From assembly GCA_015143295.1 (NCBI GenBank), contig CM026573.1, forward strand, positions 3,321,950-3,385,949: a stretch of 64,000 nt of DNA, written 5' to 3'. Below the pieces are notes generated by a model. The model ran no database searches, was not told the DNA's origin, and saw only the letters and a list, made by a program, of their open reading frames with translations. The DNA is from Tetracentron sinense (taxonomy: Eukaryota > Streptophyta > Magnoliopsida > Trochodendrales > Trochodendraceae). The translations under genes and the position numbers were made by a program. This document shows, piece after piece, positions 1-64,000 of the stretch (position 1 is its first letter; every line of letters begins with the position of its first letter).

Positions 1-42
1 AATCTTTCTGCACTCATGCAACCCCAATGCCTTTGCTTTCAG

Positions 43-402
43 GTGGCAGAAAGAGCTTTGTTTTTATGGAACAATGATCACATTGAAAACTTAATCAAAC
101 AAAATCGCAAGGTTATACTGCCTATTGTCTTCCCTGCCTTGGAGAAAAATGCTAGAAACCATTGGAATCAGGCGGTCCAAAGCTTGACACTAAATGTCCG
201 TAAGATCTTCTCTGATCTTGATCCCGAGCTATTTGAGGAGTGCTTGCTTAAATTTCAGGAAGACGAAGCAAAAGAAGAGGATATTAAAGCGAAACGTGAA
301 ACCACGTGGAAGCGCTTAGAAGAAATCGCTGCAACGAAAGCCTCGAGTAACCAAGCAGTGCTTGTTCCCCAGATAAAGACTCCTCACACATCTTCGGGCT
401 AG
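43..402 (+). CDS. PP2A regulatory subunit B' (B56 family), last exon, partial
   Basis: The reading frame that follows the acceptor ...TTTCAG (ending at 42) encodes about 119 residues ending in TAG/stop at 402. It contains the B56 hallmark stretches [36 protein letters not shown] and [19 protein letters not shown], followed by a charged helix ([20 protein letters not shown]) and a plant-type variable tail. B' subunits are HEAT-like scaffolds that bind the PP2A A/C core and choose substrates and location. This is the C-terminal part of the domain; earlier exons lie left of the window. An in-frame ATG at 16 precedes the splice acceptor and is intronic, so it is not the start. The exon looks intact and the gene may be functional. 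The exact paralogue (theta, eta, kappa and so on) cannot be told from this piece. Confidence 0.9.
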
Positions 403-800
403 AGAGACAGATATCTACTGAATGATATCGATTTTCCAATGGGTGTGCGGATCTTAAATGGGTAACATGCTCTACAAAGTGGAATGCTCTTAGATTGTTA
501 TACATTCCCTTGGTTGCTGACTACCTATTACCAGGCTGTACATATGGGGGAACAAAGCAGTTCGAGTTACAGGCTACTGTACTTCACATTCATAACCGAG
601 AGTTAGTTACTTATTTGTGCATTTTTATGGTTGATGTTGTCTTTAATGGTGACACAAGAGGAGCTTCAAGCCACAGGTATCTATCTACCTGTATATACTC
701 GTATTGGGTTTATTTATTTGATTATTATTATTATTATTATTATTATTATTTGTACGAGGCATCAGTTATCTATTGTTTGTAGTTAGGGTTAGTAATTGAT
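403..800 (+). other. Probable 3' UTR and flank of the PP2A B' gene, with a (TTA)n microsatellite
   Basis: Directly follows the PP2A stop codon and is not coding. It includes an uninterrupted TTA trinucleotide tract at about 719-751. I see no convincing polyadenylation site, so the end is a guess. From 800 to about 1090 I see no gene. Confidence 0.4.
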
Positions 801-1089
801 GAGTGAGTATCTTGCTTGCCACATCACTGAAGGAAAGCTTCCTTCCGTAAGTTCACCGATCAATCCTTGGTTTTTAGAACAAAATTTTAACTATTTAAAC
901 TCTGATTAAAATCAATGGCGACCCCATTGGTGTAACTGACTGCAGGGAATTTCTTGTCTACTATTTTACAGACGAGTCGTGATGCTTTGCGTGCCAGCAA
1001 TTCGCCCAGCAGAGTGCGCCTACAGCCCACCACATACACCCTTTTCTGTCTCTTAATCGTGCTTAAACTTAACTAATATAATATTAAGA

Positions 1090-1620
1090 AATTTTTTTCC
1101 TAAAAATCGAAGCTAAATGGATAAACCCTAGGGGTGAGTGACTCTTAACCATAGTTTATGGGTGTTAAAAGGGACATGTGGCATCCCAAGGAGGCATGCA
1201 ATCATCCATTTTTGCTCTCTTAATGGTGGTTAAGCTTAACCAATGTAGAGTTAATGTTTTTTTTTATAGTTTATTCTAAAAACCAAGGTTAGATAGATGA
1301 ACCCTAGGGGTGAGTGAATCTTAACCATAGTTTATGGGTGTTAAAAGGGACATGTGACATCCTGTGGAGGCATGCGAATGTGCGATCATCCATTTTCCTT
1401 CGTAATTGTGGTTAAGCTTAACTAATGTAAAGTTAATATTTTTTATATATTATTTTTAAAAACCAAGGTTAGTTAGATGAACCTTAGGGGTGAGTGAATC
1501 TTAACCATAGTTTATGGGTATTAAAAGAGGCACATGGCATGCCGTGAGGCATGTGATCCATTTCCCTTCTTAATCATGGTTAAGCTTAACTAATGTAAAG
1601 TTAAGCAAAACACTCGATCA
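1090..1620. repeat. Three-copy tandem repeat, unit about 170-180 bp
   Basis: The same block recurs three times: a T-rich run, a segment ending CTTAACCATAGTTTATGGG, a 'GGGACATGTGGCAT'-like stretch, a GGAGGCATGC-like stretch, and GGTTAAGCTTAACYAATGTA. Units start near 1090, 1255 and 1437. The core resembles the interior of the foldback MITEs at 3022-3324, 12637-12836, 20807-21161 and 49858-50142, so the array probably grew from a MITE interior. Confidence 0.6.
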
Positions 1621-2120
1621 TGTTTGTCTTATTTAAATGGTTATAATAAGGGTAGTGTGGGAATTTCCAAAAATAGGCTACGTTTTAAGGTGGTAAATAT
1701 ATAAAAGAGTGAGTGGTAGTATGGAAATTAAACAAAATACTCAAGCACATTTTTGTCTTATACAAATGATTATGATAAGGGCAATTTGAGAATTAATAAA
1801 CAATTAGGCTACGTTTTTAATTCCAATATTTTCATTATATTAGTAATAAATAATAATACTAATCTACTAATATAATGAGGATAAACGTGTTCAAAACATT
1901 GATTGAAATTTGATTAACTCTAAAACTACCATTTACTTGGTTCAAAGGTTAATTCAATTTTAGTTAATTTCAAAATTACCCTTATACATGGGTTTGAAGT
2001 TTACCAAAACTGTCCTTATACATATAAGTTAAATTTTAATTAATTCCAAAACCGTCCTTACACATGGGTTTAAAATATTGATTAAATTTTATTGAATTCT
2101 AGAACTATCATTTATTCATA

Positions 2121-2973
2121 TCTTTACTAATATAATGAGGATGAGCGTATTCAAAACGATGATTGAACTTAGTTAATTCTAAAACTACTCTTACTCATAC
2201 GCATTCAATATATTGAATGAATTTTAGTTAATTCTAAATGTTAATGAACTTTAGTTAATTCTAAAACTACCCTTACACATGAGTTTAAAATGTTGATTGA
2301 ATTTTACTTAACTTCGAAACCACCATTTACTCGCATATATAAAGACAATGTTTCATGACCGGATTGACCATCGAACCAGTCGGGTGACTGGTTTGGTTCG
2401 ACCATGTCTTTTTATTGTTAAAAATATATATTGACTGGTCTGGTTCGATCATGTCTTTTTATTGTTAAAAATATATATTTATTTATTTTCTTAGCCAGAA
2501 TATCTCTAAAGTTTTTTATTCTCAAAATACCCTTAAAATCATATTTTTATACCCAAATGCCTCTCAAATTTTTTCCTTGTCATAATATCTCGAATATTTT
2601 GAGTTCTCAAAATACCCAAAGTCAAATTTCTATACCCAAAATGCCCCTCACAGATTTTTTTAGCCCAAAATGCATCACAAGTTTGCCTATATTTCATTTC
2701 TAAAATATCCCTTAAGTTTATATACCCAAAATACCCTCAACTTTTTCTATACCCAGTATGCCCCTAAAACCTTCTGTTTCTCAAAATATCTCTAAGTCAT
2801 GTTTCTTTACCCAAGGTGTCCCTCACAATATTTTTTTAACCCAATACATTCCTCAATTTCTATACCTAAAATATTTTTCAATGTTTTTCCAAAATGCCCT
2901 TCATTAGGATCCCTCTTCTCAGTCTCTCTCCCTCGCTCCTCTCTCTCACATGCTCGCATGTGCGGCCCTCTAG
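2121..2973 (+). mobile_element. Non-autonomous Helitron with internal minisatellite
   Basis: 5' end A|TCTTTACTAATATAATGAGG at 2121. 3' end: perfect palindrome CACATGC-TC-GCATGTG at 2947-2962, seven bases, then CTAG (2970-2973) followed by T. This is textbook Helitron anatomy. Internal parts are ~60-bp repeats built on GTTAATTCTAAAACTACC, a ~50-bp direct duplication (2378-2478) holding TGGTTCGACCATGTC, and a degenerate ~20-bp minisatellite (TATACCCAAAATGCCCCTCA) from about 2500 to 2890. A relative in the opposite direction lies at 9557-10778. Confidence 0.65.
2480..2890. repeat. Degenerate minisatellite inside a Helitron, unit about 20-35 bp
   Basis: Recurring TATACCCAAAATGCCCCTCA-like units alternate with TTCTCAAAATAYCYCTAA-like units. 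The reverse complement of the same array fills about 9600-10035 in the sister Helitron. Open frames here are only a by-product of the repeat. Confidence 0.7.
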
Positions 2974-3021
2974 TATAGAGTATGTAACACATAGTTACTC
3001 ACACTGTTAGTGCGTGTACAA

Positions 3022-3324
3022 AGAGATCGAATCACAACCAATCATGATTGAATTTAGGGAGAGTTCAACCGCTCCCACAGGTCAACATGTGTCCCCTTTA
3101 ACCCCTATTAACCATGGTTAAAATTCTCTAGTCCTTAATATTCAATAATCTAACCTTAGTATTTTGAAAAACATATTTAACTCTAGTCAAGATTTTAACT
3201 CTTAGGGTTAATATTTTGTTTAATTTTTTCTCTTAAAATTAGATCATTGAAAACTAAGGGTTAGAGAATCTTAACCATAGTTAATAAGGGTTATAGGGAA
3301 CACGATTGGCTGTCATTCGATCTG
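3022..3324. mobile_element. Foldback MITE, 8-bp target duplication GTGTACAA
   Basis: Terminal inverted repeats AGATCGAATCACAACCAATC and its imperfect complement at 3303-3323. Target duplication GTGTACAA at 3014-3021 and 3325-3332. The interior is itself palindromic around TTAACCATGGTTAA-type motifs. No coding capacity. Belongs to the group that also includes the remnant at 12637-12836. Confidence 0.65.
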
Positions 3325-3409
3325 GTGTACAATAGTGTGACATTGTGCTACAACTCTCTCTCTCTCTCTCTCCCTATATATCTTATATATGTTTTTATAT
3401 AATATGAGT

Positions 3410-3605
3410 TGGTCTATGGGTACTCCCAAATATACTCCTTAGTCCTAACAGTCTCCAACCTACTACTAAGGGCCAAGATTTGAGTCGGCTTATTTTATCT
3501 TTTCTCATGCCACATCAGCTCTAATCCTAAATGTTTAATAATTAAGATAAACAGTTAGGATTTGATAGTAAATATGAGAGTACACGTTGGGAGTATCCCT
3601 TAACT
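3410..3605. mobile_element. Small MITE with inverted 'GGGTACTCCCAA' ends
   Basis: The left end GGTCTATGGGTACTCCCAAA pairs imperfectly with the right end (...GTTGGGAGTATCCCTT). A relative in opposite orientation is visible at about 45895-46085. No clear target duplication. A CT-rich pyrimidine tract lies just upstream (3355-3372) and another from 3740 to 3880. Confidence 0.4.
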
Positions 3606-4255
3606 AATTTCATATAGTATATAAAACTACTTATATAAAGTGCGTAGCACACTATTAGTGCGTATAACAGTATCTTACACATTGTTTAGTGGGCTGCAAG
3701 GGCGATGCACTAGTATCCTTTTATGGGTCCTACATCTCCGCCCTTTTCTCTCTCTAACAACCTCACCTCTCCACTTTTCTCTCTAACTTTCTTAACCTCT
3801 TCACTTCTTTCTCTCCGGGTCTCTTTCTCTTCCCATTTGCTTCTCTCAAAAACTGCCCTACCCCCCTCTCTCCTTGATTTTTTTCCCGCGTCGCACGGGG
3901 TTGCTGCTAAGTATATACATACAATGTGAGGTTGATGTGTTATTGGTTAAAAAAATATAGCTAGATTGGAGGAGAAGGACCGGTGGACGAAACAATGCTG
4001 GACTGAAGTTGAGGAGGCCATTCTCCCAAATGTAATGTGTACAAAGCAGAGCAAGGCAGTGTGTAATTACTCTTTTGACATTAACACTTCAACCGGAGCT
4101 TTTACATATTAATAGGATCTAAGATGATTGATCCACCAATACGCTGAATCATGACCATCCGATTCATCGCCTTCAATTGTGTGGCTAGATGTGTATGTGG
4201 GACCTACTTAGTGGCTTAAATTAAACGCAGGCTTAAATTAGACTCCACTTTCATC

Positions 4256-4263
4256 TATTTAAA
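4256..4263 (+). promoter_or_regulatory. Candidate TATA box of BAHD gene 1
   Basis: TATTTAAA, about 80 bases before the chosen ATG at 4345, in a block shared with the 5' flanks of genes 2 and 3. Gene 3 has TATTTAAG on its strand (45415-45422); gene 2 has TATTTACA (7301-7308). Gene 1 alone carries an extra ~18-bp segment just upstream that duplicates GGCTTAAATT. Confidence 0.4.
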
Positions 4264-4344
4264 TCAGGCAAGCCTTTCCAAAAAGATTACCATTTTAGAG
4301 AGATCACAAGTCACAACATTGTCTTGTTAATTGAAGGCAAAAAG

Positions 4345-5634
4345 ATGATGATGAAAGTTGAAATCATTTCTAGAGAGACCATAATACCCTCCTCTCCCAC
4401 TCCCCACCACCTTTCAAACTTCCAACTCTCTTTCTTAGACCAGATTGCTCCACCAGTTTACGTTCCTATCCTTCTCTTTTACCCATTTGACGACTGCACC
4501 AATGCAGAAAAATCCAATCTTTTGAAGAAATCCCTGCCCCAGACCTTAAGACACTTCTATCCCTTAGCCGGAAGGGTCAAAGATAATCGATTTGTTGACT
4601 GTAACGATGAAGGTGTTGACTATATTGTAGCCCAAGTCAATGGTCAACTCTCGGAAGTTCTCCGGCAACCCAACGCCGACGTGTTGAAGCAGTTCCTCCC
4701 ATGTGATCCGTGTGGTACTTGGGTCGGGTCGGGAACTGAAGTGCTCTTAGCTATCCAAGTTAACTTCTTTGACTGTGGTGGAATGGCTATGGGGGTGTGC
4801 ATTTCACACAAGCTTGCTGATGCTTCTTCGTTGGCCAACTTTGTGAGCAGTTGGTCGGCGATTGCTCGTGGGGGTAGTGAATTTATGGAGCCCCGTTTCG
4901 AGTTGGCGCCGCTCTTCCCGTGGAGGGATTTATCCGGGTTCAAGCCCACCATTGGGATCAGAAAGGAGAAAATTGTGACAAAAAGGTTCGTGTTTGATGC
5001 CTCCATGATAACTGCCCTTAGAAACAAAGCCGCTAATGAATCATGTATGGGGTACCCTACACGCGTTGAGGCACTCTCGGCGTTCATCTGGAGGCGTTTT
5101 GTAGAGGTCACCGGAGGAAAAGCTGGAACCAAAAGGGTGGACATAGGGGTACACCATGCCGTAAACTTGCGCCGAAGAATGGAGCCGCCATTGCCGGAAC
5201 ATTCTTTCGGTAATGTTTGGCGAGTCGCGACTGCATTACCAGATATGGAGAGAGCGAAAGAGTGCTACTATGTGGAGAGCCAGGTGAGAGAAGCGATATG
5301 TAAAATCGATGGTGAGTATGTGAGAAAACTTCAAGAAGGTGATGAATACTTGAAATCAATCCTAGTGTTAGGGAAACGATTAGCCACAGGAGATTTGGTT
5401 TCATTTAGCTTTAGTAGTTGGTTAAGGTTCCCTTTCTATGAAACAGATTTTGGCTGGGGGAAGCCTAAATGGGTGACCACTACTTGTTTGCCTTTCAAGA
5501 ATGTTGTTATTTTCATGGATACAAGTTCAGGTGGTGGAATAGAAGCATGGATGAACATGTTAGAGGAAGACATGGCCGAATTCGAAGCCGACCGGGAGCT
5601 CCTCCAATTAGTATCCCCTCCAATTAGTCCCTAA
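4345..5634 (+). CDS. BAHD acyltransferase, vinorine synthase / stemmadenine O-acetyltransferase-like (gene 1)
   Basis: A single uninterrupted 429-codon frame, the usual length for clade III BAHD enzymes, which are often intronless. BAHD enzymes transfer an acyl group from acyl-CoA to a hydroxyl or amine and normally act in the cytosol. The N-terminus has the typical SSPTPHHLSNFQLSFLDQ stretch. The catalytic HXXXD motif is HKLAD at residues 155-159 and the structural DFGWG motif is at 368-372, continuing KPKWVTTT. I start at the ATG at 4345 (MMMKVE) rather than the in-frame ATG at 4324, because gene 3 has a stop just before the equivalent MMMK. Gene 2 follows in tandem and gene 3 lies inverted 39 kb away. 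Substrate cannot be read from sequence: alkaloid, terpenoid and phenolic acceptors are all possible. Confidence 0.9.
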   Translation: MMMKVEIISRETIIPSSPTPHHLSNFQLSFLDQIAPPVYVPILLFYPFDDCTNAEKSNLLKKSLPQTLRHFYPLAGRVKDNRFVDCNDEGVDYIVAQVNGQLSEVLRQPNADVLKQFLPCDPCGTWVGSGTEVLLAIQVNFFDCGGMAMGVCISHKLADASSLANFVSSWSAIARGGSEFMEPRFELAPLFPWRDLSGFKPTIGIRKEKIVTKRFVFDASMITALRNKAANESCMGYPTRVEALSAFIWRRFVEVTGGKAGTKRVDIGVHHAVNLRRRMEPPLPEHSFGNVWRVATALPDMERAKECYYVESQVREAICKIDGEYVRKLQEGDEYLKSILVLGKRLATGDLVSFSFSSWLRFPFYETDFGWGKPKWVTTTCLPFKNVVIFMDTSSGGGIEAWMNMLEEDMAEFEADRELLQLVSPPISP

Positions 5635-6505
5635 CTCACTTGGGATGACTAGATTGGGGTTTATCGGGCATCGTTCGAGTACTAGAATTCTTCTGTTTTT
5701 TTCTTCCTTTCTTCTGGTGGAGATAGGCATGCGTAATGGTTAGTGAGTAGCAGATAAGGTTTTGGAACCCAGGTTGTGGTTTCTACACCCAACGACTTGT
5801 GTTTTCTTGTGTTGTTTGAGAGTCTCACCACCCATGCACACACACACATGCACGAGGCTTGTGTTTCCTGTGTTGTTTGTGCACAAGAGGGATCCATTTA
5901 TGCGTACAACAATAAAAGCATCCTTGGGTTATAATAGGTATGTAGCTTGTATCCATATGCTTGATCATAGTAATGGTTAATCATGTTGTAGTGGTGATGG
6001 AAGATGTTGAGGCCTAAGGGCTAAGGATATTCACAAACTCTGTGTTCTTGAACTACCAGCATGTAGAAAACTAATGCAATAAAAGAAAGAAAATCAAAGT
6101 ACACCAAAATTTTCACTATTTCTTGTGAAAAATGAGGTTACAAATCTCTCATTCTTTTTCTGTTTTCCCTCCATGAAACCCTAGTGAAAAAACAATATCC
6201 TCTACAAAACGTAAACTTACGAAATTATATATCATTCGACTAACCCTAGTTTAACCCTCAAAGTAATGTATGATGTACAATTCAAACAAACGATCAACCT
6301 GAATACAAGGCACAAACAAAACAGTACACAAAAATCAATGGCAAAATGAACAAACACAACAGACGAGGTTCTAATTTGGGCTCGTCCCGAACTAAAAGTA
6401 CTTATTGGTTGGGCTGCGTTCGGAGCCGTTGCTGAAAAACTAAGCATGGCCTGGCTGACCTCAGCTAATTCCCAACCCAGCTCAGCCAAGACTAATGTGT
6501 AGCCC
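5635..6505. other. 3' flank of BAHD gene 1, shared with genes 2 and 3
   Basis: No gene. This stretch recurs downstream of gene 3 (43200-44036, inverted), in part downstream of gene 2 (8510-9556), and at 63090-64000. Hence it marks the duplicated BAHD unit. It contains CACACACAC tracts and a conserved block around 6110-6260 (CATTCGACTAACCCTAG). Confidence 0.6.
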
Positions 6506-6810
6506 TGACTAAGGGTAGAGCCAAGGGCAAGGGGAAGGGGCACGTGTCCCTCAAACTTTTGAAAAAACAATATAGGGCATCGCCATGGGGCATGGGGCAT
6601 GGGGAAACTGCCCTCTGTACTTTTGAAAATATAATATAGTTTAATAAAGCATAGCCATTGAGGCACGAAGGAAAAAACTATCCCCTTGAATTTTTGAAAA
6701 AAAAGTATCTTTTATACTTTCTTGTTTAATTATTTAACAGGGAATGATCATGGGACAAAGTACAATTTCCACCCTCGTGAACTTAAAAAAAATAAAAAAA
6801 AATAATAATA

Positions 6811-6867
<57 letters not shown>

Positions 6868-7126
6868 GTTATTTAATTATTTAATGGGTCATAACACTAG
6901 GTAAGGGGACAACTACCCTCTTAAACAAGCAGAAACAATACCTCTAAGATGTGTACGAAATGTATGAACGAAATGTTCATGAACTTAGTTATTAAAAAAA
7001 ATTAGGTTTAAAATATTTCAAACCTACCTAATCACTATATTAGGCATGGGGCAATGCCCTTAACTTTTGAAGCCAGTGGACATGAGGGGCCGTTGCCCCC
7101 CTGAACTTTTAGAAAAAAAATAATGT
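6506..7126 (-). mobile_element. hAT-like element remnant, truncated (copy A)
   Basis: On the minus strand it ends in ...TTGGCTCTACCCTTAGTCAGGG; the other copies (42087-43172, 62455-63086) show the opposite end GGGGYGRAGCCA-like. Ends of the CAGGGGCGGAGCC kind are common in plant hAT elements. The inside is ~80-bp decayed repeats with AAAAGTTCAAGGGGGCA-like cores and a long (TA)n tract at about 6817-6865. No transposase is visible. It is cut off at 7126, where the BAHD gene 2 unit begins. Confidence 0.4.
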
Positions 7127-7389
7127 AATTACTCTTTTGACATTAACACTTCAACCGGAGCTCTTACATATTAATAGGGTCGAAGATGATTGATCCAACA
7201 ATACGCTTCATCGTGACCATCCGATTCATCGCCTTCCATTGTGTGGCTAGATGTGTATGTGGGACCTACTTAGTGGCTTAAATTGGACTCCACTTTCATC
7301 TATTTACAGCTGGCAAGCCTTTCCAAAAAGATTACCATTTTAGAGAGATCACAAGTCACAACATTGTCTTGTTAATTGAAGGCAAAAAA

Positions 7390-8509
7390 ATGATGATGAA
7401 AGTAGAAGTCATTTCTAGAGAGACCATAATACCCTCCTCTCCCATTCCCCACCACCTTTCAAACTTCCAACTCTCCTTCTTAGACCAGCTTTCTCCACCA
7501 GTTTACGTTCCTATCCTTCTCTTTTACCCATTTGACGACTCCAACACCAATGCAGAAAAATCCAATCTTTTGAAGAAATCCCTGTCCGAGACCTTAACAC
7601 ACTTCTATCCCTTAGCCGGAAGGGTCAAAGATAATCGATTCGTTGACTGTAATGACGAAGGTGCTCACTATATTGTAATCCATGTCAATGGTCAACTCTC
7701 GGATGTTCTCCGGCAACCCAACGACGACTTGCTGAAACAGTTCCTCCCATTTGAAGCGTATGGTTCTTGGGTCGGGTTGGGTACCGAAGTAATCTTAGCT
7801 ATCCAAGTTAACTTCTTTGACTGTGGTGGAATGGCTATGGGGGTTTGCATTTCACACAAGCTTGCTGATGCTTCTTCATTAGCCAACTTTGTGAGCAGTT
7901 GGTCGGCGATTGCTCGTGGGGGTAGTGACTTTATGGAGCCCCGTTTCGAGGTGGCGTCGCTCTTCCCGTGGAGGGATTTATCCGGGTTCAATCCCACCAT
8001 TGGGATCACAGACGAGAAAATTTTGGCAAAAAGCTTTGTTTTTGATGCATCCATGATAGCTGCCCTTAGAAAAACGCCTCCAAATGGAGCCGCCATTGCC
8101 GGAACATACTTTCGGAAATGTTTGTCTAATCGCGATTGCATTACCGGCTATGGAGAGTGCGAGAGAGTGCTACTATGTGGAGAGCCAGGTGAGAGAAGGG
8201 ATATGGAAAATCGATGGTGAGTATGTGAGAAAACTTCAAGAAGGTGATCATGAATACTTGAAATCAATCAAAGCGGTAGGGGAAGGATTATCCAAAGGAG
8301 ATATGGTTACACTTAGCTTTAGTAGTTGGTGTAGGTTCCCTTTCTATGAAACAGATTTTGGCTGGGGGAAGCCTATATGGGTAACCACTACTTGTTTGCC
8401 TTTCAAGAATGTTGTTATTTTCATGGATACAAGTCTAGGTGGTGGAATAGAAGCGTGGATAAACCTGTTAGAGGAAGACATGGCCGAATTCGAAGCCTAC
8501 TACAATTAG
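7390..8509 (+). pseudogene. BAHD acyltransferase pseudogene (gene 2)
   Basis: Tandem copy of gene 1. Residues 1 to about 230 are open and closely like gene 1, including HKLAD in CISHKLADASSL. At about 8065-8085 some 130-150 bases of the gene 1 reading frame are missing and the frame shifts, so the first frame ends at 8220. The C-terminal third resumes in another frame from 8084 to the stop at 8509 and still holds DFGWGKP. At the breakpoint sits AAAACGCCTCCA, the exact reverse complement of a stretch of gene 1 (5089-5100) that belongs to the missing part, so the lesion is a deletion with a micro-inversion. It lacks the central loop and cannot make a normal enzyme. The 5' flank (7127-7389) is still promoter-like, so it could be transcribed. 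Confidence 0.85.
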
Positions 8510-8764
8510 TATCTCCTTCAATTAGTCCCTAACTCTCTTGGATGACTAGATTGGGGTTTATCGGACCTTGTTGAGTACTAGAAACAAGTTTGCTTCTTAC
8601 CCCCTAAAAGAAAAAAAAAAAAAAATCTGCACCCAACGACTTTTACTGTGTTGTTTGTTGTGAGTCTCCCCACCCTTGCCCCCACACACATGCACGAGGC
8701 TTGTGTTTCCTGTGTTGTTTGTGCACTAGAAAAATGCATTTATGCATACAACAATAAAAGCATC

Positions 8765-8782
8765 TTTTTTTTTTTTGGCTGA
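8765..8782 (-). mobile_element. Tiny retroinsertion (18 bp) with 15-bp target duplication
   Basis: The sequence AACAATAAAAGCATC occurs at 8750-8764 and again at 8783-8797. Between them is a poly-T run followed by GGCTGA. The gene 1 flank (about 5909) and the gene 3 flank have a single copy, so they are the empty site. This looks like an extreme 5'-truncated LINE insertion. Its last bases resemble the 3' end of the LINE at 21405 (poly-T then GGTAGAAAC). Confidence 0.6.
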
Positions 8783-8928
8783 AACAATAAAAGCATCCTT
8801 GGGTTATGACAAGTATGTGACCTGTATCCATATGCTTGATCATAGTTGATGGTCAATCATGTTTAATGTTTTAGTGTTGATGGAAGATGTTGAGACATAA
8901 GGTTTGATATTCACGAACTCTTGTGTTC

Positions 8929-9312
8929 TTTTTATTTTGTATGTTTTTTTTCAACAAAAGTATTGGTTTATTAATAAGAAAAAGCAACAGGAGACATAAA
9001 ACTTTGAGGAGTGCTAGCCTTACTCTCAAATGTTTCCTACTTTCAACATGGACGAATCACTTGTCTAATATCAGTGTGAAAGTACACATTTTTCAGTGAT
9101 TGTTATGCTTTAACAGAAATTTTGGACAGGTGGTTGGTTCATGTTGAGAGTAGGAAACACCTGAGAGTAGGGCTTGTACTCCTCTAAAACTTTATTCGTA
9201 CAAGGACAACACAAACTACTCCTTAAATTGAGTAGGTTTCTTAACCTCAATCTTTAGCCTGCCTTGAGAAGAATCATTGTTGTTGATGTTTTATTCTTCT
9301 TATTTCTCCTTG
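8929..9312 (-). mobile_element. Short retroposed fragment in the gene 2 flank, hosting a MITE
   Basis: Genes 1 and 3 read ...GTGTTCTTGAACTACCA here; gene 2 has about 380 extra bases between GTGTTCTT and TTGAGCTACC. The insert begins near a T-rich run (8945-8951) and TATTGGTTTATTAATAAG, typical of the reverse complement of a non-LTR 3' end. Class uncertain (SINE or LINE tail). Confidence 0.45.
9006..9184. mobile_element. MITE with 9-bp target duplication TAAAACTTT
   Basis: Inverted ends GAGGAGTGCTAGCC and GGGCTTGTACTCCTC, with CCTACTTTCAACATG / CATGTTGAGAGTAGG further in. TAAAACTTT flanks both sides (8997-9005, 9185-9193). A 9-bp duplication suggests the Mutator superfamily. It sits inside the retroposed fragment above. 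Confidence 0.65.
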
Positions 9313-9556
9313 AGCTACCAACATATAGAAAAATAATGCAATAAAAGAAAATCAAAGTACACTAAATTTACATAGTTTGACAATATGCCTACTTTCACCG
9401 TTGATATCAATATATCTTTTCACTATTTCTTGATGAAAATGGGGTTACAAATCTTTCATTATTATTTTTGTTTTCCCTGAATAAAAACCTTAGTGAAAAC
9501 ACAATTAAATATCCTACACGAAAATGTAAAATTACAAAATTATCATTCGACTAACC

Positions 9557-10778
9557 CTAGTGTGCTGCACATGCGATGCATGTGAGAGAGAGGGGAGAGA
9601 GATTGGGAAGAGGGACTTTAGTGAGAGGCATTTTGGGAAAAAAATTTAAGGAATATTTTGGGTATAGAAACTTGAGGTAAATTTTGGGTAAAATAATTGT
9701 AAGGGGCATGTGGGGTATAGAAACATGATGTATGGACATTTTGAGAACCAAAAGGCTTTAGGGGCATTTTGGGTATAAACATTGAGGGCATTTTGAGTAT
9801 ATAAACTTAAGGGACACTTTAGAAATAAATAAAATAAAATATGAGCAAACTTGGGGAGCATTTTGGGTTAAAAATTAATGAGGGCATTTTGGGCATAGAA
9901 ATTTAACTTAGGGGCATTTTGGAAACTAAAAAATATTCAGGACATTCTAACTATAGAAAAAATTGAGGGCATTTTGGGTATAGAAACATGACTTAAGGGC
10001 ATTTTGAGAATAAAAAACTTTAGGGACATTCTGGCTGTGAGAATAAAAAATATATATATTTAATAATAAAAGGACATGATCCAATCGGACCGGTTCGACG
10101 ACCATACCGGTTATAAAAATATTGCTTTATATATTAATAAATGACAGTTTTAGAATTAAATTAAATTCTAATCAACTCTTTAAGTCTCCTATAACTTTTT
10201 GGTGGAAAAGTCTCCTATATTAATAAAAGCTAAAATAAATAAAGTACAATTTTGGAATCAAGCGAAACTTCAATTAAACTTTTTTTAAAAGTATCATTCG
10301 CTTTATATATTTAAAAAAAGGTAGTTTTGAAATTAAGCTAAAATTCAATCAATTTTAAAATATCATTGTCTTTATATATGAGTAAAAAACAGTTTTGGAA
10401 TTAAGTAAGGGGAATGTTAAAGTTCACGTCTTGTAAATATCCTTATGATGTTAGATATTATAAAATTATTTTTTTAATATTTCCAAAAATAAGTCTTAGA
10501 ACCTTGTTAATAAACCAAGTTACCCCCTCAAGTGTGCCTGACTACTTGATAACGTCCACGCCCTTGCGTGAACGTTATCAACTCCCTTAAGTAAAACTCA
10601 GTCAATGTTTTAGAACTCATATGAGTGAAAGATAATTTTGAAATTAGCTAAATTTCATTCAACGTTTTGAATTCATATGAGTAAAGGGTAATTTTAGAAT
10701 TTGTCTAAATTCATTCAAAGTTTTGAACCCATATGAGTAGAGGATAGATTTAACCTAGCCATTCTCATTATGTTAAGA
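9557..10778 (-). mobile_element. Non-autonomous Helitron, inverted sister of 2121-2973
   Basis: On the minus strand: 5' end TCTTAACATAATGAGAATGG at 10778; 3' end with perfect palindrome CACATGC-ATC-GCATGTG (9568-9584), CAGCACA and CTAG at 9557. Internal order matches the plus-strand relative: TTAATTCTAAAACT-type repeats, a GGTTCG-containing segment, then the TATACCCAAAATGCCCC minisatellite. It is inserted in the gene 2 flank at CTAACCCTAG, intact in the gene 1 flank (6240-6250). The bordering bases are not the classic A/T. Confidence 0.6.
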
Positions 10779-10797
10779 AATATATATATATATAGAA

Positions 10798-11635
10798 GAG
10801 GTGATTAGTGAACCTAGCTAATTATACCTTTAATCAGCTCACATCCTCTATACCGTTGGATCTCAAACAAGGGTCAAGATTAAAAAGAGTCTTTTTAATT
10901 TTCATTTTCTTATTACCAAAAGTATCCTTTTTTAAATGTGTAGACATGTTCCAAAAATCTGGACTTCTTCTTCTTATCCAACATGTTCAGAAAATGTGAC
11001 CGATTCAAACTCTTTTTTTGTTGTTGAAAACCATCTACATTGGAGTGGGATTAACTGGGTGCTGGGCAGATTGGGTTAAGCTTGAAGTGATGGGGAATCA
11101 AGAATAGGTTCAGATTCAATTGTCTCACCTATTGGGCATATATTTTTGGTTACTGAGCAAAGCCATGAACGTGTGAGGGGAGAGAATGAGGGCATGAAAC
11201 CCTAAATTTCAGCAACAAAGGTGGAATGAGAATGAGGGTATGAAACGTGTGGTGAGAGAGAATGAGAATGAGGGTATGAAACCCTATCTTTGCTCACACT
11301 ATTCATGCCCCATCAAAGGTGGATCGTTTCACTGGAAAGTAAAAAAATATCTGGGTTGTTGGAGAAGAAGAGGGTGTGAAACCCTAAATTTCTGAGAAGA
11401 AAAGGGTATCAAAATCACAAAATTTTTAGAATTTTTTGTCCAAGAGAAGAGGAGAGAGAATGAGGGGTTGGAGAAGAAGAGGAAGAGTGAATGTGTCTAC
11501 ACTTTAAAAAAGGATACTTTTGGTAATAAGAAAATAAGAATAAAAAATGACCTTTTAATCTTGACCCTTGTTTGAGATCCAACGGTATAGAGGTGAGCTG
11601 ACTATAAGGTATAATCAGCCTGACTGACTAGCCAC

Positions 11636-11638
<3 letters not shown>
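10798..11638. mobile_element. Foldback / MULE-like element with TIRs of about 150 bp
   Basis: The left arm (10798 to about 10962) and right arm (about 11487-11638) are imperfect reverse complements: GAGGTG...CACCTC ends, CTATACCGTTGGATCTC, and a block with ACCAAAAGTATCC. The middle has four 'ATGAGGGTATGAAACCCTA'-like repeats. It lies between AT and CT simple repeats, so no target duplication can be read. No transposase. Confidence 0.55.
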
Positions 11639-11699
<61 letters not shown>

Positions 11700-12383
11700 A
11701 TATCAAGCCCTAGCCCGGCTCACATTTATATGAACCTACGAAATTGACCCTGACCCTAATCCTATGGCCTAAAATATGGATAATGGGCATGCTTTTTTGA
11801 ACCGGTCCGGGTAGGCCATTGGGTTGGTCCGTCCTGCGCATTATAAAATGTAACTTTCCTAAACATTACATTGTTCTTTTCCTTCTAAATGGCACAAACA
11901 CATGGTCTCTTTGGAGGCTGTTAATTTCATATCTGGCGTGCCTTAACCAACTATTCATCCTCTCTCTGGAACTTCCCTTGTTTAATTAGGTGTGACCTCA
12001 TAAATCTGACCCAAACCAAAACATTTAGATGCCAATCTTTGCAAAATGACAAACACCTATGGTTTGAGCCACCTTATTGTCCCTGTCTACTCCAAAATAA
12101 AATAAAATAAAGGGTTGCTATCATGCCCTTTTGAATAATTGTTTGGAGTGGCTCTCAAAATAAGAAAGTCAAATACTTCTCTAATGTGCAAAAGGCAAGC
12201 ATTCTCCTACTCCTTTTGCGCCTAGTTGGAATGGGACTTGGAGTCAATGGTCTTAAAATAATTGCCAAAGAGCTTATAATAACAGCTATTATTAACAAAT
12301 GTCCGATTATAGTAGCAGCCGTTCCATTTTATTACACCGACCTAAATTTAGCTGCAGCTCAATAACTGCTGCATCACCAAAAT
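11639..12383. other. Intergenic: (CT)n and (TA)n tract, no gene
   Basis: CT repeat at 11638-11654, then a long TA tract to about 11697. The rest is AT-rich with no convincing frame or RNA gene. Confidence 0.6.
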
Positions 12384-12605
12384 GGGGATCGGATTTGATC
12401 TGACTCTCGCCAGACCAAAATCATCTGGCCTAGGTTCATCCTCTGACATGTGGCAATAAAAAAAGGAGAAGTCATTTCATTTTCTCCCCTGTATTTTTAC
12501 TTCTCTCCATTTGAAATCTTCTCTCCTTTTTATGGCCCCATGTCAGAGGATGAACCTAGGCCGGATGATTTTGATATGGCGAGAGCCAGATCAAATCCGA
12601 TCCCC
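12384..12605. mobile_element. MITE with TIRs of about 75 bp
   Basis: Left arm GGGGATCGGATTTGATCTG through ATCCTCTGACATG; the right arm (12539-12605) is its near-perfect reverse complement. A short direct repeat CAAAAT borders both ends. The middle (GAGAAGTCATTTCATTTTCT) is shared with MITEs at 61316 and 63205 that have different ends. Confidence 0.65.
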
Positions 12606-12636
12606 CAAAATGTCCAACCCCCTGCCCCCCAATAAT

Positions 12637-12836
12637 AAAAATATTTAACTTTAGGGTTAAAATTTCTTAACCCTAAGGTTAATTTTTTCTTTCTAAAAAC
12701 TAAGGTTAGATTGTTGAACCTGAAGGATTAGAAAATGTTAATCATGGTTAATAAGGGTTAAAAAAGACACGTGTTAACTTGTGAGTGCGATTGAACTCTC
12801 CTCGAGTCCAATCGTGATTGGCTGGGATTCGATCTC
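12637..12836. mobile_element. Partial MITE of the 3022-3324 group
   Basis: The right arm ends in ATTGGCTGGGATTCGATCTC, like the end of 3022-3324. The interior has the same CTTAACCCTAAGGTT and TAATCATGGTTAATAAG motifs. The left arm is missing. Confidence 0.5.
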
Positions 12837-12994
12837 AAATCTTTCATGGCCTGTAAGGGCAACAACACTTGCATTGCTACCCTTCCAACATTTTAAGAAG
12901 ACAAAATAATTCAGGAAAAAAATTATGATTTATACATGTTCCTAGGGCAAGAGGGAAAGGTAATGACACTTGCCGCTACTTCATAACTTGAAAG

Positions 12995-14452
12995 TGTTAG
13001 CCTTTAGGTTTTCAACCTAAGGTAATATCATTGATTTTGATGATAACACAATAATGTAATGATATTTGTGTTACTAATGTCTCTATGAGTTTTATGTTAA
13101 ATTCAGTGTAGAAGAGCATTAGTAAAGTCATTCAATAAAAAAACATGAAAATAACATCATATATGAGAATAATCATCTTCAAGTCAAAACAAGTCAAATT
13201 GGATCAAAATGAAGATATCAAAGATCATAGAAAGTCCAAGTCATAAAGATGAAGCTTAAAGATGAAATCCAAGAAGGTGATTCAAGTTCAAGTCATGAAA
13301 ATTGAAGACTCTTTAGAAATGTTTAATGTTTTACATTTCAGTGAGAGAGTGTCTTAGGACTTTTGTAAAAAGTCCTCAAAGTTTGATTGTTTGAAAAGCT
13401 CAAAGCCTAGATTGACCTTAGGAACCCGAGACCAAAATTAAATAACATTCTAAGGCCCTATGACATCATAAAGAATGACCAAAATTATGATAAAGATAAA
13501 TCAAAAGATCAAAGAATTCATTCTCATCATATAGGTCAGCTTAAGATGAGATTTCAGAGACAACAAAAATCTCGTCGACGAAATTGTAGAGGTTCACAAA
13601 TCTCATCGACGAAATCAGTCACAGAACTAATGTTTTTAATTATGTCTCCATCTCGTCGACGAATGATCAGAGAGCCACTCTAATCTCGTTGACGAAATCA
13701 TGTGGGACGTAGAAAAAGCCTGTAACGGCTAATTTTCAACGGTCATATCTTTCCCAATGCCTCTCCAACGGCTATATATTTGAAAATGCTATAAAATGAA
13801 ATGTTTTATGAACTAAAAGAAGATGATTTAAGAACTCTTATTCATTCCAATCATTCTATTACTCACTCTATCATTCATTAATAAATCATTTGAGTAGAAA
13901 ACCTAGAAACCCAAAATAGTCCAAAATTGAGTTATTCAACTCCATTCTTTAAGAGACTCTTAGAGAGCTTTAAAGTGATCATCCAGCTCATGTAAATGAG
14001 CACATTGTGATTGTAATCCACTTGTTATCAAGTGAGAGTGAAATCAAGAATCGGTGAATTCTTATCCTTGAAGCGGGGAACTGAGTATAGACTTGATCTT
14101 CTCCCGTAAGAAAATTGTAAAAGTCTGATCCTTACCCGTAAAGGGATTGTAAATCTTTGATCTTCACCCGGAAGAAGATTGACGATTGAGTAAAATCGTG
14201 GTGAATCTTCTAGTGGGTATAACTTGAGGCGGGGACGTAGACGGGATTGTTGAACCTTGTGAACAACATCTTTGTGTTTGCATTTTATAACTTTTTTCTT
14301 TACTCTATTGCTTTGCATTGTGTATATAGTATTGCTAAATTTCTATTTCATTTTAATTAGTAAAATTCAAATTCCGCTTATGGGATTAGGAAGATTTTTA
14401 AATTGCTATAAACCCTATTCACCCCCCTCTAGGGTCCAAACCTTGGGCAACA
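12995..14452. mobile_element. Solo LTR, Ty1/Copia (SIRE-like), target duplication GAAAG
   Basis: Begins TGTTAGCCTTTAGG and ends TTGGGCAACA, with a perfect 5-bp duplication GAAAG at 12990-12994 and 14453-14457. Length 1458 bp. It has several CTCGTCGACGAAAT-type motifs (13565-13700) and a TATA-like CTATAAAATG near 13790, as in SIRE-type LTRs. One LTR only, so internal parts were lost by LTR-LTR recombination. The perfect duplication suggests an age that is not very old. Confidence 0.8.
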
Positions 14453-15040
14453 GAAAGTGACCGTAATTTCTCTTCCTATAATAGTAGTAGCCAATATGTA
14501 CTCAAATTAGTTAATGATGCCATATTATACATAAATGCATGTCAGTGCCTAACACTTTGCAATATAATTTTTTTTTTCTATTTATGTCTTCTTATTATTT
14601 AACAACTGTAAGATAAAAATAATGTCATTTAACCAACAAATCTTAATTGAGTCATAATTAACCTTAAGGTCCATAATGTTTGAATTAGGGTTTTAGTAAA
14701 GGCTGACAAAAAGTTGAAAATATCAAACACATATAAATACATTTTTGGGGCTACCAGATCACTTTTGATATGTAGCAGTTTTAAGCAAGTATTAATTAAA
14801 AAATGAAAAAAAGCTAACATGTAAGATTTGGCCTCCAGTGGTAGGGATAGGGCTATCAATCTCGCGCTTCGACGAGGGCCCCGCCCTGCCTCTCAGAAGC
14901 CTGCAAAATAGATGATTTTTTTTCTCTACGGCCGAGGGAAATGCCATGCCTAGTTTTGAAAGACGCTTGATTTGAGGGTCAAGCCTGGTAAGACCTAGGT
15001 CCAGCCCTCCTCGGCCCTCACCCATCTAATATTATATAAT
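14453..15040. other. Intergenic with a GC-rich 'GGGCC' hAT-like remnant
   Basis: 14840-15025 holds a GC-rich block (AGGGCTATCAATCTCG, GAGGGCCCCGCCCTGCC) similar in style to those at 17455-17640, 48805-48970 and 49580-49755. These resemble decayed hAT MITEs whose ends read AGGGGTGTCAAA-like. No gene. Confidence 0.35.
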
Positions 15041-15697
15041 TAATGCTAGCATAATTTTCTTTTAAGACTCACTCTCTTTTTTATTGGAGAGAATGAGAGT
15101 GGAAAACACATGACATTTTCTTAATGGAAGATATAACACATGCCTTTTTCCATATAGAAAGTGAGTTTGAAAGAAAGTATAGTTAGCATTGCCCATATAT
15201 ATATATGTGTGTGTGTGTGTAAAAGTGTAATGGGAGATAATGCCCGTTCCTCAAGTCTCCAATACCCAAATTCAACAATACAAAAGTGAGAGTATATGGT
15301 GATAATTTCTACCAACATTCTCTATAAAATGTCTTCAAGCTCCTTACTAACTTAGCTCATTAACCCCACATACTTAGATCTCTCTCTCTCTCACACACGT
15401 ACACACACTCACATCTCACAATTAGAGTTTTCCCTTATTTCTCAAACACGGTAAGATTAAACCCCCCCCCCCCCCTTCTCTCTCTCTCTCTCTCTCTTCA
15501 TTTCTTAAGTCTCACCCATTTCATAGATTTGTCTCTCACTTGCTTTTTGTAGTGGATTAGCTAGATAGATGAGTAAAATACAAACAAAGTCTTGTCTTGC
15601 TGGAATATCATAGTTTTGTTGGATTGACATAATTACAATCCAATTTTTGAAATTGTCATAATCTTTGATCATGAACATAAGTAATTATACTTAGAAT

Positions 15698-16160
15698 CAT
15701 GGTTCAAAAACCCGAAAACTTGACTTGACTCAAAAGTTAGCTGAGTCGAGTAAATCGGAAAACTCGAAAAAAATTCGACTCGATCAAACTTGAAGTATAT
15801 ATATAATAAATTGAAAAACCTGGATTAAAATAAGTCAAAATACGCTGGTTTTATGACCTCAAAAACCTAAAAACTAGGTTTAATAGAACCATAGTAGGTT
15901 TTCTTTGTAGACCCAAAAAAATATAATGCAAAAATAGTGTAATGTTCGGGTTTAGGTTGAAGAAAATAACCAAAGTACCCTTCTGGGACTCGACCTATTT
16001 TAGAAAGTAGAAAAACTTGACTTGACTTGACCGACTCACCCAAGTAACTCGGCAAATATTTTAGTATCTTTCGAGTTTTGGGGCAACTCGATGTGAAATT
16101 CAATAGAGTCGAATAACTTGGCCGAGTTACTCGAATGCCTCGCTGAGTTTTCAAACTATG
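15698..16160. mobile_element. hAT-type MITE, 8-bp target duplication CTTAGAAT
   Basis: Ends CATGGTTCAAAAACCCG and its relative on the other strand (CATAGTTTGAAAACTCAGC). CTTAGAAT at 15690-15697 and 16161-16168. The interior is rich in GAGTCGAG / CTCGACT motifs. Lies within the ~1.3-kb segment present only in D1. Confidence 0.7.
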
Positions 16161-17072
16161 CTTAGAATAAATTCTAAGAAAATTATATTTTAAAAATGAT
16201 GTAGTAGATATGCCTAAGGAGCAAAATATTAAAAATCTTTATAAAGACTAATATATAAAATTTAGTACCCCCAACACAACGTCAAGTGTAAAAAATGAAG
16301 TTGCGAAAAGTAAAAAGAAAAATGATGAATATGATTCTTTGAGGTTTGAAAAAGACACGAGTCACACCAATGTAGAATTAAAATCAATATTATATTGGTA
16401 TTTGAAGGATGATTTAGATAATATAGCATAAGATAGATTGAGTTTCATTTAGTAGAAACTAATTATACAAGAATAATAGTTATTATTCAAGAAATCAAGC
16501 TTTTGGTAGATGAATAGATGCTCTCACTCTTATCCGTGAGAGGAGATGGAATGAATCTTTCATTTAAATAGAAAAGCATGTTTACACAATTGCAACTTAG
16601 TTTCCTTCATGAGAATAGAAACTTGAGAGAATAGGAAAGAATAAGAAGTATGAATAATATAAAATCTCTCTACTCTTTACGTGTCATTGTAGTGAGATTT
16701 TGTCTTTTTAGGGAAACCTTTCCTTTCTTCTAAATCATCTTTTGAGGTGGCTTTTTTGTGCAATCTTTCTTCTTGTACTAGATCAAAGACATGCCTTGTT
16801 GGTGATAACTTTCCTCTCTTACAAGATTTGCTTCTAAGATTCAAAGACCTCCTCTTGTGATTCAAAAGTCTTTCCTTATTCAAAAACCTTTCCTTATCAA
16901 TTATATATAAAACTCAAATTTTTTTTGTGTACTTGTCCTGATTGCCACCAACAAAAAAAAAATTCCACCATATTGCTCAATATATTGTATTACTAGTCTC
17001 AAGCTCGAATAAAGAATGAGGGTTACACGGCGGGTTTAAAGTCATTGTAGAAAAAAAATTCACTAAATCATT

Positions 17073-17425
17073 CAACTTTTTTTTTTTGTGAAAGGAGGAC
17101 GGCACCTCCGAACTTTATTGAAAAAAACCCTCACTTATGGCGGAGGAAAGCCGTAGAAACAAAAGAAGAACAAAATCCCAACCAAAGCCCCAAAACATAC
17201 CTATACCCAACAACCATAAAATCAAAAGAGATGAAACAAACTCCAACCAGCCTATGTACGCAAATACGGCAAACCCAACCTCTCCAAACGGATTATTCCC
17301 TTCAAATCTTTCGGAAGCATATCATAAACCTCATACCGTCTACTACACCCTCCCTCTCCACTTCGTGCCAAAAAATCGGCGACCATATTCCCTTCTCTAA
17401 ATTGGTGAGAAATAGAAAAAGAAAG
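17073..17425 (-). mobile_element. 5'-truncated L1 LINE, RNase H end
   Basis: Poly-T at 17078-17088 marks the 3' tail of a minus-strand insertion. Translation on the minus strand gives a LINE RNase H end: ISHQFREGNMVADFLARSG, then YDMLPKDLKGI and a stop. The paralogous site in D2 (20690-20705) lacks it, so the insertion is newer than the D1/D2 duplication. Confidence 0.75.
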
Positions 17426-18429
17426 ATCAACTTAAAATTTTCCTTCACTTGTCTTTTAGCCCTGGCCTTGGCCTTGCCCTCTTGAGAGTAGGACTTGGGC
17501 CTAATTAGTTAAGGCCATTTGAAAGCTAGGGTCAGGCTAGGGCCTCACTTTTATAAATGAGGATTGGGCTGATAGACCAAAGCCTTGCCCTTAAATAACC
17601 CTGGGTAGGAGTTTATCCTGACTCGGTTTCTAGGGTGTTGATATGCATTCCCATTTACTACTTAACTTCTAACACTAAGGTGGCGTTTGGTAACACTAGT
17701 CTAAAAAGAAGTGCTTATTTTGAAAATTATGCTTAGTTGGACTTTAAATTGTTAGGTTGAAGGTTAATTGCATGTCTACATTTTAGAGATGTTAGGGGTA
17801 AAAACCTCTACTTTATTTTGTGTACGTGTGTGTGTAGAAGTATAAATGTATAATGAGAGAAATTGTTCTTTTCTCAAGTTTCAAAGACCCAAGTTCAACA
17901 ATATATAAGTGAGGGTAGTGTGATAATTTCTACCAATCTCTTCTATAAAATGTCTTTAAGCTCCCTACTAACCTAACTCATTAATCCCACATACTTACGC
18001 CTCTCTCTCTCTCTATTTCCTCTCCTTTTCAAGTCACAGGTTAAAGCGTCTTTGCTCTCCCATCATTTCTCAGACTTTCAAATAATGCCTCACACTAGAT
18101 CTGGCTGGATGCATGTGTGTGTTTGGGGTGTTACATTGCTACTTACCAACAAAAAAAAATATTTAATGCCTCACACAAACACACACACACATCTCACAAG
18201 TTAGAGTTCCCCTTATCTTTCAAACACGGTAAGACTAGAGCTCTTATTTTTTATTTCTCAAGTCTCACATCTCTCACAGACTCGTCTCTCAATTGATTTT
18301 TGTGGTGGATTGGTTAGTTAGATTAAAATATTAATACAACCTTGTCTTGCTAGAATATCATAGTAGGAAAAAAAACTGTCATATTGCTCTTTGCATTGTA
18401 TTACTAGTCTCAAGACCGAATAAAGGATG

Positions 18430-20644
18430 TGTGAGCAAGGGAATTTACCGCCTCTCCTTTCGGGTCTGGCCCTACGGAGGAACAACGCTAAACGCCTAAA
18501 ATAAGAGTCGCCACCTATTTAATTAAGAGAAAATAGGATCCCAAATATATAGTGGATAAGGCCTAAGGCCTAAAATGAGATTCTAGATAAGTGATTCTTT
18601 TAAGGCCCGATGAAGGTGTTAGTCACCCTAGGGTCCCCATCTGGAAATGATAACCTATCCCCTATATCTAAGCTAATTAAAGAAGAAATTCAAATAAAAC
18701 TTAAGTATGTTGTTTAATTATGCCAATTAAGCAAATAAAACAAGATTAAGGGGAAAATAGAAACTAATCCTAGGTGAGTTGGACCCGTTAGGGCTGCCTA
18801 CTTACATGACTTGGCGGGATCAGCCATAATAGTTCTTACAAGCATGCTAAGTTGGCTGGTTGATTGAATATTTTTGGTATTTTGGTCATATTTGAATGTT
18901 TTTGGTATTTTAAGATTTAATCATGTTTTTTTTTCGATTTTCATATAGGTAGCATTTTGGCAAACTTAACTAAAGTCAAATTTAATCCAAGTGAAAAATT
19001 AATGAAGAGTTAGGCCAAATGTTATATTTAGGACATAAAGAGGGGTGTGCAATATGAATAGTAAATGATTTATTGTCAAGATCAATGTTGCTGGATTGGT
19101 GTTGATAATAGATCAAATACCATTACCTTTGGTATGAGGCATTTTGGACAACATTCTCATTTAAGTCTTTAAACCATCTTTTACTCATTCAAAATAGAAC
19201 GTGAAGGAAAGATAAAGAAAAGTAAAAAGTAACAAGTAAAGAAATGAAAACTCATCTTCTCTCCTCTAATGTAATCCATTTACACCATTATGATGATGTA
19301 ATGAGACTCTAAATATGAAAATTGGAGTGAGGATGAGCTTTTCCAAATAATTCTAGAAGGACTAGAATCTAATTGAAGAAACAAAATGAAAAGAGAGGTA
19401 TAACATTAGCTTCCACTCTCTATGGGCCTACCCATATCCACACTAGTGAGTAAATTAAAAAAAAAGAAACATTTAAATGAAAGGATAAAAGGAGGACCTC
19501 TCCTTTCTTTTGAGGTGGGGTCCCTCTACACCATTAAATTGGTGTAGAGAGGCCCAACTAAACTTGAGAAGAGAGAGACCTTCCCAAATGGTTTTAGAAA
19601 AAGACTAGAAACCAAGAAAAAAAGAAAAATAAATATGAAGTAAAGAAGAATATGAATAGTAAAAAGAGTGCCTACTCCCCCAAGACTTATTTTCCAATGC
19701 TCCAAGAGGTGAGGGGTTTTTAGAGTCCATAAAGGAAGAAAGTTAGTGAAGAACTCTAGGCTTTTAGTCTTACAATTCTCTACACACTCTAACTCTTAGC
19801 TTCTTGTCACCTTATTCAAGGCTAAAAAGAAATATAAGGGGTGAGAGTATTCAAGGGATCATGAGGCCGGGTTTTTGGATAGAGATGAAGAAGAGTTAGG
19901 GTTTCTACTTGAGATTTTGTAGGTGAGAGAAATAACTTATGAGGGTCTTGTATTTATAGAGTTTTCAAGGGATTGTGACAATTTGGTAATTAATAGAGGG
20001 TTTGGTGAGAAGAATGAAGGTGATTGGTTGGTCAAAAAGGGTGTAATTGGTGATTGGGTAGTCAAAAAGGTGTGTACTTGATGATAGGTGATTGTGTAGT
20101 AAAAAAAGATGTAAGAAAATTAATTATTTTGTAAGAGGTGTAAGAATGAGTTGTAAGAGGTGCAAGAGAGTAAGAGAGATGATTGATTAGTCAAAAAGAT
20201 GTGTACTTGTTGAGAGGTGATTGAGTGATAAAAAAGATGTGTAAACACAAAAATGAGGCTATTTGGGGTTTGAAGAAAAAATAAGAGGTCTTTTGTAGGA
20301 AAGTGGAAAGTGGGCTTGAGTTTGTGGGTTTTGGATGTGGATTGAATGGATATGGTATGTAGACTAGATCTTATGGATCATGAGTTGTTAGTAGATGGGT
20401 CATGGGTTGTGGTTGTTGGGCTTTAATTATGTCAATTGGGCTTGTGGTATGATAATTAGGCTTTAGATAAGACAATTGGGTAATTGGGCTTGGCTACTTG
20501 AGCTTGGTTAATAGAATTAAGTAATTGGACTTGATTGAGTAGTTTGGATATAAGTTTGACCAACTAGGCTTGGGCCTTGGTTGAACCTTGAAACATTTGA
20601 AGAAGTGGGAAGAGGGATAGGGGTGCAAAAATGGGATGCTTACA
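18430..20644. mobile_element. Solo LTR, Ty3/Gypsy-like, target duplication GGATG
   Basis: Begins TGTGAGCAAGGGAATTTACC and ends GGGATGCTTACA. GGATG at 18425-18429 and 20645-20649. Length 2215 bp. 'AGAGTCGCCACCTA' near the start is typical of large plant Gypsy LTRs. The unoccupied site is preserved in D1 near 17017-17025, so it inserted after the duplication. Confidence 0.75.
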
Positions 20645-20806
20645 GGATGGTTACATGACAAGTTGACAGTAAATGTAGAAAGAAAATTCACTAAATCATA
20701 CAACTTAAAAATTTCCTTCCATGCCTTTAAGAGTAGGGCTTAGGCTTAAGTAGTTTAGACCCTCCAAAAGTTAGGGACGAGCTACACTCACTTTTATAAA
20801 TGAGAA

Positions 20807-21161
20807 GACTCATAATCTTCTCCAGTTGTAATCAGTTTTTGTCAAAACCGGTTACACTCCTGAGGTGGGCACGTGTCCCTTTTTACACCCTTTAATTGTG
20901 GTTAAGATTCACCCTACCCTAGGATTCACCCACCAATCTTTGGTTTTTAGAAAAAAAATTTAGCCCTAGGAGGTAATGAATTTTAACCATGGTTAATAAA
21001 TTATTTTATTATTTTTTTCTAAAAACCAATGATAGGTGAGTGAACCTTAGGGGTGAGTGAATCTTAACCACGGTTAAAATATGTCAAAAGAGACATCTGG
21101 CCACCTCAAGGGTGTAACCGCTTTTGGCAAAACCGGTTACAAATGGAGAAGATTACGTCCC
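20807..21161. mobile_element. MULE-type MITE, 9-bp target duplication AAATGAGAA
   Basis: Inverted ends built on CGTAATCTTCTCCA and TGTAACCGGTTTTG. AAATGAGAA at 20798-20806 and 21162-21170. Interior has CACGTGTCCCTTTTTACACC and TTAACCATGGTTAATAAA. Sister copy with its own duplication at 49858-50142. The D1 copy (near 17560) is the empty site. Confidence 0.8.
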
Positions 21162-21404
21162 AAATGAGAATTGGGCCTAACAAGACCTCGATCGCCCTTT
21201 AACAGCCCTAGGTAGGAGTGTAGCCCAAGGTGGACTCGGATTTGAGTGGGGTTTATTTTGGGTGGAAAAGTTATCATGTAACACACACACTTTTCGGTTG
21301 ATTTGCCTTCCAATTTACCACTTTTCTAACACTAAGATCAATGATGCTTGACACCATATCATTAACATGATGGGACATGCCTTCGATAACTAGATAAGTC
21401 TGAC

Positions 21405-24400
21405 TTTTTTTTTTGGTAGAAACTAAAAATTTATTCATCTGAAAGAGAGATGTACATGGGTCTGAAGGTTAAAACCTCTATTAGCAAAAGTCAGGTTTTC
21501 CATAGTACAACTTCCGGATCTAAAAAACTGAGAAGCCTCAAAGTCTGCAACTTTTGCCAGGTTATGAGCTGCAAAGTTTTGAGATCTTCTCACCCATCTA
21601 ATGGAGGATTTAGGGAAATTTTTCCACAAGATCAGAATATCTTCAAAGATATATTTAATGTCCCAATGAGGAGTTACTTTTCCGCCATTAATAGCTTGTA
21701 TGATGGATTGAGAATCACCTTCAAAGATGAACCGGTTCCAGTTGTTTTGGAGGCAGAATAAGAGGCCCAGAAACATAGCTTTTGCCTCAGATTGTCTTGC
21801 ATTTCCAGACTTAATATGAAAACAAAAGGAAGCAACATGCCTACCTGTATGGGTCTTAGCTAATCCTCCCACGCTTGAGATCGAGCCGTCCGAGGAAAAA
21901 GAGCCATCCACGTTAATCTTAAGCCAACCAGTTGGAGGGGCGACCCATCCTAGGCCTTCCATATAACTCGCATAAAATCTTGGGGCCGAGTTGTTGAGGA
22001 TGTCCAAGGCCGGGTTAGAAATGAGCATTGAAGATATATCAAAGGCATATGCAGTTGCTCTTTCTATAGTTCTTCTAGGATCATGTTCAAAGTTTTCATA
22101 TGTATTCATTTCTAGATTTCCAGATCATCCAAAACACACATATAATCCTGATTGTAACCTCAAAGTTGTTGGCTTTAAATAGACCTCCTGTCGCCCACAT
22201 ATCCCACCACTTCTCCAACGATACAACGATACTCTTGTCACTAAGATAACAAATTGACGATCCAAACCAAACACTTCTTGCAAACTCACATTCAAAGAAT
22301 AGATGAATACCTGATTCAACTTCATTTCCACACATTCTACACATCAGATCAATATCAACTTTCCTTCTCTGAAGATTCACTCCTAATGCCAGATTATTTA
22401 AAATATATTTCCACATGAAAAGGAGCAATTTTGGGGGAATCGGGATCTTCCATAAGGAACTCCATCTCAGGCTAGGAGTGTTATCTGAAGAGAATGATGC
22501 ATTTTTGAGTTTCCATGGATCATACCTTGTTGCCTAGAAGTAAGCTTATTTAACACTAAAATTTTCTTTAGCTTCGAAATTCAAACCCATGAATCTTTAA
22601 CACCCAGGACACTTGGTTGAATATTAAGAATTTCCCGAACCTTGGAAATGGAGAAGAGATTATCAAGAGTTTCAGATTTCCACTGTTTCGAGATAGGGTC
22701 AAGAAGATGAGAGACTTTCAAGATTTTGCAACCTTCCGGTTTTGGAGAGAAGATATGAAAGTTTGGCATATTATGAACCCATGGATCCTTCCAAGGGTCA
22801 ATAGAGTGGCCTGTGCCCACCTGTTTCCACATACCTAACTGAAGAAGGTCTCGACCATGAATAATGCTTTTCCAATCCCAAGATTCTCTATAATTTTTTT
22901 TTGGCTTTCATAAAATCATCTTTGGGAAAATAAAGAGATTTAAGAATTCTACTCCAAAGAAGGTCCGGCATTGTTTTCAATTTCCAAGCTTGTTTTGCTA
23001 AAAGTGCCTGGTTGAAAAAAGCCATATTTCTGAACCCGAGTCCCCCAACAGATTTTGAGTAGCACATTTTCCTCTAGCTACACCAGTTAATTCTTCATTC
23101 TTCCTCTTTTTGGCCCCACCAATATTGGGAGATTGCCGAATTTATAAGACCAAACCATTTGGCTGTCATTTTGAAACAGCTCATTGCATAGCAAGGTATT
23201 GACTGCGTCACTGCTTTAATCATGATATCTTTCCCTGCCTGCGATAAAAGAGAGCCTTTCCATCCTTTGATTTTTGATAGTATCCTTTCCCTTAGATACC
23301 CAAATAACAGAGTTTTTGACCTTCCAAACTCTATTGGTAAGCCCAAATATTTTCTTGGAGGTGCCATAGAGTGAATCTCTAATTGAGAAGAAAGCGAAAG
23401 CTTTACTTGATCAGGTGTGTTGCTGCTAAAAGTTACTCTCGACTTTTGAAGATTTATAGCTTGTCCCGATGCTTTACAGTAGCAATCAAGAATCTCCACA
23501 AAAAGAAGATGGGAGAGAGGAGCTGTTTTTGCCACTTTAATTCCACTCAGTAAATTACACTCCATAGAATGTCTAATCATTGGAGAAAGAGCTTCGGTAC
23601 AGATAATTGATAAATAGGGAGAGAGAGGATCCCCTTGTCGGAGCCCTCTAGAAGGATGAATATTACCAGTCGACTCACCGTTGATTAAAATAGAAAATGA
23701 GGTAGTTGTAACACATTGCATGATAAGTTATCTCCACCTTGTACAAAAGCTCATTTCTCCATTATTGCTTATAGAAAAGACCATTCAACATGATCATACG
23801 CCTTACTCATATCCATCTTCATTGCCAGTTGATACTTTTTCCCTTTTTTGAGTCTTCTGAGGTAGTGGAAAACCTCATGAGCTATTAAAACATTGTCAGT
23901 GATTTTTCTTCCCATAACAAAAGTTATTTGCTCAGGGCCAATAAGATCTGGTAGTAAGGTTTTGAGTCTATTTGCCAGGATTTTAGAGATAACCTTGTAG
24001 ACTACATTGCAAAGACTGATTGGTCTAAATTGGCCAATGGAATGAGGATTGCGGATTTTTGGAATAAGAGTTATAAGGGTATGATTTAGTTCTTTAAGAA
24101 GAAAACCACTGTTAAAAAAACTAAGAACTGTAGCACAAACATCTTTCCCCACAATATCCTAGTGTTTTTGGAAAAAATGAGCAGGCATACCATCCGGACC
24201 AGGAGATTTTAGAGGATTCATTTGGAAGAGAGCACATTTTATTTCCTCTACAGTAATATTCTGACAGAGGGTTTTATTTGTCTCAGAGGTGACTAAGGTC
24301 TGGATATTCTCAATAGAAAGCAGGAGAATATCAGGATTTGAGGTGGAAAAAACCAACTGATAATGGTGGATGATGTGCTCCTTGATATCCGCATGGTTAG

Positions 24401-26560
24401 AGATCCAATCGCCAAATTCTGTTTGAAGATTTGAAATCTTGTTTGATCTTCGTCTTTGAAGGGTAGTTTGATGAAAAAACCTTGTATTTTTGTCCCCCAA
24501 TTTAAGCCAACTAACTCTTGATTTTTGAGCCCAAAAAATCTCTTCTTGCTTGAGGGCTTCTTCCAATTCACCAATCAAACTTTTTTCAAGATGCATAGAG
24601 CGGCCCCTATTATCCTGTTCTTGTACAGATCCAATCTGAGCTTTTAAAGACAAAACCTTCGAATAAAGAACACCAAACTCGACTTTATTCCATCGCTTAA
24701 GATCAAATTTGCAATTTTTGATCTTATTACAAGGGGAGAACATAAAGGAACCACCACTCGAGTTAGACCAAGCATTAGAAACAATATTTGAACAAGATGG
24801 ATGGGAAGACCACATAACCTCATATCGGAAAGACGGTCGAAAAACTCTGGATGCCACTTCTGTGTTAATCAATATCGGTCTGTGATCAGACCCAATAGTT
24901 GGGAGGTGAGTGACAGAAGAATCAGGAAACAAATCAATCCATTTAGGATTAGCCAAACCTCTATCTAGCCAGACCTGAATGAGCTCCTCGCCATCACATT
25001 TGTTGCTCCAAGTGAAAGGCTGTCCTTGATAATGAAGATCAATAATCCTTGCTTGAGACACCATTCTTTGAAAAGGAACAAACTGAACTTGACTTCTGGT
25101 TCTTCCCCCAGATTTTTCTGATTCAACAAGGTAATCATTGAAATCTCCCATTGCTAACCACAGAGTGAGGTTGCTATCTTGGGAACTCTCCATATCCCTC
25201 CACAAATTATTTCGAGCCATGTTGTCATTCAGACCATAAATTAAGGAAAGGTCCCACTTTGGAAAATATTCCTTCTCTTTGATCTTTAATTGCACCAAGT
25301 TTTGAGTGAAGGATAAAACTCGCAGCTTCACACTGTCATTCTAAAAAATTGCAATACCTCGCGACAAACCAATTGGATCAACAGTGAACATGTGATCCAG
25401 AGAAGATCTCTTTTTTATCTTAGTCAATTTTTTTGCTTTCATCTTTGTCTCCATTAGCAAAACAATGAAGGGACGGAGAGACATCACCATATCTCCAAGT
25501 TGACAAACTGTCAGGTTCCGTCCTAGGTCCTGACAGTTCCACCAGAGTGTCAACATTTATCCTGGGGTGGCTGTTCCAAGACAGCTGCCCCTTTAAAATT
25601 AATGAGATTGGGAAGAGAAGCTTCTTGATAGGAGGTCAGCTCGAAGCCCGAAGGATAACGAGAGTCAAGTTGATGAAGATTTGATACTTTTTCAGACTTC
25701 AGAACAATGGGGTAGGGTGAGATTCTCTTTGAAGAAGCACTGGCTAAATATTTTTTTTCCTTCCCGTATTTCTTTTCAGTTTTTCGAAGAAGGTAAGAGA
25801 GATTATTAGACGGGTCAAAAGGACAAACGGGTCGTGGGTTTTTTGCAGTTGGGTGACTCAGGCTAAAGGATTGTTTTTGAGGAAAAACATGAGTTGTTTT
25901 GGGTTTATTAGGGATAACCCCAATCTCGTTAATTGAGTGAGGGATGATCTCCACTTCTAAAAGAAGCATATCAGCATCTTGTCCTTTATTGCATGCACTT
26001 TTGCAGGGCTAAAGGTCTCCACACAAAATCTTTTGAGATTGATGCTGGGTAGTTTCGATCCCCCACTTGGGAAGGGAGTTGCCGAAATAGAAGGGTTTGA
26101 TTTGCCGTGGGTTCTTCAAGCTGTTGCTAACCTCTGGATAAGAGAATTGATATCTCGTTTGATCTACTTCCACAATATCCGGAATTTCCCAATCGTGCTC
26201 TTGGGATTGCCGTGGTTTCTTCACGCTGTTGCTAACCTCTGGATAAAGGGATTGATATCTCATCTGATCAACTTCCACAATATTCGGAATCTCCAAATCG
26301 TGCACCTGGGAAAACTAAGCATTCGAGATGTGTTATGGGGGTATAGTTTTATATTGGGACGCCTAGCCTCATCAAATCCCAACCCAACATGTGGCTCCAT
26401 CCTACTCACTAGAAGATCCGAATCGAGATGCAATACTGTAACTAGTTTTTTTGATGGAATGTTTGCCGGAGAGATAATCATTCCAAGTTCGGTTTCGGCG
26501 ACTGGGATGGAGAAGGATGAAGACCAGAAAGCTTTCTACCTTTCATTCTAACATGCTCGA
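21405..26560 (-). mobile_element. Decayed full-length-like L1 LINE (ORF1 remnant, EN, RT, zf-RVT, RNase H)
   Basis: Minus-strand order: ORF1-like part (26551 to about 25557), EN (25556-24700), RT (24200-23095), zf-RVT zinc finger and RNase H. EN begins MLTLWWNCQDLGR and keeps GDFNDYLVESEKSGG and SDHRPIL. RT keeps GQFRPISLCNVVYKVISKIL and MDMSKAYDHVEWSFL. Zinc finger CRMCGNEVESGIHLFFEC is at 22096-22428. RNase H (21435-22109) has LKINVDGSFSSDG. Poly-T at 21405-21414 is the tail. The frame is broken at several joins (about 25335, 24155, 23725-23768, 22900, 22430), and RT lacks the stretch that should hold (F/Y)ADD: SHLLF runs straight into a downstream segment near 23500. So it is dead. 5' end uncertain; no target duplication found. 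Confidence 0.85.
26009..26305 (-). repeat. Internal tandem duplication in the LINE ORF1 region, unit about 108 bp
   Basis: The minus strand translates to two successive copies of EIPNIVEVDQMRYQ / EIPDIVEVDQTRYQ followed by YPEVSNS. This is a duplication inside the ORF1-like part. Function of the repeat unknown. Confidence 0.6.
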
Positions 26561-27714
26561 GGTGTGGGTTTAACAACTCACTGTTCTCTACCTTTATCCA
26601 CACTCCAAAGGAAGGAACCTTGCTTCTTTTTCTCTCGTGACATAACTCTTTGGGTTTGGTTTTTTTAACTCGTTTGTAAGTGGGTCGGGCATATCAACTA
26701 TTTTTTTTAATTGTTATTATATAGTTTCAAACTTTACTTATTAAATCTATCTATCTATATCTATCTATATACTACTACTATATAGTAGTTGGTCTTCACG
26801 TGACACCCCTCACAATCTTTTATTTAAACTCTAAATTATTGCCAAGTGGCACCTATTTTCGTCTCTCATAAATTATTGGGATTTTTCCCTAAATACACCT
26901 GCGGGTTTTTTGAGACCCCCAAAATACACCCCACTTTTAAAATCTTCCCTTAATACACCTGAAAGTTATTTTGAGACAATTTTACCCTTAAATGAAAATA
27001 AAAGGTAAAGTAAACTCATGAGTCTAAGAGTTTCTCTTCTCCTCACCGTAATCTCTCTTCTTCTTCACCATTTTTTCTGCTGGCTCCCTCCGTCTCACGC
27101 GGCCGGCTCCCGCCATTGTTCCGCCATTAGATCCCGTGGTTGTCAATACTCTCACAATCTCTCCTCTCTATTTTCTGTAAGATGAAAGTTAGGGTTTATT
27201 TTTTCCTCTCTCCAATTTCTTTCTATCATTTACTCTCCTATTTTCATGTCATTTTTTATTTAATAGAAGATTTTTTAAAGTAAAATGGAGGATCCATGGA
27301 GGGATCCTCCATCTTGAATGATTCGAAGTCGAGAGTGAATGATTCGAAGTCGAGAGGTTGAAGAAGATCAAATTTCTGATTTTCGCGATCATTTACAGAA
27401 ACTCACGATCAAGATATAATTATCGCGATCAGATCAAAATATTCACGATCAATCTTTATTCTCGCTAGTTAGCGGTCAGTTGATCGTGACAAGTTAGCGT
27501 CCAACAATTACTATTGATAGATCGCAAATATTTTACGGTTGATCGTGATTTGTCTACCATTTTGCGATTAAAGTTTTCCACCAATTCGCGATTGATCGTG
27601 ACATTTCCTAACAATTCACGATTGATTGCACTGTAATTAACGATCTTAAAAACAAAAGATTAGTTGTTGAAACAAATTAAGTGTCGGCGGCGTAATGATG
27701 GGAGACGGCGGCGT

Positions 27715-28265
27715 GGTACTGGTAACTCTCTTCTTCTTCACCATTCTTCCCACCGGCTCCTTCCGTCTCACGCCGCCGTCTCCCATCATTGCTCTGCTGT
27801 TATCTCCCGTGGTGGTTAGTGCTCTCACCATCCCTCCTCTCCATTTTCTGTAGGATGGTAGTTAGATTTTATTCTCTTTTCATCCGTCTAATTTCTTTCT
27901 ATCATTCATTCTCCTATTATCATTTCATTTTTTTTTTTATCTAATAGACGATTTTTTAAAGTAAAATGGAGGATCCATGGAGGGATCCTCCATTTTGAAT
28001 GATATGAAGTCATGAGGTTGAAGAAGATCGGATTCATGATTTTTGCGATCATTTATAGAAACTCACGATCAATATATAATTATCGCGATCGGATCAAAAT
28101 ATTCGCGATCAATCTTTATTCTGACTAGTTAGCGGTCAGTCGATCGTGAAAAGTTAACGTCCACCCATTACCATTGATTGATCGCGAATATTTTATGGCT
28201 GATCGTGATTTATTTACCATTTTGCGATTGAAGTTTTCCACAAATTCGCAATTGGTCGTGACTTT
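27715..28265 (+). repeat. Third, internal copy of the MULE TIR sequence
   Basis: Direct copy of about 27050-27600: same order of CTTCACCATT, GGCTCCYTCCGTCTCACGC, TTTAAAGTAAAATGGAGG, AGATCGGATTCATGATTTT and CGATC-rich part. It is more diverged from the left TIR than the right TIR is, so it is an older duplication or came from another family member. Confidence 0.7.
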
Positions 28266-28809
28266 AAGAAGAAACTAGTTTAGATCGTTATTTTTCTTTA
28301 AGATGAAACGATCTCTTCTTGGTGTTAAATTTGAAAATTTTTGGGGGTTTCCATTTGATTTAAAATAACTTTTGATTTATTTTAGTCATTCTTGCTTCAT
28401 TGTTTAGCCATGACTGTTGAATCTTTGTCATAAAGTACATTGATCTCTTATGTAGCAACCTTCCCGTGGATTTTGATCTGGTAAGTTAAGATACATGTGT
28501 TTATATTTATCATTCATATTCTTTTTGGTTATGACTTGCATTTTGTATGTTAACTTTCAGAAAAAGTCTACAAACTTCAGGAAGACAATTACATTTGACT
28601 TTTTGAAGCATATCAAGCAGTGAGGTCGTCCTCAATAGTATTGGTAGGTGGGAGTGGTTGTCACAGAAGGACACCTAAAGCAATGCCGGAAACACATCAA
28701 GCAATGGGGTAGTCAATATTATTGGTAGAGGGGAGTGGTTGTCATGGATGGCCATGAATGATTGTATTTATGCATATTTGTAGATGTTTAAGATAATGGG
28801 AGAATTTTG

Positions 28810-29165
28810 TCATTCTCTGTTTTTTTGACCATGATTCTTTTCGCTGGATCGTTAATTATAATGGACTGATCGTTAAATACAGGTTTAAATCCAAGTTTTA
28901 ATCGCAGTCTGTTTTTCTGACCGTGAGTTTGTCACTGGATCGTTTATTAGGATGAACATGATCGTTAAATACATGTTTCAATTACAGAGTTTCAATAACG
29001 GTCTGTTTTTTTGACCGTGATTTTTGTCACTAGATCGTTAATTAGGGTGGACATGATCGTTAAATACATGTTTCAATTGTCGAGTTTCAATCGCGATCTG
29101 TTTTTTTTATCGTGATTTTTTTCACTTGATCGTTAATTAGGATGAACATGATCGTTAAATATAGG
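28810..29165. repeat. Four tandem units of about 93 bp inside the MULE
   Basis: Each unit has TCTGTTTTTTTGACCGTG, then GGATCGTTAATTAGG, GAACATGATCGTTAAATAC and a TTTCAAT stretch. Units begin near 28816, 28909, 29003 and 29097; the last overlaps the end of the transposase fragment. Confidence 0.7.
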
Positions 29166-29359
29166 TTGTCTCCATCCAATGTTGTAGCCACAAAGAGTAT
29201 ACCCTTGTACTTGCCCTTAAGGTGTGTCCTATCAACAACTAGTACTCTCCTCACTAAAGACTTGAAGTTTCTAATGCATTGTTCGAGTGCAACAAAACAC
29301 CTCTCGAACCTGTTTGTTTCTGGGTCTACATGCATGACAGTCATAGTCCCCGAGTTCAT
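29087..29359 (-). pseudogene. MULE transposase fragment (MuDR-type core)
   Basis: 90 codons on the minus strand contain RRVLVVDRTHLKGKYKGIL and FVATTLDGDNLYLT, the first part of the MULE catalytic core with the first acidic residue (D in VVDRTHLKG). The rest of the ~600-800-residue transposase, including the zinc finger, is absent. Its frame runs into the 93-bp repeats at 29100-29165, so its end is not native. Confidence 0.75.
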
Positions 29360-30301
29360 CCTTTTAAGCTCATGAAAATAGGCTGGGAGTCACAGTTACC
29401 ATCATAAAAGCAAACAATATATTTAATGGTCATTACCTGTAAATATGAGAACATTTATGCATTAATAAACATATAATAAGGGTAAAATAAAAATATAGGC
29501 ATTAGGACACTTAATTTGTTTCAACAATTAATCTTCTGTTTTTAGGATCGTTAATTACAGTGCAATCAATTGTGAATTGTTTGGAAATGTCACGATCAAT
29601 CGCGAATTGGTGGAAAACTTTAATCGCAAAATAGTAGACAAATCACGATCAACCGTAAAATATTCGCGATCAATCAATAGTAATTGTTGGACGCTAACTT
29701 GTCACGATCAACTAATCGCTAACTAGCGAGAATAAAGATTGATCGTGAATATTTTGGTCTGATCGTGATAATTATATCTTGATCGTGAGTTTCTGTAAAT
29801 GATTGTGAAAATCAGAAATCTGATCTTCTTCAACCTCTCGACTTCGAATCATTCAAGATGGAGGATCCCTTCATGGATCCTCTATTTTACTTTAAAAAAT
29901 CTTCTATTAAATAAAAAATGACATGAAAATAGGAGAGTAAATGATAGAAAGAAATTGGAGAGAAGAAAAAATAAACCCTAACTTTCATCTTACAGAAAAT
30001 AGAGAGGAGAGATTGTGAGAGTATTGACAACCACGGGATCTAATGGCGGAACAATGGCAGGAGTCGGCTGCGTGAGACGAAGGGAGCCGACGGAAAAAAT
30101 GGTGAAGAAGAAGAGAGATTACAGTGAGGAGAAGAGAAACTCTTAGACTCATGAGTTTATTTTACCTTTTATTTTCATTTAAGGGTAAAATTGTCTCAAA
30201 ATAACTTTGAGGTGTAATAAGGGAATATTTTAAAAGTAGGGTGTATTTTGGGGGTCTCAAGAAACCCTAGGTGTATTTAGGGAAAAATTTCTAAATTATT
30301 G

Positions 30302-33300
30302 TACTGTGGGTCCCACTAACCTTAATTGAAAAACTTATTAATAAAATCACTTAGTTCTCTGTCTCTCCTTTGAATCATCTTCCCATCCGCATCTCTCCGA
30401 TGGATAGTCTCTTCCTCTCCCCCTTTCTTCCTCCTTCCATGCCATGATTCTTTCCCGTTCAATCCCTAGAAACCTAAATCGTTCGGCATTCCAGTTCAAT
30501 CGTTCGGCATTCCAAAAAAAAAACGAAGAAACTGACTAACAATACGAAGGTCATTGTAGCCTGCCCTTATGATGCGCAGCCTGTACAATCAATCGAATCG
30601 AATCGAAGAGAAGATCGGCGAAGGGTTGGGCATCTCCCCATGTTCTTGAGTTGGGAGCATCCTCTTCTGGTTCCAGTCATCAACATATTGAGCATAAGCT
30701 ATTTTCGTGAGTGGTTATAGTTTCAAAATACTCATTTATTTCCCCTTCAACACAAACTATGCATTCTCAACATTACTTTCCTATGTTCATTGGAAACCAT
30801 TTGTTGAAATACAGACTACAAAGTATTGAGTCTTTCTCATATTTTCATTTAGATTTTCTCAAAAGGGGAATGATAGATATCGGTTATGTGATCTATATAT
30901 ATATATTCAACATTTCATGGTCTGGTTTATTGCGTTTGAAGTTTCGTTGGGTCATTAATTTTGCCATTTCTGTTCTTGAACCGACTATCAAGGTTAGGGT
31001 TCTGTGCTGATGGAAATTTGGAACCGTACAGGAATTCCAGAGGCCATATTAATTCCATACTATACGGAATGTAGTTCTCTGCTTCGAATTTTATTCAGGT
31101 GCAGTTATGGTAGTCTTCGTACCAGTTCAAGTCATCAGGAAACATAGGGTTTGATCAATGGACGTGTCACCACTGCATTCTAATTCCACATTCAGAAGGT
31201 CCCAAGGTGGATTTAGCAGATTCATCCTTTTCTTTGGTTCTATTTTTTTGTCTTCATTCGGCAGCATTTGCAAGGTATTCATTTTGATGCATCCTTCTCA
31301 CTGAATCATTATTACTGTAGTCCCTAAACCATTATGAAAATATAGGGAAAACTGTGTCTACAGTTTATTACTTATGCAAAAATATTAGTATATGATGAAA
31401 TATTAGTTTTTTTTTATATATAATTTTTACCAAAATTGTACCTATAAATGATTAATGAAGTTTGAAGCTCCAATTTCTTAAAATTTATTTCATTGGAAAC
31501 ATGTTTGGACAAATGCAAAAGGCGTGTATAGGTGAGTAGTGACCAAACCCACATTAGATTATAAGAGAGTTACGACATTGAACTAATTTTTATTTATTTA
31601 TATTTATTAAGGATTCAAATTAATCAATAGACATAAACTGAAGTTTTGATTGAAAGCGCCCATCTTTTGCATAAGTGGATGAATTTTTGATAGCTAATGT
31701 TGGATATCTAAAGAGTTCATTGAGGATTGCCTACCTAAAAATGATTATACTGTATCTTTTAATTTTCATGCACAGTCCTTGCGAAGCCAATAGAATTCCT
31801 AATTTGTTGCACAACGGAAGTGGGTAGAGATCTCTTTTGTGTTAGAGACTTGCTTTCCCTTCCATATACTCCTATTGATTTTGTTTCACATTTTTCCCTT
31901 AGGGGATCAGAAATCTTATTTGACCTATACTATGTATCTTTTTCTCTCTTTTTTGACCCTCTATAGATTGCTTATAAAAGAAAGGGTCATAGGAAAAAAG
32001 AAAGAAGAAAAAGAACAATATAAATTTAGTCCATGCACTAGATTCATTCCCCACTTGAACACCACGAAAATTTATTAATGTCATTATATGTTAAAGTGAT
32101 TGAAGTAACCTAACCCAGGTGTCAAAGCTTAATATTAACTATGGGCGTGTTGGGTTGCAACTTGCAGGCTTGCATCTCCTTAACTCCAAATCATACTTTT
32201 CAAAAATATATTTTTTTGGAAGGTATGTAATACATTTCCCCTAAAACCTTCCCGCAAGTAAAACGATAAATAGGTCTTATGATGCTATAAGTCTATTTTT
32301 TTTGGTAAACTCAATCATACCACAAGGCAATTACTGAAGGCAATTACAAGGAAATACTCACACCACCCAAGCACTCACACACACACACACACCACATGCA
32401 AACTCACACACACTCACTCCACACACATGCAGCCCATATAAGCTTCACCCTAGAGCTCCTCAAAACGGGTACCAACCGTTTGAGGCGCTAAGGAACTTAT
32501 ATGGGACAACATGCTATAAGTCTATTTAAAATAAATTTCTAGATGATACCAAATATGTCAAATTTTCATTCATGCTTGAATGATTAGTCTTTGTAAGAAC
32601 TTTCAAAACAGATAAGCAATATCAGATTATCACATATTAGTCACCAATGGTGAAAAACAAATCACTCTCTTTGATTATGAAATTTTTTTAAAAGGAAAAT
32701 AGGGAGCAAAAGAAATTAGAAGAAAGACAAATTAAGTATTAAATAATCTTAAAAATTTATAACAAAATACGACATTACGAACAAAAAATATCAAAAATAC
32801 CATTAAACATAGCAATTAGATCCTTATTCCTTTGTCTCTCCTTTTCCACCCATCAAAGCATTACTTCTTTCCTTTTTTTTTTTACCTTTTGCTATTAACA
32901 TTTTGTCTTTTGTTTATGAGTTAAATTTTGTGGGCTGTTTATCTTGAATTATAAAATCGGGTCTCCTCTCTAACTACACTACTCATCAAAACCAATGTTG
33001 ATCGTATATTTCCTTTTTTTTTAGATTCATGGTTTTTATGATTTTGATGGGAAGGCTGAGATTGGATATAGAAGTCAATCATTCCCAATGGGCGTGTGCA
33101 TCCTTTTTCCTTGTCTTGGTATCAACCCCCAAAAAAAGGTATGTTAAAAGAGAAAATTAATTTTCCAGGAATATTACCAACTTCTTTTATCTGTTTTTTT
33201 TTTTACTATACCTATTTATGCATTTCATTGTTTTGATTTATACATATATAATAAAAATAAGAAAGCTTTGATCCAACTTTGCCTTACAATTTATGTATGG

Positions 33301-33372
33301 GTTTATTTTAATGGTATCATACCCTCTCTCTGTTTTCCAATTTAATTTTTTTAGTCTCTTTTAATTTTGCAG
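30302..33372 (+). other. Helitron interior with exon-like pieces, gene unrecognised
   Basis: Two stretches look like exons. Around 30650-30711, ASSSGSSHQHIEHKLF ends at a GTGAG donor-like site. At 31158-31274, ATG opens MDVSPLHSNSTFRRSQGGF and runs to ...SICK before GTATTC. I do not recognise the protein. The rest is AT-rich intron-like sequence and the SINE-like insert at 32299. Confidence 0.3.
32299..32510 (-). mobile_element. SINE-like / non-LTR insertion with 17-bp target duplication
   Basis: ATGCTATAAGTCTATTT occurs at 32282-32298 and 32511-32527. The insert starts with poly-T on the plus strand (minus-strand tail) and has a CA-rich stretch (32375-32430). The tail-proximal part (GTAAACTCAATCATACCACA) resembles 55561-55600. 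I see no certain A or B box, so SINE versus LINE tail is open. Confidence 0.65.
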
Positions 33373-33444
33373 TTTCTATATGATGGACTAAGCAATCTAG
33401 CGAAAGATATAAAATTCAGGTATATTTTTTGTCATTCCCATTAC

Positions 33445-36006
33445 TGTAACGCCCCACCACCCCTAGGAGTTAGGTGGGACTTTAGACATTACTGTCATAA
33501 CCTGTCAAACCATCCTGCAAAATGTACAAGGCATTCTATAATGGAAATGAAATAATTACGGAAGCGAACAATGCGGAAGCATGAGCTTAATTTTTTTTTC
33601 TATATATATGACTATATTCCAAGTTTATACATACCCAAAATAAAGAGCGAACATGCTCGCTCATCAAAATGTATATACTATCTCTCCCTCACCACTCTCT
33701 CCAATAATCTGAATAGGGCCGCCTATCCAGTGCTCTATCATCTTGATGATGATGATCCATGGTGGGCTCCGGCTCGAAGTACTCCTCCTCAATCCAAGGC
33801 TCAGGAGCACGCTTGTCAACAAGACTTGTTGAAGTAACAATTTCGGCTGAGCATGGAATGCTCAGTGTCTACAAACCACTAGATAATATGTCATAGTATC
33901 ACATGATTTCACATAGGCAGTTCATAGAATACACATGCATGCACTGGAACACATAACGAAAAACCTCTTTTTAAATACACGTTTGTGATACTTTGCAAAA
34001 CACATACTTTTTTCACATATCGTTTTCACATTACTTTTTACACATCTTTTTATGGGAGAGTACACTTGCACAAGACTAATGCCTACCCTACAAGGAGTAG
34101 AGGCCACTAACGTACACTTGCACTTGACTAATGCCTACCCTACAAGGAGTAGAGTCCATTAGACATTAGTACTAATGCCTACCCTACAAGGAGTAGAGTC
34201 CATTAGCTACATCTCACATACACATACACATGAATTCACCAACCTCCCTATTGGTATCTTTGCACATATCGTTTCTCTTTGGGACCGAATGACTAATGCC
34301 CACCCTACAAGGAGTGGAGTCCACTAGTATCCTCCCACACACACACTTAAATTTTCACTTGCTTTACACATACACATATGACAAATCTCGATCATACAAT
34401 ACACGTGCACATAATCAATTTTGAGTAGCATGGTAGACAAAAGAAACACTTTACATATATCCCATATTTCACCTTTTCATCCATAGCAATAGCCCATATA
34501 CACATAATCCACATAATTCCATTTCAATGAAACATATAGTTTTTCTCTTGATTTTTTCTCAAAACTTATGTATTTTAACATGCTATTCATCTTTGAATAA
34601 TAATATACACTTTTCATTCTTTAGTATAAGGCATAGAAGCATCACAAAGTAACTCACATTACAAATCACATGTTTTTTTCTTGATTTACAATATGGTTTA
34701 TGACAAACTAGGTAGTGAAGTGTAGTTACCTTAGGGGATAAAATCTCTTTGATCCAAGACTTGAAAAAGCTTGAGGAAGCTTGTAGAAGAGCAACCCCGA
34801 GCTTGAGGATGAAGCTCCAAGCCCCAATGGCACGTGGGAGTGAGATCCAAGCTCGTGGAATCTTGGGAAGTGAGGATTGAGCTCCTCCTTGATCTCCAAC
34901 AAAAACCCCTCTTTGGAACCCTAGAATTTCTCCCTTTTCTCTCCCAAACCCTTTCTTTAGGTTAGTGTAACCCAAAACCCCAATGGGGGTCCCTATTTAT
35001 AGGCCAAGAGGGTAGAAACCCTAAAATCCCACTATTTTGAAGCTGATTCGCGCACCTATGATCGTTCATAGGCTTCCTATGATCGATCATAGATTTTACA
35101 GTGAGTTTACCTAGTTTTCGGGACTCTATGATCATTTGTAGCTATGATCGTTCGTAGGTATTCTACGATTGTTTGTAACTTTTATAGAAACTTTTCAAAT
35201 TTTTCCCGCTTTAGTATTTTGCCCATAACTTTTGACTCGCTTATTGGATTTTGACGATTTAACTTACGTTGGACTCTTCATTCAAAGGGGAACAATTTTA
35301 TGTTTAATATAAAAATCATAATTTTGAGTTTTTAATTACCTAAATGGGCTCTAAAGCTGACTGATCTGGAAATGGATTTCAGTAGCCCAGTTTTTCAGCA
35401 GACCCAGTTTTGGAAATCCAACTTTTAACTCAACCCCGACTCAAAATTTGGAAAAATGGTAAACATGAACCTTGAAGAGGGTTCCAATAACTTTCCAAAA
35501 ATTCAAGAATCACCCGATTCTGAGTAACGGTGACAAAACTAGAGCTTCTTAAAGTTGAGGGTATGTTAAGACACATCTTTTAACACTTAGAACATTTCGA
35601 GTGCTTTCACACTCTTTTCCCTCGGGTCCAAAACTCTACTCACATCTCATGACTCATTACCCCATAGGGTTTTAACCCACCTAGGTGATCATTGAATTCA
35701 TACCAATATGCATGAGAGGCCCAGGCCTCTTTATGCCTCGCACACTAGCACTATTCACAGCACTATTCACCACACTATTAACTTACAACCCTTTAAGCAC
35801 TTAGGGTATTTTATACCCTTGCTTTTACCCACTTAGAGTATCTTTATACTCTCTTATTGAGACTCAAAACATGTACCTAAAACCCTCACTTGACTCACCA
35901 TAATACCAAGAACACATGGAAGGCCTTAGGCCTTTACACACACCATATAAGAATACTATTCATTGACACTATTCATAGCACAGTGAACTCGAATTCCGGG
36001 GTACAC
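33445..36006. mobile_element. LTR-like block (probable Gypsy-type solo LTR or LARD fossil)
   Basis: Begins TGTAACGCCCCACCACCCC and ends near GAATTCCGGGGTACA, a form seen at many plant LTR ends. It interrupts the exon-like run just after 33420. It holds an 'ATGCCTACCCTACAAGGAG' repeat series (about 34080-34325) and CACTATTCAC motifs near the end. I find no clean target duplication, so both ends and class are tentative. Confidence 0.4.
34078..34325. repeat. Short tandem repeats of ~40-60 bp (GCCTACCCTACAAGGAGTAG)
   Basis: Four copies of TAATGCCYACCCTACAAGGA followed by GTRGAGTCCAYTAG at about 34078, 34126, 34170 and 34292, inside the LTR-like block. Confidence 0.7.
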
Positions 36007-36587
36007 ATGAATGAAGCATTAGTATCTTTAAATATTAATGTTATACATTAATATATCAATATGTTCCTTTTTCATTGTGTAGCTTTCAATTATGTTAGAC
36101 AGATGGAAGATTGGTTTCTTTCCATGATTTTGGATCTAGCCACGTTGGCCCCTTTGTATCGAGTTTCCCTTTATTTCCCTATGTTCTTAATTGAGAGTTA
36201 CTTTTCTCCTCTTTTCATTATTCACTCATTATGCATATGATACACGTCATACATACAGGGGGTTGAGAATGAGCTGACACCATGATCAACTCAAGCCAAG
36301 AGATTAGATTTCTACTAAAATGGTAATTGGAGAATGGTCGGATCATCATCATCTCTCTCTCAGTCCATCCTTTTTCATTTTTTCTCTCTCTCTCTCCTCT
36401 TATTCATCTCCCCAACCAAACACCCTCTCTCCGTGTCCTTCCTTTTCCGTTCATTTACCATCTTTTGATTGTAATTTTCAAACCAGTTAATGACCTCGGT
36501 TTGATCAGGCTCACATTTTTCCTTCTAAAATATAGCACACATGTGATGGGAATTTGAGCATGACATTCATGACCAACCAAACCCAAC

Positions 36588-36757
36588 CCACTCACATTTG
36601 GAGAGGTTAGATGCCAGACATAACCTCTACAAATTTTGTGTCTTGAACATAATGTTTTCAGTGGAACTTGACCCACTCACATTTGGAAAGGTTAGATGCC
36701 AGACGTAACCTCTACAAATTTTGTGTCTTGAACATAATGTTTTCAGTGGAACTTGAC
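36588..36757. repeat. Tandem duplication, two units of about 82 bp
   Basis: The block CACTCACATTTGGARAGGTT...TTTTCAGTGGAACTTGACC is repeated with very few differences, so it is recent. Similar short duplications lie at 37339-37412 (CTACTATAAATATATTTCT) and 39245-39325 (GATGAGCTCACTTGGTGACT). Confidence 0.75.
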
Positions 36758-39700
36758 CTATACCGAATCTTTGGGTCTACAGAAAGTTTTAAAAACCCAA
36801 CTACCTAGGCAAATGAAAGGTCCCTATAATTGACAACTCAGGTTCTCTTACATCCTACTCACTTTTGATTATGTTTTTCCCTAAATGTTTTGAATCCCAC
36901 AATATCTTCGGAATTATAAACTTTCCTCATTTGGTCAAATGACTGGTCTTTCTATTATATTTCAAAATTGATCCAAATCTCTCTGTCTTCCCCAACTTGA
37001 AGTATGTTGAGACTGAGTTGTGGCAGGTAAAATTCTGTAATATCACTACAGAAGCCTGGGTTGGATTTTGGACAGATTAACAAGATACAATGCATAGTGA
37101 GGTGAATATTCTTATTTTCCCTTTCCTTTAGTGCTGCAATAACAGAGAAGACAGAAGTTTCTGGGTTATAGGTTTAATCTAGAAAGTATTTGCTAATCTT
37201 TGGGTTCAAATGATTTTCTGCATCCGGGTTTCTTCTTTCTAGATTAAGTCGAAAATTTTAATCTCCTCAATGGCAGTTTCTGAAATGCATTCAAGCTCTA
37301 ATCGCTCAGAAGATTTTATTATTTTGTTCCTGCTATTCTGCAAAGTTCTACTATAAATATATTTCTGGGTTACCACTGCTCTCATCTACTATAAATATAT
37401 TTCTAGGTTGAGAGTTTAGTTCCCCAATGGATGAATAGCTTGAGAATTTCTTTGTTAATCAAGTTATCTTTCTTTTGGTAGTGATGGTTGGATGTTTTGA
37501 TGACAGACTTTTAATAATTTTGATCAATCTTATATAAATTGATAGATAGGATACAGTGCTCGTCTATATTTAATTTATAGCATCATCTGTCATATTGCAG
37601 TTTCATCTATAATTTTCAGTTCTATCTTGCATTTTTTTAAAAACTAGAAATTTGAGATTTAAATGCATTTTTTTATGTCCTGAAATTATGTTTAATTTGT
37701 TTTCAGAAAATAACGACTGCCACTTATCGTCCTACTCATAGTCAGACTGTTCCACCACCTAATCAAGGTAATGAACAGAATTTCTTATATTACCATATCA
37801 TTTCAGTACAAGCTTCTTTTCATTTTTGCAATGTTATTTGACAGTTTGAGGAATCTAAGATCACTTCTGTTTAAGGTATATGGTATTGGCAGTTGGATGT
37901 TACATGATTGTATAGTTATTCTTCATCATCTAGTGGAATCTTTATTAATCACTTCATGATTTAGTCTAATTATTATTATTTTAACTCTATGAGATGAATT
38001 GCTTGATTTTAGATCATGTTGTGGATATGTAACTTAGACTAAAGATGTTTCCCCGGGTTGGATGTGGCCGAAAGGTGTTAAGACATGATGACTCAGAAAA
38101 TTCTATTTGATGGCACATTTTATACTTTTGAATTATTAGGTAAATTATGAGCAAATATAAGAGTATAATGTGAGAAAATGATAGATAAGTAGATTGACAT
38201 CAAAACACAATTATTTTGATATCTTAAATCGTCAATGTGCAATCGATGAGTCAAAGTTTGAGAAATTGAGAATGGACTTGAGCTATTTACGATCCTTACC
38301 AATCGTTAAAGCCCGAGATGAATCTGTAATGGAGTTGTTGTTTCACTCAGAAGATGCTAAAAAACACAGTGAGTAATTTTGACATCTTAAATCGTTAATA
38401 TGTTTCGTAGAGATGCATTTTCTCTGAAGTTCAGAATTCTGGTTAATTCCTCCTCATTTCTACCTTATAGTTTTTGAATTTCCAGTTCCAAGGTCTTTAG
38501 ATTGGATTCATCAATTAGTCACCTTTATAGGCCAACATGCTACCTTTGTGGCACGATGTACGAATGCCGTTGGATGGCCCCGTGAGAGCTCTTTAGGCTT
38601 GGCACTGGGCTCATTGATGCTTCTGGTGTAATAGTAATTAGATTACATTATACCAGTTAAAGCTACATGATTTACTCGTGTACTAATATCCAAATACCCA
38701 TATATAATGCTTCTGTCAGAATGAATAAGCTTTGAATTTTAATCTTCCAAAACTTTGTTATCTTGGAATTTGGGTTTTTAATTGATTTCTTTCACCTTTT
38801 GATGTAGAAGGAACATTCTCTAACCATAACTACAAATACTAATCTTTTTCATGAACATGAATCATTCTGACATTTACAGAGATTTACCGTCATACCCCAC
38901 TTGCATTAGAGAGAGAGAGAGAGAGAGGAGGGTGAACTACCTGGTGATTGGATTTCGGATTGCAATGCTAACCAATAATGTAATTAATTACTTAGATTGA
39001 ACACGATTAGAAAAAATATAGACATGTGTCAGTATCTGTCCTACATGTTTGCTGAGGTAACAAGCTTGATCTAATAAGGCAATTCAATATATATATACCT
39101 GTATTTGAATAATACACTGAAGAGAAGGACAAAATAAAATAAAAACAATGGGTTGTTGACCTTCAATTTACCGATAAAAAAAATTCAATTGTTACAGAAT
39201 CTTAGAATTTATCACTAGGAGAGTTGTTGCTCCCTACTCCCAAAATGGATGATGAGCTCACTTGGTGACTGTTTTGTCCCTTCTACTGTTACTCATAAAA
39301 TGGACGATGAGCTCACTTGGTGACTAACTATTCATTTGGGGTCCTAGGTCAAAGTTTGAGGGGGTTTGACATTGGAATTGGAAGCTTGGTTTTGTGCTCT
39401 GTCATGTGATAATGGCCAACTCTTGACAATTTAGGTAAGCTAGACTCAAACATGGTGCCGGCTGGTTTGATTGAGGCATGTAAAACATTTGAGAGACAGG
39501 ATTGAGCCCAACAAAGGAAATCATCAAGCATATTCAACTACTTGGATGGTTTGGTGATAAATAAGATGGATAGTCGAACAAACAAAATGTTGATAGAAAT
39601 GAATTTTTTTTCTTAAGACTGATCTGCTGCAATGCATTTCATATGTAAATAGATATGTCTTGATGAACTGAAATGTGTAGAAAACTTAATCATATAATAT

Positions 39701-41820
39701 AACAGGGCTGTTTTAGAATTTAAATGTAGGTTAATTGAAATTCTTCACTATATTCCATCAAAATAAAATAAAAAAAATTCTTCACTATATCAATGCAATG
39801 AATTCATATAATAATCAAGAGGGCTGAATTTGTTTTTAGTTTTTTTTGTTTAAGAGATTGATGTGTCCATGCTACTAATCTAGTTTGTTCTAGAAAGTTT
39901 ACCTGTTAGATGTCAGCTCAACTACACGAAATGTTCCGCAGTGATGATCTCATCCACTTTGACTCAAAGAATTGACTACAGAGCCTTCATGACATTCCTT
40001 CATAATTCCGTTGTTCTAGGCAAATCATGTCTCCAAATTCTATAATTATAAATACAAATGGTTTTCCATTTGAATTTGATGATTGAGGGTGGCCATTTAT
40101 GATGATATTTTCTCTGTTTCAAGATTTGAAAGGCATTCATCCATGAATAGGTGCTGTGGAAGCGGGAGGCATGTACAAATTTTAGCCAATGAAGCAGAAA
40201 TCAAGGCATTCCAGTTAGCTTCAACCCATAAAAGTACCTTCATTGGGACAGATTCCATCTGATCAGGCAGGAGGCCTACAAGTACATGGCGGATGAAGCC
40301 ACTTATTTGTGGCAACTGGCAACTTCATCTATCCAGAATCCAGAGTTCAAACTTCTAGAGATAATGCATTGCCCCATGTAGTGATAAAGATCCTGTCTGG
40401 AAGAAAAAGACTTAAATCCCATGATCATGTTGATGCACAGTTATAGCAAGGCGGCAACTCGATGCCTCTGAAACCCCATTGGAAGAGATCGCAACAAACG
40501 GGTACATCTCTTATTCTTTTTACATAATCCTATTCGAACATTTTTTTGTAGTTTGGTTCCATGAATGATACTTTGATTATTTCTTGATTCCTTTGATTCA
40601 GCCACCTTTTATTTCAATTGACTTTATACACTCTTATTTTCTCAGTTCAATTTCAACGCAACCAGGTGCACCATAAGATGAAGACGGACTTGTCATCTAC
40701 CAAAAATCCAAGAGACCATTTTCCAAATCCCAAAGTTTCCCTACCTGTTGAAAATGAAGGCACTAAAAACTTTGCAGATGAAACTAAACTTCTCAAAAAG
40801 TTCCATATTAGACCAAGAAAGCCTCCAAGGTGAAGGATCAAATAGACTTACTAATTCTCAACAGGTAGGGAATGGTGCTTCATCTCATGGTTCAAAGGCA
40901 CGTGAAGGGGTACTACTTTTGGAAGTGGACGGTGAAATAGGATGGTCCATATAACATACATATGTACAATTTCAACAATGGATCTCATTATTTATTGACA
41001 ATGCATCATTCTATTTGTTAATATTGTTTGAGAATAATTACTAATCAGTTGTCGGCATGGCTTTTTTACATATGAAAGATACCCTATATTGATGATTGGG
41101 TTTGGTTTATCATTTTATTTTTGTTTGTTTGCGCTTTTAACATCTTAGACCAGGTTTTAGTTGAACAAGATTGAAATAGTATGAATCACGGGATTTTCCT
41201 TAAGACATGAAATTCTGTCAACATTAGGTACAATCACATATGTCGCCACTGTAGTCTTCAATTACTACAAGGATTTGATTAAAAGAAGAATGATGACAAG
41301 TTTCTTAATAATGCAAATCTTTTTTAATAAATATATAGTGAAAAACAAGGTTGTCATTCTAGATAAAGATATACAATATAGTGTTTCTGTAATGCATACA
41401 TGTTTTTCGCAAATGAAAGACCAAGCTTGCCTTTTTATCCCATATTAAATTTATTAGGCACTCCCGAAATTAGGTTCCATAATCAATATATATCGGCATG
41501 TACACAAAGTTGAAACTTATAATGTGAAAAACTGAACACATGGCCACTTGGTCATTAATCTTAAGATTTGTTCTTCCGTTGGTACATGATATATGATGCA
41601 ATGTTAGTGACCTAGCGTTAATATTAGGTGAAATACATTAAGGTAATTGAAAGATGAGGCCAAATTGAGCTCCATGATATGTTCGTGCCACACCTTCCCC
41701 ACTTCCTATCCCTCTTTCTCTGTCTCTCTCTCTTATTAATTAAATATTAAAATTTTTTTAATCATTCTTATTTTTTGTCATTTTTTCTCTTCCCCGTGCA
41801 TCACGCGGGGTCTTTGCTAG

Positions 41821-42086
41821 TATTATTATAAAGTAGAATATAAATTACTTGACCCAATTCGAGTTGATGGAGTCCTGAGTCAGGTAAACCCTCGCGAATT
41901 TTATTAATTTAATTTAAAAGTGAGGCTATTGCATTCAGGTTCGCTGGGTCCACGACTTTGATATTTTCTCTCTGTTTGTATTATGCTCATTGATAGGGTT
42001 TATTGATGCCCTGTGCTATTTTAATCTTTTCCTGCATGGCTGGGTTTTCGCTGAGTTCATATTTAGAGGAGTTCTTCACACGTGAG
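41821..42086. other. Intergenic, no gene seen
   Basis: Flank of the Helitron 3' end. AT-rich, no convincing coding frame. Confidence 0.5.
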
Positions 42087-43172
42087 TAGGGGTGAGCCAA
42101 GATTTTATTGCGTAGGGATGCACAATGATTGGTTGAAAATATTAATAATTGTTAATGAATTTGTAGAGAATAATTAGGTGGTTACAAAATATTTTGGGTT
42201 TGAATTTGCAGAGATTGTTTCTCATTGTTTACGAGACAGCTGTCCCTTTCTCCTATGACCATCCCCGGTTAAATAACATAAAATAAAAAATATATTTTGT
42301 TTTCAAAAGTTTAGACCCTTTGTCCAATGTCTATGTCATATTAAATAATTAAATAATATAATATAATTTTTTTTCAAAAGTTCATAGGGCCAGCTGTCCC
42401 TTGTCCCATCACCATGTTAAATAATTAAACAATGCAATTTACATGATTTATTTTTTCAGAAGTTCAAGGGCATTGCCCCGTGCCCATGCAAGCCCTATAA
42501 CAAAATAAATATATATTTGTAATTAAAAAGTTTTTTTTTTTTTGGGTGGGGGTGAGAATCCCGTGTTATTTCAACATGACACAGGGTCTGTGCTAGGATT
42601 TTTTTTTGGGGGGGGGGGGGGGGGGGGGGTAATCCTAGATCTAGGGGATGGAAGTTTTGGGGGAATTGGACCCAATTTTTTTTAATAACTAAGTTTATGA
42701 TCATTTCGTACATATCTTAGAGGTATTGTTTTTGCTTGTTTACGAGGGTAGTTGTCCCCTTACCCAGTGGTATGACCCGTTAAATAATTAAATAACATAG
42801 TAACAAATATATATATATTTGTTTCGGGCAGATTTTCTATGTCCATGCCTCTATTAACGTAAATAATAAAATAATATATTATATATATATATATATTTTT
42901 TTTTAAGTTCACGAGAGTGGAAAATGTACTTTGTCCCATGATCATGCCCCTGTTAAATAATTACACAACAAAATATAAAAGATATTTTTTTTCAAAAATT
43001 CAAGGGGGCAGTATTTTCCTTCCTGCCCCCAATGGCTATGCTTTATTAAACTATATTATATTTTCAAAAATTGAAAGGGCAGCTTCCCCATGCCCCATGG
43101 CCATGCCCTATATTTTTTTTTCAAAAGTTTGAGGGACACGTGGTCCTTCCCCTTGCCCTTGACTCTACCCCT
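42087..43172 (+). mobile_element. hAT-like element remnant (copy B)
   Basis: Left end TAGGGGTGAGCCAAG and right end CCCTTGACTCTACCCCTAA are imperfect complements. The interior is decayed ~80-bp repeats with TTCAAAAGTT and TTAAATAATTAAATAA cores, a poly-G run at 42607-42630, and TA tracts. No transposase seen. It lies downstream of BAHD gene 3 as copy A lies downstream of gene 1. Confidence 0.4.
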
Positions 43173-44036
43173 AATCAGGGCTACACATTAGTCTTGGCTG
43201 AGCTGGTTTGGGAATTAGCTGAGGTCAGCCATGCCATGCTTAGTGTTTCAGCAACGCCTCCGAACGCAGCCCAGCCAATAATTTTTAGTTCGGGACGAGC
43301 CCAAATTAGAACCTCATCTGTTGTGCTTGTTCATTTTGCCATTGGTTTTTGTGTACTGTTATGTTTGTGTCTTGTATTCAGGTTGATCGTTTGTTTGAAT
43401 TGGACATCATACATTACTTTGAGCGTTCAAATAGGGTTAGTCGAATGATATATGATTTCGTAAGTTTACGTTTTGTAGAGGATATTGTTTTTTCACTAGG
43501 GTTTTCATGGAGGGAAAACAGAAAAAGAATGAGAGATTTGTAACCTCATTTTTCACAAGAAATAGTGAAAAATTTGGTGTAGTTCGATTTTCTTTTATTG
43601 CATTATTTTTCAATATGCTGGTAGTTCAAGAACACAGAGTTTTTGAATATCCTTAGGCCTCAACATCTTCCATCACCACTAAAACATGATTAACCATTAC
43701 TATGATCAAGCATATGGATACAAGCTACATACCTACTATAAACCAAGGATGCTTTTATTGTTGTACGCATAAATGCATCCCTCTTGTGCACAAACAACAC
43801 AGGAAACACAAGCCTTGTGCATGTGTGTGTGCATGGGTGGTGGGACTCTCAAACAACACAAGTTAGTTGGGTGTAGAAACCACAACCTGGGTTCCAAAAC
43901 CTTACTTGCCTATCTCCATCAGAAGAAAGGATGGAAAAAACAGAAGGATTTTATTGTTTTTGGTAATTAAGAAGCAAACTTGTTTCTAGTACTCGAACGA
44001 TGCCCGATAAACCCCAATCTAGTCATCCCAAGTGAG
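43173..44036. other. 3' flank of BAHD gene 3 (inverted copy of gene 1 flank)
   Basis: Reverse complement of about 5640-6505 with small changes. No gene. At 43280-43290 it holds CCAATAATTTTTAG, the empty site for the MITE at 63205-63494. Confidence 0.65.
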
Positions 44037-45329
44037 TTAGGGACTAATTGGAGGGGATACAAATTGGAGGAGCTCCCGGTCGGCTTCGAATTCGGCCATG
44101 TCTTCCTCTAACATGTTCATCCATGCTTCTATTCCACCACCTGAACTTGTATCCATGAAAATAACAACATTCTTGAAAGGCAAACAAGTAGTGGTCACCC
44201 ATATAGGCTTCCCCCAGCCAAAATCTGTTTCATAGAAAGGGAACCTTAACCAACTACTAAAGCTAAATGAAACCAAATCTCCTGTGGCTAATCGTTTCCC
44301 TAACACTAGGACTGATTTCAAGTATTCATCACCTTCTTGAAGTTTTCTCACATACTCACCATCGATTTTACTTATCGCTTCTCTCACCTGGCTCTCCACA
44401 TAGTAGCACTCTTTCGCTCTCTCCATATCTGGTAATGCAGTCGCGACTCGCCAAACATTACCGAAAGAATGTTCCGGCAATGGCGGCTCCATTCTTCGGC
44501 GCAAGTTTACGGCATGTTGTATCCCTATGTCCACCCTTTTGGTTCCAGCTTTTCCTCTGGTGACCTCTACAAAACGCCTCCAGATGAACGCCGAGAGTGC
44601 CTCAACGCGTGTAGGGTACCCCATACCTGATTCATTAGCGGCTTTTTTTCTAAGGGCAGTTATCATGGAGGCATCAAACACAAACCTTTTTGTCACAATT
44701 TTCTCCTTTCTGATCCCAATAGTGGGCTTGAACCCGGATAAATCCCTCCACGGGAAGAGCGGCGCCAACTCGAAACGGGGCTCCATAAATTCACTACTCC
44801 CACGAGCAATCTTCGACCAACTGCTCACAAAGTTGGCCAACGAAGAAGCATCCGCAAGCTTGTGTGAAATGCACACCCCCATAGCCATTCCACCACAGTC
44901 AAAGAAGTTAACTTGGATAGCTAAGAGCACTTCAGTACCCGACCCGACCCAAGTACCGCACGGTTCACATGGGAGGAACTGCTTCAACCCGTCGGCGTTG
45001 GGTTGCCGGAGAACTTCCGAGAGTTGACCATTGACTTGGGCTACAATATAGTCAACACCTTCATCGGTACAGTCAACGAATCGATTATCTTTGACCCTTC
45101 CGGCTAAGGGATAGAAGTGTGTTAAGGTCTGGGGCAGGGATTTCTTCAAAAGATTGGATTTTTCTGCATTGGTGTTGGAGTCGTCAAATGGGTAAAAGAG
45201 AAGGATAGGAACGTAAACTGGTGGAGCAATCTGGTCTAAGAAGGAGAGTTGGAAGTTGGAAAGGTGGAGGGGAGTGGGAGAGGAGGGTATTATGGTCTCT
45301 CTAGAAATGACTTCTACTTTCATCATCAT
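44037..45329 (-). CDS. BAHD acyltransferase, vinorine synthase / stemmadenine O-acetyltransferase-like (gene 3)
   Basis: An intact 430-codon single-exon frame, close to gene 1 along its whole length (one extra residue in DDSNTNAEK). HXXXD is HKLAD at residues 156-160 and DFGWGKP begins near residue 369. The start is MMMKVE at 45329: upstream is ...GAAGGCTAG|ATGATG, a stop directly before the ATG. The 5' flank up to about 45745 matches the gene 1 promoter, with TATTTAAG about 90 bases upstream. Differences from gene 1 are few (for example LHL for HHL near residue 20, SGMGYPT for SCMGYPT, PIWVTTT for PKWVTTT), so function is probably similar. Acceptor unknown. Confidence 0.9.
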   Translation of the reverse strand: MMMKVEVISRETIIPSSPTPLHLSNFQLSFLDQIAPPVYVPILLFYPFDDSNTNAEKSNLLKKSLPQTLTHFYPLAGRVKDNRFVDCTDEGVDYIVAQVNGQLSEVLRQPNADGLKQFLPCEPCGTWVGSGTEVLLAIQVNFFDCGGMAMGVCISHKLADASSLANFVSSWSKIARGSSEFMEPRFELAPLFPWRDLSGFKPTIGIRKEKIVTKRFVFDASMITALRKKAANESGMGYPTRVEALSAFIWRRFVEVTRGKAGTKRVDIGIQHAVNLRRRMEPPLPEHSFGNVWRVATALPDMERAKECYYVESQVREAISKIDGEYVRKLQEGDEYLKSVLVLGKRLATGDLVSFSFSSWLRFPFYETDFGWGKPIWVTTTCLPFKNVVIFMDTSSGGGIEAWMNMLEEDMAEFEADRELLQFVSPPISP

Positions 45330-46219
45330 CTAGCCTTCAATTAACAAGACAATGTTTTTGTGACTTGTACAAGTGATCTCTAAAATGGTTATCTTTTTGG
45401 AAAGGCTTGCCTGCCTTAAATAGATGAAAGTGGGGTCCAATCTAGCCACTAAGTAGGTCCCACATACACATCTATGATCTATCAACACAATTGAAGGCGA
45501 TGAATCGGACGGTCACAATTGATTCAGCGTATTGGGAGATGGCTAATGATATTAATATGTAAAAGTTCCGGTTCAAGTGTTACTGTCAAAAGAGAGAGAA
45601 ATTAATTTAACCCCAGTTCGACATATGGAAGAATAGCCACCCCAACTTCAGTTCGACATTGATTCGTGCACCGGTCCTTCCCCTCCGGTGTAGATATATT
45701 TCTTTAACCAACAGCAGCATCAACCTCACAATGTATGTATGCCAAATTTCAATACACAATAAATTGTAGCTAGTCAATGCCATGCCAATGTTATTACTGA
45801 ATACTCCGGATAACGAAAGTGTAACACAAAAGAGTGACAAGTCAGCTTATATTAAAATAGATGGGTCACTTATTCACGATGAATCTTAGAGACTAAGAAT
45901 TGGAAACGTATTTCCAAGTATACTCTCAAATCCTAATTGTTTAATTCAAATAATTAAGGTCATGATTAGAATAATAGGTGTGGCTTGATTTCTTTTTGTT
46001 TTTACTCTAAAATTATGGCACCTCCATTAGTGATTAGCACGGTTAGGCTTCAGGAAAATATTTGGGAGTACCTATAGACTGATTCTAAGAATTTGGATAA
46101 GCATACTCACAATTCCATACTCGTATACATGCACCTTTTGATAATAAAACAAACAACCTTGGGTGGGACAATAAGTAGGCCAACTAAAAAAATTGTTTTT
46201 ATTATTAAAAGAGAGGACG

Positions 46220-46271
<52 letters not shown>

Positions 46272-47333
46272 AATTGTGAGAGTATGGTTAGCATTCTTTT
46301 AGAGATTAATACTGATTTAACTAGAATTAATATGACACATTTTGTAAGCTAGATGAAAACTATTCACTAGCTACCTAGAGGAATCCGGGTGATTAGTTAA
46401 AAGACAAAGAATGAAAGTTGCTACTAATCACTATTTTTCATTGGTTTTTAAGGAAAGTATTTTTGTTTTCTTTGGAATAAGCCATTAATTATTAAGAATG
46501 GTTATTAGGGTTAGTGAGGTGAGCGGCCTTCCAACTACATCACTAACCCCTGGTTGTTTGCTGAGAAAATAGATGAACAACAAAGAATGAATGAAAATTT
46601 TTGACTTCTCTAGTATAATTTTTAGTTATGTTTTTTCAAATTTTCTTTTCTTTATCTATTGACAAGAAATTTTTGACTTTTCTAGTAAATTTTTAGGTAT
46701 GTTTTCTCAAATTTTCTTTTCTCTTTACATATTTACATATATTTGGTGACTAAGTAAAGGTTAAGAGAATCTATTACCAATTATATACAGGAGATTATTT
46801 GGTTAGGACTCAATTCCAAGACCTCCCTCAAGAAGGGCCACACCTTGTTCATGTGAGCCAGAGGGTCATCATCATCAATATGCACATTATCCCAAATATT
46901 TGGGATTATTCTATTATTTTGGTCAATTAAAAGCTAGGAGTGCAGGGAGGTGCAAGGAAATACTTCTGTTTAGGCCCACTCAATTGAATTAGTTACCTCT
47001 CATATATAACATAAAGCTTTGCTAATTAGGGATGTCAACTATGTGAATTCATTGCATAATTTTTATTTTTTTTTTGTAAATGGTCCTCCGGGCATATTAA
47101 AAAAGGTAATGATAGCTCACTTTCTTGTAATTAAAGTCACTAAGGCAAAGAGACATGTTATGCATAACACATGTCATCTGTTTGAAAACAGTGACTTTAA
47201 AAAGAAAATAAAATTAATATTACCTAAAAAAAAAATACAAAAATGAAATCCCAAACCCAATCCCAATACTTAGAACCATACGCTAATCAGGCAAGCACAT
47301 GCGGGGTGCTGTCCTACACACTTTATTCTGTAA
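45330..47333. other. BAHD gene 3 promoter side and intergenic DNA with a MITE remnant
   Basis: 45330-45745 is promoter homologous to gene 1. About 45895-46085 is a MITE relative of 3410-3605 (TTTGGGAGTACCTATAGACT). A long (TA)n tract lies at about 46219-46267. An ~80-bp duplication with TTTTTGACTTYTCTAGTA is at 46595-46730. No gene seen. Confidence 0.5.
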
Positions 47334-47744
47334 CTAGCGGGTGGCACGTGCGATGCAGAGTGAAGATTGAACTCTTCCGTTCAATCACAATTGGCAGAAA
47401 GAGAGAGAGATTAGGTGGGCGTTAGATAAGGGAATATATTTTAATTGAGGAATCGTGCTCAATCCGAATAAAAGGAATACAGTTATTAAGTTATGTGTTA
47501 TCTTTAAGAGTTTTAAAATTTTAAAACTCAATCAACGCCTCAGCCCACCAATTCTCATTTTAAGAGATTTAAAAAATAAAAATTCAATCAACACCTTAAC
47601 TATTAAGTTATGTGTTATCTTTAAGAGTTTTAAAATTTTAAAACTCAATCAACGCCTCAGCCCACCATTCTCACTTTAAGAGATTTAAAAAATAAAAATT
47701 CAATCAACGCTTCATCCCTCCAATTCTCATTATAGTAGTAGAGA
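47334..47744 (-). mobile_element. Complete compact non-autonomous Helitron (411 bp)
   Basis: On the minus strand: A|TCTCTACTACTATAATGAG at 47744, and 3' end with a GCATCGCAC-GTGCCAC-type stem region and CTAG at 47334, followed by T. The A/T insertion border is correct at both ends. The inside holds two tandem copies (~118 bp) of TTATGTGTTATCTTTAAGAG ... CTCAATCAACGCC (47484 and 47602). Confidence 0.75.
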
Positions 47745-48496
47745 TAAATAAAAGTTAAACGTGTGTGTTTTCTACCTATAGTGTTTCTTTAATCCAAAGA
47801 AGCAATAGACTTATTATAGCCCGCAATCAAGTGAAAGAGTTAGTAGATTTAATAAAAGCTTGACTTAGAGGCCAGGTGAAAAAAAAAAAAAAAAAACTTA
47901 GGCTATGTATGGTTGCCAATTAAAAAACACGTTGTTTGGGCCTAAACCTTTTCTCGGCCTCGAAAACATGCTAGAACCCATTTGGTTGCACAAAACTAAG
48001 AAAGCATTTATCAAGAAAACTCTCTTTTAAATTAGTTTTACCTGATTTTTTTTTTCAATGTGTTTTGGTTTTACCTATTTTACTTTCCATGAACAACTTT
48101 CTTTATAAACATTTTTTTCCTTCTAAGAAAAGTTCACCAAAATGCAACCAAACAGATCTTATAATTTGTTAGAATGTCGATGCAGCGTGCAATATTTTAC
48201 AGAGGTGATTACTTTTTAGATGAAGAATTAAAAAAGATTTTATTCGTCATTCTACAAAGAAATAATTAATAAAATAAATTTATTTTAATTTATTGTTAGA
48301 GTTAGTATGTACTTTTAACGGGTTAGGGGTGCTAGTTCGGGTTGAGAGCTCTCTCATTGGGTTTGGGTTAGTGTAGGGTGTGACAAAATTTGTCCAACAC
48401 CTCAACCTGCCTGCCATTTACAAGTTCGGATCAAAAGGTTTGGACCCATTCACCGAGTTTGGGTTAGGTCTTCTCAACCTATTTATAATTTGTTTC
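47745..48496. other. Intergenic, no gene seen
   Basis: AT-rich with a poly-A run at 47879-47896. From about 48300 there is a GGGTTTGGGTTAG-like stretch. No coding frame or RNA gene that I trust. Confidence 0.5.
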
Positions 48497-48663
48497 GGGA
48501 AAATGCTAGTGAGATTGCAAAGCGCCGAGACCACACTGAGACCGTTCATGTGATGCACGGATTTCAAAATTTCAAAAACGGATTTAATGAAATTTTGAGA
48601 TCCGTTAATCACAAGCACGGTCTTGGTGTGGTCTCGGTCCTTTACGGTCTCAATAGCAAAGTC
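48497..48663. mobile_element. MULE-type MITE, 'TGAGACCG' family, copy 1
   Basis: Near-palindromic 167-bp element: left GGGAAAATGCTAGTGAGA, right GTCTCAATAGCAAAGTC. Bordering 9-mers ATTTGTTTC and TTTTGTTTT are an imperfect target duplication. Sisters at 60051-60219 and 63612-63767 have perfect 9-bp duplications. Confidence 0.7.
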
Positions 48664-49857
48664 TTTTGTTTTGAGTTTGTAGTGGACTCCCTAGATGTAT
48701 TAGGTTATAATACAATTTTGATTAATTAGCAGTACGAATTATTATATCTAATATCTTTCTTAAATATTGATTTTAAGTACAATGTTTTTTTGGTGGGGGT
48801 GGGGAGTAGGGCTGTCAAAGGGCCAGGCCAGGGTCAGCCCTAGCCCTATCCTTCCTTATAAGAGTAGAGCCCTAGCCCGACCCTAGCACTTCAAGGGTTA
48901 GGGTTGATTGGGACCTAGCCCTGCCCTCAAGGGACAGGACCGGGTCGGTCCAAGCCAAAGGGCCGGAAGAAAGAATGAGAATTTTTTTGTCGTGGACGCT
49001 TGATTGATTCTTACATGAAATTAGCTTCAGTCTTGAATTTGATAGATTGAACATATTATTCCAAAACTGTTAAACTACAATTACTATTACCGATATAAAA
49101 CATATTTACATTCTGGGATTCTCCAAATACCCTGCATATAATGTCTAGCCAAGAGATAGAGAACTACACAAATTAAGATATCTAATAATTTTTTATATAT
49201 AAAAAAAATAGAAATACCAAATTAATCAATATAGGAAGAATAAAAGAAAATAAATAATTTTTTTCTAATTGAAACTCTGATTTCCCACATGATTTCGTTG
49301 TGTAACCTAAATACACCAAATCAAATTTAAAATATAAGTTATTAGAATCAAAAACCTTGAAATTATTATGAAAAATCACGGTCCGTATCACATAAGCAAA
49401 ATTTTTGTATGAAATTTATCTATGCACGAAATAGATTGAAATAAACCCTAAGGAAACTCGAAACATGATAGAAAAGAATAATTTTTTTTTGAGATTATAT
49501 TAGTAATTTCAATAATATCTTACATATAATATATAAAACTTATCTCAGACTATATACTATAATTTCATTGTAGTGTAATGAGAGTAGGGCCGCGCTAACA
49601 AGGGCTGGGCAGAGGAGTGTCCTAGCCCAGCCCAACAAAGGAAGGGTTTGGGGATTTCGGGTCCTGCCCGGCCTCAGACCGGGAAGAGCAGGGCTTTGAA
49701 GGGTTTCAACGGGCCGGGTATCCTTCGACAAGGGCTGTTTTGACACCCCTAATTTTGGGGGGGGGGGGGGGGGGGGGGGGGGAGTACAATCAGTATTAAT
49801 ACTCTTTCCAATCAAAAAGTGATTCTTAAAAGTAAGTGATGCTAGGCATTATCCAAA
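48664..49857. other. Intergenic with two GC-rich hAT-like MITE remnants and a poly-G run
   Basis: 48805-48970 (AGGGCTGTCAAAGGGCC) and 49580-49755 (...TTTGACACCCCTAAT) look like decayed hAT MITEs with AGGGGTGTCAAA-like ends. A poly-G run is at 49757-49781. No gene. Confidence 0.4.
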
Positions 49858-50142
49858 GGGGCGTAATCTTCTCTAGTGATTCACTCACCCCTAGGTTCAC
49901 TCACCTATCATTGGTTTTTAGAAAAAATAATAAAATAATTTATTAACCATTGTTAAAATTCATTACCTTCTAGGGTTAAATTTTTTAAAATATTTTTTCT
50001 AAAAACCAAAGATAGGTGGGTGAACCCCAGGGTTGGGTGAATCTTAACCATAGTTGAAGTGTGTAAAAAGGGACACGTGACCACCTCGGGAGTGTAACTG
50101 GTTTTAGCAAAAACCGGTTACAACCGGAGAAGATTACGAGTT
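49858..50142. mobile_element. MULE-type MITE, 9-bp target duplication TTATCCAAA
   Basis: Sister of 20807-21161: GGGGCGTAATCTTCTC at the left and CCGGAGAAGATTACGAG at the right, with AAAAACCGGTTACA inside. TTATCCAAA at 49849-49857 and 50143-50151. The left arm is shortened compared with the sister. Confidence 0.8.
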
Positions 50143-50151
50143 TTATCCAAA

Positions 50152-50546
50152 ATACAATAATAATTTGTCGTATTATTTATATATATATTTTGAATTAATT
50201 AGCAATGAAGATCAGGTTTTGATTGGATCCTGTTTGCGTTGACTTCTTTCACAGATTTACATTGGAGTTTCAGTTCACGTTAACAGTATTCTTACTCAGC
50301 CCAATCTAACAAGAGTCAACACCGCACGTTGCCACGCCACCTTAAGATTTGGGTTTGCTTCTGTCGAATGAAATCAACAATAAATTGGGTCGGATCGGGT
50401 TGATGGGTATCCTCACTTGAAAAAACCCCGAATCCGATTCGGGTTGTTAATTGGCCGCTTGGTGAGGTCCAATTCTAGATGGGCCTAATATATGGACCCC
50501 GAGTCCGGCCCCCTTTTAATCGAGTCAGGTCTTGCTTTAATATTAA
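50152..50546. other. Intergenic, no gene seen
   Basis: Short unique-looking stretch between a MITE and the Helitron array. No coding frame that I trust. Confidence 0.5.
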
Positions 50547-52642
50547 CTAGCAAGGAGCCCGTGCGTTTGCACGGAGAATGCTAAACCAAAATAGAGTAAA
50601 TGACAATAGCAAAAATAAAAGTCAAACAATTATTACCAAAAAATAAGAAATAAAATTTAAAAGCACTCGAAGAAAGAGCAAAATTCTTTTACAAAATAAA
50701 CAATGAATGACAAAAATCATATCTATATTAAATTTATATTTAAAATATATTTTAAAAAAATTAATGTAGGTTCATTTTAATTAGGTATTGAATTTAGAAT
50801 AAAGGAAAATAAAAAACTTTCAGTGGTCCCTTGCTCTTTATTGGGCAAACTGTCTTGTGGGTGCAGTGCTGCTAAATCCTATTCTTGACCGAAAACCGTG
50901 AATACATGGGTGCATATAGCAATTCTCTTCCCCCCCTCTCTCTCTCTCTCTAATATTTGGGGAAGGTAATCACAAAAAAATTGTTTGACTATAATATGCC
51001 TAAGAAGTTGATTATATAATCCTTTTAAAAAAATTATCAAGAACATTTCTCTAATTACTCATGCAACCTCCAACCATTAAGCTGAAAAGAAGAAATTAAA
51101 AAAAATAAAATTGATTATATTTAAAAATTGTTCGGCAATAATGTTACATAATTATCAATATCGATATAATTCATTATTTAGTTGCACACATACATCTGAA
51201 TCAATACCAAACTATGTTGACAAAGAAGAAACTCCCATATAAACTATCCAAAGTTTGAGAACGTAAAATTTTTTATAAGGCCAAATGGTCGATCTTAATG
51301 CATATGGATTTTTTCATTCTCTTTGAAATAATTTAGGAAAATAAATATAATATCTTCCTAGAATGAGATACCTTTTTAAAGTGAAGTGTGGATCAATCCC
51401 CATGTGGTATAGAGTTCAAATATATTTGATAGAGCACTAAAATTAACCACAAATCAGACGGTTGAAGCCAGCCCACCAATGACCAGCGGGCTATGAACTC
51501 CCATAATACACTCCAACATATATTTTTTTTCATCGATTAATTATTCAGTTAGAAATATATTTTAATAAAAAAGAGAAAAATTAAAAATCTAGGGGCTGCT
51601 TAGGCAGAGGAAGCATACCAATTGTCACACCTTGAGCCGTTCATCGCATCACGGGGATTGCTAAATAGATGGACGAAGATCATAAACACATAAGGGAAAA
51701 CAAAGTTGGAACTTGGCTTTTATGGTTTGTTTGCTACATAGATAGAGGCCTGAAAGGAAATGTATCAACCTCCCCGAAGCCCTCACTTTCCAAACCGTCC
51801 TTGGTCTCCTATTTAGATAGCTCCAGCTTTGCTAATGGCATCGATGTGCCTTTGATACAGATTTCACAGTCGATGGATGATCTACATCAGTGAACTTCGA
51901 AGCTTAAACTTTTCTCAAAAACTTGGAAGGCGTCGGATTCCTTGTAATGTACAAAAAATGTAGAGAAGAAATGCTCCGAAGAGAATAAATGAAAAGTCAG
52001 GAGTGAACATATAATATGCTATTAAAATAAAAATAAATGGTATAAGAGATACTCAAATAAATGAATGATTGAAGAAGTGTAGATGCTTTTAAGAGGGTGA
52101 AGGGTTGCAACGATTTGAAAACGTTGGATGGATTGAGGAAAAACCAAGGGTTGTAACTCTTTGGGTTGATACAAACATATCCGCAATGCAAAACCCTATA
52201 TAAACAACATGCCTCTTCCCCGTTGGTGCAACCGAATATGTGTTATAGTTGTCTTTTAAGATAGTATTGTGAGGAGTTGCGTCGCTCTAACATTTTTTTA
52301 TTTTTTATGAATAGTTGCTTCCGTCTCGTAAATGGAAATCGAGAGGAAGAGGTGATAAATAGGAAATGTCACTATAAATGTAATGCCTATAAAATTTCTC
52401 TTGTTTTTTGGGGAGCCTACAGAATGTTCTTCGCAGACAATTACATCCATGAGGAGTTACATCCCTCAATCAAACGCCACGTGAAGAGTTGTGCCCCATG
52501 CGAAGAGTTGTGTCGCATGGATTCAACGATGTCTCCAACAGGTACGAATTACTTTGGCTCCTAATTGTAGTGGTTCCACTCCCTAAAATTGCTCCCGAAC
52601 CGCCACGTAGACCTTCTTGTCCCCGGCTTTCATTAGTAGTAA
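50547..52642 (-). mobile_element. Helitron H1 of a three-member head-to-tail array
   Basis: Minus-strand 3' end: stem-loop CCGTGC-AAAC-GCACGG (50558-50574), GCTCCTTG, CTAG at 50547-50550, then T. The 5' side ends in TTACTACTAATGAAAGCC at about 52642, directly against the 3' end of H2. Flanking parts match H2 (for example 51490-51520 with 53355-53385, both CTATGAACTCCCATAAT), but the middle (about 51550-51930) differs. A 74-codon plus-strand frame at 51669-51893 lies there; I do not recognise it. Confidence 0.55.
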
Positions 52643-55406
52643 TTAGTAAGGAGCCTGTGCGATGCACGAAAACTTTTTAAAAGAAAAAAAAGTGAGTAAT
52701 ACAAAATAAAAGAGTTGAAGATAATTGTTAATTATGTAAATATGTATTAAAACAAAATAATATATACTTTTGGCCCTGCTTATTGGCTAAGATGTTTCAC
52801 TCTTCCTTAGTAACTTTCAATTAAGTATTAATGTCATCTCTTTATATGTGTTATATAAAATTAAATTAAATAAAGTAGACTAAAACTCTATCCCTTCTTA
52901 GAACTATATCCCAAACCAAGCACAACACCATTTTGGTGCAGAGAAGTTGAGCTGCATGACCATCAATTTGGTTAGAGAACTTTGGCCCAACATTAATTTT
53001 CCCTGTCAAACCTACACTATTGTCCAGTCGCGCGGTCCATTGGGTGTAATACAAAGTTTAAAATTATAATCCTTTTTAAGGACTCCCATTAATAGTAATC
53101 CCTGGAAGCTACTGGTTTATGCATGAGCAAATCATGGTTCATGGTTGAGTTGATAATGTCCCTACATATAAGAATGTAATAAATAGAAAAGCACAAATAG
53201 AAAAAAATTTGCAGGCGTAATTCACATCTGAATAAAGTGTAGAATATTTTCAAGCATCCCAGAGACATAAAACTTGAGGAACTCGCAATAGGTGGCCCAC
53301 CAATTAGTAGATCCAATTCCATCTGATGCTAGATGGACAGTTAATGATGTGCGGACTATGAACTCCCATAATGCACCACACCAACATACATTGCCTCCAT
53401 CTAATTAATTCTTCAGTTGGAAATGAAAAATATAAATAATTATCCAAACAGGTGACAAACCACAATTATAAGCGTCCAGAGATTGTGTTGATTGGATAGC
53501 AGGGCTCTTTCATGAATACCTAATACGCACGTGGATGCGATTTAAGAGATCTGTTCGGAAGCATAGTCAAAAGCTCTCACCCTCTCTTAACTTTTTAATT
53601 TTCACTAAAATAAAATGTCATTAAACTAACGAGTAGCACTTCAATACTCCTAGTGTATGGAAAGCTTAAGTACCTTAGAATTGTGGCCGTTCATCTGGCC
53701 ATGATTCTAATTAGTTACAGGTAGTAAAAAACCGAAGAAACATGCAAAAATTAAGGGATAAGTGTGTGTTCATATGAATACATCTAAACCGTCCATCTTT
53801 AGATTGGACAGTTCATATCTAAAGATATTGTATGTTTAGATACTTTATGGGTACCGAAAAAAAATCCTAAACTAAAAGAAATTTACCATCACCATCCACC
53901 CCTTCTTTTTACATCTATATATATATTTTTTAAATTAAAAAAAAATAATAATAAACAAAACTCAGCATCTCCTCTCCTTGCCTCTGACCACACGATGTGT
54001 CATACTCATATCATATTGGAAAAAAAATCCACAAGAGATGAGGAGGGGAAGTAGAGCAGTTTCATTCCAAATTAAGCATTAGGACCAGCACATGCCTTCA
54101 AAATAGAACTCCAAATCCACTGCACCAAGAACCTCCTCCCATTCAAATTGAAAATCATGCCTTTTCCATCACTCAACAACTGACCTATATACCCACCTCC
54201 ACCTCCTTGCCCATACAATCTCTCTCACAAATACCTGGTATCCGTCGGAAATTCTATAGCATACCAAGCATTCACCAACATTACCTTACTACCCATATAC
54301 CCCCGGCACAACAAATGGGTACACGTACACCTCCGGGCAATACTTCCCTGAATTCCCCACCCAGGCGTATGGTAGTGTGTACCCGATCATAACGTGAACT
54401 AATAGTACCCGCAAACAGCTCGGCAGAAACATTGAACTGTTACATTGCTAGATGCCAAGATCGAGTAGATTCTGTTCTTGTGGGTTAGATGGGCACCATG
54501 GGAGTAACAAATATCGGTGTACTCGCCAGCAAAAAAGATTAATCGAGATAAATTTGCTCTGGTTTGGTCGGTGTAGAGTGAAATAGTGCGCCACCACTCA
54601 GAGACGGAGGGTGAGGCATACAGACCTACAGAGATTTGTGGGTCCTTGTTGGCGAGATGGCTCTGACTAGAGGATGGTAGTTGAACTACATTAGCTAACA
54701 TCGAAGCGTTAACTTCACTGCAGCCTGTAAAGCTTCTCTATCCCGGGATGTACAAATATGAAGGGAGTACCCATCAGACAATAAATACAGAGACGAAAGT
54801 GAACATCTGCACATAAAAACTAAAAACTGTTAGAGATGTTGAAGGAGATAACTGAACAAAGAGTGAAAGATTTTGAAATTAAATTCTAGAGAAAAAGGAG
54901 AGAAATGAGTAATGAGATAAGGTAGATGTTGAAGAGTTGTAGAAGCATTTAAGGGGACGAAGGGCTGCAATGATTTGGAAAGGTAAGAGCAAAGGTCGTG
55001 ACCCTCAAAAGATACTGAAGCGTTGCGACCCTTTTGAGGTAGAGTTCCATAAGAGGGAAAAGCTCTTTAAATCTCTTTATCCAAAGAGATGCATCCCACC
55101 GCATCCAACATGTGTGTTTTGTTTGATATATAAAGGCAAAGAGAGCAAGAGTTTGTAGGAAGGGCAACGAACAGGTGTGTTTTGTTTGATGTGCAAAGGC
55201 AGAGGAGAAAGAGTTTAAAGGAAGAGAGAAAGGAAACCGACGCAAATGGTGTATTTGTTGAGAAGATTCATGAATCCAACAACGGGTACGTCTCTCCACT
55301 TTCATATACTCCATCTCGTCTCTCACAATCTCTTATCAAAGACTCCTAAAATTGCTCCCAAAACGCCATGTGGACCTCCCCCGTCCCTGGCTTTCACATA
55401 GTATAA
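52643..55406 (-). mobile_element. Helitron H2, middle member, carries an EXORDIUM-like fragment
   Basis: Minus-strand 3' end: GTGC-ATC-GCAC stem (about 52657-52667), CTCCTTA, CTAA at 52643-52646, then T. The 5' side is TTATACTATGTGAAAGCC at 55406, directly against the CTAG of H3. Shared 5' half: AGAAGCATTTAAGGGGACGA (54940) resembles AGATGCTTTTAAGAGGGTGA in H1 (52080). Cargo is the EXORDIUM-like piece at 54072-54701. Confidence 0.55.
54072..54701 (-). pseudogene. EXORDIUM-like (PHI-1 / EXL family) gene fragment inside Helitron H2
   Basis: Minus-strand translation gives EXORDIUM landmarks in the right order: SEWWRTISLYTDQTRANLSR, EYTDICYSHGAHLT, CRAVCG, GYTLPYAWVGNSGKYCPEV, YPFVVPG, NAWYA, LYGQGGGGGYIGQLL, FLVQWIW and a terminal LKACAGPNA just before a stop at 54072. 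EXORDIUM proteins are secreted wall or apoplast proteins tied to brassinosteroid and sugar-linked growth. The N-terminal third with the signal peptide is absent, the frame shifts after CRAVCG, and roughly 35 residues are missing between VVPG and NAWYA (the region with GHELAEL in intact members). So it is a captured, broken host gene fragment in the Helitron's own direction. Confidence 0.8.
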
Positions 55407-58400
55407 CTAGTAAGAGACCCGTGCGATGCACGGGAATAATTTCATAAAAGAAAATATTTAATTTACTTTTAAATTGGAATAACAATGTTAAAATGATTAA
55501 CTTAAAGTAAAAGAAAGATTGGTGGGTATGAATGCGCATAGTTGCTCCTGCTCCCTAGTTTTTTTTTTTTGTTTAACTCAATTACACCACAAGGCGATAG
55601 CTAAAGGCAAGACAAAGGAAGATAAGGAATCCTAATGGTAACAAAATGATTTGGGGAGTGATATACCTAATTTCCTCCTAATTCACTTTCTCAATTTAGC
55701 TCTTTTCTAACAATTACACAACCAAAATTGTGCAAATCTGTCTCTCAAATAAAATAAATAAATAAAAACAAATTCGATTAACTTTTCTTTTTTTGATTTT
55801 TTTAAGAAGCTCCCAAAGGGGGAGGCTGGTTTGACAATTCAATCTTTATTAAAAAAAATTGGCGGATAAGATTATATAATTTTTGTTAAAACGAATTAAA
55901 ACAAACCTTGCTTCCTATAGTTCCCTTACCATCTAAGACCTGTAATAAAGCCAACTGTTCAGCTTGTTTTTTTTTTGGGTAGATAGTTTGTTAAAAGATT
56001 TGAAACAAATCTTTTATTTCAATCTAGCAATACTTTGAAATCTTAAAAAAAATTACGCATGTCCAGAGTCACTCAAAAAAATAAACCTATCTATGTTCTT
56101 AACACTCCCACATACAAACTAATTATATTTGACTGAAGCAAATGTATTATTTTAATGTAAAAATGATCATACAATCCATCCAACAGAGTGCATGTGTTTT
56201 AATCTCATGTAATACGTGTTGGCTCATCTATTTATTCATTAATTAGTAGTAAATGGATTGGGTGCACCAACCTGAGTGTGTTATCTTTGGTCACAGCATT
56301 AGAAAAAGTAGCAATACCATTGTTCCTTCATGCCAGAATATCACAAATCTTTTAGTTTGGGATCTACTGAACATAAAGAAAAAGAAGAAAATGCGGGTAA
56401 GTCTAATGAATAGCGTCTTTGACATGAATTATTAATCATTAAAAATATATGTAAACTAAAGAAAAGACTACAACTAAGTAAGGAAAAGATTAATGTTGGC
56501 ATATGTATGTTCGCGCATGTAAGAATTAGTAGATGATGTACATATACCCAAAAATGCTTGTGTAGAATATAATGAAAATATATAAAGCAAAACTAATAAA
56601 ATGAAGCAGAAATAGATTATCAGCAAATGTAAATAATATAAACAGTAAAATAATCCAGAAAATCAATATAAACAAACTAATGAAAAAGAGGATAGTTTGT
56701 AGAAGAGGCATGCCCCGCTTGTAACTAAAGTGAATGAATTTATTGAGAATTCTTGAATGATTTACAATGACCCCATAAAGGGTTTAAATAGATGTTTCAT
56801 GCCAAGACTCCTAATATAGAAAGATCTCTCAAAGATAATCCTAATCTAATCATACCTAATCAAATCCTAAATTCAAATTTAATTGATACTATCTAATTGT
56901 GAAGAGATACACTAATAATGATACAGTGTATCTCATTCACTTTATTACAATAGGATATTTCCTAATATTCCCCCTCAAACACATGTGGATTGAAAATCTT
57001 CATGGGTTTGCGCAACTTGAGTACTCCCTTTGTGCATGAAGAGCTAAAACATCCGTGCTTGGTAGTCACCGCCAGTCTGTGAAGTCTATCTCTGTCGCAT
57101 CCCGCTCATATTTATGAGTCTGTTGGTGCCGGTAGCCCACTAGATCAAGCTGTCATGATCGTCTTCTCAAAGCACCCGAAGATTGATTTGCAATGTGAAG
57201 AAAAACTCTCATTAGAGAGGTCTTCAATAAAATAAAAGGAAATACACTTATTACGACAACCATCAAAGAGGAATAAAAAAAAAACTAGACCAACCATGCT
57301 AACATCTATGTTGGCTTTGATGACAAAAAAAATAAGAAAGAGAATAGAGAAACTTCAGTCCCGACGGGCGGCGACAATGCCGCCCGCCGGAAACACGTAA
57401 TAAAAGGGAAAAAAAAAATCAATACAGGCAGATCGCCCGCTCTGATACCATAAAGTAAATGAATTTATTGAGAATTCTTGAATGATTTACAATGACCCCA
57501 TAAAGGGTTTAAATAGATGTTTCATGCCAAGACTCCTAATATAGAAAGATCTCTCAAAGATAATCCTAATCTAGTCATACCTAATCAAATCCTAAATTCA
57601 AATTTAATTGATACTATCTAATTGTGAAGAGATACACTAATAATGATACAGTGTATCTCATTCACTTTATTACAATAGGATATTTCCTAATAGTAACCAT
57701 TACATTGGCGGGCAACCAATCAATAATAACCAATCTACTTACGAATTGCAGCAAGTTAACTCTCTATGTTAATCACAGCCTATAGAGTTTGAAGGGAATG
57801 AGTTCTATCTAAAGACATGCTAAGATAGATTGCGGCAACTCATCTCAGTGATGACCATTGATGCTCAGTCCCATGAAGCGCCATCAAGTCTAACTTAAGT
57901 TGAATACTAGAGCAGCATAAAAATAATGCATTGATCCATTAAATTCATATATATATAAAATAGTTTTAAATTTAATTAAATTAAAATTTAGTAAAAGGTG
58001 TAAAGTTTGAAAATAATGAAAATAAAAAAATTCGGGAAGTGCTAACCCCACTATCCTCTTAATTCAATGTACACTTTTACGGGCAAGAAGACAGATTTTA
58101 AATCCCCACATATAATCGGTCTTCTTTTGTCCCCAAAAGAGTTCTCCTTGAAAACGGATGAGTGCAATAGAAGAGTGAGGCTAGCACAAAATAAATAAAA
58201 TTAAGAGTGACTACTAAACATCAACCCAAATTGGAGAAGAAAGTTCTTAAAACTAAAACTAAGCCTTCTTTAAGCAAAATTATAATTTAAAAAGTCGCAC
58301 ACTTGGATTCATCATTACTCACCATCGTGAAGGCCTGAACATCAGGAGCCTCGAGTTGTTCTGAGGGATCTCACCTGAGTCTATAAGAAAAGGGTAACAT

Positions 58401-59483
58401 GCTTTTTGTTGCTGGCATGATATCTAACATCCTAAACCATGACATATGCAATATGATTTCATCAGAAGTTGTTCAAGATTCCCACATAAAAAACAAATAC
58501 AATACCTAGCTAGTTCTAAAACACAAACAATCAAGAGAAGGTAAAAAAGTAGATACAGAGATAGAAGTGACCTTCTATAACGAAAGTGGGCTCCGGATCA
58601 CCTAATTTAATGAAGAGAAGATGAAGGCATTGCTTTTCTGAATCCCAGAAGTAGAGGCGAGAGGGTTCATCCCAAGCTATGAGATTTGCTGTGTTCGAGA
58701 GGTGGCAGAATAGGTAGTGCCACCGAAGGAAGTGGTGGCAGTGGTGAAGTCGGTCGAGAGAATAAGAGGGAGTCATGACAAAATTGAATTTTGGAGTAAT
58801 TTACAGAGTTATATAGTTGGGATGTCGACAGAAGCCAGGAGGTGCAACGTTTCCAAGGGACAACAGTTTGTATCAATAGAAACAGTGTGATGGCATGTGA
58901 AGAGTTGCGTTCCCATCAATTGAAGAGTTAAACAGAATTAAGAGGGATGAATGTTAAAATGTAGGGGTTCAATTCCCTAAGATGAAGGATTGCAACTCTT
59001 GGAAAAGTTACTATGTATTAAGCAGGTGCAACATTTCCGTGTTTGGACTGATACATGCATCTGTACACTTGTTGCAACGTATTGGACAGATACATCCTCG
59101 TACCCTATCTCTGTTTCAAATCTATCTACTATATAAGGTAAAAGGAGACATGATGGTTGGATGATGGAAGAGGTATATCGTTTGGGTAGTGTTGTTTTCA
59201 ACGGGTGCCAAAAAATATTGAAGGGTTGTGTGTGTTCCCATAATAATAACTGCCAAAAAAGTATATGTCACAACCAATCATTGAAGGACATGTGGCATAA
59301 ATAGCGTCAAATCCCTCTACACCCACCGTTTGAAAAGTTATCAAAGGGAAAGGCATGCAACCCTTTGGAAGGCCCACACGCCTCTCCACACTCTTCCTCT
59401 CTCGACCCTTTTATCCAAACCTCCTAAAATCACTCTCGGCCACCACGTAGTCCTCTCATTCCCTGGCTTTCATTAGTAGTAAT
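55407..59483 (-). mobile_element. Helitron H3, upstream member, hosting a TRIM-like element
   Basis: Minus-strand 3' end: perfect stem-loop CCCGTGC-ATC-GCACGGG (55418-55434), TCTCTTA, CTAG at 55407-55410, then T. The 5' side reads ATTACTACTAATGAAAGCC at about 59483. The 5' half matches H1 and H2 in style (GAAGAGTTGCG, CTAAAATCACTC). The minus frame at 58531-58776 (IAWDEPSRLYFWDSEKQCLH) may be captured exon sequence; I do not recognise it. The last ~4 bases of the 5' terminus are uncertain. Confidence 0.5.
56726..57692 (-). mobile_element. TRIM-like LTR element, looks whole, target duplication GTAAC
   Basis: Two 242-bp LTRs (56726-56967 and 57451-57692) that differ at only a few sites I could find, around a ~480-bp non-coding middle. 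GTAAC at 56721-56725 and 57693-57697. Minus orientation: a tRNA-Met type primer site TGGTATCAGAGC directly follows the right LTR (about 57439-57450), and a purine tract GAGGGGGAA abuts the left LTR (about 56968-56977). The LTR ends read TA...TA, not TG...CA. Near-identical LTRs imply a recent insertion, probably under a million years at usual plant rates. Confidence 0.8.
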
Positions 59484-59629
59484 AGGGCTTGGCCAGCTTA
59501 TTTCTACTCAAATGTAAATATATTGTATTAGATATGTATATATTTTTTTTAAAAATGAAGCCACTTAGTGGGAGTCCTCAAAATCAAACTTTTACAATTC
59601 CAATATTCCCAATACCCATTTTATCAAGA

Positions 59630-59965
59630 TATATAAGAGAGATCTAATATTCGCTGAGATATTATTAAAGGAGAGGAAGCAATTCGAAATTATAAGATCG
59701 CAACCAATATTAGCCAATCCATCAGCTATTGAGTTAGTTTCATGATAAATGTGTTTGAAAGAGAAACCATCCTGGATGAGGGGCTTTATTTTTTTTATCC
59801 TAATACCAAATCTTCCAAGAAGTTGGGACTAACTCATTCCACATGTCAACCAAAACTTTGGAATGAGATTCAATTTCCATATTGTGAATACCAAGGTTCT
59901 TACACATCAAGAGGCCATCATAAAATGTGTTTATACCCCTCGGTGGAAGTAGACAGTATGCTACT
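59630..59965 (-). mobile_element. LINE fragment, RNase H end
   Basis: Minus-strand translation gives YDGLLMCKNLGIHNMEIES, HSKVLVDMWN and further on NSIADGLANIGCDLI, typical of the RNase H domain at the end of plant L1 elements. It is cut at 59965 by the Gypsy fossil. Only a fragment; no poly-A tail identified with certainty. Confidence 0.7.
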
Positions 59966-60050
59966 TGCAATCCTATTCTTCTTTGCAATTTTGAATGAGA
60001 AAATGGTTACTTCGAGGGTAACCGACCTCCTTAAATTGAGTTTTTGGATA

Positions 60051-60219
60051 GGACTTTGCTACTGAGACCGCAAAAGGGCCGAGACCTCCGAGACCTCGTG
60101 CCTTTGCCCGAGATTTCAGGTGGGGCCCATCTTCACATGGTGGGCCCCACCTGAAATCTCGCGCACAGGCGTGAGGTCCCGGAGGTCTCGGCCCTTCCGC
60201 GGTCTCAAAAGCATTTCCC
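60051..60219. mobile_element. MULE-type MITE, 'TGAGACCG' family, copy 2, duplication TTTTGGATA
   Basis: 169-bp near-perfect palindrome: GGACTTTGCTACTGAGACCG ... GGTCTCAAAAGCATTTCCC. TTTTGGATA at 60042-60050 and 60220-60228. The other LTR of the Gypsy fossil (about 61903-61911) keeps the empty site. Confidence 0.85.
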
Positions 60220-61315
60220 TTTTGGATAATAAGTTGATTGCCTCTATTACTGATACGGAGAGAGTTAAGTACAACATCACCACTAACATTCCTACTTTTA
60301 AGCAATTACATCCTACCACAACTAGACTTGTGCTGACCCTATCCATGCACACTAACAATATCTCCTAACTTTCCTACTAACAAAGAATACACAAATAAGA
60401 GAACAACATAATTACAACTGAAGGGAACGTGGGCATAACTGATTGCAGAGGTGTGCACAATGCATGTGCTGAGATAAGGAACATAACATTCCCTCCCCCT
60501 TGGCCTGAACCTTGGCCCCAAGGTTCAAATATGGTTATTTGATCAAGGGACCAAGTATTCCTTTGGCCCTTCATGGTCAACAGCATCTGGTTCCACATCT
60601 CTTCCATCTGCATTTTCATCATGCCAATATCCGTCTATGAGGAAGAGTTTTTGCACCTTACATTTATGCCCCGTGACAAATTTTTCATCACAATTGTAAC
60701 AAAGTCCCTTGTCTCTTCTTTCCTTCATTTCAATTGGGGTCAAGCGTTTAATCGGCAGTGTTTGCATCTTGGTGGTTCCCACGTTGAGGGCTGGGGTGTA
60801 TTTATCAAGGTCTGAATAAGGTTCTCTCCGGCGTGCCAGGACTTTTTCTTCCTGCATATGTGCTAGACCTATAGCATCGGTGAGTGTGGTTGGCTTCAGC
60901 ATCTGTACACTCAACCGGATGTCTTCGTTTAGACCACCCACAAAGCAACTCACCATAAAGGACTTGTTGAGCCCATCGGTGCGATTGGCCAGCTCTTCAA
61001 ATTGAGATTGTTAGTGCTCGACTGAGTTTGATTGACGTAGCTTTGACAACAATGTTGTGGGGTCCTCGTATTGTGATGGACCAAACCTTACCAGTAATGC
61101 CTTGGAAAAATCTTCCCATCTAGCTATAGCGCCTGACCTTTCCATCCACCTAAACCACTGTAAGGCCTTCCCTTCCATATGGAAGGAAGCCATGAGCAAC
61201 CTCTGTGAAATAGGGGTTTGTTGATGAACGTAGAATTGCTCTGCCCTGTATAACCAACCCAGAGGGTTGGTTCCATCAAACCTTGGAAAATCCAATCTGG
61301 ACATTCGCGTCTGAA

Positions 61316-61564
61316 GGCCTGGGATTGTCTCTGGCGAAGCCAGAAAGGGCTTATCTCGGGGTTCCATAGAATAGGTGACAAGTGGTGGAGAAGTCAAAAT
61401 CATGGGCCCACGATTTTGACTTCTCCACCCTTAATAAGACATGTGGAGAAGTCAAAAAAATAGGGAGAAAATGAAATGACTTCTCCCCATTTTTTGGCCA
61501 ACTGTGGCATAATGTATGGAACCCCGAGAGGGGTTTCTGGTTCGCCAGAGACAAGCCAAAGCCC
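61316..61564. mobile_element. MULE-type MITE, 'GGCTTGTCTC' family, inserted in the Gypsy fossil
   Basis: Inverted ends around TTGTCTCTGGCGAAGCCAG / CTGGTTCGCCAGAGACAAGC and GGGGTTCCATA. Flanked by GCGTCTGAA and ACATCTGAA (9 bp, two transitions). Sister at 63205-63494. The interior shares GAGAAGTCAAAATCATGGG and a CATTTTCTCCCC-like block with it. Confidence 0.75.
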
Positions 61565-62190
61565 ACATCTGAATTGTACGGTCATAATTGAAAGAATGTG
61601 GGCCAAAGGTTCAATTAACAACTCTTTCATTCGAACTTTCGCCCCTCGAACCGCTTGATATACTATCAATTTTAGAATCCATGATTGTCATCCTTTGCAG
61701 CATTTCTTGCAACATCTTTCCGTGTTTCAGTTGTTTCTCTGAGCAAACCTAGCATTTCATCAATTTTTGAAAACGTCGTTCCTTCTGCCATTGTAGGAAC
61801 GTCCGCTCTAATACCACTATTACGTGCAAGCCTGTTCTTCTTTGCAATTTTGAATGAGAAAATGGTTACTTCGAGGGTAACCGACCTCCGTAAGTTGAGT
61901 TTTTAGATAATAAGTTGATTGCCTCTATTACTGATAGAGAGAGAGTTAAATACAACATCACCACTACAACCATTATCTTACTAACAATTAACATTCCTAC
62001 TTTTAAGCAATTACATCGTACCACAACTAGGACTTGTGCTGACCCTATCTACACTAACAATATCTCCTAACTTTCCTACTAACAAGGAATACACAAACAA
62101 GAGAACAACATAATTACAACTGAAGGGAACGTGGGCATAACTGATTGCAGAGGCGTGCACAATGCATGTGCTGAGATAAGGCACATAACA

Positions 62191-62454
62191 CAGTACTCCT
62201 TACGCAGCGGTTGGGTACAATCGGGTGGTTTTTGAGACACTCAGTCATGTGGGGACATGTTCTAATTAAAAAATCTTGGAAGAAATTGAGAAATTTTATT
62301 CCCTATAGTTTATTAGGACCTGACAACAAATGAATCATTGATTTGTGTCATGTCGCCGTCGCCTGGTTGGGGGGGCACTAATCCCACGATGGCTAAGACA
62401 AAATGATAAATAAATCGAGAAGGGGCAAATATGAAAGGCCTTATATGATGTAGA
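62191..62454. other. Intergenic, no gene seen
   Basis: Flank of the Gypsy fossil. No convincing frame. Confidence 0.4.
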
Positions 62455-62679
62455 CAGGGGCGGAGCCACTTGGGGCCGGGAGGTTGAAGCACCACCTGAA
62501 ATTTTGGAAAAAATATATTTTCCTATATAGTGTTCGTAGGGGTATACTCTGTCCATTTTTTTTAATAACTAAGTTCATGACCATTTCGTACATATCTTAG
62601 GGTTTTGTTTCTGCTTGTTTACGAGGATAGTTGTCCCCTTACCCAGTGGTATGACCCGCTAAATAATTAAATAACATAG

Positions 62680-62733
<54 letters not shown>

Positions 62734-63086
62734 TTTTCTAAAGTTCAGGGGCAGTTTTCATATGTCCATGCCCCTATTAATGTAAATAATAAAATAATAT
62801 AGTATATATATATATATTTTTAAAGTTCATGAGGGTAAAAATTGTACTTTGTCCCATGATCATGCCCTATTAAATAATTAAATAACAAAGTATAAAAGAT
62901 TTTTTTTTTTTAAAATTTCAAGAGGACAACTTTTTCCTTCATGCCCCAATGGCTATGCTTTATTAAACTATATTATATTTTCAAAAGTTCAGAGGGCAGC
63001 TTCCCCATGCCCCATGGCGATGCCCTATATTTTTTTTTCAAAAGTTTGAGGGACACGTGCCCCTTCCCCTTGCCCTTGGCTCTTAC
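62455..63086 (+). mobile_element. hAT-like element remnant (copy C)
   Basis: Left end CAGGGGCGGAGCCACTTGG, the best kept hAT-like end of the three copies; right end ...CCCTTGGCTCTTACC. Interior as in copy B, with a long (TA)n tract at about 62683-62731. No transposase. Confidence 0.45.
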
Positions 63087-63204
63087 CAGCCTAGTCGGCT
63101 ACACATTAGTCTTGGCTGAGCTGGGTTGGGAATTAGCTGAGGTCAGTCAAGCCATGCTTAGTTTTTCAGCAACGGCTCCGAACGCAACCCAACCAATAGT
63201 TTTT

Positions 63205-63494
63205 GGCCTTGGCTTGTCTCCGGCGAAGCCAGAAAGGGCTTATCTCGGGGTTCCATAGAATAGGTGACAAGTGGTGGACAAGTCAGAATCATGGGCCCCA
63301 TGATTTTGACTTCTCCACCTACAATAAGACATGTGGCGATAAGTGTGTGAGAATAAGGGTGAGAGATATGAAATGGGGAGAAGTCAAAATTATGGGGAGA
63401 AAATGGAATGACTTCTCCCCATTTTTACCCTAATTGTGGCACAATGTATGGAACCCGAGAGCCCTTTCTGGCTTCCCAAAGACAATCCGAGGCC
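63205..63494. mobile_element. MULE-type MITE, 'GGCTTGTCTC' family, duplication ATARTTTTT
   Basis: Ends GGCCTTGGCTTGTCTCCGG and ...AAAGACAATCCGAGGCC. ATAGTTTTT (63196-63204) and ATAATTTTT (63495-63503) flank it. The unoccupied site CCAATAATTTTTAG exists at about 43279-43292. Confidence 0.8.
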
Positions 63495-63611
63495 ATAATT
63501 TTTAGTTCGGACGAGCCCAAATTAGAACCTCATCGATCTGTTGTGTTTGTTCATTTTGCCATTGGTTTTTGTGTACTGTTATGATTGTGCCTTGTAGATC
63601 GTTTGTTTGAA

Positions 63612-63767
63612 GGACTTTGCTACTGAGACCGTAAAGGTCCAAGACCACACCGAGACCGTGCATCACATGCACGGATCTCAAAATTTCATTGAATCCGTTT
63701 GTGAAATTTTGAGATCCGTACATGTGAGGTGTGGTCTCGGACCTTAACGGTCTCAATAGCATTTCCC
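63612..63767. mobile_element. MULE-type MITE, 'TGAGACCG' family, copy 3, duplication TTGTTTGAA
   Basis: 156-bp palindrome: GGACTTTGCTACTGAGACCG ... CGGTCTCAATAGCATTTCCC. TTGTTTGAA at 63603-63611 and 63768-63776. The unoccupied site is in the gene 3 flank near 43390. Confidence 0.85.
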
Positions 63768-64000
63768 TTGTTTGAATTGTAAATCATACATTAGTACATT
63801 AATTACTTTGAGGGTTCAACTAGGGTTAGTCGAATGATAATTTCGTAAGTTTACGTTTTGTAGAGGATATAGTTTTTTCACTCGGGTTTTCATGGAGGGA
63901 AAATAGAAAAAGAATGTGAGATTTGTAACCCCATTTTTCACTAGAAATAGTGAAAGGATATATCCTAAGCTATGAATGTAGGCATATTGTCGAACCGAAC

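Follow-up and report, generated by a model that had tools for sequence, protein, structure and literature searches.

The window (the whole 64,000-nt stretch that was analysed) contains three related Helitron-like elements, H3, H2 and H1, which lie head to tail on the minus strand and abut with no spacer at all. This arrangement and the build of both junctions had been described in an earlier note on this DNA, and we confirm them here. At each junction the CTRR end of the upstream element is followed at once by the 5' end of the next one; the junction at 52643/52642 reads ...CTTACTAA|TTACTACTAATGAAAGCC and the one at 55407/55406 reads ...CTTACTAG|TTATACTATGTGAAAGCC. The array is 8,936 bp long. 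Of the span previously given, 50547..59483, the start stands, but H3 stops at 59482 and position 59483 is a host A. We lean towards the interpretation that three different elements arrived successively at the left (5') edge of a resident element. The array and its parts are as follows:

50546, minus strand: host T of the single A|T target (from the empty site)
50547, minus strand: 3' boundary of H1, fixed by the empty site
50547..52642, minus strand: H1, non-autonomous Helitron-like element, 2,096 bp, innermost member; 5' TTACTACTAATGAAAGCC ... CTAG 3'
50559..50574, minus strand: 3' hairpin of H1, 6-bp stem (z -2.97)
52643..55406, minus strand: H2, non-autonomous Helitron-like element, 2,764 bp, middle member; 5' TTATACTATGTGAAAGCC ... 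CTAA 3'
52657..52667, minus strand: 3' hairpin of H2, degenerate, 4-bp stem (z -0.30)
54399-54737, minus strand: stop-to-stop frame holding the Phi_1 fragment of H2
54405..54617, minus strand: captured gene fragment in H2, Phi_1/EXORDIUM-like (PF04674, E 2.4e-11)
55407..59482, minus strand: H3, non-autonomous Helitron-like element, 4,076 bp including a TRIM, outermost member; 5' TTACTACTAATGAAAGCC ... CTAG 3'
55418..55434, minus strand: 3' hairpin of H3, 7-bp stem (z -5.47)
56726..57692, minus strand: TRIM within H3, with 242-nt LTRs at 56726-56967 and 57451-57692, 99% alike
59483, minus strand: host A of the single A|T target (CCTA|T); empty site C23:3397659-3398132

The members are alike at their termini. 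Over the first 60 nt, 49 positions are identical between H1 and H2, 50 between H1 and H3 and 44 between H2 and H3, and over the last 30 nt the corresponding identities are 23, 25 and 25. H1 and H3 begin with TTACTACTA and H2 alone with TTATACTA, which corrects the TTAYACTA starts given previously. The 3' ends read CTAG (H1), CTAA (H2) and CTAG (H3), all conforming to the CTRR of Helitrons. A stem-loop had been proposed before both junctions; a better hairpin precedes the 3' end of H3, as it does that of H1, whereas the stem-loop of H2 is weak, 73 of 200 shuffles folding equally well. As expected of Helitrons, the array as a whole sits in an A|T without target-site duplication. The canonical 5' TC is absent, all three members starting with TT, and we therefore name them Helitron-like with 5' TT, not strict canonical Helitrons. 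A sister 5' end on C21 (L188) begins TCATACTACATGAAAGCC. No Rep or helicase Pfam match was obtained in the 6 frames scanned out of 30 of at least 60 aa.

That the flanks match while the middles differ also holds: with the ends set aside, the BLASTN matches between H1 and H2 were limited to short blocks, and H3 matched neither of them. The EXORDIUM-like piece in H2 and the TRIM in H3, both noticed before, were each recovered. GTTAC flanks the TRIM on both sides, as read from the sequence, and the TRIM is younger than H3. Just outside the array, at window 60057-60213, lies a possible MITE, an inverted repeat whose two 73-nt arms are 88% complementary and separated by 11 nt. A rolling-circle concatemer of one element that diverged later would likewise be head to tail and free of spacer, with the same chemistry as a circle junction; however, the middles here are unrelated, the members are not repeated copies, and for every member relatives closer than its neighbours were found at other loci. 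Contradicted by both cargo and relatives, this explanation is very improbable and we reject it.

The joined host flanks of the array (A at 59483, T at 50546) were searched in the genome. Besides the window itself, they matched C23:3397659-3398132 with 91% identity over positions 1-478 of 485. In the alignment with this paralogous empty site, 459 of 507 positions are identical and the A|T is intact and ungapped, small gaps occurring elsewhere, indicating that the whole array fills one A|T with no target duplication. The empty site is located about 16 kb past the left flank, outside the window, and the array is probably later than a local duplication. The host flanks show no further rearrangement relative to the empty site, which speaks against ectopic recombination or template switching between older arrays as the process that reassorted the members. 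Mixed partners at identical junctions would be expected from such a process too, but older arrays would be required, and we regard it as improbable.

Relatives of the individual members were found in other company. One relative of H1, at C6:34917072 (blocks 91% and 87%), lies behind a different upstream element, and a relative of the 3' part of H2 at C16:24898654 (blocks 90-96%) lies before a different 5' end. On C11, an H2-like copy is preceded by CCTA and runs at its 3' end into sequence in which no Helitron start was recognised, the intervening DNA being unread. The last 1.1-1.2 kb of H3 have relatives on C21 at 92.5% (L185) and 90% (L186), both with other downstream sequence. In L185 the H3-like 3' end precedes another Helitron start, whose first 42 nt are 86% identical to H2 with no BLASTN match further in; in L186 it is followed by unassigned sequence. 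These two partners are less independent than they look, since all three close H3-like 3' ends (window, L185 and L186) precede sequence starting TTATA[CT]TA and since the L185 partner matches H2 over those 42 nt. The common start could be inherited from an H3|X composite from which all three descend, or simply reflect a preference for TTATA targets. Among more distant H3-type ends, L198 and L204 continue into other sequence, and L197 has a damaged CAAG followed by TTATATATT. The other partners of H1- and H2-like elements thus count against a concatemer, whereas those of H3 are harder to interpret.

It is quite conceivable that H3 arrived as part of a composite. The array, or H3 together with a neighbour, would then have been made elsewhere by a transposase that set out from a left end and read through internal 3' ends, and have landed here, which fits the single A|T occupied by the whole array as well as the TTATA[CT]TA behind all three close H3-like ends. 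Read-through past a 3' end is described for Helraiser in part of one report (PMC4778049). Furthermore, C6:36236055 and C23:2044143 have an upstream part, the junction and a downstream start in common, so pairs can be copied together, and in the C6 copy a left-end-like sequence lies no more than about 100 nt from the point where their homology stops. On the other hand, neither junction of the window was met again with the same downstream element: no second H2|H1 copy was found among the 40 scored of 187 candidates, and no second H3|H2 copy among the 40 scored of 158, L185 being the near case. The H2 start TTATACTATRTGAAAGCC has 1 occurrence. Taken together, we consider manufacture elsewhere a rather unlikely source of the array.

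The order of arrival is addressed by the bases that precede 5' ends across the genome. The 5' end TTAYTACTANTGAAAGCC had 112 genome matches, of which 100 places were listed. The distinct flanks that were read (n = 101) comprise 90 A, 8 G and 3 T, and two of the three T flanks turn into A if an extra TTACT is assigned to the element. All eight G flanks end a CTAG. A hairpin was detected by a loose pattern at seven of them, three of which (L048, L049 and L051) have a perfect stem of at least 5 bp; the eighth, L052, has no clear hairpin. Together with the H2|H1 pair of the window (CTAA), these eight make up the paired copies, and 9 paired left ends in 101 seems far above chance. Among the 101 distinct flanks, G was never met before an unpaired copy. 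Twelve other CTAA flanks in this set lack a hairpin by eye, one of which (L003) has a Helitron-end-like tail (TTTTTACTAA). The A flank is not absolute, since a TTACTATTA start with a C flank was read at 4 places, which represent one duplicated locus outside the 101 count.

Single copies, which the earlier note had proposed to look for, start with TT after a host A and differ in the sequence beyond. The idea that TTAYACTA...GAAAGCC is internal sequence was rejected, given that unpaired copies start there after a host A. A simple scan of the 101 flanks, most of which had been collected without regard to arrangement, revealed no exact inverted neighbour; L127 has an inverted 5' end 8 nt off. In both L101 and L127, ACTAGTAA directly precedes the 5' end, and L101 has a hairpin 3' end about 20 nt upstream of its 5' end. 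Small end duplications, in the form of an extra TTA, TTACT, TTACTA or TTACTACTA before the normal start, were observed in 10 of the 101 copies (L016, L027, L029, L037, L083, L096, L108, L117, L124 and L126).

The base before the element is therefore nearly always A in unpaired copies, and it is the upstream element's G in pairs. As G was not seen before any unpaired copy, the upstream member was probably the second to arrive, at the border between the host A and the resident's first T. The finished product looks alike whichever member came second, and the H2|H1 pair alone, owing to the CTAA end of H2, also fits insertion on the 3' side at an A|T. The reverse order, in which each downstream element would enter at the 3' border of its upstream neighbour, with CTAG on one side and the host T on the other, has been raised for maize (part of PMC2267711) and would give the same-looking product, with an ordinary A|T in the case of H2; it would, however, need G|T in 8 copies, when the other 93 flanks are 90 A, 3 T and 0 G. 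We find this order hard to believe. Judging from the flank counts, growth from the left end is favoured, and the simplest account is that the downstream element was already resident when the upstream one inserted at the border of the host A and the resident's first T. Repeated targeted insertion or recombination had been preferred to a concatemer in the earlier note, and the empty site, the other partners of H1- and H2-like elements and the A/G flank table support the first of these, repeated insertion at the 5' A|T.

In successive arrival at the left edge, H1 would have entered the host CCTA|T first, and its first base T would have re-formed an A|T target with the host A. H2 would have inserted at this re-formed A|T in the same orientation as H1, and H3 then at the A|T before H2. 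The host A would stay outside the outermost element and the inner junctions would read CTRR|T. The left edge may be favoured because the transposase would bind and nick there, and the CTAG 3' end of the second element would be joined to the resident 5' T by the usual circle-closing reaction. Both the order H1, H2, H3 and this mechanism are what we infer. The outer flank of H3 is A; A also precedes the 5' ends at C16:35355357 (L107), C16:24895757 (L106) and C7:41827857 (L080), each about 2.4-2.9 kb before a junction, with the DNA between partly unread.

The 3' ends were inspected in the same manner. The strict 3' end GTGCATCGCACGGGNNNNTTACTAGT had 339 genome matches, and the first 40 listed were read by eye. 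A Helitron-like 5' end followed directly in 7 of them (L134, L140, L147, L160, L161, L163 and L164), two of these 5' ends beginning TC, whereas no recognised Helitron start followed in the remaining 33, which agrees with the stem-loops being termini, as proposed earlier. Three of the sampled ends (L136, L137 and L139) are one duplicated locus. An automatic 5'-end test, which is weak in that it detected only 40 of 90 known 5' ends, was positive at 5 of the 40 sampled 3' ends versus 57 of 40,540 T positions in the window. The combined pattern of CTRR and 5' end gave 24 matches; apart from the window's, the CTAA cases among them have no hairpin. Reversed-pattern controls gave 0 matches both for this pattern and for TTAYTACTANTGAAAGCC, indicating that the matches are not due to chance.

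Altogether, junctions were read at 32 places, or 27 after merging by eye of pairs alike on both sides (L047/L057, L048/L195, L187/L202, L190/L191 and L200/L201). They comprise the 2 in the window, those at L005, L046, L047, L048, L049, L050, L051, L052 and L057, the seven from the sampled 3' ends, and L185, L187-L196 and L200-L202. Thirty read CTAG, 1 reads CTAA and 1 lacks the G (L189); the first bases of the following start are altered in L192 and L193, and the start is doubled in L196. All 32 are head to tail, most searches having been built for that arrangement. Alignment revealed L005, L185, L187-L194, L196 and L202, and alignment as well as pattern L195, L200 and L201; the remaining junctions came from patterns containing CTRR or CTAG, or from the sampled CTAG ends. 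A 3'-end detector (stems of at least 5 bp), applied to 51 loci partly chosen for CTRR, placed an end at distance 0 on the same strand in L048, L049, L051 and L059 and found no inverted end at distance 0; a further 16 ends lay elsewhere within 1.2 kb. Regularly spaced 3' ends at about 11.55 Mb on C4 were considered as a concatemer and rejected, being a tandem repeat, not a head-to-tail junction; the locus (L131, C4:11546700-11552900) consists of tandem units of about 1.85-2.2 kb, in each of which a Helitron 3' end is followed by the same sequence.

The left flanks also display a directional motif, C-N-N-A|T. Among 89 non-junction flanks, with similar ones merged, 70 have C at -4 and 86 have A at -1. 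In nine of these flanks, additional letters (TTA, TTACT, TTACTA or TTACTACTA) come before the normal start; when these letters are trimmed as element, a treatment chosen after the data had been seen, the counts become 77 and 88. The background of C before other A|T is 17-19% (135 of 700 in the same flanks and 2,015 of 12,115 in the window), and the C count is raised by some copies that have one repeated target in common. Several copies (left flanks of L002, L081, L095, L096, L120, L125 and L128; also L173-L184) share one insertion point near GAGATCGAATCACAGCCAA|TTA, which lies about 19 nt into another repeat, counted from its start. The 22-mer there has 38 exact genome copies, 12 of which were read, and other Helitron-like 5' ends occur at the same point in L174/L175 and L183.

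The host CNNA|T may echo the CTRR end of the element, such that a resident keeps an oriented target at its left edge only. Since C-N-N-A|T has direction, it would by itself give head-to-tail insertion at the left edge. We tentatively suggest that one rule, C-N-N-R|T, governs target choice, left-flank recognition and right-end cleavage, with stacking only leftwards and head to tail. The T start would then re-create a directional target at the left edge, the G staying at the right edge. The left-flank preference is possibly new; we know of no report of it, and it was not found in the open-licence papers covered by a search that was not fully targeted at the motif. For Helraiser, the relevant parts of two reports give a preference for AT in AT-rich flanks and mention no C at -4 (PMC4778049, PMC5876387).

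The arrangement itself is of a known kind, adjacent Helitrons having been published from maize, bats and fungi; such neighbours have been taken for rolling-circle concatemers or for consecutive insertions whose order was unclear (part of PMC2267711). The maize case, as far as that part of the report describes it, resembles the present one in having CTAG followed directly by the next 5' end (a G/T junction) and different gene fragments, for which consecutive insertions were proposed. It has two members with 5' TC and its order was left open, whereas here there are three members, all with 5' TT, and the order can be addressed from the flank counts. Myotis bat tandem Helitrons (Pritham and Feschotte 2007, as cited in portions of PMC2267711 and PMC5876387) have perfect head-to-tail junctions, as here, but are described there as tandem repeats of Helitrons, whereas the middles differ in our array. 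Three tandem copies in a row also occur in Metarhizium acridum, where a double insertion into the 5' end of another copy is one of two readings offered in the relevant part of the study (PMC5148889); these are fungal elements from a study of non-canonical Helitrons. Helraiser forms precise CTAG|TC circle junctions (part of PMC5876387), in which CTAG is joined directly to the 5' end as here, although one element is joined to itself (PMC5876387, PMC4778049, in part), unlike the array of different elements in the window.

The C-N-N-A|T preference offers a simple reason for growth from the left end. If this is right, the left ends of Helitrons would be predictable insertion sites, and head-to-tail junctions would build composite elements with several captured gene pieces. 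Should the single rule prove true as well, the left ends of residents would be standing landing sites, and arrays of unlike elements would arise as an inherent by-product and give rise to new composite transposons.
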